64,000 bases of DNA from an uncultured Pelagibacteraceae bacterium (GCA_902595125.1 CACJOY010000001.1:248001-312000); one strand, 5' to 3'; positions 1 through 64,000 are shown, counted from the first letter of the stretch. The notes: generated by a model not told the origin, from the letters alone. A program made the numbers and translations.

Positions 1-506
1 TGACCTTTTTCTCTGATCCCTTTTCCTTTATATGGTTCAATTTTTCTTAATGTTTTAAGTTTTGAGACTATTGCTCCTACCTCTTGTTTGTCAGCTCCAG
101 AAATTTTTAATGTTGTTTGTTTTTCTACTAATATTTTAATTCCCTCAGGTATATCAAAGTTAATGTCATGACTGTAACCTAATTGAAGATTTAATTGATT
201 TCCTTTAAGTGCTGCCCTATATCCTACACCAACTAACTCAAGAATTTTTTCATATCCTTTACTAGATCCAATAACGGCATTATTAATTAAGCTTCTATTC
301 ATACCCCACAATCTTTTTGTTTCTTGATCAATCTTTATTGGCTTAATTGATATTTCTTTACCTTCTTTGATATCAAGTTTAAAAATATCCAAATCTATAT
401 TTAATGATTTTTTTCCTTGAGGCCCCTCTATATTTAAAATATTTCCAGCTAGAGCCACCTTAACTTTTTCTGGAATTGATATATTAATTTTACCTATCTT
501 AGACAT
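1..506 (-). CDS. rplF: 50S ribosomal protein L6, 3' end cut by window edge
   Basis: L6 binds 23S rRNA near the sarcin-ricin loop and supports factor binding on the large subunit. My own reading of this frame gives 168 codons beginning MSKIGKINISIPEKV and containing the L6 signature EPYKGKGIR close to the window edge. The start ATG (504-506) shares one base with the rpsH stop codon (TAATG), so translation is probably coupled. The last roughly ten codons lie beyond base 1. It is the most downstream visible gene of the spc part of the cluster. Confidence 0.95.
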   Translation of the reverse strand, partial: MSKIGKINISIPEKVKVALAGNILNIEGPQGKKSLNIDLDIFKLDIKEGKEISIKPIKIDQETKRLWGMNRSLINNAVIGSSKGYEKILELVGVGYRAALKGNQLNLQLGYSHDINFDIPEGIKILVEKQTTLKISGADKQEVGAIVSKLKTLRKIEPYKGKGIREKG

Positions 507-901
507 TAGAACACCTTACAAATTATTTCTCCACCGATGCGTTTTTTTCTAGCATCAATATCAGTCATTACACCTTGTGGAGTTGAAACTATTGCTATTC
601 CTAAACCGTTATTAATTTTTGGTAATCCATCGGCACTTGAGAAAATTCTTCGACCTGGCTTAGATACTCGCTCAAAAGTACTTATAACTGGGTTACCAGA
701 ATAATATTTCAATTCTAAAGAAAGTAGAGATTTGTTGTTTTCTGAAGTTACTTTAAAGTCTTTTATAAAACCTTCATTTTTAAGGATATCAGCAATCTTT
801 GCTTTAAAATTTGAAGATGGAAGTTCAACTTTTTTATGATTTCTATCTTGAGCATTTTTAACTCTAGCAATCATATCTCCTATTGGGTCACTTAAACTCA
901 T
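506..901 (-). CDS. rpsH: 30S ribosomal protein S8
   Basis: S8 binds the central domain of 16S rRNA early in small-subunit assembly. The 131 residues match the usual length. The start MSLSDPIGDMIARVKNAQ and the end GGEIICKVF are typical of the family. The gene lies 10 bases after rpsN and overlaps rplF by one base. In E. coli S8 represses spc translation by binding at rplE; no equivalent site was resolved here. Order rplN-rplX-rplE-rpsN-rpsH-rplF is the standard spc order. Confidence 0.98.
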   Translation of the reverse strand: MSLSDPIGDMIARVKNAQDRNHKKVELPSSNFKAKIADILKNEGFIKDFKVTSENNKSLLSLELKYYSGNPVISTFERVSKPGRRIFSSADGLPKINNGLGIAIVSTPQGVMTDIDARKKRIGGEIICKVF

Positions 902-911
902 AAATTCCTTT

Positions 912-1217
912 CTACCAACTAGATTTAACTAATCCGGGTATCTTTCCTTGTAAACCAAGTTGTCTTAATGCAATCCTTGATATCTTTAATTTTCTATATA
1001 CACCATGCGGTCTTCCTGTTATCTGACATCTGTTCATAACTCTAATCTTAGCTGAATTACGAGGTAATTTAGATAATTTTTGTTGAGCCTTAAATCTCTC
1101 TTCTAATGAAATTTTTTTATTCATAATAATTTTTTTTAGTTTTTCTCTTTTCTTATAAAACTTATTTGAGAGTTTAATTCTTCTATTATTTTTATTTATA
1201 GAACTTAACTTAGCCAT
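912..1217 (-). CDS. rpsN: 30S ribosomal protein S14 (long, zinc-free type)
   Basis: S14 sits in the head of the small subunit. At 101 residues this is the long form typical of proteobacteria. It carries the family block NRCQITGRPHGVYRKL followed by ISRIALRQLG, and lacks the two CxxC pairs of the short zinc-binding S14. It lies 2 bases after rplE. The N-terminus is very rich in Lys and Asn, as expected for this AT-rich genome. Confidence 0.98.
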   Translation of the reverse strand: MAKLSSINKNNRRIKLSNKFYKKREKLKKIIMNKKISLEERFKAQQKLSKLPRNSAKIRVMNRCQITGRPHGVYRKLKISRIALRQLGLQGKIPGLVKSSW

Positions 1218-1219
1218 TA

Positions 1220-1774
1220 TTAATTATCTCCTTTTTTTATAAATGGAAAATTTAATTTCTCTAGTAAAGCAAAACTATGTTCTTTACTTTTTGATGATAT
1301 AACAATTATAATATCTAATCCTCTTACTTTATCAGCTCTATCAAAACTTACCTCGGGAAAAATAATATGTTCTTTTACGCCAAATGTATAGTTACCAAAC
1401 TTATCAAAACCATTAGATGAAAGTCCTCTAAAGTCTTTTATTCTTGGTAGAGCTATATTTACTAATCTATCTAAAAATTCATACATTTTATCTTTTCTTA
1501 ATGTGACTTTCAAACCAGCATTTGATCCTTTACGAGTTTTAAAATTAGCAACTGATTTTTTAAATTTTGTCACCACAGGTTTTTGTCCAGAAATTTTTGC
1601 CAAATCTTCTTCACATGATTTGAGAATTTTTGATTCATTTCCATCTAATCCAAGTCCCATATTTAAAATTATTTTTTCAATTTTAGGTCCCATATATAAA
1701 TTTTTAAAACCAAATTGAGATTTTAATGAAGGTTGTATTTCCTTATAATAAAGCTCTTTAAGTCTAGGTACCAT
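1220..1774 (-). CDS. rplE: 50S ribosomal protein L5
   Basis: L5 binds 5S rRNA and forms part of the central protuberance, contacting P-site tRNA. The 184-residue protein is close to family length. It begins VPRLKELYYKEIQPSL and contains the conserved run KIILNMGLG and a VTLRKDKMYEFLDRL segment. Its first codon shares one base with the rplX stop at 1774. A plus-strand open frame across this gene (1503-1718) is a shadow. Confidence 0.98.
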   Translation of the reverse strand: MVPRLKELYYKEIQPSLKSQFGFKNLYMGPKIEKIILNMGLGLDGNESKILKSCEEDLAKISGQKPVVTKFKKSVANFKTRKGSNAGLKVTLRKDKMYEFLDRLVNIALPRIKDFRGLSSNGFDKFGNYTFGVKEHIIFPEVSFDRADKVRGLDIIIVISSKSKEHSFALLEKLNFPFIKKGDN

Positions 1775-2022
1775 TATTTCTTCACCTCTATTTTTTTACT
1801 TTTAGTTTTAGCATCAATGACTTTTAGGTTTGATAAATGAATAAAACTCTCTTTAGATACAATTCCGCCTTTTTTTTCTTTTGTTGTTTTAATATGTTTT
1901 TTTACCATATTTATCTCTTTTACTTTTGCCCTATTATTTGATCTATCAATCTCAATAACTTCACCCTCCTTTTTTTTATCTTTACCTGATAAAACTTGAA
2001 CCTTTAACCCTTTTTTAATCAT
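1774..2022 (-). CDS. rplX: 50S ribosomal protein L24, short form
   Basis: L24 starts large-subunit assembly by binding the 5' domain of 23S rRNA. The N-terminal KOW motif is visible ([18 protein letters not shown]). At 82 residues it is about 20 shorter than the usual 100-105. The reduction is in the C-terminal part, which ends in a Lys-rich tail; the KOW core is complete. It overlaps rplN and rplE by one base each, so no start alternative is needed. This fits genome compaction rather than damage. Confidence 0.96.
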
Positions 2023-2390
2023 TATAAAACCTCTGGTGCCAATGAAATAATTTTCATCTGTCCTCTATTTCTTAATTCTCTTGTTACTGGTCCAAAAATT
2101 CTTGTACCAACTGGTTCACCTTTATCGTCAACTAGTACGGCTGCATTATTATCAAATCTTACCTTAGAACCGTCATCTCTGTGGATCCCTTTTTTGACTC
2201 TAACAACTACAGCTTTATGAACTGAGCCCTTCTTTACTTTTCCTTTAGGAATAGCTTCTTTCACAGCAATTACAATTGTATCGCCAATGCTAGCATATCT
2301 TCTTTTAGATCCACCTAAAACTTTAATACATTCAATTTTTTTTGCTCCGGTGTTATCTGCAACAAGTAATTCTGTTTGAACTTGGATCAT
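2022..2390 (-). CDS. rplN: 50S ribosomal protein L14
   Basis: L14 lies at the subunit interface and binds 23S rRNA next to L19. At 122 residues it is exactly the normal length. It begins [19 protein letters not shown], contains [12 protein letters not shown], and ends LAPEVL, all diagnostic. It is coupled by one-base overlaps to rpsQ upstream and rplX downstream. There is no sign of transfer or damage. Confidence 0.98.
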
Positions 2391-2626
2391 TATTTTATAT
2401 TCTCCATAACTTGAAATCTTTTATTTTTTGAAAATGGTTTACTTTCAACTATCGATACTTTGTCTCCATTTTTAAATTTATTATTTTCGTCATGTGCATT
2501 ATATTTCTTTCTTACTTTAACTACTTTTTTAAGCAATGGATGTGAATATTTCCTTTCAACCATTACAGTAATTGTTTTATTGGGTTTATCGCTAACAACC
2601 ACACCTGTTAGAATTTTTTTAGGCAT
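2390..2626 (-). CDS. rpsQ: 30S ribosomal protein S17
   Basis: S17 binds the 5' and central domains of 16S rRNA. The 78-residue protein begins [18 protein letters not shown] and contains [18 protein letters not shown], the conserved S17 block (usually YxAHDE..C..GD). The cysteine usual at this place is replaced by Phe or Lys here. The start overlaps the rpmC stop by 8 bases and the end overlaps rplN by one base. Confidence 0.97.
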
Positions 2627-2810
2627 TAATTTTTCCTTTTAATAATGTTTTTAATCTGGCTATTGTTTTTTTGGTCTCTCCAATTTTAGCTGGATTTATA
2701 ACTTGCGAGTTCACCTTTTGAAATCTAAAATTAAATAAATCTTTTTTTAATTTATTGATGTTTTTAATTGCTTCATCTTTTGACATTTTTTTGATTTCTT
2801 GTTTTTTCAT
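2619..2810 (-). CDS. rpmC: 50S ribosomal protein L29
   Basis: L29 sits at the polypeptide exit tunnel beside L23 and helps dock the signal recognition particle. The 63-residue protein shows the family pattern: a helical N-terminus followed by [15 protein letters not shown] and ARLKTLL. It directly abuts rplP (stop at 2811) and overlaps rpsQ by 8 bases, so all three are probably translated in a coupled way. Confidence 0.96.
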
Positions 2811-3221
2811 TTATGCGAATCTCTTAATAGTTTTTGTTTTAATTGGTAATTTTGCTGATGCTTTATATAAAGCCTCTTTGGCTATTTCTTCAGTAACACC
2901 ATCTACTTCAAATAAGATTCTTCCTGGTTTTACTCTACACGCGTAAAATTCTGGAGACCCCTTACCTTTACCCATTCTTACTTCAATAGGTTTTTTTGAA
3001 ACTGGGATGTTTGGAAAAATTCTTGTCCATACCCTTCCTTGTCTTTTCATGTGTCTTGTTAATGCTACTCGGGCAGCTTCTATTTGTTTACCTGTAACTC
3101 TGTCAGGAGATAATGCTTTTAAAGCGTACGCGCCATAATTTATAAAATTTGCTCTTGAAGCTGTTCCGTGAATTCTTCCTTTATGAGCTTTACGCCATTT
3201 CGTTCTAACAGGTTGTAACAT
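2811..3221 (-). CDS. rplP: 50S ribosomal protein L16
   Basis: L16 organises the A-site region of the large subunit. At 136 residues it is normal length. The start [16 protein letters not shown] and the block [11 protein letters not shown] followed by [13 protein letters not shown] are diagnostic. The gene is one base downstream of rpsC and directly followed by rpmC. Its place in the S10 order (rplV-rpsC-rplP-rpmC-rpsQ) is standard. Confidence 0.98.
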
Positions 3222-3222
3222 T

Positions 3223-3903
3223 TTACTCCTTACCTTCTTTCAAAGAAATTTTATTTGTTTCTTGACTAAATTCTTTTGCAAAAACTTCACCTTTATATAT
3301 CCAAACTTTAATACCAATTATACCATAAGTAGTTAATGCTTCGGCTTCTGCGTAATCTATGTCTGCTCTTAAAGTATGTGAAGGTATGCTGCCTTCTCTC
3401 AACCATTCTGTTCTTGCTATTTCATTTCCACCTAGTCTACCACTTATTGAGACTTTTATACCTTTTGCTCCTAGTCTTAAACATGATTGCATTGCTCTTT
3501 TCATCGCTCTTCTGTAAGAAATTCTTTTTACTAATTGTTGAGCAATATTTTCAGCAACTAAATAGGCATTTGTCTCAGGTTTTTTAACCTCTTTAATGTT
3601 AAGAGTTACCTCGTTTGTTGTGAAACTTGATAAATTATTTTTAATCTTATCGATATCACTTCCTTTTTTACCAATTACAAACCCAGGTCTTGATGTATAA
3701 ATAGTAACAAAACATTTATTAGCAGTTCTTTCTATCATAACTTTTGATACACCCGAGTTTATTACATTTTTTTTTATATATTCCCTAATTTTAAAATCTT
3801 CTATTAGATAGTTTCCAAAATCTTTTTTCTTTGCATACCAAACAGAGTCCCAGCCTCTATTAACACCTAATCTAAAACCTACAGGATTAACTTTTTGACC
3901 CAT
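3223..3903 (-). CDS. rpsC: 30S ribosomal protein S3
   Basis: S3 lines the mRNA entry channel and has helicase-like function with S4 and S5. The 226 residues contain a type II KH domain; its GKKG loop appears in the stretch [15 protein letters not shown] near residue 77. The start [13 protein letters not shown] is invariant in the family. The start lies 17 bases inside the end of rplV, an unusually long overlap for ribosomal protein genes. Confidence 0.98.
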
Positions 3904-4285
3904 GACTCTCCATTTTTTTTAGTTCAGATAAAATTATAGTAACACTTGAATAAGGCTTTAAAATTGGTGCTGCTCTTCCTTTTGCTCTTGGTCTAAATCT
4001 TTTCATTACAATTTTTTTTCCACAATATGCCTCTTTCACGATTAATTTATCAATATCATATTGGAAATTGTTTTCAGCATTAGCAACAGCTGAGCTTATA
4101 GTCTTTTTGATATCCCTACTTATTCTTTTTTCAGAAAACTCCAAGTTTCTCATTGCTAAATCAACTTTTTTACCTACTATTGTTTTTAAAATTGGATTTA
4201 ATTTTCTTACACTAGATCTTATGTTGTTATTAATTGATCTAACTGTCTTATCTTTACTATTTTTTATTTTCTTTTTTTTACTCAT
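3887..4285 (-). CDS. rplV: 50S ribosomal protein L22
   Basis: L22 contributes a long hairpin to the polypeptide exit tunnel, next to the macrolide site. The 132-residue protein has a Lys-rich N-terminal extension of about 22 residues before the core. The core contains AVANAENNF and the hairpin region [14 protein letters not shown]. Its last 17 bases overlap the start of rpsC in another frame. No deletion in the macrolide-relevant loop is evident. Confidence 0.96.
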
Positions 4286-4287
4286 AA

Positions 4288-4587
4288 TTATTTTTTACCC
4301 TCGGCTTCTGCTGGTTTTGCTTTTTTATCAGCAGGTGTATGTCCAAAAAAAGTTCGTGTAGGTGCAAATTCACCTAATTTGTGACCTACCATGTCCTCTG
4401 AAATAGTAATCGGTATAAATTTTTTTCCATTATAAATTAAAAAACTTACTCCTACGAAATCTGGAATAATTGTCGATTTTCTAGACCATGTTTTAATAGG
4501 TATTTTTTTTGTATCTATTTTATACTTATCAACTTTTTTCATTAAACTTTCCTCCACAAAAGGGCCTTTCCAAACTGCTCTAGCCAT
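4288..4587 (-). CDS. rpsS: 30S ribosomal protein S19
   Basis: S19 lies in the head of the small subunit with S13 and contacts tRNA. At 99 residues it is near the usual 92. It begins [15 protein letters not shown], contains [14 protein letters not shown], and continues with [14 protein letters not shown], all conserved. The C-terminal tail [14 protein letters not shown] is Lys/Glu-rich and slightly extended. The start overlaps the rplB stop by one base. Confidence 0.98.
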
Positions 4588-5426
4588 TATTTAGTATCCT
4601 TTCTTTTGTTTCGTCTTCTCACTATAAATTTATCTGTTCTTTTATTGTCCCTAGTTTTTAAGCCTTTTGCTGATTGTCCTGTAGGCGACACTGGATGTCG
4701 TCCTCCCGCCGTTTTACCTTCACCACCACCATGTGGGTGGTCTACTGGATTTTTCACAACACCTCTCGTATGTGGTCTTCTTCCTAACCATCTAGACCTA
4801 CCAGCTTTACCAATTTTTATATTTTTTTGATCTGGGTTACTCAATACCCCAATTGTAGCTCGAGCTCTTGAGTCAATTTTACGTACTTCACCTGAGGCCA
4901 ATTTAATTAAGCTATAGTTACCATCTAATCCACTAATTGTTACCGAAGTACCAGCTGACCTTGCTAATTTACCACCAGCACCAGGTTGAATTTCAACATT
5001 ATGAATATCAATACCAACTGGAATATCTTGTAATGGCATACAGTTACCAACTTTAATTTCTTTTTTGGAACCGTTTTCTATTTTATCACCAACTTTTATT
5101 TTTTGTGGAGCCAAATAGTACGCATGTGTATTATCTTCAAATTTAACTAACATTATATAACAGGATCTATTTGGATCATATTCAATCCTTTCAACTAATG
5201 CGATCATATCATTTTTCTTACGATAAAAATCAACATGTCTGTACATTTTTTTATGACCACCAGCTCTGTTTATTGATGTTATGTGACCATTATTATTTCT
5301 ACCTTTCATTGAATTTTTCGGTGAAACTAAAGATTTAAAAGGTTTGCCTCTCCAAAGTCCACTTCTATCAACAAGAATTGTGCCCCTTGTAGATTTTGTA
5401 TATGGTTTAAAGGTTTTTAATGTCAT
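4587..5426 (-). CDS. rplB: 50S ribosomal protein L2
   Basis: L2 is needed for subunit association and peptidyl transferase activity. The 279-residue protein carries [19 protein letters not shown] near residue 43 and the invariant [11 protein letters not shown] close to the C-terminus, which includes the functional His. The gene follows rplW by 3 bases and overlaps rpsS by one. It is one of the better codon-conserved genes in the window. Confidence 0.98.
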
Positions 5427-5429
5427 AAA

Positions 5430-5723
5430 TTAAACGCCAGTCGTTAAGTCAATACTTTGACCTTTTTTTAAAGTTATAATTGCTTTTTTGAATCCAGGAA
5501 TCTTAACTTTTTTTCCTCTTGTTAGTTTAGTTCTTCTTTGTTTGTTAATAATATTTATCTTAGTTACGTTTACTTTAAAAATTTTTTCAATATTTTTTTT
5601 TAGATTTTTTTTATTTGCCTTAGAAGGAACTTTGAATATTATCTTGTTGTACTCGGATTGGTTAGTTGATTTCTCAGTAACTAAAGGAAATAAAATTTTA
5701 TCGTATAAATTTATTTTGTCCAT
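5430..5723 (-). CDS. rplW: 50S ribosomal protein L23
   Basis: L23 sits at the tunnel exit and is the docking site for trigger factor and SRP. The protein is 97 residues, the normal length. It shows ILFPLVTEKSTNQSEYNKIIFKV-like N-terminal strands and a basic loop with RRTKLTRGKKVKIPGFKKA, typical of L23. It lies one base after rplD and 3 bases before rplB. Confidence 0.97.
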   Translation of the reverse strand: MDKINLYDKILFPLVTEKSTNQSEYNKIIFKVPSKANKKNLKKNIEKIFKVNVTKINIINKQRRTKLTRGKKVKIPGFKKAIITLKKGQSIDLTTGV

Positions 5724-5724
5724 C

Positions 5725-6348
5725 TTATATATACCTTTTTTCTAATTCCTTAATAGAATTTTCTGTGAAAACAATTTTTTTAAATTTAACAATATCGAAA
5801 GCACTAAAATGATTTACATCGGTAACTTTAATATGAGGAATATTTCTTATTGATTTTTCAATATTTTCTTTAGAAGATTTATCTAATATTATTAATGAAT
5901 TCAATATCTCAAATTTTTTTAATAAAATATTCATTTCTTTTGTTTTTTTAATCTTTGAGTCAAAATTACTAAAAACTAATAAATTATTGTTTTTATTTTT
6001 TTCACTTATTAGTGAAGCAATACTTTGTTTTTTTTCTGTTTTGTTTAGTTTTCTTTTTTTGTATGCTAATTCACCTTTTGGACCATGTGCAACACCACCT
6101 CCTACAAATATCGGAGCTTTCTTACTTGCATGTCTTGCATTACCAGTTCCTTTTTGAGCATAAATTTTCGATGTAGGACCTGATACCTCATTTTGTTGCT
6201 TAGTTTTTGCATGTCTTTTTTTATAATTAGCATTTGTCTTATATAAAACATTATTCACAAGCCTTTTATTTACTTTGGCTGAAAAAATTCTATCTAGAAC
6301 TTCGATTGAGTCCTTTTTGCCATCAATACTAATTTTTTCTATTTTCAT
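5725..6348 (-). CDS. rplD: 50S ribosomal protein L4
   Basis: L4 reaches into the exit tunnel opposite L22 and in many bacteria represses the S10 operon. The 207-residue protein has the extended-loop signature QKGTGNARHASKKAPIFVGG around residue 66 and the following GPK. No S10-type leader hairpin for L4 control could be placed, because rpsJ directly follows fusA with one base between them. It overlaps rplC by one base. Confidence 0.97.
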   Translation of the reverse strand: MKIEKISIDGKKDSIEVLDRIFSAKVNKRLVNNVLYKTNANYKKRHAKTKQQNEVSGPTSKIYAQKGTGNARHASKKAPIFVGGGVAHGPKGELAYKKRKLNKTEKKQSIASLISEKNKNNNLLVFSNFDSKIKKTKEMNILLKKFEILNSLIILDKSSKENIEKSIRNIPHIKVTDVNHFSAFDIVKFKKIVFTENSIKELEKRYI

Positions 6349-7058
6349 TATTTCTTTTTCTTTTCAGGGGTTTTTTTTGCTTCTTCGGTAGCCTTGATTT
6401 TTTCTATTATTGTCATCTTTTTTATATTTTTAACTGAACCTTTGACAAAAATTTCTGAATTTTTTGACCCAGGTATTGACCCTTTTAAATAAAGCAGTTC
6501 ATTTTCAATATCTGTTCTAATTATCTCTATATTCTGCATAGTTCTTAATTTGTTACCCATGTGACCAGCCATTTTTTTTCCTTTAAAAACTTTTCCTGGA
6601 TCCTGTCTTTGTCCAGTAGAGCCGTGAGATCTATGAGATACAGAAACTCCATGAGTTGCTCTTAAACCTCCAAAATTATGTCTTTTCATAGCGCCGGCGA
6701 AGCCTTTTCCAATTGTCTTTGACTTCGTATCTACAAATTTAATATCTTTGAAAATCTCAAGGCCGAATTCATTACCTTCTTTGTAGTTATCAATATTTAA
6801 GACTCTGTATTCTTTTAATTTTCGCTTAGCTTCAGTATTTTTTTTTGTAAAATAACCTTTCATTGATTTAGTTAACTTTGAGCTTTTAATTTTTCCATAA
6901 CCAAGTTGCACCGCTTTATAACCTCTCTTTTCCTGATCAATTACGTTGATAACTCTCGCTTTTTCCATTTTTAAAACCGTTACTGGAACAAGTTGACCTG
7001 TTTTATAAAATTCTCGGGTCATACCTATTTTTTTTCCAATTAAAGCTATTTCACTCAT
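6348..7058 (-). CDS. rplC: 50S ribosomal protein L3
   Basis: L3 starts assembly of the large subunit and reaches toward the peptidyl transferase centre. The 236 residues begin MSEIALIGKKIGMTREF and contain GSTGQRQDPGKVFKGKKMAG; the Gln in GQRQDPG is the residue methylated by PrmB in relatives. The C-terminus has a Lys-rich extension of about 25 residues (EEAKKTPEKKKK at the end). It is 2 bases after rpsJ. Confidence 0.98.
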   Translation of the reverse strand: MSEIALIGKKIGMTREFYKTGQLVPVTVLKMEKARVINVIDQEKRGYKAVQLGYGKIKSSKLTKSMKGYFTKKNTEAKRKLKEYRVLNIDNYKEGNEFGLEIFKDIKFVDTKSKTIGKGFAGAMKRHNFGGLRATHGVSVSHRSHGSTGQRQDPGKVFKGKKMAGHMGNKLRTMQNIEIIRTDIENELLYLKGSIPGSKNSEIFVKGSVKNIKKMTIIEKIKATEEAKKTPEKKKK

Positions 7059-7060
7059 AA

Positions 7061-7369
7061 TTAAATCTTAATCTCCACATCAACACCTGAGGCTAAATCT
7101 AGTTTCATTAAGGCTTCAACTGTTTGTGGTGTTGGTTCAATAATATCTATTAATCTTTTATGTGTTCTAGACTCAAACTGCTCACGACTTTTTTTATCTA
7201 TATGTGGTGATCTTAAAACTGTATATCTTTCAATTCTTGTAGGTAAAGGAATTGGGCCTTTTATGGTAGCTCCAGTTCTCTTAACAGTATTTACAATTTC
7301 CTCTGTTGATGCATCTAAAATTTTATTATCGTATGCACGTAGTTTTATTCTTATATTCTGTTTTTCCAT
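7061..7369 (-). CDS. rpsJ: 30S ribosomal protein S10
   Basis: S10 is a head protein of the small subunit and the NusE partner of NusB in antitermination. The start was placed at the ATG at 7367-7369, giving 102 residues beginning [14 protein letters not shown]; a TTG four codons upstream lies inside fusA and gives a non-family extension. Family blocks [21 protein letters not shown] are complete. There is only one base between the fusA stop and this start, so tuf, often found here, is absent. Confidence 0.97.
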
Positions 7370-7370
7370 A

Positions 7371-9449
7371 TTAGCCTGCAATTTTTTTAGTTACTTCGTC
7401 TTGAACATTTTGTGGAACTTTTGAATAATGATCAAAAAACATTGAATATTGTGCTCTACCCTGAGACATTGATCTTAGATTATTTATATAGCCAAACATA
7501 TTTGCTAATGGAACCATTGCTGTGATAACAGTAGCGTTACCTCTTTGTTCCTGAGTACTTATTTGACCTCTTCTACTATTTAAATCTCCAATAACATCTC
7601 CCATATAATCTTCTGGGGTTACAACCTCAACTCTCATCACTGGTTCTAATAATTTTAAAGTACCTTTTGTGCAAGCCTCTTTAAAACATGCCCTACTAGC
7701 TAATTCAAAAGCAAGTACACTAGAGTCTACATCGTGATGAAGTCCATCTAAAATCGTGACTTTATAATCAATCATTGGGAATCCTGCTAAAATTCCCCCA
7801 TCTGAAACTGTCTCAATACCTTTTTCAACACCAGGAATAAATTCTTTTGGTATTGCACCTCCTTTAATCTTGCTCTCAACTGATCTACCAGCACCAGGCT
7901 CTTGAGGTTCAACAAGAAGTTTTACTTTAGCAAATTGTCCGGCTCCTCCACTCTGTTTTTTGTGTGTGTATTCAACTTCTGAAGCATTTTCTAATGTTTC
8001 TCTATAAGCAACTTGAGGGGCTCCAACATTCGCTTCAACTTTAAATTCTCTTTTCATTCTATCAACAATAATATCCAAATGGAGTTCTCCCATTCCTTTA
8101 ATAATTGTTTGTCCTGACTCTTCATCTGAAGTTACCCTAAATGAAGGATCTTCTTTTGCTAATCTTCCTAATGCTTCACCCATTTTTTCCTGGTCAGCTT
8201 TAGTTTTTGGTTCTACGGCAATTTCTATTACTGGGTCTGGAAATTCCATTGGTTCTAGTAAAACGGGTTTCTCTTCGTCACATAATGTATGACCAGTTAT
8301 AGTATATTTTAATCCTGCTAATGCTACTATGTCACCTGCGTTAGCTTCTTTTATATCTTCCCTTGAATTTGCATGCATCAGGAGCATACGACCGACTCTC
8401 TCTTCTTTCTCTTTAGAGGAATTGTAGATTCCAGTACCTGTTTTAATTGTTCCAGAGTAAACTCTTATGAATGTAAGTGAACCTACAAAAGGATCGTTAG
8501 CAACTTTAAAAGCTAAAGCTGAAAAACCAGCGCCGTCATCAAATTTCATTTCAATTTCTTCTTCAGAACCAGGTTTAGTTCCTTTGATTGAGCCAATATC
8601 TATTGGGCTAGGTAAGTAATTAATAACAGCATCAAGTAATGGCTGAACGCCTTTATTTTTAAAAGCTGAACCAGTTAAAATAGGGACAAAACTAAAATTC
8701 AATGTGCCTTTTCTTATGCATTTAATTAAATCCTCTTCTTTAATCTCGTCTCCATTTAAGTATGCTTCCATTAATTTTTCATCTTGCTCAACAGCCGTTT
8801 CAACTAATTCTGTTCTATATTTTTGAGATATTTCCTTTAAATCATCTGGAATTTCTTTATATTCCCATTCTGCACCTAGTGCTTCGTTTTTCCAGACTTG
8901 AGCTTTCATTTTAACTAGATCTACAACACCAGTTAACGATGCTTCAGCGCCAATAGGAACTTGAATGACCAAAGGTTTGGCACCCAATCTATCTCTAATC
9001 ATATCTACACATCTAAAAAAATCAGCTCCTGTTCTATCTAATTTATTAACAAAACAAATTCTTGGAACTTTATATTTGTCCGCTTGTCTCCAAACCGTTT
9101 CTGATTGAGGTTCAACACCTGCAACACCATCAAATACAGCTACAGCTCCATCTAAAACTTTTAAAGATCTTTCAACCTCAATTGTGAAATCTACGTGACC
9201 TGGTGTATCAATAATATTAATCCTATGATCTTGCCAAAAACAAGTAGTAGCTGCTGAAGTAATTGTAATTCCTCGTTCTTGTTCTTGCTCCATCCAATCC
9301 ATTGTTGCAGCACCATCATGAACCTCACCAATCTTATGACTCTTACCAGTATAATATAATACTCTTTCAGTTGTTGTGGTTTTACCAGCATCTATGTGAG
9401 CCATTATTCCAATATTTCTATATTTATCTAATGTATGAGTTCTAGCCAT
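7371..9449 (-). CDS. fusA: Elongation factor G
   Basis: EF-G is the GTPase that drives translocation and, with RRF, ribosome recycling. I start it at the ATG 9447-9449 ([20 protein letters not shown], 692 residues). The GTG four codons earlier overlaps the likely Shine-Dalgarno GGTGG. G-domain motifs are present: P-loop [12 protein letters not shown] near residue 17, DTPGHVDF near 80 and NKLDR near 135. Domains II to V follow with the domain IV region intact. It lies 5 bases after rpsG in the str order rpsL-rpsG-fusA. Confidence 0.98.
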
Positions 9450-9454
9450 AATTT

Positions 9455-9925
9455 TTACCACCTAAAATGTGCAAATGCTTTATTAGACTCTGCCATTTTA
9501 TGTACATCCTCTCTTTTTTTGACTGCTGCTCCTTTTTTTTCATAAGCATCAAAGAGTTCATTAAAAATTTTATCTGACATATGTTTATCTTTTCTCTTCC
9601 TAGCTGAGTCAACTAACCACCTAATAGCAAGTGCTTGTGCTCTTTTACTTTTTACTTCGACTGGAACTTGATAAGTTGCTCCACCAACTCTTCGAGATCT
9701 CACTTCTACTGTGGGTTTTATATTATTGATTGCTTCATTAAAAATATTGATTGGTTCATCTTTTGATTTTGTCTTAATTTTATCTATAGCATCGTAAACT
9801 ATTTTAGCAGCAACCCCTCTTTTGCCATCATACATTATATTATTTATAAGTTTTGGAATTATAGTTGAATTAAATTTTGGATCTGGAACAATATTTTTTT
9901 TAGGTTGAGTTTTTTTTCTAGACAT
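9455..9925 (-). CDS. rpsG: 30S ribosomal protein S7
   Basis: S7 nucleates assembly of the head of the small subunit and lines the E site. It is 156 residues, the usual length. The signature [17 protein letters not shown], followed by [15 protein letters not shown]-like sequence (here [16 protein letters not shown]), is clear. The gene starts 2 bases after rpsL ends and precedes fusA. Confidence 0.98.
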
Positions 9926-9927
9926 TT

Positions 9928-10299
9928 TTATTTACCTTTTTTTGTTCCATAAAGGGATCTTCTTTTTTTTCTGTTAGCAACTCCTTGAGTATCTAGATTG
10001 CCTCTTAAGATGTGATATCTTACTCCCGGTAAGTCTTTCACTCTTCCGCCTCTAATTAAAACAACTGAGTGTTCTTGTAAATTATGACCTTCACCAGGGA
10101 TATAAGCAGTTACTTCGAAGCCATTTGACAACCTAACCCTGGCAACTTTTCTTAATGCTGAATTTGGTTTCTTTGGAGTGGTTGTATAAACTTTAACGCA
10201 CACACCTCTTTTTAAAGGTTGCTTTTCCAAAGCTGGAACTTTGTTCCTTGTAACTTGTTTAATTCTCTTTTTTTTCAACAACTGATTTATAGTTGGCAT
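9928..10299 (-). CDS. rpsL: 30S ribosomal protein S12
   Basis: S12 sits at the decoding centre and controls accuracy. It is 123 residues, the normal length. It holds [20 protein letters not shown], with the Lys (equivalent to K42/K43) whose change gives streptomycin resistance in relatives, and [14 protein letters not shown], with the Asp that RimO methylthiolates. Both sites look wild type. It begins the str operon; the 166-base gap upstream separates it from rpoC. Confidence 0.98.
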
Positions 10300-10465
10300 A
10301 AATTTTTCTAATTAATTAATAAATATTTTTGAATGAAATAACTGACAGGTTATTTGTGGCAGCGTTTAGTACTTAACTATGTACTACGTTCCAACCAAAA
10401 ATATCGCCAAATTACTTAATAATTTGACTTTGTCAAACTAAAACTAAGATAAAGGTGTGTTTTTT
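10300..10465 (-). promoter_or_regulatory. rpoC-rpsL intergenic region, probable str operon leader
   Basis: This is the largest gap in the ribosomal/RNA polymerase block. Read on the minus strand it holds a TTGACA hexamer (10431-10436) within a 6-bp inverted repeat, TTTGAC-AAA-GTCAAA (10423-10437). Downstream is a second perfect 6-bp inverted repeat, TAGTAC...GTACTA (10367-10386), with an 8-base loop. No convincing -10 box stands 16-18 bases from the TTGACA. It may hold a promoter, a leader regulating rpsL, or both; no T-run terminator for rpoC is seen. Confidence 0.4.
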
Positions 10466-13400
10466 CTATTGATTTACTTGAGTTTCTGATGGTTCAATTT
10501 GTTCCTGATCAGATAAGAATTTATTGTCATCATCAAGAGCTTTTTTGTTCCATTTATTTTTAATATTACCGGTTCCAGCGGGAACTAATCTTCCAACAAT
10601 AACATTTTCTTTTAATCCATTTAAAGGATCAACCTTACCTTTTATTGCTGCATCTGTTAAAACTCTTGTAGTTTCTTGGAAGGAAGCTGCAGAAATAAAA
10701 GACTCTGTCTGGAGTGATGCCTTAGTTATCCCCATTAAAACTCTTTCACCAGTTGCTAAAGTTTTGCCCTCAGATTTAAGTTTTTCATTAACATTTTCAA
10801 ATTTAATTCTATCTATTACTTCACCTGGTAAATAAGTTGAGTCTCCAGTGGTTTTAACTTCAACTTTTTTAAGCATTTGTCTTAAAATTGTTTCAATATG
10901 CTTATCATTAATAATTACACCTTGAAGTCTATAAACTTCTTGTACTTGATTAACAAAATATTCTGTAAGATCTTTAATCCCCATAATTCTTAAAATATCA
11001 TGAGGCAATGGTTGACCATCTAAAAGATATTCACCTTTTTTGATTCTTTCACCTTGATTAAAGTTAATATGTTTACCTTTTGGAATTAAATAATTCGATG
11101 GTTCAGATCCATCCTCTGGAACTATAGAAACTCTTTGTTTCCCCCTTACTTCTTTGCCAAAAACTACTTGTCCATCATTTTCAGCAATGATTGCACTATC
11201 CTTAGCTTTTCTTGCTTCAAATAGCTCAGCAACTCTTGGTAATCCTCCAGTAATATCTTTTGTTTTAGTTGTTTCCTTAGGTAATCTTGCAATTACATCT
11301 CCAGCATAAACTTTTTGGCCGTCTTTAATTGATAAAATTGAATCTGGAACTAAATAGTATCTAGCTTCGTTATCATCAGCTTTTTTTATTACATTTCCCT
11401 TTTCATCTCTTAAAGTAATTCTAGGTTTTAAGTCTGAACTTTTTGATTGTGCTCTCCAATCAACAACTGATTTAGATGAAATACCTGTAGCATCATCAGT
11501 GGTTTCCTGAATAGAAACACCATCAATTAAATCAACAAAACTTGCTGTGCCACTTTTTTCTGCAATTACTGGAGTTGTATAAGGGTCCCACTCACAAATT
11601 TTAGTATTTGCTTTAATTTTATCACCATTATTAAAAAATAATTTAGATCCATAAGCAACTTTATAAACTGCTATTTGAACTCCATTGTCATCTTCAATAG
11701 AAAGTTGAGTATTTCTTCCCATAACAATTAAATTTTTCTTTGAGTCTTCTAAAATATTTGAATTTAGTATCTTCAGAACTCCCTCACTTTTACTTATTAT
11801 TTGAGAGTCTTGTTTTACTGAAGCTGTACCGCCAACGTGGAATGTTCTCATAGTTAATTGAGTTCCCGGTTCTCCAATTGATTGAGCTGAAATCATACCA
11901 ATTGCTTCTCCAACATGAACCATTTTTCCTCTAGATAAATCTCTTCCATAACAAGTAGCACACACACCTTCTTTTGAACTACATGTCATTACTGAATAAA
12001 CTTTAATTGATTTTACTCCTGCAGCATCAATTAAATCACATCCCGCTTCATCTATCATAGTAGATTTTTTAATAACTATTTCACCAGTTATAGGATTTTT
12101 TACCTCTGCTGCAGTAACTCTACCTAATGATCTTTCAGATAAGCTTACAACAACGTTACCACCTTCTAGTATTTCAGATAATTCAATAAAACCAGGATTG
12201 TCACAATTTTTTTTTGTAATTGTTAAATCTTGGGCAACATCACAAAGTCTTCTTGTTAAATATCCAGAACTTGCAGTTTTAAGGGCTGTATCAGCTAATC
12301 CTTTTCTAGCACCGTGTGTAGAATTAAAATATTCGAGAGCAGTCAATCCTTCTTTAAAATTCGATGTAATTGGACTTTCAATAATTTCTCCAGATGGTTT
12401 AGCTATTAAACCCCTCATTCCAGCTAATTGTTTCATCTGTGCCGCAGAACCTCTTGCTCCACTGTCTGCCATCATGAAAACTGAATTAATTTTTAATCCT
12501 TCAGAAGTTTTCTCAGTAGCTGAAATACCCTTCATCATCTCACCAGCTACTTTATCTGTACACTTAGACCAAGCATCGACTACTTTGTTGTATTTTTCAC
12601 CTCTAGTAATTAATCCTTCTGCATATTGTGTTTCATAATCTGCAATTAATTTTTTTGTGTCATCAATTAATTGTGTTTTACTCTCTGGTATTACTAAATC
12701 ATCTTTACCAAATGAAATACCAGCCTTAAATGCATGTTTAAAACCTAAATCTTTTAACTTATCACAGAAAATAACTGTAGTTTTTTGACCACAAAATCTA
12801 AATACAATATCAATTACTTCTGAAACAACCTTTTTAGGTAACAATCTATCGACTAATGAAAATTTTATATCTTTATTTTTTGGTAAAAGATTTGCTAATA
12901 AAAATCTTCCAGCTGTCGATGTATATTTTTCATATTTTTTATTACCTTTTTCATCAATAGTTTCAAACCTTGAAATTATTGTACTATGAACTTTAATTTG
13001 ACCTGATGATAATGCAAATTCTATTTGATCTGCATCAACAAAATATCCAGCTGACTTATCTGTTAATGGTTCTTGAGATAAATAATAAATACCTAAAATC
13101 ATATCCTGACTTGGAACAATAATTGGTTTACCGTTTGAAGGTGATAAAATATTATTTGTTGAAAGCATCAAGATTCTTGCTTCTAGTTGTGCCTCTAAAC
13201 TTAATGGAACGTGAACTGCCATTTGGTCGCCATCAAAATCAGCATTAAAGGCTGCACAAGTTAAAGGGTGCAATTCAATAGCATCTCCTTCAATTAATTT
13301 TGGTTCAAAAGCTTGTACACCAAGTCTATGAAGTGTAGGAGCTCTGTTTAGTAATACAGGGTGTTCTCTAACAATTAGTTCAAGCGCATCCCAAACTGCA

Positions 13401-14629
13401 TTAGTTTCTTTTTCCACAATCTTTTTTGCTTGTTTAATTGTAGATGCTAAACCTAATTTATTTAGTCGAGCATATAAAAATGGTTTAAATAATTCTAAAG
13501 CCATTTTTTTTGGCAATCCACATTCATGTAGCTTTAGATCTGGACCAACCACTATCACTGACCTTCCTGAATAGTCAACACGTTTACCAAGTAAATTTTG
13601 TCTGAATCTTCCTTGTTTTCCCTTTAACATTTCAGCTAAAGATTTTAATGGTCTTTTACCAGTCCCGGTAATTACTCTACCTCGTCTTCCATTATCAAAT
13701 AATGCATCAACTGACTCTTGGAGCATTCTTTTTTCGTTTCTAACAATAATGTCTGGTGCTTTTAGATCCATCAATCTCTTTAAACGATTATTTCTGTTGA
13801 TTACTCTTCTATAAAGATCATTCAAATCAGATGTAGCAAATCTGCCACCATCTAATGGCACTAATGGTCTCAACTCTGGTGGTATGACTGGTACAACTGT
13901 CATAATCATCCATTCTGGTTTTTGACCAGTTTCGATAAAGGACTCTATTAATTTTAATCTTTTAATGGCTCTTTCTTCATTAACTTTTGATTTTGTTTCT
14001 TTGATATAATTTACTAAATTTTTTCTTTCTAAATCGAGATCCAAATTTTTTAACATTTCAAGAACTGCTTCGGCGCCAATACCTGAGGTAAAAGCTTCAT
14101 CACCAAATTCTTCTTGGTATTTTGCCAATTCTTCTTCATTTAAAAGTTGATTTTTTTGTAGACCAGTTAAACCTGGCTCTATAACTATAAAATTTTCAAA
14201 ATAAAGAACCCGTTCTATATCCTTTAATTTCATATCAACTGTTAAAGCTATTCTACTTGGTAAAGATTTTAAAAACCATATATGGGCAACAGGAGTTGCT
14301 AAATTAATATGGCCCATTCTTTCTCTTCTTACGTTGGACTTTGTAACCTCTACCCCACACTTTTCACATATGATACCTCTAAATTTCATTCGTTTATATT
14401 TTCCACATAAGCACTCATAATCCTTAATTGGTCCAAAAATTCTTGCACAAAATAAACCATCTTTTTCAGGTCTAAACGTTCTATAATTTATAGTCTCTGG
14501 TTTTTTGATTTCACCGTATGTCCAGGACTTAATTTTTTCTGGGCTCGCTAATGAAATTTTAATACTATTAAAATTTTGTGCCTCTGAAATTTCAGAATTT
14601 TTAAATAGATCTGTTATATCTTTTTTCAT
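10466..14629 (-). CDS. rpoC: DNA-directed RNA polymerase subunit beta'
   Basis: This is the largest subunit of core RNA polymerase and carries the active-site magnesium. The 1387 residues show the N-terminal zinc ribbon Cys set (73, 75, 88, 91) in [10 protein letters not shown]...CEKCGVEV. The catalytic loop [13 protein letters not shown], with three Asp, is near residue 460. A second zinc Cys cluster, [13 protein letters not shown], and the trigger-loop-adjacent [13 protein letters not shown] follow. It starts 2 bases after rpoB. Plus-strand open frames within it are shadows. Confidence 0.99.
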
Positions 14630-14631
14630 AA

Positions 14632-17600
14632 TTAATTAAGCTCAACGTTTAATGCCAGAGATTTAATTTCTTTTACTAAGACATTAAATGACTCTGGAAT
14701 TCCTGATTCAAAATTTTCTTCTCCTTTTACTATTGTTTCATAAACTTTTACTCTTCCAGCAACATCGTCTGATTTAACAGTTAAAATTTCTTGTAATGTA
14801 TATGAGGCTCCATAAGCTTCTAAAGCCCAAACTTCCATTTCACCAAATCTTTGTCCTCCCAATTGAGCTTTTCCACCTAAAGGTTGTTGAGTAACTAAAC
14901 TGTATGGTCCAGTCGATCTAGCATGTATTTTGTCCTCAACTAAGTGATGAAGTTTTAGCATGTATATTATTCCTACAGTTACTGGTCTATCAAATTTTTC
15001 ACCAGTTCTGCCATCCCAAAGATAAGTTTGACCAGATCCTGGTAATTTTGCCAATTCTAACATCTCCGTAACATTTTGTTCCTTCGCTCCATCAAATACT
15101 GGTGTAGATATAGCTATACCGTTCTGCAAATTCTCACATAAATCCTTAAATTCATTTTTACTGAGTTTATCAACTTTATCCTGGAATATTTCTTCTCCAT
15201 AAACTGATTTTAAAAAATTTGAAATCTGTTGAGTCTTTTCAATTTTTTTGTTGTTTTCGTTTACTAATCTTTTTACCTCTTCACCAAATTCTTTACATGC
15301 CCAACCTAAATGTGTTTCTAAAATTTGTCCTACATTCATTCTACTTGGAACTCCTAATGGGTTCAAAACTATATCCACAGGTCTTCCGTCTTCCCTATAA
15401 GGCATATCTTCAACTGGCACTATTTTACTAACAACACCTTTATTACCATGTCTCCCTGACATCTTATCACCTGGTCTTAGTCTTCTTTTAATTGCTACAA
15501 AAACTTTAACCATTTTCATAACACTTGGTAATAAATCATCACCACTTCTGATTTTTAAAACTTTATCTTCAAACCTTTCAATTATATCTTGTTTCGCTTT
15601 ATTATATTGATCTTTAAGCTGTTCTAATGCAGTTTCATTTTTTGAGTTATCAACCGATATTTTAAATACTTCATTTATTGTAAGTTTGTCTATGACCTCA
15701 AAGTCTAGTTTTGTTCCAGCTTCGATTTCTTTAATTTTTTTTGACAATGATGAATTTGATAATATTTGAGCAGCTCTTTGTTTGATGCTTCTCTCTAAGA
15801 TTTCTTCTTCTACAATCTTATCTTGTTGAACTTGTTCAATTTCTGCTCTCTCTATAGTAATAGACCTCTCATCTTTTTCTATACCATGTCTATTAAAAAC
15901 CCTTACATCAACTACCGTTCCGCTACTTCCTCTTGACATTCTTAAAGAGGTATCTGTAACATCTATTGCTTTTTCACCAAATATTGATCTTAATAATTTT
16001 TCTTCTGGTCCTGAAGCTGAGTCTCCTTTAGGTGTTACTTTACCAACCAAAATATCACCTGCATTAACTTCAGCACCAATATAAACTATCCCAGACTCAT
16101 CTAAGTTTTTTAGAGCCTCTTCATTTACATTTGGTATATCTCGAGTGATTTCTTCTTCTCCTAATTTGGTATCTCTTGCCATTATTTCATACTCAACTAT
16201 GTGAACTGATGTAAAAACATCATCTGTTACACATCTTTCTGAAATTAATATAGAGTCTTCAAAATTATAACCTTGCCATGGCATGAATGCTACAGTTACA
16301 TTTTTACCTAAAGCTAATTCTCCAAGTTTTGTTGATGGTCCATCTGCAATAATATCTCCTGTTTTAACCTTATCTCCAACTCTAACTAAAGGTCTTTGAT
16401 TAATACAAGTATTTTGATTTGATCTTTTAAATTTCTGCAAATTGTATATATCGACTCCTGATTTAGTAAAATCTGTTTCTTCAGTAACTTTAATAACTAT
16501 TCTCTTTCCATCAATCTTATCTACAACTCCATCTCTTCTAGCTACAATCGTTACACCTGAATCTAAAGCAACATCACTTTCAATGCCAGTTCCAACTAAA
16601 GGAGCTTCAGGTTTCAACAATGGAACTGCTTGTCTCATCATATTTGAACCCATAAGAGCCCTGTTCGCATCATCATTTTCTAAAAAAGGAATTAAAGAGG
16701 CCGCAACCGACACTAACTGTTTAGGTGATACATCGATATAATCAATTGTTTCAGGTTTAGCTAATAAAAAGTTTAAATTTTGTCTGCATGAAACTAGTTC
16801 CTCAGTAATTTTTCCATTCTTATCAATTTTTGTATTTGCTTGAGCTATTGTGAATTTAGTCTCTTCCATAGCTGATAAATATTCAACATTATCTTGAACC
16901 ACACTATTTTTTACCCTCTTATAAGGACTTTCAATAAATCCGTATTTATTTATTTTTGCATATGTAGACAAACTATTAATTAATCCTATGTTTGGGCCCT
17001 CTGGAGTTTCTATTGGACAAATTCTTCCATAATGAGTTGGGTGAACATCTCTAACTTCAAAACCTGCTCTTTCTCTAGTTAACCCGCCTGGTCCTAAAGC
17101 TGATACTCTTCTTTTATGAGTAATTTCAGAAAGTGGATTTGTTTGGTCCATGAATTGAGATAGTTGCGAACTAGCAAAAAAATCTTTTAAAGACACAGTT
17201 AATGGTTTGGCATTAATCAAATCTTGAGGCATTGCTGATTCTACATCTAGAGTTGTCATCTTTTCTTTTATTGCTCTCTCCATTCTATAAACCCCGATTC
17301 TTGCTTGATTTTCAACAAGCTCGCCTACTGATCTCACTCGTCTATTTCCAAGATGATCGATATCGTCAACCTCATCTTTACCATCTCTTAGATCAAGCAT
17401 TTTATGGATAATTGCAATTATATCATCATTTCTTAAAATCGTTACTTTATCTGAGCATTCTAAGTTCAATCTAGAATTCATTTTAACTCTTCCTACGTCT
17501 GATAAATCATATCTATCTGAGCTAAAGAAAAGGTTATTAAAAATTTGAGTTGCTATTTCTATTGTAGGAGGCTCTCCAGGTCTTAACATTTTATAGATTT

Positions 17601-18720
17601 CAGTTATAGCTTCATCTTTATTATTATTTTTATCATTAAGTAAAGTTGACAATAAATATGGACCTTTATTAATTGAATTTGTTACTGATATTTCTATTGA
17701 ACTTATATTTGCATCTAAAATTTGTTTTATAATTGTCTCATTTAATTCAGTTCCAATTTTGAAAGTTCCACCTTCTTCATCACTAATCTTTATCTCCTTA
17801 TGCAAGAATTTACTAAACAATGATTCATTTGAAATAAGTATGTCTTTTAAACCATTGTCCGCTAATTTTTTTGCATTAAGATAATTTACTTTATCTCCAA
17901 TACTTATTACAACTTTTCCTGTTTTAGCATCGATTACTTCCTCTGAAAAATTTTTAGCTTTATAATTTTCAGGATTAAATTTTGTTCTCCATTTTTGAGT
18001 TTTTGTATCAAAATCATATTTTTCACTATCATAGAATTCATCAGCAATTTCAGATTTTGTAAAACCTAACGCTAATAATAATGAAGATGCAAAAATTTTT
18101 TTCTTTCTGTCAATCTTGAAATACAAGAAATCTTTAACGTCATACTCAAAGTCTAACCACGAACCTCTATTAGGTATCACTCTACAATTGAAAAGAAGTT
18201 TTCCACTAGCATGAGTTTTACCTTTATCATGATCAAAGAAAACACCTGGACTTCTGTGCATTTGATTTACGACAACTCTTTGAACACCATTAGTTATAAA
18301 AGTTCCACTATTTGTCATCATTGGAACTTCTCCCATGTATACCTCTTGCTCTTTTGCAGATAAAATATCTTTAGAGTTATTTTCTTGATCTATTTCATAA
18401 ACTACCAATCTCAAAGTGCACTTTAAAGCAGAGGAATAAGTTAAACCTCTTGCTATACACTCTTCAACATCAAATTTTGGTTTTTCTAATCTATAGGAAA
18501 CATACTCTAAAGTTGCCTTGTCATTCAAATCCTCTATTGGAAAAATACTCTTAAAAACTCTGTCAAAGCCTTTAGTAATACTTTCAGCATCTTTGTTAAA
18601 ATCTGTTAACTCTTTATAAGAATTTTTTTGAACTTCTATAAGATTTGGAATTGATAAACTTTCTTTTAGTTTACCAAAATTTCTTCTGATATTTTTCTTT
18701 TCCGTAAAAGATATTTGCAT
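14632..18720 (-). CDS. rpoB: DNA-directed RNA polymerase subunit beta
   Basis: The beta subunit of core RNA polymerase has 1362 residues, close to the proteobacterial norm. The rifampicin pocket reads [19 protein letters not shown], and the Asp, His and Ser positions whose changes give resistance are wild type. The downstream blocks [16 protein letters not shown] and GRHGNKGV are intact. It follows rplL after a 55-base gap holding a strong inverted repeat and is 2 bases from rpoC. Confidence 0.99.
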
Positions 18721-18728
18721 CTATGTTA

Positions 18729-18757
18729 AATACTGATTAAATATATTAATCAGTATT
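18729..18757 (-). promoter_or_regulatory. 12-bp perfect inverted repeat between rplL and rpoB
   Basis: AATACTGATTAA (18729-18740) and TTAATCAGTATT (18746-18757) form a perfect 12-bp stem with a 5-base loop in the short rplL-rpoB gap. In the direction of transcription the T-run lies before the stem, not after it, so it is not a classical intrinsic terminator. By position it parallels the E. coli rplL-rpoB attenuator and RNase III processing region; that role is inference. Confidence 0.65.
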
Positions 18758-18775
18758 AAAAAAATCCTTATTAAT

Positions 18776-19141
18776 TTATTTAAGTTCTACTTTAGCGCCT
18801 GCAGCTTCTAATTTAGCTTTAATCTCTTCTGCTTCTTTTTTAGGAACACCAGTTTTTACTTCTTTTGGTGCACCTTCAACTAAATCTTTAGCCTCTTTTA
18901 ATCCAAGTGAAGTTGCTGCTCTTACTTCTTTTATGACGTTAATTTTTTTGTCACCAGCTGATACAAGCATGATTGTAAAGTCATCTTTTTCCTCAGCTGC
19001 TGCTGCTCCTCCTGCTGCTGCAGGTGCTGCTGCTGCCATGGGTGTGACACCCCATTTTTCCTCTAATTGTTTTGAAAGATCTGCTGCTTCAGCAACAGTC
19101 AATTTTGATAAATCGTCGATAATTTTATTTAGGTCAGACAT
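18776..19141 (-). CDS. rplL: 50S ribosomal protein L7/L12
   Basis: L7/L12 is the multi-copy stalk protein that recruits translation GTPases. It is 121 residues. The N-terminal dimerisation domain is followed by an Ala-rich hinge (about residues 36-50) and the C-terminal domain with [24 protein letters not shown], the factor-binding helix. It sits 5 bases after rplJ and upstream of rpoB, the classic order. Confidence 0.98.
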
Positions 19142-19146
19142 ATATA

Positions 19147-19668
19147 CTACTCTTTAGGTTGGGTTTCAGAATTTTCTGGTGGTAAATTACTCATTTTTTC
19201 CGATCGTGCAAGTAAAATACTAACCAATTTTGAAGCAGAAGCATTCAAAATACCCACGATATTGGCTCTTGCTTCATCTAAAGTAGGTAAATTTGCTACA
19301 TTCATTACTCCGGCTTGATCTAAAACTTCGTTATCCATTATTCCACCAATTAATTTTAGATTCTCATTATCTTTTGCAAATTTTGACAAGATTCGGGCTG
19401 ACATTATTGCATCTTCTCCAAAAGCGACTGCTGTTGGTCCTGTAAATAGGTTTGATAAATCTTTACATTTAGTTTTTTCTAAAGCTAATTTTGTAATTCT
19501 ATTTTTTGTAATCTTAAAAATAATTCCATGTTCTCTCATTTTTAATCTTAATTCATCTAATTGAGGCATTGTTAGGCCCTGATAATGAGTTACCATTACT
19601 GCCTTACTTTTTTCAAATTGCGCGGACATTTCAGTTATATAATTTTTTTTCTGCTCTTTGTTCATCAT
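19147..19668 (-). CDS. rplJ: 50S ribosomal protein L10
   Basis: L10 anchors L7/L12 dimers to the ribosomal stalk base. The 173-residue protein has N-terminal [19 protein letters not shown], typical of L10, and a C-terminal helix that binds L12. Two adjacent Met codons open the frame; either may be the start. Only 5 bases separate it from rplA, so the long untranslated leader that L10 binds in E. coli is not present as a separate spacer. Confidence 0.97.
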
Positions 19669-19673
19669 AGTGA

Positions 19674-20363
19674 TTAAATATTTTTACCAAGTTTAAGTTT
19701 ATAAGAGACACCCATAGTTGATGTTACGAAGGCAGATTTTATTAAATCACCTTTTAAAGTATTATTAGATTTTTCTTTTTCTAATGACTCTAATATTGCA
19801 TTATAATTTTTAATTAATTGATCATCTTTAAATGATTTTTTTCCAATACTTACTCCAATATTTCCATCCTTATCATTCCTAATTTCTACTTGACCTGATT
19901 TGGCGTCTGAAACAGCCGTTTTAAGATTTTCTGTTACAGATCCTAATTTCGGATTTGGCATTAATCCTTTCGGCCCCAGAATTTTTCCAAGTTTAGATAA
20001 CTTTATCATCATCGATGGTGTACAAATTAATTTTTCAAAATTCATTTCTCCATTTTTAATCTTTTCTATAAACTCATCTCCACCAACTATATCCGCTCCA
20101 GCATCTTTAGCGTCTGAAGCTTTTGTATCTTCACAAACAACAGCAACTTTTACTTTTTTTCCAGTCCCACCAGGTAAATTTACAACTGTTCTAATATTAA
20201 TTTCATTTTTTTTTTGTTTATTATTTATTTGAAAACTCAAATCAACAGACTCATCAAATTTTGTTGTACAATTTTTTTTTATCTCTGTGAGTAATTTTTC
20301 TATTACTTCAGCGGGTATTTCAGAAGTTTTTTCAGGTAATTTTTTATATCTTTTCGATGTCAT
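19674..20363 (-). CDS. rplA: 50S ribosomal protein L1
   Basis: L1 forms the mobile stalk at the E site and in many bacteria represses its own operon. The 229 residues contain FDESVDLSFQINN, the conserved FIEKI region and CTPSMMIKLSKLGKILGPKGLMPNPK, the L1 signature. The start overlaps the rplK stop by one base. Confidence 0.98.
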   Translation of the reverse strand: MTSKRYKKLPEKTSEIPAEVIEKLLTEIKKNCTTKFDESVDLSFQINNKQKKNEINIRTVVNLPGGTGKKVKVAVVCEDTKASDAKDAGADIVGGDEFIEKIKNGEMNFEKLICTPSMMIKLSKLGKILGPKGLMPNPKLGSVTENLKTAVSDAKSGQVEIRNDKDGNIGVSIGKKSFKDDQLIKNYNAILESLEKEKSNNTLKGDLIKSAFVTSTMGVSYKLKLGKNI

Positions 20364-20794
20364 TATTCTTTTACCTCTATACCCATAGATCTTGCAGAGC
20401 CTGCAATAATTTTCACAGCCTGTTCTAAATCTATTGCATTTAAATCATTCATTTTTTGTTTTGCTATCTCCTCAGCTTGTTTCTTTGTTATCGATGCCAC
20501 TATATTTCTACCAGGTTCCTTGGAACCACTTTTTAATTTTGCTGCTTCACGAATAAAAAATGAAGCTGGTGGAGATTTAATTTTAAAGTCGAACTTTTTA
20601 TCTTTATAAACAGTAATTTCTACTGGAACAGGTTTGCCTGCTAATGATTTTGTTTTATCATTAAAAGCTTTACAAAATTCCATTATATTAACACCTCTTT
20701 GTCCCAAAGCAGGTCCAACAGGTGGTGCTGGATTAGCTTGACCACCTTTTATCTGTAATTTTATAAATCCACTTATTTCTTTTTTTGCTGCCAT
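20363..20794 (-). CDS. rplK: 50S ribosomal protein L11
   Basis: L11 binds the GTPase-associated rRNA and is needed for stringent-response signalling by RelA-type enzymes. The 143-residue protein contains [20 protein letters not shown] and [11 protein letters not shown] near the N-terminus, the thiostrepton-relevant domain. It lies 3 bases after nusG and overlaps rplA by one base. Confidence 0.98.
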
Positions 20795-20797
20795 ATA

Positions 20798-21328
20798 TTA
20801 ACTTGCTTTCTCAACTTGATTATATTCCAAATCTACAGGTGTTGGTCGCCCAAAAATGGACACCGAAACTTTTAGTCTTGATTTCTCTTCATCAACATCT
20901 TCTACCATTCCACTAAAAGATGCAAAAGGTCCATCAACAACCTGAACTTTTTCTCCAACGCTGTACTCTATACCAGATTTTGGCTGGGCTACACCATCTT
21001 TTATTTGGCCTAAAATTTTCTCAATTTCTTTATCTGAGACTGGTACAGGTATGCCTTTTGAGCCTAAAAATCCACTTACTCGTTTTATATTTTTAATCAT
21101 ATGATAGATACTGTTGTCCATCTCACTTTTAATTAATACGTATCCTGGAAAATATTTCTTTTTTCTTTGAACCCTTTTTCCTCTTTTGACCTCTGTTACA
21201 TCATGTGTAGGCACAATTATCTCTTCAAATTTTTCAGATATTTTTGCTTTATCAGCCTCTTCTTTGATTAAAGCTGCTACTTTATTCTCAAAACTAGAAT
21301 GAGATTGAACAATATACCAGTTTTTCAT
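20798..21328 (-). CDS. nusG: Transcription termination/antitermination factor NusG
   Basis: NusG binds RNA polymerase, increases processivity and links it to Rho or ribosomes. I start it at the ATG 21326-21328 (MKNWYIVQSHSSFENKVA, 176 residues). The longer upstream open frame only re-reads secE in another frame. An NGN domain and a C-terminal KOW domain (GEKVQVVDGPFASFSGMV) are clear. The ATG overlaps the secE stop by one base, so the two are translationally coupled. Confidence 0.97.
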   Translation of the reverse strand: MKNWYIVQSHSSFENKVAALIKEEADKAKISEKFEEIIVPTHDVTEVKRGKRVQRKKKYFPGYVLIKSEMDNSIYHMIKNIKRVSGFLGSKGIPVPVSDKEIEKILGQIKDGVAQPKSGIEYSVGEKVQVVDGPFASFSGMVEDVDEEKSRLKVSVSIFGRPTPVDLEYNQVEKAS

Positions 21329-21519
21329 TAGATACTTACCTTTAACAATAACTCTAAAAAAAATTTTAAAACCTGATCCAATAAAAGAAAAAATAATGAC
21401 ATAACTAGTGCCATTAAAAAGACCATTAAAGCGCCCTGTAAAGTTTCTTTGCCTGTCGGCCATGTAACTTTAAATGCTTCTTGTTTGACCTCTTGAATAA
21501 ATTTAATCGGGTTTTTCAT
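21328..21519 (-). CDS. secE: Preprotein translocase subunit SecE
   Basis: SecE is the essential clamp subunit of the SecYEG channel. The short single-spanning form is seen, 63 residues from the ATG at 21517-21519. It has the SecE motif FIQEVKQEAFKVTWPT before one membrane segment of about 25 residues. A TTG five codons earlier is possible but less likely. It lies between tRNA-Trp and nusG, the usual place in proteobacteria. Confidence 0.96.
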   Translation of the reverse strand: MKNPIKFIQEVKQEAFKVTWPTGKETLQGALMVFLMALVMSLFFLLLDQVLKFFLELLLKVSI

Positions 21520-21542
21520 AAATAATATATCCAATTTTTAAT

Positions 21543-21618
21543 TGGCAGGAGCGGAGGGACTCGAACCCTCAGCCTCCGGTTTTGGAGACCGGCGCTCTAC
21601 CAATTGAGCTACACTCCT
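21543..21618 (-). tRNA. tRNA-Trp (CCA anticodon)
   Basis: The minus strand folds as a complete cloverleaf with a 7-bp acceptor stem (AGGAGTG with CGCTCCT, one G-T pair). The anticodon loop CTCCAAA gives anticodon CCA. The TTCGAGT T-loop is present, the discriminator is G, and the 3' CCA is encoded (21543-21545). It lies between tuf and secE as in many proteobacteria, so it is presumably co-transcribed with them. Confidence 0.97.
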
Positions 21619-21627
21619 ATATAGAGC

Positions 21628-22818
21628 TTACTCTATAATTTTAGTTACTACTCCTGCTCCAACAGTTCTACCACCCTCACGAATTGCAAAATTTAATTTT
21701 TCTGACATCGCAATTGGTGTAATTAATTTAACTGTAAACTTAGCATCATCACCTGGCATAACCATTTCAGTTCCAGATGGCAATTCTACTTCTCCAGTTA
21801 CGTCTGTTGTTCTAAAATAAAACTGAGGTCTATACTTAGTAAAGAAAGGGGTATGTCTACCACCTTCTTCTTTTTTAAGTACATAAGCTTGAGCTTCAAA
21901 TTTAGTATGTGGTGTTACTGATCCTGGTTTACAAAGAACTTGACCTCTTTCGATATCAGTTCTCTCAACTCCTCTTAAAAGTACACCAACATTATCTCCT
22001 GCCTCACCTGAGTCTAAAAGTTTTCTAAACATTTCAACTCCAGTACAAACAGATTTTTTTGTATCTCTAATACCAACGATTTCAATTTCATCACCAGTTT
22101 TAAGAACTCCAGACTCTACTCTTCCCGTTGCAACTGTACCTCTTCCTGAAATTGAAAAAACATCCTCAACAGGCATCAAGAAATCTTTATCTTTAGGTCT
22201 GTCAGGTTGAGGAATAAAAGAATCTACATTTTTCATTAATTCTAAAATTGAATTTTTTCCAATTTCATCATCTCTTCCTTCTACTGCCGCAAGTGCTGAA
22301 CCTTTAGCAATTGGAGTTTTGTCTCCTGGAAATTTATAAGATGTTAATAATTCTTTTATTTCTTCCTCTACAAGATCAATCATTTCTTTATCGTCTACTT
22401 GGTCTACTTTATTTAAATAAACGCAAATAGCAGGAACACCAACTTGTCTTGCCAAAAGAATATGCTCTCTTGTTTGAGGCATTGGACCATCAGCAGCATT
22501 AACTACTAAGATTGCTCCATCCATTTGGGCAGCACCTGTGATCATATTTTTTACATAATCAGCATGACCCGGACAATCTACGTGTGCATAGTGTCTTTTT
22601 TCTGTTTCATATTCTACGTGTGCAGTCGAAATTGTAATTCCTCTTTCTTTTTCCTCTGGAGCTTTATCAATTTGATCATACGCTACTGCCTTAGCCCCAC
22701 CAGTTTCTGATAAAACTTTTGTGATAGCAGCAGTTAAAGTTGTTTTACCATGGTCTACGTGACCTATTGTACCAATATTACAATGCGGTTTATTTCTTAC
22801 AAATTTTTCTTTTGACAT
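21628..22818 (-). CDS. tuf: Elongation factor Tu
   Basis: EF-Tu delivers aminoacyl-tRNA to the ribosome. It is 396 residues, full length. P-loop [14 protein letters not shown] near residue 19, [16 protein letters not shown] near 81 and NKVDQVDD near 136 are intact, as are domains 2 and 3. A good Shine-Dalgarno (GAGG) stands about 10 bases before the ATG. It is the only tuf in the window: the usual second copy after fusA is missing. Confidence 0.99.
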
Positions 22819-22866
22819 TACTTATATTCCTCACATTTCTTTTTTTTTTTTATAATTTCATATTCT

Positions 22867-22940
22867 TGGAGCGGGTAAAGGGAATCGAACCCTTACATCC
22901 AGCTTGGAAGGCTAGCGTTCTACCATTGAACTACACCCGC
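22867..22940 (-). tRNA. tRNA-Gly (TCC anticodon)
   Basis: This is a cloverleaf on the minus strand with acceptor GCGGGTG paired to TACCCGC. The anticodon loop CTTCCAA gives TCC, reading GGA and GGG glycine codons. The T-loop is TTCGATT, the discriminator is T, and CCA is encoded at 22867-22869. It lies between tRNA-Tyr and tuf, matching the tyr-gly-tuf order of the E. coli tufB operon. Confidence 0.97.
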
Positions 22941-22986
22941 ACAACCCCAAGAGTAACACTCCAGTATCATTTAAAATTTTATTGAA

Positions 22987-23072
22987 TGGTGGAGGGGGAA
23001 AGATTCGAACTTTCGAAGACCGAAGTCAACGGGTTTACAGCCCGCCCCATTTGACCGCTCTGGAACCCCTCC
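22987..23072 (-). tRNA. tRNA-Tyr (GTA anticodon)
   Basis: This is a class II tRNA on the minus strand, 86 bases with a long variable arm. The acceptor GGAGGGG pairs with CCCCTCC, the anticodon loop is CTGTAAA (GTA), the discriminator is A, and the 3' CCA is encoded. A GC-rich hairpin lies 3 bases upstream of the 5' end (23076-23089), and a promoter-like pair stands about 50 bases upstream. Confidence 0.97.
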
Positions 23073-23075
23073 TTT

Positions 23076-23089
23076 GGGGAAGCGTCCCC
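23076..23089 (-). other. GC-rich hairpin just upstream of tRNA-Tyr
   Basis: GGGGA and TCCCC (read on the plus strand) form a 5-bp GC-rich stem with a 4-base loop, three bases before the mature 5' end of tRNA-Tyr. In a genome this AT-rich a G/C stem stands out. It may shape the 5' leader for RNase P processing; this is inference. Confidence 0.4.
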
Positions 23090-23119
23090 TTGTTCAATAA
23101 AGCTTCAAACAACAAGCGT

Positions 23120-23147
23120 TTTATATATTTTATTTATGCAAATGCAA
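23120..23147 (-). promoter_or_regulatory. Sigma70-type promoter for tRNA-Tyr/Gly-tuf
   Basis: On the minus strand TTGCAT (23142-23147) and TATAAA (23120-23125) are spaced by 16 bases, about 48 bases before tRNA-Tyr. It is the best promoter candidate at the head of the 22-kb translation/transcription block. Confidence 0.5.
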
Positions 23148-23153
23148 CACGTG

Positions 23154-23198
23154 ATTTAGTAAGAAAATATTCAAAAAAACGTGTAAAACTTACTAAAT
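23154..23198 (+). promoter_or_regulatory. 10-bp inverted repeat before rlmB
   Basis: ATTTAGTAAG (23154-23163) and CTTACTAAAT (23189-23198) are perfect complements 25 bases apart, with the right arm ending 3 bases before the rlmB ATG. If transcribed, the stem would enclose the ribosome-binding region of rlmB. It could equally be a binding site for a dimeric repressor between two divergent units. Confidence 0.45.
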
Positions 23199-23201
23199 TT
23201 T

Positions 23202-23942
23202 ATGAATAAATCGTCTTTTTTTATTATTGGTCAACATGCTGTAATTGAGGCACTAAAGAACCCTAAAAGAAAGGTTCTTAGAGTTTTTTTAACTGAAGAA
23301 AGTAAAAAAAATATTCATCGAAAAAGTCCTAATAAAAATCTTTTTAATGACGTGAAGGTTTATTTTAAAACAAAAAAAGAATTAGACAAATATAGTACTA
23401 AAGAGAATTTATTACACCAGGGTTATGTTGCTGAGGTTGAGCACCTTGAAAAATTAGTTCTCAAGGATTTTGTAAAAGAAAGAAGTGATATAACACTAGC
23501 TTGTTTAGATGGTGTTACAGATCCAAGAAATATTGGTTCTTTAATTAGAAGTGCATCCGCTTTTGGAATTGATGGAATCATTATAAAAGAGAGAAATTTT
23601 CCTAGAGATAGTAAACTAATGTATAAAGCAGCAAGTGGGGCACTCGAATATATTAATATTTTTGAAGTATCAAATATCAATTCAACTCTAAAAAATTTAA
23701 AAGATAAAAATTTTTGGGTTTACGGTTTTGATGGAAATGGTGAAAAAAATTTTACTGAAATTGAATGGAAAGGAAATAACGTTCTATTATTTGGATCGGA
23801 GGGATCTGGTATGCACCAACACACATCAAAATATGCAGACTTTTTAGTAAAAATAGATATTGATAAAAAAACAGAAAGCTTAAATATATCAAATAGCGCT
23901 GCTATTGTGTTTCACCATTTAAATTATAAAAAAAACAGTTGA
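23202..23942 (+). CDS. rlmB: 23S rRNA (guanosine-2'-O)-methyltransferase, RlmB type
   Basis: SpoU-family enzymes methylate ribose 2'-OH in RNA; RlmB acts on G2251 of 23S rRNA. The 246 residues have the short N-terminal substrate domain (FFIIGQHAVIEAL) and the SPOUT knot motifs LDGVTDPRNIGSLIRSA near residue 104, LLFGSEGSGM and the C-terminal SLNISNSAAIVFHHL. It is the first plus-strand gene after the ribosomal block and is divergent from tRNA-Tyr. A related tRNA/rRNA SpoU member is the alternative, but the N-terminal domain favours RlmB. Confidence 0.9.
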   Translation: MNKSSFFIIGQHAVIEALKNPKRKVLRVFLTEESKKNIHRKSPNKNLFNDVKVYFKTKKELDKYSTKENLLHQGYVAEVEHLEKLVLKDFVKERSDITLACLDGVTDPRNIGSLIRSASAFGIDGIIIKERNFPRDSKLMYKAASGALEYINIFEVSNINSTLKNLKDKNFWVYGFDGNGEKNFTEIEWKGNNVLLFGSEGSGMHQHTSKYADFLVKIDIDKKTESLNISNSAAIVFHHLNYKKNS

Positions 23943-23975
23943 TTAATAAACGAATAATTAATAATTATTACTTAT

Positions 23976-24051
23976 GCCCTTGTAGCTCAGCTGGTAGAGC
24001 AATTGATTTGTAATCAATAGGTCCGCGGTTCGAGTCCGTGCGGGGGCACCA
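23976..24051 (+). tRNA. tRNA-Thr (TGT anticodon)
   Basis: This plus-strand cloverleaf has the acceptor GCCCTTG paired to CGGGGGC with two G-T pairs. The anticodon loop TTTGTAA gives TGT, the T-loop is TTCGAGT, the discriminator is A, and CCA is encoded (24049-24051). The polysaccharide island begins 6 bases after its 3' end, on the opposite strand, so this tRNA marks the island boundary. Confidence 0.96.
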
Positions 24052-24057
24052 TAAATT

Positions 24058-25299
24058 TTAAATCATATATCTAGTGTCAATTACTTGTTTTTTAGGAATT
24101 TTTTTTATGAAGTTGACATATTTTTTATAAGGTGTGCTGAGAATATAAAACGCATTTTTTTCATAATTAGGTATTTTCTTAATTATAATTTTTTTTAATT
24201 TGTAATAATTAATTAAATTATTATAGGATAAAGGATCACAAAGTATTAAATTTTTATATTTATTTTTTAACAACCTATCTACTAGATCAATTGATTTAGA
24301 AAATCTTATATCATCAGTGCCCTCTTTAAAGCTCAAACCAAGTATATAAATTTTATCTTTTGTTTTTGTCATTTTAAGTATTTTTTTTAAATGCATGTTG
24401 AAAATTTGATCATTTGTTTTGACTATTTTTTCAAAAAAAGAATTCTGGTTATATTTTTTAGAAAATTTAGATAAAGCTTTAATATCTTTTGGTAAACAAT
24501 ATCCACCGAAACCTAATCCGGGATGTATATAGGATGAAATTAAAGCTGGGTAACCGAAAAATCTTTTATCCAATCTCAATGAATTAAAAGCCGTTTTTAT
24601 ATCAACATATTTTAATTTTTCTCCTAAGATTGCAAAATTATTTGAAAAACTTATTAGATTAGATAAAAAAGCATTAGACAATTGTTTTGAAAATTCGGCA
24701 GTTATAGAATTAACAAAAGTAACTTTTGTGTTAAACTTTTTATAAATTTGTTTACTAATTTTCTTAAAAATTTCATCCTCATAACCTACTACAATTTTAT
24801 CAGCAAAATTGAAGTCTTCCCAAGCTTTTCCCTCTCTTAAAAATTCAGGGTTACTGCATATTTTTAAATTATTATTTTTAATTTTTGAATTAATTATTGA
24901 TTTAGTGGTACCTGGAATAACAGTTGACTTGATAAAAATGTATCCTTTTTTATAAATTTTCTTTTGTATTAAATCTATGGTTTGGTGGAGATTTTTTAAA
25001 CTATATTCTGATTTTGCGTTAACAGGTGTACCAACACAAATAAAGAAAATATAATTCTTATTTTCTAGAAAATCTAAATTTTTTTCAAATCTAATTTTTT
25101 TATTTTTAATTGCTTTAATTAATTTAGATCTTAAAAATGGTTCGTTGAATAAAATTTTTCTTTTTTTTAATGAATTAATAACATCTTCATTATCATCGAT
25201 TCCTATAACTTTGAAATTTTTGTTTGTAAAAGAAAGAGCTGTTGTGAGCCCAACAAAGCCTAAACCAATAACACAAATTTCATCAAATAAATTATTCAT
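24058..25299 (-). CDS. UDP-glucose 6-dehydrogenase family protein
   Basis: The enzyme oxidises a UDP-sugar at C6 with NAD, most likely UDP-glucose to UDP-glucuronate. I start it at MNNLFDEICVIG (413 residues); 16 upstream codons only extend into the previous gene. It has the Rossmann motif GLGFVGL near residue 12, SNPEFLREGKA near 150, a Lys in SAEFSKQLSNAF and the catalytic Cys in GGYCLPKD near 265. The NPEFLREG block favours UDP-glucose over UDP-ManNAc as substrate. Its start overlaps the preceding SDR gene by 8 bases, which suggests one pathway. Confidence 0.85.
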   Translation of the reverse strand: MNNLFDEICVIGLGFVGLTTALSFTNKNFKVIGIDDNEDVINSLKKRKILFNEPFLRSKLIKAIKNKKIRFEKNLDFLENKNYIFFICVGTPVNAKSEYSLKNLHQTIDLIQKKIYKKGYIFIKSTVIPGTTKSIINSKIKNNNLKICSNPEFLREGKAWEDFNFADKIVVGYEDEIFKKISKQIYKKFNTKVTFVNSITAEFSKQLSNAFLSNLISFSNNFAILGEKLKYVDIKTAFNSLRLDKRFFGYPALISSYIHPGLGFGGYCLPKDIKALSKFSKKYNQNSFFEKIVKTNDQIFNMHLKKILKMTKTKDKIYILGLSFKEGTDDIRFSKSIDLVDRLLKNKYKNLILCDPLSYNNLINYYKLKKIIIKKIPNYEKNAFYILSTPYKKYVNFIKKIPKKQVIDTRYMI

Positions 25300-26380
25300 T
25301 AATTTTTTTTTCAGTTTGTAAAAATAGAATATATTTTTTAATTCCATTAATTAAATTTATTTTTGGCCTATATTTTAATAATTTTTTTGTCTTAGTTAAG
25401 TCTGGACATCTTCTTTGTGGGTTATCAATTAAATAATTTTTATCTTTATTTTTTTTAAAAAGAATTTTTGTGTCATAACCAAGTAAAGATTTACCAATTT
25501 TTTTATACAATAATGAAATTTGTTTTACCGAAACTTCCTCTTTATCATTTCCAATATTAAAAACTGAATACTTGGGATACGATAAAGCATTCAGAAATCC
25601 TGATATGGCATCTGCGATATAACAAAAAGATCTTGTTGGAGATCCATTAGAAAATATTTGAATATTTTTTTTATTAATAACTGATTTAGCTAAGTCAGCA
25701 GGTAATCTTTTATCTGAAACTTTTAAACCTGGTCCATAATTATTAAAAGGTCTTACAACAATTACAGGGATTTTATAATAATTTGCGAAAATATAACAAA
25801 GTGTTTCAGCATACCTTTTAGATTCATCGTAACAAGCTCGTGGACCTACGCATGTTACATTTCCTCTATAATCTTCAGATGTAGGAATATTTTTTTTATC
25901 GGGGTCTCCATATATTTCGCTTGTTGAAAAATATAAAATCTTCACTTTAGATTTTTTTGATTTTGAATATTCTAAAACTTTTCTTATTCCAACAACATTT
26001 GAATCGGCGGTAAGTAATGGTTTTTTCCGATAATAATATGGTGAAGCTATAGTGGCTGCATGAATTATTATATCAAAATTGGAGGCGATATTTTCAATCT
26101 TGTCTTTAGTAATATCAAATTTAATATCAAAAATATTCTTAGAAATTTTTTTTTTTTTATTATACTTTAAGTCAGCAAAATATATATTTCTTAGCTTTAG
26201 ATTATTAAAAAATTTTATGAAATATTTCTTTAAATAAAATCCAATGAACCCTTCAGCACCTATAATGAGTATTTTTTTTTTATAAAAAAATTTTTTTTTA
26301 AAATTGTTGTTGTGGATAAATTTTAAATCCTCACTAATAATTTTTTCTCTATTTGTCATATTTGTAAAATCTTTTTTCAT
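25292..26380 (-). CDS. Extended SDR, UDP-glucuronate decarboxylase-like
   Basis: This is an NAD-dependent nucleotide-sugar epimerase/dehydratase family member of 362 residues. After a Lys/Asn-rich N-terminus of about 33 residues comes the Rossmann motif IIGAEGFIG. The active-site Ser/Thr is in YFSTSEIYGD, and the YxxxK pair is in GPRACYDESKRYAETL. RPFNNYGPG and PTRSFCYIAD follow. The CYDESKR block resembles UDP-xylose synthase, which would use the product of the overlapping UDP-glucose dehydrogenase. Substrate choice is inference. Confidence 0.75.
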   Translation of the reverse strand: MKKDFTNMTNREKIISEDLKFIHNNNFKKKFFYKKKILIIGAEGFIGFYLKKYFIKFFNNLKLRNIYFADLKYNKKKKISKNIFDIKFDITKDKIENIASNFDIIIHAATIASPYYYRKKPLLTADSNVVGIRKVLEYSKSKKSKVKILYFSTSEIYGDPDKKNIPTSEDYRGNVTCVGPRACYDESKRYAETLCYIFANYYKIPVIVVRPFNNYGPGLKVSDKRLPADLAKSVINKKNIQIFSNGSPTRSFCYIADAISGFLNALSYPKYSVFNIGNDKEEVSVKQISLLYKKIGKSLLGYDTKILFKKNKDKNYLIDNPQRRCPDLTKTKKLLKYRPKINLINGIKKYILFLQTEKKINE

Positions 26381-26385
26381 AATAT

Positions 26386-27276
26386 TTATTTATTAGAAAA
26401 TTGTTTCGAATTATCAAATTGTTCGATTTTTTCCCAAAATTCAACAAATTTTTTATACCTATTCAAATTCATATAAGCTGATGATAAATTTTTCTTAATA
26501 TATTTTTTAATTAAAAAACATCTAGGATCAAGCTTATTATAAATAATTTTTTTTAAGAATGGATTATTTGAATGAAATATCTTTTTGCTATTATGTTTTA
26601 TCAAAAATTTATTCTTATGATTAAGATTTAATCTAAGATTAATTTTATTATTATCATTTCTACTTACTTCTATATTCCATGAATATTTATTAATTATATT
26701 CTTCTTAATATTTATAAAATCTAAATCTGAAAATATCTTAATAAAATGTATGCCATAAAATCTCAAAATACCACCACCTTGAAAATTATTATTTTTCCAT
26801 GATTTTTTAAAATTAGTATTTCTTTTTATAGACCAAAATATATTGAAATCATTGTTGTTTTTTTTTATTTTCTTTTTTAAAAAATTATACCATCTTGTAA
26901 ACTCGAAAATAAAACCAAGACTATATTTAATTTTTTTTTTATTTAGATTAATAATTATTTTTTTGGAAATGTGAGGATTCTTACCTATAGGTTTTTCTAA
27001 AAAAAGATGTTTAATTTTATTTTTATTTTTTAAGAAAAAATTTAAATTTTTATTTTGATCAATAGGTCTCTGGGCAATTACAACATAATCAATTTTTTTA
27101 ATAATTTCTTTCAAATTAGAATACCAACATATTTTTTTTGAAAATTTAACTAATTCTTTTCTTGAATTATAAAATTTTTTATATTTTTCTTTTAGATAGA
27201 TTTTTTTCGAAAAACTATATATCGGAGGAATATATCCGTATAAACCAAATCCAGATCCTAAAATAAGTGTATTCAT
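26386..27276 (-). CDS. Gfo/Idh/MocA family oxidoreductase
   Basis: This is probably an NAD(P)-dependent sugar or nucleotide-sugar dehydrogenase/reductase. The N-terminus has a Rossmann motif GSGFGLYGY. The family motif EKPIGKNPH lies near residue 95, followed by a weakly conserved C-terminal sheet domain. At 296 residues it is a little shorter than the usual 330-350. It is extremely rich in Lys, Asn and Ile. It overlaps the methyltransferase gene by 4 bases and lies 5 bases before the SDR gene. It may reduce a 4-keto sugar intermediate; the exact reaction cannot be read. Confidence 0.75.
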   Translation of the reverse strand: MNTLILGSGFGLYGYIPPIYSFSKKIYLKEKYKKFYNSRKELVKFSKKICWYSNLKEIIKKIDYVVIAQRPIDQNKNLNFFLKNKNKIKHLFLEKPIGKNPHISKKIIINLNKKKIKYSLGFIFEFTRWYNFLKKKIKKNNNDFNIFWSIKRNTNFKKSWKNNNFQGGGILRFYGIHFIKIFSDLDFINIKKNIINKYSWNIEVSRNDNNKINLRLNLNHKNKFLIKHNSKKIFHSNNPFLKKIIYNKLDPRCFLIKKYIKKNLSSAYMNLNRYKKFVEFWEKIEQFDNSKQFSNK

Positions 27277-28496
27277 TTAAAATCACCAGAAGAAATTATG
27301 TTTAAAATTTTTCCCTTGTATTTAAGTTTATTTCTCACATAATTATTTATCTCTTTTGGGATATGCCAAGCGAAATTTATTAGAATTGGTTTTTTTCTTT
27401 CGATTTTAGAAAAATCACTGTCTTTTAAAATTTTGATATCGGTTCCAGGGACATATTTGTTAACTTTTAAAGATTTATCTTTCTCAAAAATAGATGAAAT
27501 AATTTTTGTATTTAATTTTAATAAATTAATTATTATTGATGCTCTAGCAGGAAAACCTTTCCCCGATAGTGGTCCGTATATATTAGATAATTTTTCCAAT
27601 TGTATTTTCTTTTTTATTTTCCATTTATCAATTTTATTTTGAAAAGATTTTATCTTAATTAATATTTTTTTTTCATTTTTTAAATTTATCATTAGTTTTT
27701 TTTGAATTTTAGTGTTTTCTTCAGAAGATAAGAATATTCTAATATTACCATTATATCTTTTTACAAAATCAAAATTAAATATATTTAATGAAAGTAACTT
27801 AGATATTTTATAAAAAGAATTTAAACTGTAGGTTCTTGGATGTTCATGATAGAATGTATCAAATTGGTTTTTTTTTAATACTTCGCCAAGATAATGGTTT
27901 TCAATAACAATTAAGGTTTCTTTATTAAGTAAAATTTTAAGTGAGTCTATCAAATCCTTAAAATTTTCTATATGTGCAAAAACATTTGTAAAAGTAATAA
28001 CATCGATTTTCTTTAATCTTTTTTTTATCTTTTTTGCTGTTTTTTTATTTAGATAATTATTAAAAATTGTATGACCTTTTTTTTTGGCTTCAAAAGCAGC
28101 ATTTGTCGGCTCAATTCCAAAAGTTTTACAGCCTCTTTTCTTAAAAATACTTAATAAACTTCCATCATTACAACCAATGTCCAAAATTGTTTTATCGTCT
28201 AATTTTTTTTTAATGTTTTTGATCTTATTTACGAAGTTATCCATACCCATCAATACATCTTTTGTATTTGCTGCTCTGTAATGATAATTTTTTGGAAATA
28301 ATTTTTTATTGTCTATATTATATTTTTGATAGGCTGTTAAACAATTTTTACAAAAGTTAATTTCAAGTTTATAAAATTCATTTTTATTTGGTTTTTTTTT
28401 TAGATCATCACAAAGAGGTTGATGATCTAAATTTAAAAATTTTGATAATTTTTTTTTACTACATATTTGGCAATTTTTTATGATTTTATAGTTCAT
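27273..28496 (-). CDS. Sugar C-methyltransferase (SAM-dependent, three-domain)
   Basis: The architecture fits NDP-deoxysugar C-methyltransferases. There is an N-terminal zinc-binding domain with Cys pairs (CQIC near residue 9 and CKNC near 48). A SAM-binding domain follows with LDIGCNDGSLLSIFKKRG near residue 105. The C-terminal domain carries the HEHPRTYSL active-site region near 216 and ends in a Rossmann-like half. Length 407 is normal. Such enzymes add a branch methyl at C3 of a keto-sugar. It overlaps the genes on both sides. Confidence 0.8.
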   Translation of the reverse strand: MNYKIIKNCQICSKKKLSKFLNLDHQPLCDDLKKKPNKNEFYKLEINFCKNCLTAYQKYNIDNKKLFPKNYHYRAANTKDVLMGMDNFVNKIKNIKKKLDDKTILDIGCNDGSLLSIFKKRGCKTFGIEPTNAAFEAKKKGHTIFNNYLNKKTAKKIKKRLKKIDVITFTNVFAHIENFKDLIDSLKILLNKETLIVIENHYLGEVLKKNQFDTFYHEHPRTYSLNSFYKISKLLSLNIFNFDFVKRYNGNIRIFLSSEENTKIQKKLMINLKNEKKILIKIKSFQNKIDKWKIKKKIQLEKLSNIYGPLSGKGFPARASIIINLLKLNTKIISSIFEKDKSLKVNKYVPGTDIKILKDSDFSKIERKKPILINFAWHIPKEINNYVRNKLKYKGKILNIISSGDFK

Positions 28497-29313
28497 TAAA
28501 GTTTTCTTCTAATAAAATAAAAGGCCAGGTTTTAATTTTAGTATATTTTTCAAAATAAAATGAAAAATATCTTTCTGCTAAAAAATCGTAAAGTCTTTCT
28601 TTTCCATATCCCTCTAAATTCAAATGAGAAAACTCTTTTTCACATTTAAAAATCCATTTAAACGTTTTTTCATATAATTTATTTATTATTTTTTTTTTTG
28701 ATATGAATATTTCAAGTGGGTAGAATGAATTGTTTTTTTTTATATAATTAATAAAATTTTCTCTATCCTCTTCATCTAAAAAATTTGATGACTCCTCTAG
28801 TATTCCATGGATGTGAAATAAGTCAAAATGAAGATTAATACTATAAAAGTATTGACCAAAAAGCATTTTAGGATTTTTAATATAATTTCTAAAACCCTTT
28901 TTAATTAATTTTGAATACTTAAGTTTCTTTGGAAAAAAAAATTTTTTAGGTAATAAAACATCAAATTGCTCATCTTGTGTTATTTTTCTTAAAATATTCT
29001 CTGATAAATTATGCAAATTAATTTCATTTTGGTTATTTTTTTTAATCCAGAATCTTCTATAATGATTTATTCCAATCCAATCATCTTCTGAATGTTTATT
29101 AAGTTGATTTTTCCACAACCAATAATGGCTTGTTAATGTTCCAAAATTTTTATTTTTATCTGAAATATTTATACCTTCATTATCTTTTATCCATTTTTCT
29201 GGGTATAATTTTAAATTTTTTAAAGAAGCTCCGTGTAAAATAATTTTCAAATCAAGATCATTTAAAAAATTGTATTTTTTTCCTGTAATACAGTAATGAT
29301 GTATATTTGACAT
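28486..29313 (-). CDS. DUF4422-like protein, probable glycosyltransferase
   Basis: The 275 residues contain HGASLKNLKL early on, TLTSHYWLWKN near residue 63 and DDWIGINHYRRFW near 78. This pattern matches DUF4422 proteins found in capsule and exopolysaccharide clusters, thought to be glycosyltransferases. No signal peptide or membrane helix is seen. It is the first gene of the five-gene minus-strand island operon, and its end overlaps the C-methyltransferase by 11 bases. The function is inferred from family and context only. Confidence 0.6.
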   Translation of the reverse strand: MSNIHHYCITGKKYNFLNDLDLKIILHGASLKNLKLYPEKWIKDNEGINISDKNKNFGTLTSHYWLWKNQLNKHSEDDWIGINHYRRFWIKKNNQNEINLHNLSENILRKITQDEQFDVLLPKKFFFPKKLKYSKLIKKGFRNYIKNPKMLFGQYFYSINLHFDLFHIHGILEESSNFLDEEDRENFINYIKKNNSFYPLEIFISKKKIINKLYEKTFKWIFKCEKEFSHLNLEGYGKERLYDFLAERYFSFYFEKYTKIKTWPFILLEENFNEL

Positions 29314-29348
29314 AAAATTTATAAATATTTTGATTTTAAGTTAATGTC

Positions 29349-29368
29349 TATAGTTTATTATAGTTTAT
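29349..29368 (+). repeat. Perfect tandem 10-bp repeat before rfbF
   Basis: TATAGTTTAT occurs twice, back to back (29349-29358 and 29359-29368), ending at the base before the rfbF ATG. Each copy holds a -10-like TATAGT. A -35-like TTAAGT stands 17 bases before the second, which would place transcription initiation at or next to the start codon. Confidence 0.5.
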
Positions 29369-30079
29369 ATGAAGTTAGTAATTTTAGCAGGTGGATATGG
29401 TACAAGAATTTCTGAGGAGACGAAATTAAAACCAAAACCATCAATTAAAGTTGGAAAAAAACCAATTATATGGCACATCATGAAAATATATTCTTTTTTT
29501 GGAATAAACGATTTTATAATTTGCTTAGGATATAAAGGTTATATTTTAAAAAGAGAACTTGCCAAATATAAAAAAAAAGAAAATTGGAATATAGAGTTTG
29601 TAAACACCGGTTTAAATACAATGACTGGTGGAAGGGTAAGAAGAATAAAAAAATTTATCAAAAATGATAAGAATTTTTGCCTTACATATGGTGATGGATT
29701 ATGTAACGTGGATATAAAAAAATTAATCAACTTCCATATTAAAAAAAACAAAATTGCCACTGTAACAGCTGTACAGCAAAAAAATCGATATGGAGTTTTA
29801 TTTATTGATAAATCTTCTAAAATAAGATTGATAAAAGAAAAGCCCAATGAATATATTAATGGAGGTTTTTTTGTTTTGTCTAACAAAATTTTTAAATACT
29901 TAAAAAATGATGGAACTATTTTTGAAAAAGATTGTTTACCAATTTTAAGTAAAAATAAACAACTTTTAGCATTCAAGCACAAAGGATTTTGGGCATGTAT
30001 GGATACAATTAGAGATAAAAAAGAGTTAAATAAAATTTGGAAAAGTAAAATTAAAGCCTGGCAAGTATGGATCAATTAA
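29369..30079 (+). CDS. rfbF: Glucose-1-phosphate cytidylyltransferase
   Basis: The enzyme makes CDP-glucose from CTP and glucose-1-phosphate, the first step to CDP-dideoxy and branched sugars. The 236 residues show LAGGYGTRISEETKLKPKP at the N-terminus, KPIIWHIMKIYSFFGINDF, TGLNTMTGGRVRRI near 75, TYGDGLCNVDI near 105 and GFWACMDTIRDKKEL near 208, all specific to RfbF/DdhA. It is about 20 residues shorter than usual. It is divergent from the island operon, and no CDP-glucose 4,6-dehydratase lies beside it. Confidence 0.88.
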   Translation: MKLVILAGGYGTRISEETKLKPKPSIKVGKKPIIWHIMKIYSFFGINDFIICLGYKGYILKRELAKYKKKENWNIEFVNTGLNTMTGGRVRRIKKFIKNDKNFCLTYGDGLCNVDIKKLINFHIKKNKIATVTAVQQKNRYGVLFIDKSSKIRLIKEKPNEYINGGFFVLSNKIFKYLKNDGTIFEKDCLPILSKNKQLLAFKHKGFWACMDTIRDKKELNKIWKSKIKAWQVWIN

Positions 30080-30091
30080 TAATGATCTAAC

Positions 30092-31321
30092 TTAAACTCC
30101 ATAAATTATATCTGAAATAGTCAATAAATAGTAAATTACAAAATACAGTAACAAACACAAAACTGCACTAAACCTATTAAGAAAAATATTTATCAGATTT
30201 GTTTTTATCATTGTAAATAAAATAATAAAAAACATTGGTTCATAGTATCTTTGATAAACTTGCATTGAAAAAAACATAAAAGTAAGAATAAGTAATATTA
30301 AAATATTTTCTTTGTTTTCTAATGATATATAAATAAAAGTTGTTAACGTAAAAAAAGACGATAAATAAAAAAAGAAATTATTATCTAATAATTTATTTGA
30401 AATAAGGTAATTAACACCTCCACCCTTCCAACCTATTGGATCAAAATTAATAGACAAAATGAAAATAGTGATAATTGATATTAATGAAGAAAAATATAGT
30501 CTTTTTAATTCAATTTTTTTATAAAAAAAATTTAATATAAAAACTGGGAATATCGTAATTGACATAATAGACAAATTTCCTAATAAAAAATAATTAATTG
30601 CTTTGTAAGAAATATGTTGTCCGGTTAAAAGTTCTGGAAATAAATACGTATAATACAGTACTGGTAATGAGCTCAGCACACATAACAAAAAAATTTTTAT
30701 AAATTCTTTCAAATTAAAGATCAAAAAATACCTAAATAAAAAATAGAAAAAAAATACAGCAAAATATTGCCTTGTATAAGTTGCCAATACTAAAAAAATT
30801 ATTTGTAAAAGAGAATTTTTATCGATAAAATTTTTTTTATTTTCTTCCCATTTTTTAAAGAAATAAATTGATAATATAAAAAAAAATAATGATGTGATTA
30901 AATCATTGGCCCATATTGATGTATATCTAAAGGAAGGGATAAATAAAATAGTTGTTGATAGTATCAAAACATTTGACCTCAAAACATTTTCTACTTTTGA
31001 AACTAATAATGAAGAAAAGAAAATAAGAGGTAAGGATAATGAAAATATACAGAAAAGTAATCTTAACAAATCTGTATCAGAAATTATTCTTGTGACAAAT
31101 GATAAAATAATAAAATGTAATGGTGTGTGAACTAAGGTCCAATCCTTAGGGTCAGATAATAAATTTTCCTGAAGAGCCAAAATGAATCCAAATGTAACCT
31201 CAAAATCTCCTTTAGCGCCACCTCCAGTACCATCTTCATTATAATAAAAAGATAAAAATAATAAAAAAACTGAAAATATAAAAATTAACTTATCTTTATT
31301 ATTTGAAATAAAATTAATCAT
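30092..31321 (-). CDS. Polytopic membrane protein, possible GT-C glycosyltransferase
   Basis: The 409 residues are mostly hydrophobic, with roughly ten or eleven membrane segments. After the first segment comes a polar loop with YNEDGTGGGAKGDFE, and the first large loop holds DPKDWTLVHTPLHF. An acidic first loop followed by a TPL/TPP-like segment is seen in GT-C enzymes such as ALG10-type glucosyltransferases, which use lipid-linked sugars. The match is weak. It starts 12 bases after nadK and converges with rfbF. Treat it as an unassigned membrane protein with a likely role in surface glycan assembly. Confidence 0.5.
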   Translation of the reverse strand: MINFISNNKDKLIFIFSVFLLFLSFYYNEDGTGGGAKGDFEVTFGFILALQENLLSDPKDWTLVHTPLHFIILSFVTRIISDTDLLRLLFCIFSLSLPLIFFSSLLVSKVENVLRSNVLILSTTILFIPSFRYTSIWANDLITSLFFFILSIYFFKKWEENKKNFIDKNSLLQIIFLVLATYTRQYFAVFFFYFLFRYFLIFNLKEFIKIFLLCVLSSLPVLYYTYLFPELLTGQHISYKAINYFLLGNLSIMSITIFPVFILNFFYKKIELKRLYFSSLISIITIFILSINFDPIGWKGGGVNYLISNKLLDNNFFFYLSSFFTLTTFIYISLENKENILILLILTFMFFSMQVYQRYYEPMFFIILFTMIKTNLINIFLNRFSAVLCLLLYFVIYYLLTISDIIYGV

Positions 31322-31333
31322 TTCACTTTAATT

Positions 31334-32104
31334 TTAAGAAGTTTCCCTTTTTAATTGTTCCAACTTAATCTTTTTTTGAAGACTTTTATTTTGATCATAT
31401 AAAAGATTAAATTTTATTTTTTTATTTGTTTTCACGGTTATATTTTTTGCATTTCTAACTTCAATATTATCGGCAACAGCACTAATAGGTCTTTTTAAAG
31501 GATTCAAATTTTTTATGTTAATTTTACTTTTATCACTTATTATTTTTCCTTTCCATCTACGTGGTCTAAATGGACTTATCGGTGATATAGATAATTGTTT
31601 AGAATTTAAACTCAAAATTGGTCCATGAACAGAGAGATTATAAGCAGTACTCCCAGCAGGAGTTGAAACAAGAACTCCATCAGAAACAAGTTTTTTAATT
31701 ATTTTTTTTGAACCACTAGAAATAGATAGAGATGCTGCTTGCCTACTTTGTCTTAAAATAGAAACCTCATTAATTGCTAAATATTTTTTAATTTGTTTAT
31801 TCTTATTTTTAACAGACATTTCTAATGGAGAAATTGAAACCATTTTGGCTTTATTTAAATTTTTTATAAAGTTTTTTAATGAAAATTTATTCATCAAAAA
31901 ACCGTAATTTCCAGAATTGATGCCATAGAAAATTCTATTTGATTTTCTATTTTTTTTTAATGTCTGAAGCATAAAGCCATCGCCTCCAATTACTACAGTT
32001 ATATTTGATTTTATAATATGGTTTTTTTTTAATAATCTTAATAACCGTAACTTAATATTTAATGATTTTTTATTTAAGTCAGAAATAATTTGTACTTTTT
32101 TCAT
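31334..32104 (-). CDS. nadK: NAD kinase
   Basis: NAD kinase phosphorylates NAD to NADP. I start it at ATG 32102-32104 (MKKVQIISDLNKKS, 256 residues). The longer frame simply reads through the tRNA-Leu sequence. Family motifs are present: VVIGGDGFMLQTL near residue 36, YGINSGNYGFLMN near 60, LVSTPAGSTAYNLSVHGPIL near 150 and ISPFRPRRW. The start codon lies only 3 bases after the tRNA-Leu CCA end, so tRNA processing would leave a practically leaderless mRNA. Confidence 0.93.
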   Translation of the reverse strand: MKKVQIISDLNKKSLNIKLRLLRLLKKNHIIKSNITVVIGGDGFMLQTLKKNRKSNRIFYGINSGNYGFLMNKFSLKNFIKNLNKAKMVSISPLEMSVKNKNKQIKKYLAINEVSILRQSRQAASLSISSGSKKIIKKLVSDGVLVSTPAGSTAYNLSVHGPILSLNSKQLSISPISPFRPRRWKGKIISDKSKINIKNLNPLKRPISAVADNIEVRNAKNITVKTNKKIKFNLLYDQNKSLQKKIKLEQLKRETS

Positions 32105-32107
32105 ATG

Positions 32108-32193
32108 TGGTGCCCTCGGCCAGACTCGAACTGGCACTCCGCAAGCGGCAAGGATTTTAAGTCCTTTGTGTCTACCAATTTCACCACGAGGGC
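32108..32193 (-). tRNA. tRNA-Leu (TAA anticodon)
   Basis: This is an 86-base class II tRNA on the minus strand. The acceptor GCCCTCG pairs perfectly with CGAGGGC, the D-loop region is TTGGTAGACAC, the anticodon loop CTTAAAA gives TAA, the long variable arm is TGCCGCTTGCGGAGT-like, the discriminator is A, and CCA is encoded. It is the intact member of a local set: a deleted copy lies at 33763-33809 and a decayed half at about 35333-35368. It reads into nadK. Confidence 0.97.
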
Positions 32194-32259
32194 ATTAATG
32201 AATTTCATGAGTATTTATGCTAATATTTATAATTGAACAAGATGAATAAGTAAATTTTT
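32155..32259. repeat. 105-bp direct repeat, copy A (tRNA-Leu 5' half, leader and promoter)
   Basis: This block matches 33771-33875 over 105 bases with two adjacent mismatches (at 32243-32244, TG here versus CT there). It covers the anticodon loop through the 5' end of tRNA-Leu plus 66 bases upstream, including the promoter. The repeat boundary falls exactly in the anticodon loop. Confidence 0.9.
32226..32254 (-). promoter_or_regulatory. Promoter for tRNA-Leu-nadK
   Basis: On the minus strand TTTACT (32249-32254) and TATAAA (32226-32231) are spaced by 17 bases, about 33 bases before the tRNA 5' end. The same elements are retained in the duplicate block (33842-33870), where both sequence differences fall in the spacer. 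Confidence 0.55.
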
Positions 32260-32260
32260 T

Positions 32261-32362
32261 TTATTTTATCTCTCTATGTGCTGGTCTTGTGCTGGTTGTC
32301 CCATAATCTATAGGATAATATTTCAACAAACCCAGAACCACGATCCCTAAAAGTTTTTTCAT
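32261..32362 (-). CDS. 33-codon ORF, truncated relative of the exported-protein start
   Basis: The ATG follows the previous stop codon with no gap (TAAATG). The first 13 codons read MKKLLGIVVLGLL, matching the start of the neighbouring exported protein except at one residue; at DNA level 37 of 39 bases match. After that the frame leaves the signal peptide and ends GTTSTRPAHREIK, then stop. Either it is a small expressed peptide or the decayed remains of a gene whose body was lost. A copy of the DNA encoding its tail also lies upstream of the next gene, favouring remains of a duplication. Confidence 0.4.
   Translation of the reverse strand: MKKLLGIVVLGLLKYYPIDYGTTSTRPAHREIK
32277..32296. repeat. 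20-bp repeat TGTGCTGG module, copy 1
   Basis: TGTGCTGGTCTTGTGCTGGT is repeated exactly at 33624-33643. The flanks are also similar (TTTTATCT a few bases before both). On the minus strand it encodes the TSTRPAH tail of the 33-codon ORF. Within the 20-mer, GTGCTGGT occurs twice. Confidence 0.85.
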
Positions 32363-33580
32363 TTATTTTGCTCCAGCTCTGCATTTTTGAAATTCTCTAT
32401 AAAGATCAGGATGAGTAAAATTACCTTTCTTTTTTCTACAAAAAACATCGTAAGGATCCCATGAATCTTTTGCTGTGGGTGTAACAAAAACACTCTTAGC
32501 TAAATCAGGGCATCCTTCAATATCATGTCTATAATAAGTATCATTTTTACTATCGATTGATGATTTGACGATATTTACTGCAAGAACATCAGAACCTTTT
32601 ACGTGTTTACCTTTATAAGTTCTTTTTCCACACGCATAAGCAGCGCCCTGTGCGTGAAACAATTCATGTAGAATAACTAAATCCCTACTTTGTTGTGAGT
32701 AAGTTTTAACTGCAGGTGTATAGATTACCATATAGGGTACACCACCTTCACCACCGTCGCTATTTCCATGTTTGGTTTTAAAACCTGTAAATGTTGCATA
32801 AACTTTTTTAGGATTATCAAAACCTTTTTCTCTGAGATAGCGATAAATTAAGCCATTCGGGTAATCAGGTACATCTAATTGTTTTTTTGAAACATTCATT
32901 CTCACAAAGGTTACATCCAGTTTTCCTTCTTTAGTCATATCTAATTTAAACTGCTGCCCTATGCCATTTGATTTTTTATTTCTTGCAGACATTTTTAAAA
33001 ATTTACGATTTACACTATTTACCCTTTTTTCAATCCAGCCACTAATATCTAATTCTGTATCTTCACCGTCAAATGATAATAAATAGATAAAATGAATTTG
33101 ATGATCGTCATTTACATCAGGCTGGTCTTCAAAAAATCTTCCTGGTCTTTTATCTAATTGTGCTTGCTTTTCTTCTAACGCTTTTGCTTCTGCTATTTTA
33201 GTTTTTGCAATGATTGATGCTTTATCCTTGTCGTATTTCCAAACAATTTCATCATTAACTGCATACAGATAACAGTCTTTATCTGGTGTATATTTCTTAG
33301 AATTTTTCATGCATTGTTTGTATGTTTTCTTATGAAGTTTTTCTAAATTCTTACCTTTATTGGCTGCAAAGGAATATTTGCCATAATCACAACTAGCATA
33401 GAGAACGCCAGTTTGATTTTTTTTTATTAATTCTTTTAAATGTTTTTTTATAAGTTTTTTGTGTTGATATTTAAGCGCTTCACACCCTGCAATAGACGTA
33501 AATCCAGGCTCATTAACACCTGCATAAGCCTTAACACTGAACAACAAACCCAGAACTATGATCCCTAAAAGTTTTTTCAT
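32363..33580 (-). CDS. Exported protein with HExxHxxG zinc-peptidase motif
   Basis: This is a 405-residue protein of no family I can name. A clear signal peptide (MKKLLGIIVLGLLFSVKAYA, about 20 residues, AYA cleavage site) sends it to the periplasm or outside. A helical, Lys/Ala-rich stretch lies near residue 120. HELFHAQG at 305-312 fits the zinc-metallopeptidase motif HExxHxxG. The third ligand position of metzincins (His or Asp three residues after the Gly) is Tyr here. Several Cys in the C-terminal third could form disulphides. It lies between the intact and the deleted tRNA-Leu copies. Confidence 0.65.
   Translation of the reverse strand: MKKLLGIIVLGLLFSVKAYAGVNEPGFTSIAGCEALKYQHKKLIKKHLKELIKKNQTGVLYASCDYGKYSFAANKGKNLEKLHKKTYKQCMKNSKKYTPDKDCYLYAVNDEIVWKYDKDKASIIAKTKIAEAKALEEKQAQLDKRPGRFFEDQPDVNDDHQIHFIYLLSFDGEDTELDISGWIEKRVNSVNRKFLKMSARNKKSNGIGQQFKLDMTKEGKLDVTFVRMNVSKKQLDVPDYPNGLIYRYLREKGFDNPKKVYATFTGFKTKHGNSDGGEGGVPYMVIYTPAVKTYSQQSRDLVILHELFHAQGAAYACGKRTYKGKHVKGSDVLAVNIVKSSIDSKNDTYYRHDIEGCPDLAKSVFVTPTAKDSWDPYDVFCRKKKGNFTHPDLYREFQKCRAGAK
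33542..33580. repeat. 39-bp repeat covering the signal-peptide start, copy 2
   Basis: This block, the first 13 codons of the HExxH protein, matches 32324-32362 in 37 of 39 bases. Such nucleotide-level identity of a signal-peptide start, with unrelated downstream sequence, points to recent duplication or a start-cassette exchange. Confidence 0.85.
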
Positions 33581-33762
33581 CTTATAAGTTTTACCAAGTA
33601 TAATAATTTTATCTATCTGTATGTGTGCTGGTCTTGTGCTGGTTTACACAAATTAATTAACCCTTATTTTCTAATCTTAATTGAAAGATAAATTAAAGTT
33701 ATGTGATTTTATAGGAGGTTTTAAACTACGTTAGACTACCACGGACTGACTCATTTGTGAAT

Positions 33763-33809
33763 CCCTCGGCTTTTAAGTCCTTTGTGTCTACCAATTTCAC
33801 CACGAGGGC
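33763..33809 (-). pseudogene. tRNA-Leu(TAA) pseudogene with internal deletion
   Basis: Read on the plus strand, CCCTCGGC (33763-33770) matches the acceptor end of the intact tRNA-Leu (32113-32120). It is followed directly by the anticodon loop through the 5' end (33771-33809, identical to 32155-32193). The 34 bases between, holding the T-arm, variable arm and part of the anticodon stem, are missing, so no functional tRNA can form. The 66 bases upstream, including promoter elements, are retained. Confidence 0.85.
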
Positions 33810-33875
33810 ATTAATGAATTTCATGAGTATTTATGCTAATATTTATAATTGAACAAGACTAATAAGTAAATTTTT
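33771..33875. repeat. 105-bp direct repeat, copy B
   Basis: This is the partner of 32155-32259, offset by 1616 bases in the same orientation and identical except for two adjacent bases. It lies upstream of the HExxH gene in the direction of transcription, so the copied promoter could drive that gene. Confidence 0.9.
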
Positions 33876-33885
33876 AATCTTAATC

Positions 33886-34077
33886 TTAATCTTTATCTTT
33901 ATTTTGAACCATGCCTTTTAATGCGCCCAGATACCAAATTAATGAAGTGATTGAAAATATCAATAAACCATGAGTAGATCTAATTGTGTCAAATGTATGC
34001 AAACCCATTTCTTGGGTTATTTGAGTTAAAGTTGAAAAAATTAAAATCAAACATGATATAATCATAACAAGTTTCAT
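33886..34077 (-). CDS. Small two-helix membrane protein, unknown
   Basis: This 63-residue protein has a hydrophobic N-terminal helix (about residues 3-17), a polar stretch QITQEMGLHTFDTIRSTHG and a second helix (about 38-54), ending in a charged tail. A strong Shine-Dalgarno (GGGGGGAAA) precedes the ATG, stronger than those of most core genes here, which supports expression. It lies between the deleted tRNA-Leu copy and the lipoprotein gene. No family is recognised. Confidence 0.5.
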   Translation of the reverse strand: MKLVMIISCLILIFSTLTQITQEMGLHTFDTIRSTHGLLIFSITSLIWYLGALKGMVQNKDKD

Positions 34078-34114
34078 TATTTCCCCCCTATTGTTTTATT
34101 GATTTTTAAATTAA

Positions 34115-34708
34115 TTAACTATCACTATCATCATCACTATCATCTGTACCGTCAGCATCAGTATCATCATCAGCAGTAACTGTTGTTGTGGTTGTCGAAG
34201 TCACACCATCTGTATTTGTTGTAGCCGTCGCATCTGTATCACCAACAGTTATGGTTGTTTTATTAGCCTGTATGGTTGCTAAAGAAATTACTGTATCTAA
34301 AGTTTTATTGAAAAGATCCGTAGCTTCTTTTTTACTTAAATTATAATTTACTGCAAATTCACAAGTTCTAAAAAATAATTCTCTAGACATTAAAACAGTT
34401 GGAGTTCTTCCTACCATTTCTGACTCGCTACTTCCCATTGTTGCTTCTTCAGAACCAATGGCAAGGCCCAGACCTTCCTCTGTAGTCGCAGAAAAAGTTG
34501 CATCTGGTTGTGGCATTGTACAGGTGTGAATGGCTGTTCCATTTTTATCAGTCATCCTAATAAAACTTTGACCTGCGGTTTGTTGAACAAACGTTTGGTC
34601 TTTTATTAAATGCCCTGTTGGCTTTGGCCTTTCCAATGTTGTACAATTGGTTAGTAAAGTGAATACAAATAAAGATATTAAAATGCTAAATATTTTTTTG
34701 TTGTTCAT
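34115..34708 (-). CDS. Putative lipoprotein with Thr/Asp-rich tail
   Basis: This 197-residue protein begins with a signal sequence ending LTNC at Cys22, an imperfect lipobox (Asn before the Cys). The middle (about residues 30-140) is a mixed globular region with two further Cys. The last 45 residues are a low-complexity tail, first Thr-rich (TSTTTTTVTADDD) and then Asp/Ser-rich, which looks extracellular or calcium-prone. AGGGAAG precedes the start. The family is unknown; the location in the tRNA-Leu island suggests an accessory surface protein. Confidence 0.6.
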   Translation of the reverse strand: MNNKKIFSILISLFVFTLLTNCTTLERPKPTGHLIKDQTFVQQTAGQSFIRMTDKNGTAIHTCTMPQPDATFSATTEEGLGLAIGSEEATMGSSESEMVGRTPTVLMSRELFFRTCEFAVNYNLSKKEATDLFNKTLDTVISLATIQANKTTITVGDTDATATTNTDGVTSTTTTTVTADDDTDADGTDDSDDDSDS

Positions 34709-34716
34709 TATCTTCC

Positions 34717-34764
34717 CTAACCAGCTATTTCAAGTCTTCTGTATGTTTGAATTTAAGTCCATCT
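34717..34764 (-). pseudogene. Decayed copy of the 3' end of the next exported-protein gene
   Basis: On the minus strand these bases read DGLKFKHTEDLK then stop, aligning with GPIKFNHREGFKLAGWN at the end of the gene at 34780-35289, with a 3-base deletion and an early stop. About three quarters of bases match by eye. It looks like the tail of a lost tandem copy. The stretch is short, so chance cannot be fully excluded. Confidence 0.4.
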
Positions 34765-34779
34765 TCGTTAAATTAAAAA

Positions 34780-35289
34780 TTAATTCCAACCCGCTAATTT
34801 AAAACCTTCTCGGTGATTAAATTTAATTGGTCCTTCTGAAAAACTGAACGTACCTACCATATGAAGTTGACCTTTTTTAAGATCTTGTGATGTAATTTTT
34901 AATCTAAATAACAAATCAGCTGAAAATCCTGGTGTAATATAATCTTCTATATCTCCTATAGTATCACTTTCAGAACAACCAAAATATTCAGGACGGCTAG
35001 ATGTGAATTCTCTTGTGATTAAATTTAAACCTACATCATAATTTCCAACAGCACTTAAGTGAATGTCACATTCATATTGAATATAAAAAAGTTTCTTTTT
35101 TTTATCTTTAAAAGAAAGTTTTATACTTGCAGCTCCATCCATTGTCTTAGTGCTAACATTAGCTTTTCCCTCAGCTTTTATGTAATATTCACTATTGTTA
35201 GGAAATTTAATTGAAAAACTATCTGCATACGCAGTTGATATAAAAGAACTTAAAATTAGTGTGAATAAAAATGTTTTTAAATATTTCAT
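34780..35289 (-). CDS. Exported protein of unknown function
   Basis: The 169 residues begin with a clear signal peptide of about 22 residues ending AYA. The mature part is rich in beta-type sequence and Lys, with a Cys pair around residues 74 and 99 (YECDIHLS and FGCSESD). No family is recognised. A strong Shine-Dalgarno (GAGGGG) stands 4 bases before the ATG. A degenerate copy of its 3' end follows at 34717-34764, so the gene was once duplicated. It is bounded upstream by a tRNA-Leu remnant. Confidence 0.6.
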   Translation of the reverse strand: MKYLKTFLFTLILSSFISTAYADSFSIKFPNNSEYYIKAEGKANVSTKTMDGAASIKLSFKDKKKKLFYIQYECDIHLSAVGNYDVGLNLITREFTSSRPEYFGCSESDTIGDIEDYITPGFSADLLFRLKITSQDLKKGQLHMVGTFSFSEGPIKFNHREGFKLAGWN

Positions 35290-35332
35290 TGACCCCTCTT
35301 AGATTAAATTTAATAAAAAAATAATAAAGCAT

Positions 35333-35368
35333 TTTAAGACCCTTGTGTCTACCAATTTTACTAGGACA
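35333..35368 (-). pseudogene. Decayed tRNA-Leu 5'-half remnant
   Basis: The plus strand reads TTTTAAGACCCTTGTGTCTA then CCAATTTTACTAGGAC. This matches the anticodon loop (TAA anticodon), anticodon stem and D-arm of the intact tRNA-Leu with a few substitutions, and the acceptor part is degraded. The break again falls at the anticodon loop. This third copy lies about 1.56 kb beyond the second. Confidence 0.7.
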
Positions 35369-35369
35369 C

Positions 35370-35765
35370 TTAAAATTTAGTTGGTTTCCAATCTTTTGGA
35401 GCTATTTCAAGATCACTAAACTCAAAAGCAGGAGCTACTGTACATCCAATAAGGCAATATAAACCTGTAGGTTTCATAGAAAACCAAGTGTTTTTTTCTA
35501 TATTAAATATGAAATTATTTTTGGAACCAATTTCGTTTGTTTTAAATTCATTACCATCTTTTGATGTAAATATTTTTAATGGACTTCCAGAATAGAAATG
35601 TAAAGTTTCGTTTTTAGTTATTCTGTGCCAATGAGATCTTTGATGTTCCTCTAATAAAAAATAAATATGAGTTATATCTTTATTCTTAAATACTTCTACA
35701 TAATATCCACCCTCGGGATGTGGCGCCATTTTGTGATGTTCAATTAAGGTTTTGATAATACTCAT
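35370..35765 (-). CDS. DUF985 cupin-fold protein
   Basis: The 131-residue protein matches the DUF985 (cupin_5) family along its whole length: HPEGGYYVEVF near residue 17, IYFLLEEHQRSHWHRI near 35, ETLHFYSGSPLKIF near 54 and IGCTVAPAFEFSDLEI near 107. The His and Glu of the cupin metal/ligand site are present. The biochemical function of the family is unsettled. The stop lies next to the tRNA-Leu remnant, so this gene marks the right edge of that island. Confidence 0.85.
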   Translation of the reverse strand: MSIIKTLIEHHKMAPHPEGGYYVEVFKNKDITHIYFLLEEHQRSHWHRITKNETLHFYSGSPLKIFTSKDGNEFKTNEIGSKNNFIFNIEKNTWFSMKPTGLYCLIGCTVAPAFEFSDLEIAPKDWKPTKF

Positions 35766-35841
35766 TTTTCTTAAATTAAATAATTTAAATTTTTGTAATT
35801 TTAATAATTTATTTTATAAAATTAAAAAATAAAACACAAAA

Positions 35842-36534
35842 TCAAAATTTATATATCTTTTTAAGTATTCTTTTTTTTTTCTTGTCTTTCTCTCTAGCGA
35901 AGACATCGAACAGCATGATCTTTAAAATATCTTTGTAATGTTGGTAGTTTTTTTGATTCCCAAAAGAGGCAAATTCAAAATTTGACATTAAAATTTCAGA
36001 TTCTTCATTAAAAGATGATATGTTTAAATAAGTAATTCCTTTAGAAATCTTACTTTTTAATATTATGAAATTTATATCTTTTTCTTTAATTGGCCATATT
36101 TTATCTGGGAGATTTTGGCTTAATTTTTTTGCTATTCCAATGTTATCTTCAAATACTATTTGGGAATCACTTTCTATTTGATCCTCTAATTTCAAATTTT
36201 TTTGTATAACTTCTAAATAAAATTTCGGCTTATTAATTATAAGGTTATTAATAATTCTAAGATTACCAAATAAAAAAGACTTTATATCAACATTTATTGA
36301 TATACTTTTTGTTTCAAAAATTAAATCGTAATAAAATGGATTAGTATTTTTAATTTTGAGATTTTTAATAGTAATTATATTTGGATAGGTAATTTGAAAA
36401 TCTTCAAACAATATATCTTTTTCAACCCATTTCGAGAATTTATTTTTAAAATAAAATTCAATTATTTTTTGATTAAACAAAACAATCAAAATAATTATAA
36501 ATGTAAAGAAAAATATTGTTAATTTTTTTTTCAT
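35842..36534 (-). CDS. AsmA-like membrane-anchored protein
   Basis: The 230-residue protein has one N-terminal membrane helix (about residues 4-22) and a periplasmic part. The stretch IITIKNLKIKNTNPFYY, followed by beta segments around residues 70-105 (SISINVDIKSFLFGN and INKPKFYLEV), resembles the N-terminus of AsmA/YdbH-type proteins linked to envelope lipid transport. It is far shorter than typical AsmA proteins. The gene stands alone with AT-rich gaps on both sides. Family membership is tentative. Confidence 0.5.
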   Translation of the reverse strand: MKKKLTIFFFTFIIILIVLFNQKIIEFYFKNKFSKWVEKDILFEDFQITYPNIITIKNLKIKNTNPFYYDLIFETKSISINVDIKSFLFGNLRIINNLIINKPKFYLEVIQKNLKLEDQIESDSQIVFEDNIGIAKKLSQNLPDKIWPIKEKDINFIILKSKISKGITYLNISSFNEESEILMSNFEFASFGNQKNYQHYKDILKIMLFDVFAREKDKKKKRILKKIYKF

Positions 36535-36614
36535 TATTTAGAATAATCAAAAATTTTTACTTAAAGAAATTGATTTATACTTTCGTTAATCTAATTTTGT
36601 AAATAAATACATCT

Positions 36615-37409
36615 TTATTCTATAAAATGTATCTTGATATCTTTATTTCTTTTTGAATTAGGAAAGTCTAAATTTTTAATAGGATATTCTTTATTATTTT
36701 TTAAAATATAGGTATGCAAGCTTACTCTCGAAAAAGTTAGCTCAATTGCTTCAGGAAACTGATTTGTTGGATTAACTGAATAGTTGTTAATATGAATATG
36801 TGCTAATTTAAGGTCAGAGTTTAATTTATCAATAAAAGTATAAATTTTTTCAAAATTTTTACTCACACCATGAAATTCAATAACAATACCTTGAATTTTA
36901 TCTTTATGTGATATGATATCATCAATAATTTCATACTCATAATTTTCAATATCTATTTTTAAAAATATTTTCGCATTAGATTCTGTATAGTTATTAATTA
37001 TGCTATTAAGACAAATTGACCCTTCCTTTTTACCGATTTTTTTTAAAAAAAATTGGTTATTCTTATTGAATTTAAAAAATAATAAAAAATCTATAAATTG
37101 AAACATTTTATAAATTTTTCTAGGTTTAAATATTTTTAGTTGTAAAAATTTAATTAAATCTTTTTTAAATTTAGATCTCCAAAAATTTTTGTTTAATGAA
37201 TAATCAAAAGCAAGAATCTTAGCTCTTGAATTTTTTGCAAAATCTTTTTCAAAATCCCAATTATCACTAATCCCCATTGAAATTAATAAGTTTGACGAAC
37301 TAACAGTTTCTTTAGGAACAACATATCCACCATCATCAATTGAACCTAGTCTAAATAGTTCAGAATTATCAATAAAAATTGGTTTTAATTTTTGTGTAAA
37401 TTCAACCAT
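36615..37409 (-). CDS. FkbM-like methyltransferase
   Basis: The 264 residues contain DDGGYVVP near residue 25, LISMGISDNWDFEKDFA near 43, a Lys/Phe-rich insert around 95-130, and FLKIDIENYEYEIIDDI near 150, the post-core motif of FkbM-family SAM-dependent methyltransferases. These usually modify glycans or small molecules. The SAM-binding loop is less canonical than in the gene at 60658. It follows the GGCT-like gene in a chain of minus-strand genes. Confidence 0.65.
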   Translation of the reverse strand: MVEFTQKLKPIFIDNSELFRLGSIDDGGYVVPKETVSSSNLLISMGISDNWDFEKDFAKNSRAKILAFDYSLNKNFWRSKFKKDLIKFLQLKIFKPRKIYKMFQFIDFLLFFKFNKNNQFFLKKIGKKEGSICLNSIINNYTESNAKIFLKIDIENYEYEIIDDIISHKDKIQGIVIEFHGVSKNFEKIYTFIDKLNSDLKLAHIHINNYSVNPTNQFPEAIELTFSRVSLHTYILKNNKEYPIKNLDFPNSKRNKDIKIHFIE

Positions 37410-37422
37410 ATGAAATAATATA

Positions 37423-37824
37423 CTATCCTTGTAAGGCTTTTATAAGATACTTTTTTTCAAGATTACAATCTTTATATCCACGTTTAATAACATTTAAGTA
37501 TCTTTCAGTTGGAAATTTAAAAGTTGTTTTCTTTACCATTGTATATGTCATAACTTTTTTTCCATAATAATAAAAAAAATATTTCTTATATAAATTAGGA
37601 AAATCTTCATAAACATCTAATTTTTTTTCATCACTTTTTGATATTTCAAATAGTCCTCCAGGGACAATGAAATTTTTTTTTGGCTCTATGTCAGCCGCTC
37701 GATATTTACTCCTAAAAGTTAATCTAAAATTTTTAAGATTAATCTTCTTAAGAAAAATACTATCTTTACATCTTTTTTTCATTTGAAAATGATGAAGATT
37801 ACTGCCGTAAGCAAAATAAAGCAT
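37423..37824 (-). CDS. Gamma-glutamylcyclotransferase-like (GGCT fold) protein
   Basis: The 133-residue protein opens MLYFAYGSNL, the substrate-loop motif of the GGCT/AIG2 superfamily. It continues with PGGLFEISKSDEKKLDVYED, where the Glu in VYED is the expected catalytic acid. Members cleave gamma-glutamyl amines or peptides to 5-oxoproline. It starts next to the cinA-like stop with no gap. The actual substrate cannot be read from sequence. Confidence 0.8.
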   Translation of the reverse strand: MLYFAYGSNLHHFQMKKRCKDSIFLKKINLKNFRLTFRSKYRAADIEPKKNFIVPGGLFEISKSDEKKLDVYEDFPNLYKKYFFYYYGKKVMTYTMVKKTTFKFPTERYLNVIKRGYKDCNLEKKYLIKALQG

Positions 37825-38574
37825 TTATCGATCTACAATTTCAATATTTTTTTCTTTTACAAATTTTAAAACTTGAGAAATGCAATTGTCAATTTTAGAT
37901 TGATTTTCTGATCGCAAAACTATTGAAACACCTAATTTACCTGCATGAAAAAAAGGGTAGCTTCCTATCTCTACGTCACTATTTTGATCTTGAACTTTTG
38001 TTAATGAATTAGCAATTTCACTTTCGACTGTTTTTAAACTTATAGTATGACTTAAAACTGGCTCACCACCTACTATCTTATTTTTTAAACTTCCTAACAT
38101 CGATTTTAGAATTGAAGGAACCCCCGGAAGACAGAAAACATTTTCAACACTAAAACCTGGAGCTCCACTGGTTGGATTTAAAATAAGTTCTGCATTCTCT
38201 GGCATCTTTACCATTTTTTGTCTGCCTTCATTAAATTCACCTGGTTTATAATATGCCTCTAAAATTTTAAACGCCTCTTTATGTATTTCATATTTTAAAC
38301 CGAAAGCTTTTGAAACTGACTGTGCAGTAATATCATCATGGGTCGGGCCTATACCACCAGTTGTAAACACGTAATTATTTTCTTTTCTTAAGACATTCAA
38401 TGTGTCAACTATAATTTTTTCTATATCAGGGATAACTCTTACTTCACTTACTATAACTCCAATTGAATTAAGCCATGTTGCTAGAGTGCTTGTATTGGTA
38501 TCTTGAGTTCTCCCAGAAAGAATTTCATTTCCAACAATTAATATAGCAGCATTTACTTTTGTGTTTTTTGTCAT
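37825..38574 (-). CDS. CinA N-terminal-domain (molybdopterin-binding fold) protein
   Basis: The 249-residue protein corresponds to the MoaB/Mog-fold half of CinA, with ILIVGNEILSGRTQDTN near residue 12, FTTGGIGPTHDDITAQ near 70 and FCLPGVPSILKSML near 145. The C-terminal nicotinamide-nucleotide amidase domain is absent. Such proteins are linked to ADP-ribose pyrophosphatase activity and nucleotide repair. Its ATG stands only 20 bases from the divergent sfsA start. Confidence 0.85.
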   Translation of the reverse strand: MTKNTKVNAAILIVGNEILSGRTQDTNTSTLATWLNSIGVIVSEVRVIPDIEKIIVDTLNVLRKENNYVFTTGGIGPTHDDITAQSVSKAFGLKYEIHKEAFKILEAYYKPGEFNEGRQKMVKMPENAELILNPTSGAPGFSVENVFCLPGVPSILKSMLGSLKNKIVGGEPVLSHTISLKTVESEIANSLTKVQDQNSDVEIGSYPFFHAGKLGVSIVLRSENQSKIDNCISQVLKFVKEKNIEIVDR

Positions 38575-38588
38575 TTTATATGTATAAT
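38559..38588 (+). promoter_or_regulatory. sfsA-map-pur promoter with -10 at the start codon
   Basis: TATAAT (38583-38588, perfect consensus) stands 6 bases before the sfsA ATG at 38595, with a weak -35 TTGTGT (38559-38564) 18 bases upstream inside the 5' end of the cinA-like gene. The expected start of transcription falls on or beside the A of the ATG, so the mRNA would be leaderless. No Shine-Dalgarno is seen. Confidence 0.5.
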
Positions 38589-38594
38589 TTGAAA

Positions 38595-39293
38595 ATGGAA
38601 TTTACCAAGTCTTTAATTAAAGGCAAATTAATCAAAAGATATAAACGTTTTTTTGTTGATGTACAGTTAGATAAAGAGATTATAACTGCGCATTGTCCTA
38701 ATACTGGCTCTATGAAAGGTCTTCTAGATGAAGGTAACGAAGTTTATTTACTTAAAAATAATGATCCTAAAAGAAAACTTAAATATGGTTTGGAAATAAT
38801 TAAAGCTCAAAATAACTTGGTTGGAGTAAATACCCATATGGCAAATAAAATTGTAAACCACGGATTATCCAATAATTTAATAAAAGAATTAAAAAATATC
38901 GACTTGATTAAATCAGAAGTTTTTTTCAATAAAGAAACTAGATTTGATTTTTTAATTGAAAAAAATAGACAAAAAAGCTTCATCGAAGTCAAAAATGTCA
39001 CCCTTTCTAGAGAAAAAAAAACTGCTGAATTTCCTGATGCAATAACGTCAAGAGGTTCAAAACACCTGGTTACCCTTATTGATGCCATAAAGAAAGGTTA
39101 TAAAACATACTTAATATTTTTAGTTCAGATTCAAAATATGGAATATTTTAAAATAGCTAAAGATATTGATAATGAATATTATAAGAATTATTTAATAGCA
39201 AAAAAAGCAGGTGTTAACTTTTTAGCTTATAGATGTAAAATAAGCTCTAAAAAAATTTTAATAGAAAAAAAAATTAAAATAATTAATGAATAA
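38595..39293 (+). CDS. sfsA: SfsA family protein
   Basis: SfsA (sugar fermentation stimulation protein A) is a DNA-binding, nuclease-like fold protein of uncertain role. I start it at ATG 38595 (MEFTKSLIKGKL, 232 residues); the longer frame has 12 codons overlapping the divergent gene's start. Family motifs include AHCPNTGSMKGLLD near residue 35, SFIEVKNVTLS near 132 and FPDAITSRGSKHL near 148. It overlaps map by 8 bases. Confidence 0.92.
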   Translation: MEFTKSLIKGKLIKRYKRFFVDVQLDKEIITAHCPNTGSMKGLLDEGNEVYLLKNNDPKRKLKYGLEIIKAQNNLVGVNTHMANKIVNHGLSNNLIKELKNIDLIKSEVFFNKETRFDFLIEKNRQKSFIEVKNVTLSREKKTAEFPDAITSRGSKHLVTLIDAIKKGYKTYLIFLVQIQNMEYFKIAKDIDNEYYKNYLIAKKAGVNFLAYRCKISSKKILIEKKIKIINE

Positions 39294-40059
39294 TTATTTA
39301 GAAAAATTCGAAAAAATGAGAATAGCAGGAAAACTAGCTGCTCAAACTTTAGACATGCTTACTGAAAATATTAAAGAGGGTATATCTACTGCTTATATTG
39401 ACAAACTTGGTTACGAATTTATACGTGACAATGGAGGTTACTCTGCCCCACTATACTACAGAGGCTTTAATAAATCTTTATGCACTTCTCTTAATCATGT
39501 TGTTTGTCATGGTATACCTTCCGAAGATAGAATTTTGGAAGAGGGTGATGCAGTAAATGTTGATGTTACTGCAATTATAAATGAACATTACGGTGATACA
39601 AGTAGAATGTTTTGTATTGGAGATACATCAGTAAAATTAAATAATCTAATTGACACTACCTATAATTCAATGATGAAGGCGATTGAAATCTTAAAACCTG
39701 GAATTAAACTTGGAAATATCGGTTTTGAAATCCAGTCTTACGTTGAAGAAAAGGGGTTTTCAGTAGTTAGAGATTTTTGTGGACATGGTATCGGTAATAC
39801 ATTCCATGAGCCACCAAATGTTCTTCACTATGGAAGTAGAAATACTGGAATTGAAATAAAACCCGGTATGACATTTACAATTGAACCTATGATTAACGCT
39901 GGAAAATTTAGTACAAAAGTGCTTAATGATGGATGGACTGCAGTTACTAAAGATAAATCTTTGTCTGCACAATTTGAACATACTGTAGGAATTACAGAAA
40001 ATGGTTATGAAATCTTTACAGAATCTGTTAAAGGTTATTCAAAGCCTCCATATTTATAA
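39286..40059 (+). CDS. map: Methionine aminopeptidase, type I
   Basis: The enzyme removes N-terminal Met from new proteins. It is 257 residues. All five metal ligands are visible: Asp in VNVDVTA, Asp in HYGDTSRMF, His in GHGIGNTFH, Glu in TIEPMI and Glu in QFEHTVG. The substrate His is in VVCHGIP. The start lies inside sfsA and the stop is 3 bases before purB, so the gene is part of the sfsA-pur transcript. Confidence 0.97.
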   Translation: MNNYLEKFEKMRIAGKLAAQTLDMLTENIKEGISTAYIDKLGYEFIRDNGGYSAPLYYRGFNKSLCTSLNHVVCHGIPSEDRILEEGDAVNVDVTAIINEHYGDTSRMFCIGDTSVKLNNLIDTTYNSMMKAIEILKPGIKLGNIGFEIQSYVEEKGFSVVRDFCGHGIGNTFHEPPNVLHYGSRNTGIEIKPGMTFTIEPMINAGKFSTKVLNDGWTAVTKDKSLSAQFEHTVGITENGYEIFTESVKGYSKPPYL

Positions 40060-40062
40060 TTA

Positions 40063-41355
40063 ATGATAAAAAGATATTCTCGAAAAGAACTTACTGATAT
40101 TTGGTCAGAAGAAAATAAATACAAAATTTGGCTAGATGTTGAAATTGCTGCCGCACAAGCTATGGAAAAACTTGGTCAAATTCCAAATGGAGTTTCATCA
40201 ATTGTTAGAAAAAAAGCTAGAATAAATGTAAAAAGGATCCATCAAATTGAAGGACAAGTAAAACACGATGTTATTGCCTTTTTGACTTCAGTCACAGAAA
40301 AGGCTGGGATTAAAGCTAGATACTTACACCAAGGAATGACCTCTTCGGATGTATTAGACACAAGTTTTAACATTCAGTTAGTTCAATCTGGAAAAATTAT
40401 TTTAAAAGATTTAGATCAAATTTTAAAAGTAATCAAAAAACAAGCAAGAAAATATAAATTTACCCCTTGTATGGGCAGAAGTCATGGTATTCATGCTGAA
40501 CCAATAACTTTTGGTTTAAAGTTGGCTTCTTTCTATGAAGAATTTAAAAGAAATAAAAAAAGATTAAGAGATGCGATTGATGAAGTGTCTACTTGTGCAA
40601 TTTCTGGAGCAGTTGGAACTTTTGCAAATATTAATCCAAATGTTGAAAAACATGTTGCAAAAAAACTTGGTTTAAGAGTAGAGCCTATATCGACACAAGT
40701 TATTCCTAGAGACCGCCATGCTTTTTATTTTTCAGTTTTGGGAATTATTGCAGGTTCAATCGAACGTGTTGCAATTGAAATAAGACATTTACAAAGAACA
40801 GAAGTTTATGAATTACAAGAATACTTTTCCAAAAACCAAAAAGGATCTTCTGCTATGCCTCATAAAAAAAATCCTATCTTGAGTGAAAATTTGTCTGGGC
40901 TAGCAAGAATGGTTAGAAGCGCTGTGATCCCTGCCCTAGAAAATATAGCTCTATGGCATGAGAGAGATATTTCCCATTCCAGTGTTGAAAGAAATATTGG
41001 ACCAGATGCAAATATCACAACAGATTTTGCGTTGGTAAGATTAACAAATATTTTAGATAATATGATTGTTTACCCCAAGAAGATGTTAGAAAATTTAAAC
41101 ATAACAAAAGGATTAATCTTTTCTCAAGAATTAATGCTTGAACTCACAAAAACTGGATTAAGTAGAGAAAAATCTTACAAAATGGTTCAAAGTTACGCAA
41201 AAAAATGTTTTGCTGAAAACTTGGATTTGTTTAATGTTATTCAGTCTGACAAATATATAATGAGTAAGATTTCACCACAAAAATTAAAGTCTATTTTTAG
41301 TTATTCTAAGCATTTAAAGAATGTAAATTTTATATTTAGAAGAGTATTTAAATAA
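40063..41355 (+). CDS. purB: Adenylosuccinate lyase
   Basis: PurB performs two fumarate-releasing steps, SAICAR to AICAR and adenylosuccinate to AMP. The 430 residues carry [15 protein letters not shown] near residue 87, [10 protein letters not shown] near 140 (catalytic His) and the superfamily signature [12 protein letters not shown] near 265, whose Ser loop is catalytic. It is the first of five purine genes. Its stop shares a base with the purC start. Confidence 0.97.
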
Positions 41356-42140
41356 TGAAAAAAGGTAAAAAACTTTACGAAGGAAAAGCTAAAATTATCT
41401 ATGCTACACAGGATAAAGATTTAGTTATTCAATATTTTAAAGATGATGCAACAGCATTTAATAATCAAAAGAAAACTACCATTGAAGGAAAAGGTGTTTT
41501 AAACAACCGTATTTCAGAACATATTCTATCAAACCTATCTCAAATAGGAATTAAAAATCATTTAGTTAAAAGATTAAATATGAGAGAACAGATAATTAAA
41601 TTAGTAGAAATTATCCCAATTGAATTTATTGTTAGAAATGTTGCTACTGGATCTCTAACAAAAAGACTTGGTATTGAAGATGGAACTGTTCTTAAAGAAC
41701 CTTTAATTGAGTACTGTTTTAAAGATGACAAACTTGGTGATCCATTAGTAGCTGAAGAGCATATTTATGTGTTTGAATGGGCAAATAAAAAGGAAATAGA
41801 AAAAATTAAAAAAATGATTTTAAGAATTAACGATTTTATGATCGGTATGTTCAGAGGAATTGGTATAAAGCTAATTGATTTTAAATTAGAATTTGGAAGA
41901 TTAAAGACTAATGGAAAAAATGAAATTATTCTTGCTGACGAAATAAGTCCAGATACTTGTAGATTATGGGACTCTTTAACTGAAAAAAAGCTTGATAAGG
42001 ATAGATTTAGAAAAGATCTTGGAGATTTAATTCCAGCTTATACAGAGGTTGCTAGAAGATTAGGAATTCTTCACGAACAATCAAATGTGTCTGTGGTCAA
42101 TGTAACAAAATTATCATCAGTAAAAAAAAAAACTAAATGA
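41355..42140 (+). CDS. purC: Phosphoribosylaminoimidazole-succinocarboxamide synthase
   Basis: PurC adds aspartate to CAIR in purine synthesis. The 261-residue protein shows [14 protein letters not shown] at the N-terminus (ATP loop), [17 protein letters not shown] near residue 95, and DFKLEFGR and [13 protein letters not shown] in the second half. It overlaps purB by one base and purS by four (ATGA). Confidence 0.97.
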
Positions 42141-42379
42141 AGGTTTCTGCTGTAATTACACTTAAGAAAGATGTTTTAGACCCACAAGGTAAAGTCATTC
42201 ATCAAACATTAGATGGGATGGGATTTAAAGATATTAATGAAGTTAGACAAGGAAAATATTTTGAAATTGACGTTAAAGAAAACGATCCCTCTAAAGCTAA
42301 AAAAATAGTTGAGGAAATGTGTAATAAACTCTTGGCTAATCTTGTAATTGAAAATTATAAAATTATTGAGACACAATAA
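42137..42379 (+). CDS. purS: Phosphoribosylformylglycinamidine synthase subunit PurS
   Basis: PurS is the small bridging subunit of the three-part FGAM synthase. The 80 residues match the family: [19 protein letters not shown] and [20 protein letters not shown]. It occurs together with separate PurQ and small PurL, as expected. The start overlaps the purC stop by 4 bases, and purQ follows after 3 bases. Confidence 0.95.
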
Positions 42380-42382
42380 TAA

Positions 42383-43066
42383 ATGAAATCATCCGTAATA
42401 ACCTTTCCTGGTTCAAATTGTGATAGAGATATGGATGTAGCACTTAATAAATTTGGATTTAAAAATAAAATGGTTTGGCACAATGACAGTGAATTACCAA
42501 AAAGTGATTTAGTCGTATTACCTGGAGGTTTTTCTTATGGTGATTATTTAAGATGTGGAAGCATGGCTTCAAAATCTAAGATAATGAAATCTGTTATAAG
42601 TTTTGCAAAATCTGGGGGTATGGTGATGGGAATCTGCAATGGCTTTCAAATATTAGTGGAAACAGGATTGGTACCAGGCGTACTTTTAAGAAATAAATAT
42701 TTAGAGTTTATTTGTAAAAATGTTTTTGTAAAAATTGAAGACAAAAATAATTCATATTTCAAAAATCTAGAAAAAAATATTTTCAAATTTCACATAGCTC
42801 ACAATGAAGGAAATTATTTTTGTACTAAAGATCAACTTAAGGAAATTGAAGATAATGACCAAATTGCAATTTATTATTGTAATAAAGATGGTCAAACTGA
42901 AGAACAATTTAACCCTAATGGATCGATAAGAAATATTGCAGGAATATTGAATAAAGAAAAAAATGTTTTAGGAATGATGCCTCATCCAGAAAGAATGATT
43001 GATTTAAGTTTGTCAGGTGATGATGGAGCTTTATTTTTTAAAAACTTAATTAATAATATAAAATAA
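42383..43066 (+). CDS. purQ: Phosphoribosylformylglycinamidine synthase subunit PurQ
   Basis: PurQ is the glutaminase subunit, supplying ammonia to PurL. The 227 residues contain [13 protein letters not shown] near residue 46, the nucleophile Cys in [11 protein letters not shown] near 83 and the His/Glu pair in MMPHPERM near 207, all needed for class I glutamine amidotransferase activity. It abuts purL with a one-base overlap. Confidence 0.97.
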
Positions 43067-45258
43067 TGTTAGTAAATGAAAAGATAGCTATTGAGCATGG
43101 TCTCAAAAAAGATGAATATAAAAAAATTTGTGATTTATTAAAAAGAACTCCTAATATTACAGAGCTGGGAATATTTTCTGCAATGTGGAATGAGCATTGC
43201 TCTTACAAGTCCTCAAGGCTTCACCTAAAAAAATTACCTACTAAAGGAAAAAAGGTTATACAAGGACCTGGTGAAAATGCTGGCGTAATTGATATAGAAG
43301 ATGGTGATGCGATAGTATTTAAAATTGAAAGTCACAATCACCCATCTTTTATTGAACCTTACCAAGGGGCCGCTACTGGTGTAGGTGGCATTATGAGAGA
43401 TGTTTTTACAATGGGTGCAAGACCTATTGCTAATTTAAATTCAATCCATTTTGGATCACCACAGCATAAAAAAACAAAAAATCTTTTAAGAGGTGTTGTT
43501 CATGGAATTGGTGGTTACGGTAATTGTATGGGCGTACCTACAATCGCAGGACAAACTTCTTTTGATAGTTCTTACAATGGTAATATTTTGGTCAATGCTA
43601 TGACATTAGGTTTGGTAAAGAAAAATAAGATTTTTTATTCTAAAGCAGCAGGATTGAATAAACCTGTGATCTATGTTGGATCTAAAACAGGAAGAGACGG
43701 TATTCATGGAGCTAGTATGGCATCTGCTAGTTTTGATGACAAAATAGAGGAAAAAAAACCTACTGTTCAAGTTGGTGACCCCTTTACAGAAAAACTGCTT
43801 CTAGAAGCTTGTTTAGAGTTAATGGCAGGAGACTCTATTATTGCCATACAAGATATGGGAGCGGCTGGTCTTACTTCATCTAGTATTGAAATGGCCTCAA
43901 AAGGTAATTTGGGGATTGAAATTAATTTAAACAAAGTGCCCTGCAGAGAAACACGAATGACTCCTTATGAAATTATGCTTTCTGAAAGTCAAGAAAGAAT
44001 GTTGATTATTTTAGAAAATGGCAAAGAAACAATAGCAAAAAAAATATTTGATAAATGGAATTTAGATTTTGCAATTATAGGCAAAACAACTAATTCAAAA
44101 AATATAGAATTATTTTTTGATGATGAAAAGGTAGCAAATATTCCTGTAAATACTTTGGTTGAAAACTCACCGATGTATGATCGAAAATGGAAGAAAGCAA
44201 AAATTCCAAAAAAAAATAAAATTAAAAATGAAATTTTCAATAATTTAAAAATTAAAGATGTGTTAAAGAAAATTTTATCAAATCCTAATATATGTAGTAA
44301 AGAATGGATTTGGCAACAATATGATCATACGGTAATGGGTGATACAATTCAGAAACCAGGTGGAGACTCGGGTGTTGTTAGAGTTCATGGGACTGAAAAA
44401 GCTGTTGCTGCATCAGTTGACTCTTCTGCTGTATATTGTTGGGCACATCCTTTAACAGGTGGCAAGCAAGTTGTTGCTGAAAGTTGGAGAAACTTAATTT
44501 CTGTCGGTGCAACTCCAATTGCCATAACAAATTGTTTAAATTTTGGAAGTCCAGAAAATGAAGAAAATATGGGTGAATTTGTTGAATGTGTTGAAGGAAT
44601 AGGAGAAGCGAGTAAATATTTAAATTACCCTGTGGTTTCTGGAAATGTATCTTTTTATAATCAAACAAAAGATGTCGGCATCAAGCCAACACCATCGATT
44701 GGTGGTATTGGTTTAATTAAGAATTATAAAAATGTAATTTCGATGGGCTTTAAAGAAATTGATAATTCTGTTTTAATAATAGGTAAAACTGAGGGTCATA
44801 TTGACCAAAGTATTTTTGCAAGAACAATTTTAGATGAAAAAAATGGTCCTCCACCTGAGGTTAATCTTTTTAACGAAAAAAATAATGGTGAGTCTTTACT
44901 TAATTTAATTGATAAAGGTTATATTAAAAGCGCACATGACATATCTTTGGGAGGTATTCTTACGGCCTTAAGTAAAATGTGTATTAAAGGTAATAAAGGT
45001 ATAAAATTAAAAAGATCAAAAAATTTGATTAATGAAATCGAGTTTTTATTTGCTGAGGATCAAGGTCGTTATATTATAGAAATAGATCCTAAGGATTTTA
45101 AAGAAGTAACTAAAATTTTAAATAAAAACTCAGTACATCATGAAGAAATAGGGGTAATTATTGAGAAAGATATGATTATTAATAAAAAGACAAAAGTTAC
45201 AATTGACGAATTAAAATCATATAATACTAATTGGTTAAAAAATTATATGAGCTCATAA
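43066..45258 (+). CDS. purL: Phosphoribosylformylglycinamidine synthase subunit PurL (small form)
   Basis: PurL is the ATP-dependent synthase subunit. At 730 residues it is the small form that needs PurS and PurQ. It has [16 protein letters not shown] near residue 40, [10 protein letters not shown] near 85, [23 protein letters not shown] near 263 and a repeat of the half-domain fold in the C-terminal part. The stop shares a base with bolA. A Gln/His-rich minus-strand frame inside it is a shadow. Confidence 0.98.
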
Positions 45259-45488
45259 TGGCAATGGATTTAAAAGAAATTAAAAAATACATTAAAGAAG
45301 CTATGCCTGATGCATCTATAGAGATTCAAGATTTAGCTGGAGATGGCAATCATTATTCAGCAATAGTTACATCATCACAATTTAGTGGTAAAAGTAAAAT
45401 AGAACAGCATAAAATGGTTTATAATTCATTAAAAGGTAAAATGGGAAATGAATTACACGCTTTAGCAATTAAAACAAAGGAACAATAA
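45258..45488 (+). CDS. BolA family protein
   Basis: BolA proteins pair with monothiol glutaredoxins to bind or transfer a [2Fe-2S] cluster. I start it at the ATG sharing a base with the purL stop ([19 protein letters not shown], 76 residues). The family pattern is seen in IEIQDLAGDGNHYSAIV, where the His is a cluster-ligand candidate, and in HKMVYNSLKGKMGNELHALAI. It overlaps grxD by one base, which strongly suggests that BolA and Grx act together. Confidence 0.9.
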   Translation: MAMDLKEIKKYIKEAMPDASIEIQDLAGDGNHYSAIVTSSQFSGKSKIEQHKMVYNSLKGKMGNELHALAIKTKEQ

Positions 45489-45823
45489 TGGACGATCAAA
45501 TAAAAACTTTAATTCAAAATCATATTGATAATAATGAGGTATGCCTGTTTATGAAAGGAACACCAGATCAACCTCAATGTGGATTTTCAATGACAGTATC
45601 GAACATGCTTAAAATTTTAGAAGTTAATTTTAAAGGTATAAATGTTTTAGAAGATCAATCTCTAAGGGATGGGATTAAAACTTTTAGTGACTGGCCTACA
45701 ATACCTCAACTATATATAAAAAAAGAATTTATTGGTGGTTGTGATATTGTTAAAGAAATGTACGAAAACGGTGAGTTAAAAACTGTGCTTGATAAAAAGG
45801 GAGTAAATTACAAAAAAAATTAA
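45488..45823 (+). CDS. grxD: Monothiol glutaredoxin (Grx4/GrxD type)
   Basis: This is a CGFS-type glutaredoxin that carries and transfers [2Fe-2S] clusters, usually as a homodimer or with BolA. The 111 residues show FMKGTPDQPQCGFS with the cluster Cys at residue 31, WPTIPQLYIKKEFIGGCDI near 73 and the glutathione-binding segment. It ends the sfsA-map-pur-bolA-grxD chain. Its stop overlaps the birA stop on the opposite strand (bases TTAA), leaving no room for a terminator. Confidence 0.95.
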   Translation: MDDQIKTLIQNHIDNNEVCLFMKGTPDQPQCGFSMTVSNMLKILEVNFKGINVLEDQSLRDGIKTFSDWPTIPQLYIKKEFIGGCDIVKEMYENGELKTVLDKKGVNYKKN

Positions 45824-46356
45824 TTTCTCTTTATTTTGGAGATCCCCTTTTCAAGAATAGTTTTCAGGTTCTTTTCGATTTTATTTTTAGGTATCCTTTT
45901 TTTTATTAACTCAAATAAACTAGTCGTTTTATAATTTTTTATAATTGGATTTTTAACTAGATTTAAACCCACACCTACAATTAAAAACTTATGGTCAGAT
46001 TTTTTTACCGTTTCTTGCAAAATTCCACAAATCTTTTTTCTCTCTATTAGTAAGTCATTAGGTTTTTTATAAAAAATATTTTTTTTATAGTATGTTTCAA
46101 TTAAACCTTTAATTAATAAACAATTAAGTCTTGTAAGTTTACTTAATGAAAAATTAATTTTCTCCAAGTTATAAAAAAAACTTATAAATAAATTTCCTTT
46201 TAACGAAATCCATTTTTTTCCATACTGCCCTCTACCTCTGGTTTGCATATCGGAGATAACCATGCCATTTTGATAATTAGTATTTTTGATAATTCTTATT
46301 GCTGTAGAGTTCGTACTTATTACTTTCTTAAACCTAAATACTTTTAGTCTCATCAA
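45820..46356 (-). CDS. birA: Biotin--[acetyl-CoA-carboxylase] ligase
   Basis: The enzyme attaches biotin to the carboxyl carrier protein of acetyl-CoA carboxylase. The 178-residue protein consists only of the catalytic domain: VISTNSTA near residue 12, QTRGRGQYGKKWIS near 38 (biotinyl-AMP loop), KKPNDLLIERKKICGILQE near 97 and VGVGLNL near 127. The DNA-binding N-domain and most of the C-terminal domain are missing, so it is monofunctional. It overlaps the nuoN stop by 4 bases; nuoN-birA linkage is common in alphaproteobacteria. Confidence 0.92.
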   Translation of the reverse strand: MMRLKVFRFKKVISTNSTAIRIIKNTNYQNGMVISDMQTRGRGQYGKKWISLKGNLFISFFYNLEKINFSLSKLTRLNCLLIKGLIETYYKKNIFYKKPNDLLIERKKICGILQETVKKSDHKFLIVGVGLNLVKNPIIKNYKTTSLFELIKKRIPKNKIEKNLKTILEKGISKIKRN

Positions 46357-47771
46357 ATTAAATTAATCTTAGAAATCAATTCAATTAATTCGCTTGGAAA
46401 AATAAAGTAGATAGCAATTAAGAATGTTGAGAAACAGAGTGAAAATTTTAACCATAAACTATGATCGGTATCATATTTTTCTTTTTCTTTATCAAAATAA
46501 ATAATCTTTATAATTCTTAGATAGTAAAAGGCAGCTACCACAGTAGAGAGCAAACCTACTATAGCTAAAAAATACATTGATTGCTCTAAAACTGATTTAA
46601 ATATATAAAATTTAGCAAAAAATCCTGCTAATGGTGGTATCCCAGCTAATGAAAACAAAATAACTAATAAAGATAATGATAAAAGAGGATGATTTTTTGA
46701 TAATCCAGATAAATCATCGATATCTTCATAATATTCTTTATTTCTTTTTAGCATCAGTAAACAAGAAAAAAAACCAAGATTCATTACAATGTAAATGGTT
46801 ATATATATAATAGAACTTTGTATTCCATCATTTGATCCTGTTGCTACACCTGCGAGAGCATAACCAACATGTCCGATAGAACTATAAGCTATCAGTCTTT
46901 TGAGATTGGTTTGACCAATAGCTGCAATAGCACCAAAAAGCATTGAGGCAATTGATAAAAAAATTATTATCATTTGCCATTGATCAATCAAATTTAAAAA
47001 AGGAACGTATAAAAATCTTATAAAGACAGTTAATGCAGCTATTTTTGGAACTATAGCAAAAAAAAGAGTAACAGTGGTTGGCGATCCCTCGTACACATCT
47101 GGAGCCCACATATGAAACGGTACTGCTGAAATTTTAAAGGCCAATCCAACTAAAATAAATACTATACCAAACGTTAACGCATATTCATTAGCGCCTAACT
47201 GATATGAAATTATTTCAAAATTTGTTGAACCTGTGAAACCGTAAATAAGAGAACATCCATACAATAATAATCCTGAAGATAGTGCGCTCAACACAAAATA
47301 TTTTAGCCCAGCTTCTGATGATTTAAGTTGATCTCTATTAAATGTTGCTAAAACATATAAAGCTAAGGATTGAAGTTCTAAGCCCACATAGAATACAATC
47401 AGATCATTAGAGCTAATCATTATCATCATACCTAAAACTGAACTTAAAATTAAAATTGGGTATTCGATCTTAAAAATTTTAAATGTTTTTAAGTAACTTG
47501 ATGAAATAATTAAAACTAAAAAAGCGGCCAATAAAGTAATAATCTTCATAAATGAAGATAAATAGTCAATTATTATACTGTTATTAAATAATAGATTTTT
47601 CTCAATTCCTAAAGTTTCATTAAATGTAATAACAGCGGTAATAATTAAGACTATTATTGTAATATTAAAAACCAATTTTGAACTATTATTTTTGAACACT
47701 CCCAGTATAAGCAAAAACATAATTGATAAAGAAAGAAATATTTCTGGAAAAACTAATTCTAAGTTAAACAT
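46353..47771 (-). CDS. nuoN: NADH-quinone oxidoreductase subunit N
   Basis: NuoN is one of three antiporter-like proton-pumping subunits of complex I. The 472 residues form about 14 membrane helices. The discontinuous-helix Lys and Glu appear in the segments FYVGLELQSLALY near residue 128, FKISAVPFHMWAPDVYEGSPT near 212 and KRLIAYSSIGHVGYAL near 290. It is the last nuo gene; the stop overlaps birA. Confidence 0.97.
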   Translation of the reverse strand: MFNLELVFPEIFLSLSIMFLLILGVFKNNSSKLVFNITIIVLIITAVITFNETLGIEKNLLFNNSIIIDYLSSFMKIITLLAAFLVLIISSSYLKTFKIFKIEYPILILSSVLGMMIMISSNDLIVFYVGLELQSLALYVLATFNRDQLKSSEAGLKYFVLSALSSGLLLYGCSLIYGFTGSTNFEIISYQLGANEYALTFGIVFILVGLAFKISAVPFHMWAPDVYEGSPTTVTLFFAIVPKIAALTVFIRFLYVPFLNLIDQWQMIIIFLSIASMLFGAIAAIGQTNLKRLIAYSSIGHVGYALAGVATGSNDGIQSSIIYITIYIVMNLGFFSCLLMLKRNKEYYEDIDDLSGLSKNHPLLSLSLLVILFSLAGIPPLAGFFAKFYIFKSVLEQSMYFLAIVGLLSTVVAAFYYLRIIKIIYFDKEKEKYDTDHSLWLKFSLCFSTFLIAIYFIFPSELIELISKINLI

Positions 47772-47773
47772 AA

Positions 47774-49255
47774 TTATTTATATAATAAATTTAAGTTATA
47801 CATTTCAATTAAGTCACTAATTGATACCTCTATAGTATTAATTAATGGCTCAGGATAAAAACCAAAAAATAAAATTGGTACAGCTAGTGAAGATAATATG
47901 AATATTTCTGACTTATTAAGATCTATAAGCTCTTTTAAGTCTGAATTAACTAATTTACCAAAAACGACTCTTTTATACATCCAAAGTATATATGCAGCAC
48001 CTAATATTACTCCTATACTAGCTATAACTGCTACTAAGAAATTATCTTTAAACACTCCCATCAAAATCAGAAACTCACCAACAAAACCGCTTGTACCTGG
48101 TAAGCCTAACGAAGCTAAAACAAATACCATTAATAAAACTGAATATTTAGGAACAATAGTTACAATTCCTCCATATGTGGTAATAAGTCTAGAATGCATT
48201 CTGTCATATAAAACTCCTACACTTAGAAAAAGAGCGGCCGATACGAGACCGTGACTTATCATTTGTATTATACTTCCTTCGATACCTTGTTGTTGAATAG
48301 TAAAAACACCTAAAGTTACAAAACCCATATGTGCAACAGAAGAGTAAGCAATTAATTTTTTCATATCCTCCTGCATTAAAGCTATTAGAGAAGTAAAAAT
48401 TATAGCAATAACGCTTAAAGTGTAGATTAATGGTGTAAAAGACTCAGAGGCAATAGGAAAAAGTCCTAAAGAAAATCTAATGAATCCGTAACCAGCCATT
48501 TTAAGTAAAATTGCTGCTAATAAAACAGATCCTGCTGTAGGAGCTTCAACATGAGCATCTGGCAACCATGTATGTACTGGCCACATAGGTGTTTTTACTG
48601 CAAACGAGCTAAAAAAAGCTAGCCACAAAAGATTTTGATACTTTTTATCAATTCCAATTTCATAAAGTTGAGTTACATCTGTTGTTCCACTAATCCAATA
48701 AATGGAAATAATTGCAACTAACATTAAAACGGAACCTAAAAGAGTATAAAGAAAAAATTTAAATGCTGAATAAACCCTTCTAGAACCACCCCAAATTCCT
48801 ATAATCAGAAACATTGGAATTAAACCAGCTTCAAAAAATAAATAAAAAACAACAAGATCTAAGGAACAAAAAACACCAATCATAAAAGACTCCATTATCA
48901 GAACAGCAATTAAAAATTCACTTAGTCTTTTTTTAATCGAACTATTCACTGAAATAATACACAGAGGAGTTATGAATGTGGTTAGAATAATAAATAATAT
49001 TGATATACCATCTACACCTACTTTGTAATTAATAAGCCCTTTAATCCATGTTCTATTTTCAACAAATTGAAATTCTGAAGTAGATGAATCAAATAATATC
49101 CATAAATACACTGATAAAAAAAAATTTACTAATGAAGTAAATAAAGCAACATACTTAATTGTAATATTTTCTTCTTTTTTACTTCTGGTAAAGAGTAAAA
49201 AAAAAGCTCCTATTGTTGGGAGTAATATCAAAGATGAAAGTATTGGGAAATTCAT
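47774..49255 (-). CDS. nuoM: NADH-quinone oxidoreductase subunit M
   Basis: NuoM is the middle antiporter-like subunit. The 493 residues are highly hydrophobic. FYLFFEAGLIPMFLIIGIWG near residue 140 contains the conserved Glu. AVKTPMWPVHTWLPDAHVEAPT near 220 and KLIAYSSVAHMGFVTLGVF near 303 carry the proton-path Lys residues. It overlaps nuoL by one base and is 2 bases from nuoN. Confidence 0.97.
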   Translation of the reverse strand: MNFPILSSLILLPTIGAFFLLFTRSKKEENITIKYVALFTSLVNFFLSVYLWILFDSSTSEFQFVENRTWIKGLINYKVGVDGISILFIILTTFITPLCIISVNSSIKKRLSEFLIAVLIMESFMIGVFCSLDLVVFYLFFEAGLIPMFLIIGIWGGSRRVYSAFKFFLYTLLGSVLMLVAIISIYWISGTTDVTQLYEIGIDKKYQNLLWLAFFSSFAVKTPMWPVHTWLPDAHVEAPTAGSVLLAAILLKMAGYGFIRFSLGLFPIASESFTPLIYTLSVIAIIFTSLIALMQEDMKKLIAYSSVAHMGFVTLGVFTIQQQGIEGSIIQMISHGLVSAALFLSVGVLYDRMHSRLITTYGGIVTIVPKYSVLLMVFVLASLGLPGTSGFVGEFLILMGVFKDNFLVAVIASIGVILGAAYILWMYKRVVFGKLVNSDLKELIDLNKSEIFILSSLAVPILFFGFYPEPLINTIEVSISDLIEMYNLNLLYK

Positions 49256-51168
49256 TATTTAACTATTAAAAATGTTAATAAAGCAGAAAATCCTATCAAC
49301 ATTACAAACGCATATTGATATATAAATCCACTTTGAAATTTATTTGCTTTTAAAGAACATTTTTTAATAAATGAAGCAATACCATCAGGGCCAAAACCAT
49401 CGATTATCTTTACATCAAAAAATTTCCATAAAAATAAACCTAGTCTTTTCGATGGGTTAATAAATATTTTTTCATAGAGTTCATCAAAATACCATTTGTT
49501 AAGTAAAAATTCATATAATGGTTTATTAACTTCTACAATTTTTTTAGGTAAATCTTTATTCTTAACAAATAAGTAATATGCAACCGGTATTGACAATAAA
49601 ACTAAAGCTGGAGTTAAGACTAAAAACCAAAATGGGGGATGTTCTGTGCTTAGTGGCTCAAGAAAAAATATAGAGTCTTGCCAAAAATTATTTTCAACAC
49701 TATGACCGATAAATAAATCTTTAAAAATATATCCTGCAAATATTGCACCTATAGACAATAAAACTAGTGGTATTAACATAACCATAGGAGACTCGTGAGT
49801 TTCCTCAATTTTTATATCTTTATTGTTATATCCACCATGAAAAGTTTTAAAAATTAATCTCCATGAATAAACTGAGGTCAAAAAAGCTGTAAAAATTCCA
49901 ATTCCTGCAGCGTATAATCCTGTTACGTTGCCTCTTAAATACGCAAATTCAATAATTGCATCCTTTGAATAAAATCCAGATAAAAAAGGGAAACCTGTTA
50001 AAGCGAGAGTCCCTATTATCATCAAAGTATAAGTGTAGGGAAGCTTTTTCCATACTCCACCCATATTATTTATATTTTGTTCATCTTTAAAAGCATGGAT
50101 AACTGAACCAGAACCCAAAAATAATAAAGCTTTAAAAAATGCGTGAGTAAACAGATGAAACATAGCTACATTATAAGCACCAACACCAGCTGCAAAAAAC
50201 ATATAGCCTAATTGACTACAAGTAGAATATGCAATTATTTTTTTTATATCTGTTTGAACAAGCGCAATCGTAGCAGCAAAGAACGCAGTGCTCATACCTA
50301 CAATAGTTATAATATTTAAAGCTAATTCTGAATACTCGAAGATTGGAGAACATCTAACAACTAAAAAAACACCTGCAGTAACCATGGTTGCAGCGTGAAT
50401 AAGTGCAGATACAGGAGTTGGTCCTTCCATTGCATCAGGTAACCATGTATGAAGAAAAATTTGGGCTGATTTTCCCATTGCTCCAACGAACAATAGTATA
50501 CAAATTAGATCTATTGCATTTATATCAATACCTATAAACATCAAATTTTTATCTTTAATATTTGGAATTTGTTCAAAAACTTCAGAATAATTTACAGTAC
50601 CAAATAAATAAAAAATTAAAAAAATTCCTAATGCAAATCCAAAATCTCCCACTCTATTTACTATAAAAGCTTTAATTGCCGCAGCATTTGCAGTTTCTTT
50701 TTTAAACCAAAAACCAATTAAAAAATATGAGCATAGTCCAACCCCTTCCCATCCAAAAAACAATTGAATAAAATTATCTGCTGTTACCAACATTAACATT
50801 GCAAAAGTAAATAGAGATAAATATGCCATAAACCTTGGTTTGTGTGGGTCATGAGACATATATCCAATCGAATAAATATGAACTAAAGATGATACAGATG
50901 TTACAACTACTAACATTACAGCGGATAAAGGATCAATTTTCATTGACCAATTTACATCTAGTGAACCAGAGCTAATCCACTTGGCTATAACTATATTGTC
51001 TTGATATTGATTGAATATTACATCATATAAAACTAAGCAGGATAGAATTGCTGAAATTGTTACCAAAAAACTTGTAACAATTTCTGAATTTCTATCTCCA
51101 ATAAATTTTCCAAATCCTCCAGATATAATTGCTGCTAATAGGGGTAATGCTATAATTGAAATTTCCAT
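49255..51168 (-). CDS. nuoL: NADH-quinone oxidoreductase subunit L
   Basis: NuoL is the distal antiporter-like subunit. At 637 residues it is full length, including the C-terminal lateral helix. QLFFGWEGVGLCSYFLIGFWF near residue 135 carries the conserved Glu. SAQIFLHTWLPDAMEGPTPVSALIHAATMV near 235 and KKIIAYSTCSQLGYMF near 310 are present. The gene follows nuoK after one base. Confidence 0.97.
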   Translation of the reverse strand: MEISIIALPLLAAIISGGFGKFIGDRNSEIVTSFLVTISAILSCLVLYDVIFNQYQDNIVIAKWISSGSLDVNWSMKIDPLSAVMLVVVTSVSSLVHIYSIGYMSHDPHKPRFMAYLSLFTFAMLMLVTADNFIQLFFGWEGVGLCSYFLIGFWFKKETANAAAIKAFIVNRVGDFGFALGIFLIFYLFGTVNYSEVFEQIPNIKDKNLMFIGIDINAIDLICILLFVGAMGKSAQIFLHTWLPDAMEGPTPVSALIHAATMVTAGVFLVVRCSPIFEYSELALNIITIVGMSTAFFAATIALVQTDIKKIIAYSTCSQLGYMFFAAGVGAYNVAMFHLFTHAFFKALLFLGSGSVIHAFKDEQNINNMGGVWKKLPYTYTLMIIGTLALTGFPFLSGFYSKDAIIEFAYLRGNVTGLYAAGIGIFTAFLTSVYSWRLIFKTFHGGYNNKDIKIEETHESPMVMLIPLVLLSIGAIFAGYIFKDLFIGHSVENNFWQDSIFFLEPLSTEHPPFWFLVLTPALVLLSIPVAYYLFVKNKDLPKKIVEVNKPLYEFLLNKWYFDELYEKIFINPSKRLGLFLWKFFDVKIIDGFGPDGIASFIKKCSLKANKFQSGFIYQYAFVMLIGFSALLTFLIVK

Positions 51169-51169
51169 A

Positions 51170-51481
51170 TTAGCCTTTTAATTTATCAATTTCCTCGACT
51201 CGAATAGTTCCGGAATTTCGATAATAAACAACAATAATTGCTAAGCCTATAGCGGCTTCAGCAGCGGCAACAGTTAATATAAACAAAGTGAAAACTTGTC
51301 CTGATAAATCATTTAAATAAATTGAGAAAGAAACTAAATTTATATTCACTGCTAACAAAATAAGCTCTATACTCATTAGAATTACAATAATATTTTTTCT
51401 ATTTAAAAAAATTCCAACTATACCGATAGTAAAAATTACTGCCCCTAAAGTTAAATAATGTCCTAAGCCAATTTCAGTCAT
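51170..51481 (-). CDS. nuoK: NADH-quinone oxidoreductase subunit K
   Basis: NuoK is a three-helix membrane subunit in the E-channel region. It is 103 residues. Two conserved membrane Glu are visible, one in [16 protein letters not shown] near residue 37 and one in [15 protein letters not shown] near 71. The start overlaps the nuoJ stop by 8 bases. The length and motifs are standard. Confidence 0.96.
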
Positions 51482-52106
51482 CTATTTTAACTCCTTTATT
51501 ACTAGGTACCTCTATAACTTCTACCCCCTCTGATCTTTCTCTTGATATTTGCTTAATGTAACTTTGTTTTTTAACACCTTCTCTTTGTCTAAAAGTGAGG
51601 ACTATTGCACCTATCATTGCAATTAACAAAATCATTCCACTTATTTGAAAAATATGTATGTAGTCTGTATATAAAACTTGTCCTAAGGAATGAGTGTTAC
51701 TAATTTCACTTGAAATGGTTGAATTATTTGAAATAAATATATCAGGCTTATACTTCCATCCGCCTATAACAATAATCAGTTCAAAAAATATTAAAGTGCT
51801 AATGATCAATCCTATTGGTATATGTCCCGAACTTACTTCAGACAGTAGCCATTGGTTTGTTTGTTGGGCTACATTTAACATCATAACAACGAATAAAAAT
51901 AAAACTGCAACTGCTCCAACATAAACAATTAACATAATCATACCTAAAAACTCTGCTCCAACCATGATAAAAAGACATGATATACTTATAAAGTCTAAGA
52001 TTAAAAAGAAAACAGAATGAACTGTATTTTTAGAAACAGTTACCATTATTGCAGAGACAATAGCTATTAAAGAGAACACATAAAAAAATATTGCGTGAGC
52101 TATCAT
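51474..52106 (-). CDS. nuoJ: NADH-quinone oxidoreductase subunit J
   Basis: NuoJ is a five-helix membrane subunit with the pi-bulge that rearranges during turnover. The 210 residues include [21 protein letters not shown] near residue 26 and [23 protein letters not shown] near 55, both typical. The C-terminal tail after the last helix is about 45 residues and charged. It lies 3 bases after nuoI and overlaps nuoK. Confidence 0.96.
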
Positions 52107-52109
52107 TAA

Positions 52110-52595
52110 TTATCTATAAGGATTATCTGATTTTATATTTGCTGCTAAAATATTTTCCCATCTATCTCCATTATCAAGAAGTTTCTCTTTAGTATAATAG
52201 AGTTCTTCTCTTGTTTCTGTTGAAAATTCAAAATTTGGACCTTGAACTATTGCATCAACTGGACATGATTCTTCACAAAGACCACAATAAATGCATTTCA
52301 TCATATCGATATCATAGCGAGTAGTCTTTCTGCTCCCATCCTCTCTTTCTGACGATTCTATAGTTATTGCTTGAGCAGGACATACTGCTTCGCATAATTT
52401 GCATGCAATACATCTTTCTTCACCACTCGGATATCTTCTTAAAGCATGCTCACCTCTAAATCTCGGGCTTATCTTTCCTTTTTCGAAAGGATAATTAATA
52501 GTCTTTTTTGATCTAAACAATTCTTTGATGGCCATTAAAAGACCACCAATAAAATCTGTCATAAATATTGTTTTAAAAAATCTGGTTATTTTCAT
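52110..52595 (-). CDS. nuoI: NADH-quinone oxidoreductase subunit I
   Basis: NuoI carries two [4Fe-4S] clusters (N6a, N6b) between the peripheral arm and quinone site. The 161 residues contain both Cys sets: [16 protein letters not shown] near residue 61 and [16 protein letters not shown] near 100. The N-terminal amphipathic helix is preserved. It starts directly after the nuoH stop with no gap. Confidence 0.97.
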
Positions 52596-53594
52596 TTATA
52601 CAGTTGGTAAAAGGTTGAAATAAAAAAGATAACTAGCAGTTAATACTACGTAAATTAGCGATATTGGTAAAAATATTTTCCATCCTAATCTCATCAGTTG
52701 ATCATATCTATATCTAGGAACCACCGCTTTAACTAGGGCAAAAAGAATAAATAATAACAAAATCTTAAAAATTAACCAAATTGCTCCTGGTATTAAATTA
52801 AAAGGATATAAATCTATTGGAGATAACCATCCACCTAAAAACAAAATTGAACCTAAAGCACACATTAATAAAATATTTGCATACTCACCTAACCAAAACA
52901 TTGCATACATCATTCCAGAATATTCAGTTTGATATCCAGCAACTAACTCAGCTTCAGCTTCTGGTAAGTCAAAAGGAGGTCTATTTGTTTCTGCTAAAGA
53001 GGAAATAAAAAAAATAACAAACATAGGAAAAAGAGGAATCACAAACCATATTTCTTGTTGAGCAACAACTATGTCACTTAAGTTTAAAGAACCAACGCAA
53101 AGTAAAACATTTATAATTATTATCCCTATTGAAACTTCATACGAAACCATTTGAGCGGCTGATCTAATAGCACCTAAGAAAGGGTATTTAGAATTAGATG
53201 CCCATCCACCCATTATTATTCCATAAACACCCAAAGATGAAACAGCAAAGATATATAGAATCCCCACATTGATATTTGCCAAAACTTGATTTTCTCCAAA
53301 TGGAATAACAGCCCAGGCTATTAAAGCTAATGTCATTGTAACAATCGGAGCAAGAATAAAAATTACTTTATTTGAACTGGCTGGAATTATTATTTCTTTA
53401 AAAATATATTTTAAAGCATCTGCAAGTGATTGTAATAAACCAAAAGGACCAACTACATTAGGACCTTGTCTTTTTTGCACAAATGCCCATACTCTTCTAT
53501 CTAACCAAACAATCATTGCTACTGAAACCAAAACAGGAACTAATAAAAATAAAATTTTATAAACTTCTTGGAAAATAATATTAACATACTCCAT
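52596..53594 (-). CDS. nuoH: NADH-quinone oxidoreductase subunit H
   Basis: NuoH forms most of the quinone cavity and joins the peripheral and membrane arms. The 332 residues have eight or nine helices. [19 protein letters not shown] near residue 32 and the quinone-loop sequence [20 protein letters not shown] near 205 carry the conserved Glu and Asp. It is 3 bases after nuoG and adjacent to nuoI. Confidence 0.97.
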
Positions 53595-53597
53595 AAA

Positions 53598-55631
53598 TTA
53601 TCCTTCAGTTCCTGTTCGTTTAATTTCTAATTTAGCATTATTGCAATCTAGCATTGTTTTAGAGGCTCGAGCAATCACATTTGAAAAATAATAATCTTTA
53701 AAAATTATTTTTAAATCTTCATTTTCAAAATTATTACTATCACTAATTTCATTTGAATTAGAACTTTGTTTTTCTTTTTTTAGATTTAAATAATTAAACA
53801 TGCTGCTTTCAAGTTCTTCCTTATCATTAAAAAGCTTTCTATTATTCATAATTTCAGCTAATTCATTTATTATCTGCCAATCTTCCTTGGCTTCACCTGG
53901 AGGATACGAAGCTTTATAAGCTTTTTGAATTTTTCCCTCTAAATTTGTATAATGACCTGATTGTTCCGTATATGCTGATCCTGGAAGGATAACATCAGCA
54001 ATTTCAGCACCTTTATCACCATGACTTCCTACATAAATTATAAATTCATTTTTTTTAACAAAATTTAAATTATCCTGTCCTAATAGAAAGATAATTTCAA
54101 ATTTATTTTCATTCAAATCTTTTAATAATTGATTAGTCTCATCAATGATATCTAAATCAAAACTACCAACTCTTGATGCATCTGCTGATAAAATATTTAC
54201 AGGATTCCATTCGTTACTAAATTTATTATTCTTAGATAAAAAGTTCTTAAATGGATGAAACAAATTTTTTGCTGATTTAGAATTGAAAAAAGATTCACCA
54301 AAAATTATCATTGGTTTTTTGGAATTCAAAATATCTTTTGATATTTCATTTTTATTTTCAATAATGTCCTTTATTGTTTGAGTTTTGCCATCAAGAGCTT
54401 TATATGGGTAGGTTAAATCTCCAATATCGTTTAGTGAAATAATTTTGATATCATTTTTTAAATAAGCTTTTCTAATTCTAGCATTAAGCATAGTTGCTTC
54501 AAATCTTGGGTTTGTTCCTATTAAAAAGATGTAATCAGCTTCTTCTATTCCATTTATTGTTGAATTAAATAGATAATTTTCTCTATTAGACACATCTATA
54601 AAATTTTGGGTGTCTCTAGACTCATAATTTTTTACATCTACTGTTCTTTCAAAAAACTCTTTGAAAATAAAACTTGTCTCCATATTAGTAAGATCACCAA
54701 CGAAGCCACAAATTTTATTTTTATTGGTATTTTTTATTTTTGATTGAATTATATTATAGACCTCATTCCAAGATGCTTTTTCAAATTTCTTATTATACTT
54801 AATATAAGGTGTATCAAGTCTTTGATTAAGTAATCCATCACATGCATATCTTGTTTTGTCAGATATCCATTCTTCATTAATATCTTCATTTATAATTGGT
54901 AAAACTCTTTTTACCTCCCAATCATAAGTATCAACTCTAATATTCGAACCCACCGCATCCATTACATCAATGGTTTCTGTTTTTTTTAGCTCCCATGGTC
55001 TTGCTTCAAAAACATAAGGTTTTGAGGTTAACGCACCAACAGGACAAAGATCGATGACATTTCCTGATAATTCTGATTTTACAGACTGTTCAAGGTAAGT
55101 GGTTATTTGCATATCTTCACCTCTACCAATAGCTCCTAACTCTGGAACACCTGCAACTTCAGTTGCAAATCTAACACACCTAGTGCAGTGAATACATCTT
55201 GTCATTTGAGTTTTAATAAGTGGGCCCATATTTTTATCAGGAACAGCTCTTTTATTTTCTTTAAATCTAGATTTATCTATCCCATAGAACATTGATTGAT
55301 CTTGAAGATCACATTCTCCACCCTGGTCACAAACAGGACAATCTAAGGGATGGTTCGCTAATAAAAACTCCATAACTCCTTTTCTGGATTTTTCAATTTT
55401 TGGAGTATTTGTTTTGATATTCATTCCATCTGCTGCTGGCATTGCACATGATGCAATAGGTTTAGGAGATTTTTCTAATTCAACTAGACACATTCTACAA
55501 TTACCAGCTATGGATAACTTTTCGTGATAACAAAATCTTGGAATTTCAAAGCCTGCTTTTTCACAAGCCTGAAGGACTGTTAGTCCTTCTTCTACTTCAA
55601 TATCAATATCATTTACTTTTAATTTAAGCAT
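53598..55631 (-). CDS. nuoG: NADH-quinone oxidoreductase subunit G
   Basis: NuoG holds one [2Fe-2S] and two or more [4Fe-4S] clusters. I start it at [16 protein letters not shown] (677 residues), overlapping nuoF by 8 bases. The N1b ligands are in [15 protein letters not shown], the His-Cys3 N5 cluster in [14 protein letters not shown], and the N4 set in CIHCTRC. The C-terminal half is a degenerate molybdopterin-type domain without cofactor residues. Its length matches mitochondrial-type NuoG and lacks the extra N7 cluster insert, as far as can be seen. Confidence 0.96.
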
Positions 55632-56952
55632 TTTTATCCAACAAATGTTGATCAACTAGGTAAGGAATATTTTTACTCTCTTTCACAATAGGATCAAATT
55701 TATTTCTTTTTTTAATTTCATCTTTAAAATGTCTTAATAAACCTTGAACTGGCCAAGAGGACCCCTCACCAAAAGCGCAAATAGTATGACCTTCTATCTG
55801 CTTTGTTACATCCTCTAACATCTCTACTTCATCTTTTGATGCTTCTCCTTTTGCCATTCTTTCAAGCATTCTCCACATCCAACCAGATCCTTCTCTACAA
55901 GGTGTACATTGTCCACAACTCTCATGTTTATAAAATCTCGCAATTCTAGCCATACATTTAATTATGTCTTGGTCCTTGTTAATTACAACTATTCCAGCTG
56001 TTCCTAATCCACTTTTTTCAGCCATTAAAGAATCAAAATCCATTGTTAATGTTTCGCATTTTTCTTTCGGAATTAATGGCATTGATGAACCACCTGGAAT
56101 AACAGCTTGCAGATTTTCCCAACCTCCAATTACTCCACCAGCATGAACTTCGATTAATTCTTTTAAAGGTATGTTCATTTCTTCTTCCACATTACACGGG
56201 TTATTCACATTGCCAGATATACAAAAAATTTTAGTACCAGTATTTTTTTCTCTACCTAAAGAGGCAAACCATTTTCCACCTCTTCTAAGAATAGTCGGAA
56301 CAACAGCTAATGTTTCAACGTTATTGATTATAGTCGGACATCCATATAGTCCTATTAAAGCGGGAAAAGGTGGTTTTAATCTTGGTTGACCTTTTTTTCC
56401 TTCTATACTTTCAAGTAAAGCTGTCTCTTCACCGCAAATATATGCTCCAGCACCATAATGAATATAAATATCTAAATCCCAACCAGTTCCCGCTGCATTT
56501 TTACCAATTAATTTTTTCTCATATGCTTCATCAATCGCAGCTTGAAGTTTTTGTCCGTCTAAAAAATATTCTCCTCTTATATAAATATAACAAACATGAG
56601 CTTGAACAGCGTAAGAGGCAATTAAACATCCCTCAATTAATTTATGAGGTTCAAATCTTAATATATCTCTATCTTTACAAGTTCCTGGCTCAGACTCATC
56701 TGCATTAACAACTAAATAATGAGGTCTTGAAACAACTTCTTTTGGCGCGAAAGACCATTTTAATCCAGTTGGAAAACCAGCACCTCCTCTTCCTCTTAGT
56801 TGAGAGTCTTTGATTTCGTTAATTATCCAATCTCTACCTTTATTTGTTAATTCATTTGTATTTACCCAATCTCCTCTTTTCTGAGATGAAACAATGTCAG
56901 ATCCCAAATCGTTATATAAATTTTGAAATATTCTGTCTTGGTCTTTAAGCAT
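55624..56952 (-). CDS. nuoF: NADH-quinone oxidoreductase subunit F
   Basis: NuoF binds NADH and FMN and the N3 [4Fe-4S] cluster. The 442 residues have [16 protein letters not shown] near residue 53 (FMN/NADH loop), [19 protein letters not shown] near 170 and the N3 Cys motif [11 protein letters not shown] near 348 with a further Cys downstream (HTICAFGEG). It overlaps nuoE by 8 bases and nuoG by 8. Confidence 0.97.
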
Positions 56953-57553
56953 TTTTTATATCCATAAGTGTTTTTCTATTATTTTCAGGCGCATTATTTA
57001 CTCTTCCTCTATAAGAACCTGGTTTAGGAGTTTCACCTTTTAGGATCTTATCCAAAATTTTTAAAGTTTTTTCCTTATCAAGATCTTCATAATAATCATC
57101 ATTAATTTGCATCATAGGGGCATTAACACAAGCACCTAAACATTCAACTTCCATCCACGAGCAGTTTTTATTATTTAACAACTCTGATTCATTTTCTGAA
57201 ATTTTTTCTTTACATGCTTCAACCAATTTATAAGCCCCTCTTATCATGCATGGTGTCGTGGTACAAACTTGAACAAAATATTTTCCTACTGGTGATAAAT
57301 TATACATAGAATAAAAAGTAGCTACTTCATAAACTTGGATGTAAGGCATGTCTAAAAATTTTGCTATATATTTCATAGCTGCTAAAGGTATCCAATTATT
57401 GTTTTGTTTTTGTGCAATATAAAGTAATGCCATAACTGCACTTTGTTGTTTGCCTTTAGGATATTTCGAAATAATAACTTTAGCAGCTTCTAATGAAGAG
57501 GAATTAAATTCAAAATTTTCTGGCTGTTCTTTTGCAGGTCTTCTTAAGCTCAT
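56945..57553 (-). CDS. nuoE: NADH-quinone oxidoreductase subunit E
   Basis: NuoE carries the N1a [2Fe-2S] cluster. The 202 residues have the thioredoxin-like fold with its four Cys ligands in [14 protein letters not shown] near residue 96 and [16 protein letters not shown] near 137. The N-terminal helical domain is intact, and a C-terminal extension of about 30 residues follows. It overlaps nuoD by four bases (stop at 57550). Confidence 0.96.
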
Positions 57554-58725
57554 CTATCTACCTCACCAAAAACAATATCTAAAGATCCTAAGACTGCAGG
57601 TACATCAGCTAACATGTGACCCTTAATTAGGTAGTCCATTGATTGCAGATGTGAAAAACCAGGAGCTCTAATTTTACATTTATAGGGTTTGCTTGAGCCA
57701 TCTGAAATTAGATATACTCCAAATTCACCTTTAGGAGCTTCAACTGCTGTATAAATTTCATCTTTTGGGACACGGTAGCCTTCGGTAAATAATTTAAAGT
57801 GATGAATTAATGCTTCCATTGATTGTTTAATTTCTTTTTTAGGTGGTGGAGATATTTTTCCATCAAAAGTTTTTATTGGACCTTTTTCCATCTTTGCTAA
57901 ACATTGTTTAATAATTGAAACACTTTCTTTCATTTCTTCAATTCTACATAAATAACGGTCATAACAATCACCGTTTTTTCCAACTGGAATTTTGAATTCT
58001 AATTGTTCATAACAATCATATGGTTGTGATTTTCTAAGATCCCAAGGAACACCCGAACCTCTGATCATTACACCACTAAAAGAATAATCCAGGGCGTCTT
58101 CTTTAGTTACTATTCCAATATCTACATTTCTTTGTTTAAATATTCTATTATCTGTAAGTAAGTTTTCTAGATCGTTAATTATTTTTGGAAAGGTTTCACA
58201 AAAATTTCCAATATCATTCTCTAAACCAGCTGGAAGATCTTGGTGAACACCTCCTGCTCTAAAATAATTTGCATGTAATCTTGAGCCTGAAGCTCTTTCA
58301 TAAAAAGTCATTAAAGTTTCTCTTTCTTCAAATCCCCATAAAGATGGTGTTAATGCACCAACATCTAAAGCTTGTGTTGTTACATTTAAAATATGGCTTA
58401 AAATTCTTCCTATTTCACAAAACATAACTCTTATTAATTGGGCTCTAATTGGAACATCAATATTGAGTATTTTTTCAATTGCTAATGCAAAAGCATGTTC
58501 TTGATTCATTGGTGCTACATAATCAAGACGATCAAAATATGGAACTGCTTGCATGTAAGTTTTATTTTCAATTAATTTTTCTGTTCCTCTGTGTAATAAA
58601 CCAATATGTGGGTCAGCTTTTTCGACTACTTCACCATCTAGTTCTAAAATTAGTCTTAGCACCCCATGAGCTGCAGGATGCTGAGGGCCGAAGTTTAAAT
58701 TTAAATTTTTAATTTTTTTTGTCAT
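57550..58725 (-). CDS. nuoD: NADH-quinone oxidoreductase subunit D
   Basis: NuoD contributes the quinone-binding His and Tyr. The 391-residue protein has [15 protein letters not shown] near residue 12, [13 protein letters not shown] near 41 and a C-terminus ending in [12 protein letters not shown]. It is separate from nuoC rather than fused, as in most alphaproteobacteria. Its start lies 17 bases inside nuoC. Confidence 0.97.
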
Positions 58726-59314
58726 TTGTTTCAGTTTGTTCTTTTATATATTTTGTTCCCTCCCATGGACTTTCATAGTCAAAGTTTCTATAATTTTGCT
58801 CTAACTTTACAGGCTCATTAATTACCTTTTTTTGCTCTTCGCTATATCTAACTTCAGAGTGACCAGTTAATGGAAAATCTTTCCTCAATGGGTGTCCCTC
58901 AAAACCATAATCCGTAAGGATTCTTCTTAAATCAGGATGATCTTTAAAATTTACGCCATACATGTCAAACACTTCTCTTTCCATCCAGTTTGCAGCTGGA
59001 AAGATTGAAGTTAGGGATGATATTAATTCATTTTCGTTAATGAAATATGTTAATATCAGTCTTTGATTAAATTCATGGCTTAAAAAAAGATATACAACCT
59101 TAAATCTTTGTGATTGTTCAGGATAATCAACTACAGTGATATCAATAAGCTGTCTAAACTTTGTATCTTTATTTGTTTTGATAAATAAAGTTACATCAAT
59201 TAAATCTTCCTTATCAATTTCAATATAAATTTGATTATGTTTAATTTCAGTTTTTTTTATCTTAGTAGTTAATTCTGAATTAATTTTTTTTTCTAAATCT
59301 TCTAGTTTCGTCAT
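58709..59314 (-). CDS. nuoC: NADH-quinone oxidoreductase subunit C
   Basis: NuoC is a peripheral-arm scaffold subunit. The 201 residues include [19 protein letters not shown] near residue 105, [19 protein letters not shown] near 127 and [13 protein letters not shown], the family's hallmark. The last 17 bases overlap the nuoD start. It begins one base after nuoB ends. Confidence 0.97.
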
Positions 59315-59315
59315 T

Positions 59316-59831
59316 TTATCTGTTTAAAGAACCTTTGTTTCTAATTTTTTTTTGTAACTGCATTATTCCATATAATAGTGACTCTGCAGAAGGAGGGCAT
59401 CCTGGAACATAAACATCTACAGGAACTATTCGATCACATCCCCTAACTACTGAATAAGAATAATGATAATAACCACCACCATTAGCACAGCTTCCCATCG
59501 ATATTACGTATCTTGGTTCTGGCATCTGATCATAAACTTTTCTAAGAGCTGGAGCCATTTTATTTGTTAATGTACCAGCTACTATCATAACATCTGACTG
59601 TCTTGGTGATCCCCTTGGTGCAGCACCAAATCTTTCAAGATCGTATCTTGGCATTGCAGTCTGCATCATTTCAACAGCACAACAAGCAAGTCCAAAAGTC
59701 ATCCAATGAAGTGAACCTGATCTTGACCAATTAATTAAATTATCTAATGAAGTTGTAATAAAACCATTCTTACTGAAATCTTCAGCTAGTTGTTTAAACT
59801 CTTCTGGAACTTGATCTATTTTATTATTCAT
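59316..59831 (-). CDS. nuoB: NADH-quinone oxidoreductase subunit B
   Basis: NuoB carries the terminal [4Fe-4S] cluster N2 that passes electrons to quinone. The 171 residues contain the tandem Cys pair at 50-51 ([11 protein letters not shown]), Cys115 ([10 protein letters not shown]) and Cys145 (VPGCPPSAE), all four ligands. It lies 9 bases after nuoA and one base before nuoC. Confidence 0.98.
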
Positions 59832-59840
59832 TTAATCTAT

Positions 59841-60209
59841 TTACTCCCAATCTAAAGCACCCTTTTTCCATTCATAAATAAAACCAACTGTTAATATAAA
59901 TAAGAAAATCATCATAGATACAAAACCTAGTATACCTATATTTCCCAATGAGATAGCCCATGGGAATAGAAATGCTATTTCAAGATCAAAAATAATAAAC
60001 AGAATTGCTACCAAGTAAAATCTCACATCGAATTCCATTCTAGAGTCTTGAAAAGGTTCAAATCCACACTCATAAGCAGATAATTTTTCTGGATCTGGAT
60101 TCTTTGGAGATAATATAAAATTGAGTAATATGAATGCACAGCTTAAGCCTAATGCAATTATTAGGAATAAAATTATTGATAAATAATCTTTTAAAAAATC
60201 CTCAAGCAT
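59841..60209 (-). CDS. nuoA: NADH-quinone oxidoreductase subunit A
   Basis: NuoA is a three-helix membrane subunit that flanks the quinone channel. The 122 residues contain [20 protein letters not shown] near residue 43, with the accessible Cys of the loop, and [20 protein letters not shown]-like sequence (here [20 protein letters not shown]). It is the first nuo gene, after a 206-base gap. Confidence 0.97.
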
Positions 60210-60395
60210 AATGTTAATAATATTAATCTTTAAATAAGAAAATTTTGAAAAGATTCATACTATAATTGTTTTTATATCAAATTAAAGTTTTAATATCTTT
60301 GTTAAGTTGGTGGTTTATATAGATATTTTTAAGCTTATTTACAGTGCAAATTGGTCACGTTTTTAATGGCTTATTACTTAACTGATTTTTAAAAT

Positions 60396-60410
60396 TGAGA
60401 ATCATTATCA
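60396..60410. promoter_or_regulatory. Fur-box-like palindrome upstream of nuoA
   Basis: TGAGAATCATTATCA (minus strand TGATAATGATTCTCA) fits the 7-1-7 Fur-type inverted repeat TGATAAT-N-ATTATCA with one mismatch pair in the right half. It lies 187 bases before nuoA and 6 bases after the tRNA-Asp 3' end. The gap to nuoA otherwise shows only AT-rich DNA with a TATAGT about 55 bases before the ATG. Iron control of complex I is inference; the site could also be a chance AT-rich palindrome. Confidence 0.4.
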
Positions 60411-60415
60411 TTAAG

Positions 60416-60492
60416 TGGCGGGAGTGAAGGGACTCGAACCCTCGACCTATCGCGTGACAGGCGATCGCTCTAACCAACTGAGCTACACCCCC
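60416..60492 (-). tRNA. tRNA-Asp (GTC anticodon)
   Basis: This is a 77-base cloverleaf on the minus strand. The acceptor GGGGGTG pairs with CACTCCC (one G-T pair), the anticodon loop CTGTCAC gives GTC, the T-loop is TTCGAGT, the discriminator is G, and CCA is encoded (60416-60418). It lies 15 bases after tRNA-Val and probably shares its transcript. Confidence 0.97.
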
Positions 60493-60507
60493 ACTTAAAA
60501 TTTATTT

Positions 60508-60583
60508 TGGTGGGCAGTAAAGGACTCGAACCTTTGACCCCCTCGGTGTAAACGAGATGCTCTACCAACTGAGCTAACCGCCC
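60508..60583 (-). tRNA. tRNA-Val (TAC anticodon)
   Basis: This is a 76-base cloverleaf on the minus strand. The acceptor GGGCGGT pairs with ACTGCCC (one G-T pair), the anticodon loop TTTACAC gives TAC, the T-loop is TTCGAGT, the discriminator is A, and CCA is encoded. It precedes tRNA-Asp and has a good promoter 19 bases upstream. Confidence 0.97.
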
Positions 60584-60601
60584 ATTACCAAAACACTGTG
60601 T

Positions 60602-60629
60602 TTTATATCTTTTAGTACCATTACGTCAA
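60602..60629 (-). promoter_or_regulatory. Strong sigma70-type promoter for tRNA-Val/tRNA-Asp
   Basis: On the minus strand TTGACG (60624-60629) and TATAAA (60602-60607) are 16 bases apart, and the -10 ends 18 bases before the tRNA-Val 5' end. Just after it a palindrome AAAACAC-A-GTGTTTT spans the likely start of transcription. Read-through could also feed the nuo operon. Confidence 0.65.
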
Positions 60630-60657
60630 GGTCTATTAGTCTAAAATATATTGATTA

Positions 60658-61491
60658 CTATCTATAAAAAATATAATTAAATACATCCTGACCATTATAC
60701 CATTCAAATTTCTTATAAGATTTAAAACTATTTTTTAAAATATTATAAGCTTCTAAATGCTCATCAAAATTTGGGTTTAGTTCAATACAAATTGATTTTA
60801 ATTCATTTAAACTTAAAGTTTTTTTCATTCCTTGTAAAACCTTTAATTCATTTCCGTCTGTATCAATTTTTATATAATTTGGTAAAATATTAAATTTACC
60901 AATGACGTCATCTAAAGAACAGCAAATTGATCCTTGTTTAAAATGAGTTTCAAAAGTATTTCCACTATCAGTAATTTTCCTATCAAAAGAATGTCCTGAA
61001 GCTCCAAAGGCAATCTTAGATAAATTTAACGTGGATATTTCAGTATTATTACTTATCGCAATTGGAAAAGCTATAATTTTGTCATTAAATTTATTGTCAG
61101 ATATATTTAGATTTAAACAAGAAAAATTTAATGACTCAGGTTCGAATGAATAAACTTTAGCTTGGTAATGAGCAGCATAAAGAGAATATGCTCCAATATT
61201 TGCCCCTATATCAACAAAACAACTATCTTTTTCAAAAGTTTCAATCCATTGAGCTACTTCAGGGTCAGCTCTGAATAAACTAAAACCTCTTGCAACTGAT
61301 GAGCCTCCAAAATTTCTTAAAGAAAATATTTTTTTTTTATCGCGTCCATAAATATTGGTCTTTAAATTTTTTATTATCCATAAGGGTAATTTGATTATTA
61401 AATTTTTTTTAAAATTCAAAATTGGATAAATATGTTGCTTGATGCTATCTGGAAGATTATTTTTAAGGAACAGATATATTTTGCTTCTCAT
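60658..61491 (-). CDS. FkbM family methyltransferase
   Basis: This SAM-dependent O-methyltransferase-type protein has 277 residues. After a Lys-rich N-terminal part come the SAM loop FVDIGANIGAYSLYAA near residue 92, the acidic motif VYSFEPESLNFSCL near 113 and YIKIDTDGNELKVLQG near 208, a complete FkbM set. The family methylates sugar hydroxyls or small molecules. It is 11 bases after the oxygenase gene and last in the right-edge cluster, which ends against tRNA-Val. Confidence 0.85.
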   Translation of the reverse strand: MRSKIYLFLKNNLPDSIKQHIYPILNFKKNLIIKLPLWIIKNLKTNIYGRDKKKIFSLRNFGGSSVARGFSLFRADPEVAQWIETFEKDSCFVDIGANIGAYSLYAAHYQAKVYSFEPESLNFSCLNLNISDNKFNDKIIAFPIAISNNTEISTLNLSKIAFGASGHSFDRKITDSGNTFETHFKQGSICCSLDDVIGKFNILPNYIKIDTDGNELKVLQGMKKTLSLNELKSICIELNPNFDEHLEAYNILKNSFKSYKKFEWYNGQDVFNYIFYR

Positions 61492-61502
61492 TTTACCTAG
61501 GA

Positions 61503-62327
61503 TTAGATTAATAATATATTGATATTAAAATTTTTTCTAACAAAATCATCATTTATAAAAAATGGCTCTACACTATGCCAGGAATTGTGGCTTTTTAAAA
61601 ACCCAAATAAACTTTTTTTCTTATATGGAAATGAACCTGAAAATTTATTTCTTTTTTTAAAATTATCAGAATCTTCGAATGATTTAATCTTATATTGGTC
61701 TGATGTAAGACAAAACTCATTAGACTGAAAAAATGTAGTTCCCATACTATTATATTCTTCATAATTCTCCGTTTCATCAGGAAAATACATTAATAAACTT
61801 AGCATTTTTTTTAGTCCATCAGTATGTGGCCAAGACTGTGACCCGTTATACATATAGGCAATTTCAAATGTAGTATAAAAATAATTATAAAATAATTTAT
61901 CTATAAAAGATTTATTGTCTTTGTATTCATATTTGTTTTTTCTAAGTAATAACTTTAAAAAATTTCTCATATCATATCGTCTTGATGAAATTATTTTAAA
62001 AAAAAGGCTATCTATTAATTTCTTTGCAAAAATAGGATCTTTAATAATTCTTGAAAAATTGTTTAAAATGGGATTTTCAATAACATGCTTTCGATATTCA
62101 TTTTGATACAATTCATTAATATATACTTTTTTGTTATGTTGTAATTCCAGATTATAAAAGTCTTTATTTGAAGTTTTTAAATTTTCATCACTAGAATTTG
62201 GTAAATTTTTTTTGATTACTTCATACTGTTGATCACTTAAAAAATTTTCTATTTCAAAAGCGTAACAATTTGAAAAGGTGTAAAATTTAATATCTAATTT
62301 TTTTTCTAAAATATTATCAAATTCCAT
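61503..62327 (-). CDS. 2-oxoglutarate/Fe(II)-dependent oxygenase
   Basis: The 274-residue protein shows the facial-triad pattern of 2OG-Fe(II) dioxygenases: His168 and Asp170 in SWPHTDG, His251 in SWHSVEPF and a likely 2OG-binding Arg264. Overall identity to any specific subfamily is not recognisable. Such enzymes hydroxylate amino acids, lipids or sugars. It lies between an FkbM methyltransferase and two SDR genes, 3 bases after the first, so it probably modifies the same glycan or metabolite. Confidence 0.75.
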   Translation of the reverse strand: MEFDNILEKKLDIKFYTFSNCYAFEIENFLSDQQYEVIKKNLPNSSDENLKTSNKDFYNLELQHNKKVYINELYQNEYRKHVIENPILNNFSRIIKDPIFAKKLIDSLFFKIISSRRYDMRNFLKLLLRKNKYEYKDNKSFIDKLFYNYFYTTFEIAYMYNGSQSWPHTDGLKKMLSLLMYFPDETENYEEYNSMGTTFFQSNEFCLTSDQYKIKSFEDSDNFKKRNKFSGSFPYKKKSLFGFLKSHNSWHSVEPFFINDDFVRKNFNINILLI

Positions 62328-62330
62328 ATA

Positions 62331-63224
62331 TTAAAAAGACTCAAACGTTTTTTTTAAAGCTAAATCAATATTTGTATATTTAAATCTACCAATTATTTTA
62401 TTTATCTTTGAATTGTTAACGATAAAATTTTTTGTGTCAAATGATCTTCTTTTATTTGTAAACTCATATTCAACTTTTTTATTTGAAATTTTGATTAATT
62501 TTTTTAAAATTTGCTTTATTGTAAAAGTTTTTCCAGATGCTACATTAAAAACATCTCCTTTTGGTTTTAAAACTTTTCTAGTTAAAAGAATAATTGACTT
62601 AACCTGATCATCTATAAATGAAAAATTTCTTTTTTCATTTCCATTGCCATACACTGTAAATTTTTTTGAAGTTTTTATTTTTTTAATAGTATCAAATACG
62701 ACTTGTCTTCTTAATCCTGGTCCGAATGTAGAAAAAATTCTCATTATTCCAATATTTAAATTAAAATTTTTAGAATAAAATTTACTAATATTTTCACAAA
62801 TTAATTTTACTACAGCGTAATAAGATACAGGATTCAAATCAAAATTTTCTTTTAATGCTTTATTATTAACTCCATAAACAACAACAGATGAAGCAAACCA
62901 TATTCTTGATTTACTTTGACTCTTTTTTGCTGCTTCTAGTAATTTAACGAAAGTCAAAAAAGAAGTTTCTAAATCATAATAAATATCTTTTTTTGATGTT
63001 TCTTGATTTGAATTTCCACTCAGATAAAAAATTAAATCAAATTTTTTTTTTAAAATACTATTAAATGATTTTTCTGAATACTTAATTTTATAATTATTTC
63101 TAAGATTTAAATTTTTATTAATTTTAGTTTGCGAATAAATAAACACTTGATGGCCTTTGCTTTGATACACTTTTGCTAATCGAGCACCAATAAATCCGTT
63201 ACCTCCAAAAATACAAATTTTCAT
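62331..63224 (-). CDS. Extended SDR (nucleotide-sugar epimerase/dehydratase)
   Basis: The 297 residues begin MKICIFGGNGFIGARLAKVY with the Rossmann motif GGNGFIG. The active-site Ser is in WFASSVVVYG near residue 112, and the Tyr/Lys pair is in SYYAVVKLICE near 137. RIFSTFGPGLRRQ and NEKRNFSFIDD follow. It belongs to the NAD-dependent epimerase/dehydratase family; the substrate is not readable. It lies 2 bases after the next SDR gene and 3 before the oxygenase. Confidence 0.82.
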   Translation of the reverse strand: MKICIFGGNGFIGARLAKVYQSKGHQVFIYSQTKINKNLNLRNNYKIKYSEKSFNSILKKKFDLIFYLSGNSNQETSKKDIYYDLETSFLTFVKLLEAAKKSQSKSRIWFASSVVVYGVNNKALKENFDLNPVSYYAVVKLICENISKFYSKNFNLNIGIMRIFSTFGPGLRRQVVFDTIKKIKTSKKFTVYGNGNEKRNFSFIDDQVKSIILLTRKVLKPKGDVFNVASGKTFTIKQILKKLIKISNKKVEYEFTNKRRSFDTKNFIVNNSKINKIIGRFKYTNIDLALKKTFESF

Positions 63225-63226
63225 AA

Positions 63227-64000
63227 TTAATAATTCTTCATAATGTTAAAGGTTTTTAATAATCCTCTTTCCAAAGAGTATTTTGGTTTCCATTTAATAA
63301 CTTTTTTTAATAAATTTATATTAGTTAAAAATTTATATGGTCCAGTTACTTTTTTATTTATTGTTCCAATATCTTTTTTAGCGTGTGAAGAAATTATATT
63401 TGTTAATTTTTTTACGGAATGAGATTTACCACTGCCAAGGTTTATTACACCTGTAAATTTTGAATTTAATAATTTAACAACTGCATCAGCAGCATCTTCT
63501 GCAAAAATAAAATCTCTAACAGGTTTATCATTCCAAACATAAGTCTTCCTCTTTTTAAATATATCCTGCATTAATGTTGGAACTAGATCTGGTCTTTTTA
63601 ATTTACTATAACCGTAAATATTACACAGTCTAACTACAATACTTGGTATTTTGTTTTTATAAAAATTTACAACTTCCTCAAGCAAATGTTTGCTAAAAAT
63701 ATAATTGTTTTCATAGGGGTTAGTTTTATCTTTCTCATTTTTTTTTTTATTTGGATTTGTGTTTTGATATAAAAGAATAGTCGTAAAACATATAAATTTT
63801 TTTATCTTTTTTTTTTTTAAATATTCCATTATTTTTATCATTGGTTCAAAATTGTATTTAATTCCAATATTTATATTTTTGTTTATTATGTGATGATTTG
63901 AGCTTCCAATTAAAAATATTACTTTATCAAACTTAATTTTATCTAATTTTTTTAGATTATTAAGATTTGAAATCTGAATATGTTTATTTTTGACACTATT
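63227..64000 (-). CDS. Extended SDR, 5' end beyond window edge
   Basis: The frame is open through base 64000. My reading upstream of the first internal Met (63841) gives FDKVIFLIGSSNHH and NINIGIKYNFEPMIKIMEYL, the normal second half of the Rossmann fold. The gene therefore continues past the edge and its GxxGxxG motif is not visible. The visible 257 codons hold the Tyr/Lys pair in NNYIFSKHLLEEV, VRLCNIYGYSKL and VRDFIFAEDAADAV, and end normally. It resembles UDP-glucose 4-epimerase or dTDP-glucose dehydratase types. It abuts the next SDR gene after 2 bases. Confidence 0.82.
   Translation of the reverse strand, partial: NSVKNKHIQISNLNNLKKLDKIKFDKVIFLIGSSNHHIINKNINIGIKYNFEPMIKIMEYLKKKKIKKFICFTTILLYQNTNPNKKKNEKDKTNPYENNYIFSKHLLEEVVNFYKNKIPSIVVRLCNIYGYSKLKRPDLVPTLMQDIFKKRKTYVWNDKPVRDFIFAEDAADAVVKLLNSKFTGVINLGSGKSHSVKKLTNIISSHAKKDIGTINKKVTGPYKFLTNINLLKKVIKWKPKYSLERGLLKTFNIMKNY

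Follow-up and report, generated by a model that had tools for sequence, protein, structure and literature searches.

The 1616-bp segment inserted at tRNA-Leu(UAA) in the genome of an uncultured Pelagibacteraceae bacterium (GCA_902595125.1; 1.18 Mb, 97.7% complete), here called element 1, is best read as a non-autonomous site-specific integrative gene cassette, integrated in trans by a satellite-type integrase. We give this reading a probability of about 0.78. Sequence comparison, set out below, documents how the element is built and how its ends match, that insertions are polymorphic, that divergent genomes have near-identical elements, and that helper-like elements exist. The window is the whole stretch of DNA analyzed, 64,000 nucleotides, and its features are listed in Table 1.

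Table 1. Features of the window around the tRNA-Leu(UAA) gene
Feature	Coordinates	Strand	Basis
nadK, conserved left neighbor	31334..32105	-	profile match, locus comparison
Intact tRNA-Leu(UAA), attachment gene, restored by inserted element	32108..32193	-	ARAGORN
TTTTAAG, entire 7-nt anticodon loop; inferred crossover (overlap) region	32155..32161		fold; start of secondary-copy identity
Element 1, integrase-less cassette inserted in tRNA, 1616 bp	32155..33770		repeat comparison, mapping of relatives
66-nt leader upstream of tRNA, carried by element 1	32194..32259	-	copy comparison; conserved in relatives' cassettes
Left arm-type site (function inferred), TGTGCTGG repeated at 11-bp offset	32277..32297	+	motif search
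Second copy of cargo-gene start, MKKLLGIVVLGLL	32324..32362	-	95% match to 33542-33580
Cargo, 405-aa predicted exported protein with HExxH (HELFH) motif	32363..33580	-	ORF and motif
Right arm-type site (function inferred), same TGTGCTGG pair as left	33624..33644	+	motif search
Core-proximal right end with GACT repeats, nearly identical to right end of G160 element	33724..33770	+	comparison
Copy 2, displaced tRNA 5' half (33771-33809) and leader	33771..33875	-	repeat comparison
Older, decayed segment between copies 2 and 3	33771..35331		mapping of relatives
63-aa membrane protein, older segment	33886..34077	-	ORF; no Pfam match
197-aa lipoprotein-like protein, older segment	34115..34708	-	ORF; no Pfam match
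169-aa predicted exported protein, older segment	34780..35289	-	ORF; no Pfam match above cut-off
Copy 3, decayed tRNA 5' half	35327..35366	-	repeat comparison
133-aa protein and CinA-like protein, conserved right island boundary	37423..38574	-	locus comparison

The tRNA-Leu(UAA) copies and element 1

The intact tRNA-Leu(UAA) gene was the only intact match found in its genome. A first-pass annotation of this DNA had described a series of three copies of the gene, and a repeat search recovered the copies as described. Copies 1 and 2 have in common a stretch of 108 nt at 97% identity (32152-32259 and 33768-33875, offset 1616). Counted from the anticodon loop (32155 and 33771), they match over 105 nt with two differences, as had been claimed, and the identity extends 66 nt upstream of the tRNA. 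A 30-nt probe from the 5' half, with up to 3 mismatches allowed, matched only copies 1 and 2, where 0 matches were expected. Copy 3 is 89% identical over 35 nt at an offset of about 1561 (E=2.3e-6 against the whole genome), a match that exceeds chance on sequence grounds, though the copy is strongly decayed. The possibility that the matches at 33763 and 35333 are no better than chance, which would have undone the series, can thus be dropped.

One detail of that description did not hold. Copy 2 had been said to lack 34 internal bases, which is a misreading: the 8 nt that precede its loop, CCCTCGGC, are the outer end of the inserted element. Among 76 secondary copies at mapped loci, CCCTCGGC stands before the loop in only 29, with CCTATGTT, TCAAACTA and so on elsewhere. 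We reject the deletion because these 8 nt vary among relatives and belong to the element end.

Element 1 is bounded by two copies of the tRNA 5' half with its 66-nt leader. The leader presumably holds the tRNA promoter; this is an inference, and a sigma-70 scan detected no promoter in the 66 nt. Both ends of the element bear the same 11-bp-spaced repeat, GTGCTGGTCTTGTGCTGG, and the 20-nt motif GTGCTGGTCTTGTGCTGGTT occurs twice in identical form just inside the two ends (32278-32297 and 33625-33644; 0 expected). Both features had previously been overlooked. A short reading frame begins at the duplicated cargo start and continues into the left arm.

The 405-aa protein is the one ORF of note in element 1. 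It had no PHROG match and no Pfam family above cut-off, and its probable identity as a metallopeptidase is inferred from the HExxH motif. An AlphaFold model predicted without an alignment had a pLDDT of 36 and was not used. Relatives of the protein were identified in 63 of 300 genus genomes; a 79% identical copy adjoins a tRNA half in G007, and a relative in G102 has no tRNA half nearby. The segment between copies 2 and 3 is read from its sequence as an older, decayed layer, and no arm pair was recognizable at its ends.

Insertion junction, mobility and cargo among relatives

The tRNA probe matched 287 of 399 genus genomes, with a second match in about 139 of the 287 (our count). No more than two candidates per genome were scored, and a second match is not always a cassette. 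Counts of absence are soft because many of the assemblies, from single cells or metagenomes, are incomplete. We fetched more than 80 loci and mapped their tRNA copies; 74 elements lay between successive copies. A conserved frame, with nadK-tRNA-Leu to one side and p133-CinA-SfsA-map to the other, encloses an island whose length ranges from about 1 kb to over 15 kb. Secondary copies repeatedly begin at query position 63-66, which is the anticodon loop. When the 76 secondary copies are compared with the tRNA, the identity is 0.95 or higher at all 39 positions that start with the first base of the loop, and 0.22 at the base that precedes it. A pattern from the right end of element 1 matched 85 stretches of named genomes, every one labeled Pelagibacteraceae, Pelagibacterales or Ca. 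Pelagibacter.

Aligning the locus across relatives, a check that the first-pass annotation had proposed, revealed empty sites, other cargo and further tRNA remnants. In the pair G022/G050, the sequence past copy 2 of one genome directly adjoins the intact tRNA of the other (94.7% over 1500 nt), and the empty-site pairs G300/G216 and G300/G041 are 99% identical over 1500 nt. Three different cassettes (G060, G360, G379) precede one common flank, which abuts the tRNA directly in nine other genomes (G017, G051, G056, G043, G173, G334, G151, G035 and G248). The integrase-bearing element of G160 and the cassettes of G004 and G394 have one junction flank in common at 92-95% identity. For the window site itself, no empty-site relative was found.

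An integrase-less element of 2654 bp is 95.4-99.5% identical in G041, G216, G300 and G379, genomes whose nadK flanks are only 76-80% identical. It stands first in three arrays and second in another, and in arrays without an integrase neighbor. Empty sites, differing cargo at identical junctions and a near-identical element in divergent genomes together indicate mobility. Mean mismatches of tRNA copies rise with distance from the tRNA (0.02, 0.81, 1.58), which fits new insertions entering at the tRNA. We found no integrase-less cassette in circular form; viral contigs scanned for one right-end pattern gave 0 matches.

The locus had also been proposed as a slot for surface proteins, which the wider cargo supports only in part. 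By a crude hydrophobicity heuristic, signal- or TM-like N-termini were called in 53 of 100 cargo clusters and in 10 of 61 window genes (p=2.8e-6), an enrichment in keeping with the proposal. The cargo also includes restriction-modification, pilin-like, protease and metabolic genes: Pfam and PADLOC matches comprise pilin-type N-methylation motifs, N6 and C5 methylases, type I specificity subunits, MmeI-type enzymes, and trypsin-like and caspase-like domains. Most cargo ORFs (205/238) are oriented toward the tRNA, and in most cassettes the cargo lists showed no common relic genes.

End repeats, candidate helpers and rival explanations

Both ends of the 74 elements were scanned for short units recurring at an 11-bp offset. 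The spelling of the unit differs between elements (33 scored spellings, some of which are shifted readings of one another), but in 58 of 74 elements the two ends have matching units. The observed total of matches was reached by 0 of 20,000 permutations, and again by 0 of 20,000 when the 35 elements whose cargo is unrelated were used; none of 73 control windows taken from the interior of elements reached the threshold. Sixteen of the 74 elements had no matched arms by the 11-bp score. In G117 both ends are present in an element of 267 bp that has no cargo. Paired repeats of this kind are what one would expect of the integrase-binding arms in a lambda-like attP. Lambda-type arm sites are the best reading of these repeats, an inference that rests on what is established about lambda-type integrases and for which there are no binding data.

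The conserved left end, an arm pair followed by GTTRTCCTATAAAATCC, was also found next to tRNA-Ser(UGA) and where a small gene begins, one of 75 aa in L336. A reversed control of this pattern gave 0 matches in 201 genomes. In G366, an integrase relative lies between tRNA-Ser(UGA) and a repeat of part of that tRNA. The left end of element 1 does not match the GTTRTCCTATAAAATCC extension within 2 mismatches, so it is a variant in that part.

The earlier remark that no integrase gene is present here agrees with our results: element 1 contains none, and no integrase of the G160-type family was found in the genome, whose only PF00589 match is a 317-aa protein (L001). Of 399 genus genomes, 6 contain relatives of the 551-aa G160 integrase. 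In G160 the element spans 8.8 kb, encodes this integrase, an AEP primase/DUF5906 protein and a RusA-like resolvase, inserts at the same junction as the cassettes, and has at its left end the same GTGCTGG arm pair as element 1; its left leader differs from that of element 1. With integrase and replication genes and no capsid recognized (8 to 10 ORFs scanned), it has the gene content of a phage satellite. In integrase-bearing elements the right arm repeats are differently spaced and lie inside the integrase gene; G160 fails the 11-bp score because its two right-end GTGCTGG units are spaced 25 bp apart within that gene. Only one carrier of a GTGCTGG-type integrase was found.

A related element may be captured in L089, a 7.8-kb contig from a viral collection with a 99-nt terminal repeat, arm repeats and an att region related to that of G160, which is probably a circular form. 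The L089 integrase had no match in 50,697 phage records. Viral contigs scanned with the G160 integrase yielded no close relative, and scanned with an alignment of six integrases they gave only four matches, none additional. A GTGCTGG motif match in viral contig L084 was treated as chance, the contig being GC-rich and actinobacterial-looking. Charybdis elements (PMC12324425) were also considered as helpers and rejected, as their size, genes and host differ.

The integrases of L119 and L110, which have different arms, are identical at 22 of 34 positions in residues 80-113 (65%) and at 411 of 432 after residue 113 (95%; contrast p=3.9e-7), and L119 and L089, which have the same arms, agree at 31 of 34 positions in residues 80-113. 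These alignments are consistent with recognition of the arms by this region, and the covariation of arm and N-terminal domain rests on this one contrast.

In a circular element 1 the joined ends would form a lambda-type attP. Its core would consist of the 7-bp anticodon-loop overlap, the tRNA 5' half and the leader, with the paired arm-type sites on either side at distances of about 120 bp and 145 bp. Recombination of this attP with the tRNA gene (attB) would be carried out by a tyrosine integrase acting in trans, the cassette would supply a new 5' half and leader by which the tRNA is restored, and the old 5' half would be pushed outward, giving a copy series with the newest insertion nearest the tRNA. 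A satellite-like element such as that of G160 is the likely helper because it has the same left arm pair, nearly the same core-proximal right end and the same insertion junction. Arm spelling would set which integrase moves which cassette and would co-diversify with the integrase N-terminal domain. Arm binding, action in trans and the route of transfer between cells are inferred and none has been measured; no recombination was directly observed. We put at even odds the broader proposal of a general SAR11 system, in which integrase-less cassettes fall into many mobility groups by arm spelling, each matched to an integrase arm-binding domain, with one end design across tRNA-Leu, tRNA-Ser and the start of a small gene, and with rare satellite integrases serving a large common gene pool.

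It is possible, though in our judgment unlikely, that the cassettes are dead, CIME-like remnants that lost their integrase and are static or moved passively with neighbors. CIMEs are already a known class (PMC5704250), some copies and ends are decayed (window copy 3, for example), and end sequences are held in common with integrase-bearing elements. However, matched arm pairs are intact in 58/74, a 95-99.5% identical integrase-less element occurs as a single unit at varying array positions in divergent genomes, and genomes with second tRNA copies far outnumber integrase carriers.

We likewise consider it unlikely that the helper integrase comes from temperate pelagiphages using this tRNA rather than from satellite-like elements. 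Links between pelagiphages and tRNA-Leu are published (PMC3861242), and of the 38 viral stretches that contain the tRNA half, the majority do not belong to the satellite type. Pelagiphage HTVC105P has the tRNA half that the SAR11 cassettes use, as an exact 39-nt copy beside its integrase, yet it has no paired arm repeat of the cassette type, and its 297-aa integrase shows only a short SAM-type N-terminal domain in Pfam.

Slightly less credible still is that homologous recombination through the approximately 105-nt tRNA/leader repeats and the flanking core genes shuffles the cassettes and an integrase rarely matters. The repeats could provide the homology, and in the 2654-bp family the differences, arm spelling included, cluster at the ends and in one internal patch. 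Recombination of this kind leaves unexplained both the matching of arms within elements and the exact-loop insertions before an otherwise unchanged flank.

A core recombinase encoded by the host, moving cassettes as in integrons, is very improbable. L001 is a candidate as the only PF00589 match of its genome, and similar proteins occur in most relatives searched; but it looks Xer-like with only a SAM-like N-terminal domain, and one conserved enzyme would not account for many pairwise-matched arm spellings.

Tandem duplication, which had been left open against site-specific integration and would suit the regular spacing of about 1.6 kb and the direct orientation, can practically be ruled out: the cargo is not duplicated, spacing elsewhere ranges from 0.27 to 15 kb, and comparison with relatives decisively favors integration because the same loop junction, at which identity ends, recurs in dozens of genomes along with empty sites, differing cargo and paired end motifs.

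Known systems and the SAR11 gene pool

Gene cassettes bounded by tRNA are already known from Actinomarinales, Methylopumilus and CIMEs. In Ca. Actinomarinales, tRNA-targeted cassettes occupy additive flexible genomic islands and transfer between genera has been reported (PMC7771536), and Methylopumilus has cassettes at tRNA-Lys in fGI-2 (PMC10872708). As far as the accessible parts of these accounts go, the two systems resemble SAR11 in their small cassettes, streamlined pelagic hosts, partial tRNA copies as bounds and variable cargo. Those parts give no arm sites, matching ends or helper, unlike what we describe for SAR11, and they place the Methylopumilus repeats at the tRNA 3' end, whereas SAR11 cassettes carry the 5' half and leader. 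Tycheposons of Prochlorococcus are likewise cargo-bearing, tRNA-integrated elements of streamlined marine bacteria; an account of them in Methylophilaceae characterizes them by a tyrosine recombinase and a size of 4-200 kb (PMC10872708), whereas most SAR11 elements are smaller and lack a recombinase. Element 1 does not meet the tycheposon criterion of an own tyrosine recombinase.

Element 1 does meet the CIME criterion of a kept attL and attR without integration or transfer genes. CIMEs and tandem accretion at tRNA or ssrA genes (ICESt1 relatives; Dehalococcoides ssrA islands, PMC3146451) similarly involve att sites without a recombinase and stand in tandem with integrase-bearing elements; for those systems, joint movement with adjacent islands has been proposed (PMC5704250, PMC3146451). 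In SAR11, by contrast, integrase-less elements are the large majority, mostly of 1-6 kb; their arms match in many different spellings, and they occur as single units in genomes that diverge from one another. The Dehalococcoides ssrA islands use a serine recombinase, unlike the SAR11 model.

Element 1 did not meet the prophage criterion of phage structural genes. The helper-like elements resemble PICI-like phage satellites in combining an integrase with a primase-helicase and no recognized capsid gene; dependence on a phage, or packaging by one, is not established for G160-type elements. Integron cassettes form arrays of small units moved by a tyrosine recombinase that they do not encode. SAR11 cassettes are also small arrayed units without their own recombinase, and they differ in inserting at a tRNA anticodon loop. 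No integron integrase was found in the genome, where the only candidate is the Xer-like recombinase, far below the integron-integrase cut-off. We found no report of this cassette system in SAR11 in the literature, subscription papers such as the original tycheposon paper being outside the scope of the search. The paired variable arms, the candidate helper and the use of several sites appear to be new.

SAR11 cells are among the most abundant on Earth and have few known mobile elements and a large flexible gene pool. If the mechanism is true, it would provide a concrete and testable route by which single genes and small operons, those for restriction systems and exported proteins among them, could be exchanged. 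With matched arm pairs, cassettes could be recognized and sorted into mobility groups by their sequence alone, and the covariation of arms and integrases would be a natural data set on how integrase DNA specificity changes. The cassettes may represent a way for some of the most abundant bacteria in the ocean to swap genes, with enzymes apparently borrowed from rarer satellite-like elements.

Doubled gene starts and cargo

In element 1, the 1616-bp integrase-less cassette in tRNA-Leu, a gene for a signal-peptide protein has its first 39 nt, encoding MKKLLGI...LGLL, in two copies, and comparable gene starts lie close to the arms, the short paired repeats near the element ends, in four other genomes (G199, G015, G016 and G042), as if one common start had been joined to differing cargo. 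In G117 (L186), the tRNA copies are separated by 267 bp, and the element has both ends and zero cargo. The genes between copy 3, the decayed tRNA 5' half, and the conserved p133-CinA block were unmatched in the other loci fetched at the tRNA-Leu site.

Features and their coordinates
Feature	Position	Remark
Signal-peptide gene start, two copies	window 32324-32362, 33542-33580	element 1
Cupin, 230-aa, FkbM-type methyltransferase genes	window 35370-37409	copy 3 to p133-CinA block
Xer-like tyrosine recombinase	L001:1132-2085	317 aa
HTVC105P tRNA half	L306:2501-2539	exact, 39 nt
tRNA-Ser; partial repeat	L167:1455-1544; about 10512-10553	G366
Left end at small-gene start	near 1500	L308, L309, L314, L318, L321, L325, L335, L336
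Left end at small-gene start	near 1104	L315
Left end at small-gene start	near 386	L324

Host and phage recombinases

The sole PF00589 match in the window's genome is a Xer-like recombinase, and most relatives searched carry a similar match. In the cultured phage HTVC105P (MH598804.1), the tRNA half adjoins the integrase; this phage lacks paired arms of the cassette type.

Other probable attachment sites

Left ends of the tRNA-Leu cassette design (arm pair, then conserved extension) are also found at tRNA-Ser(UGA) in L310, L316, L317 and L320, and in G366 an integrase relative is flanked by tRNA-Ser and its partial repeat. Elsewhere, a cassette left end as at the tRNA-Ser and tRNA-Leu sites comes after the beginning of a small conserved gene, which in L336 encodes 75 aa and adjoins an aldolase-like gene. 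The small-gene start is apparently a third attachment site.
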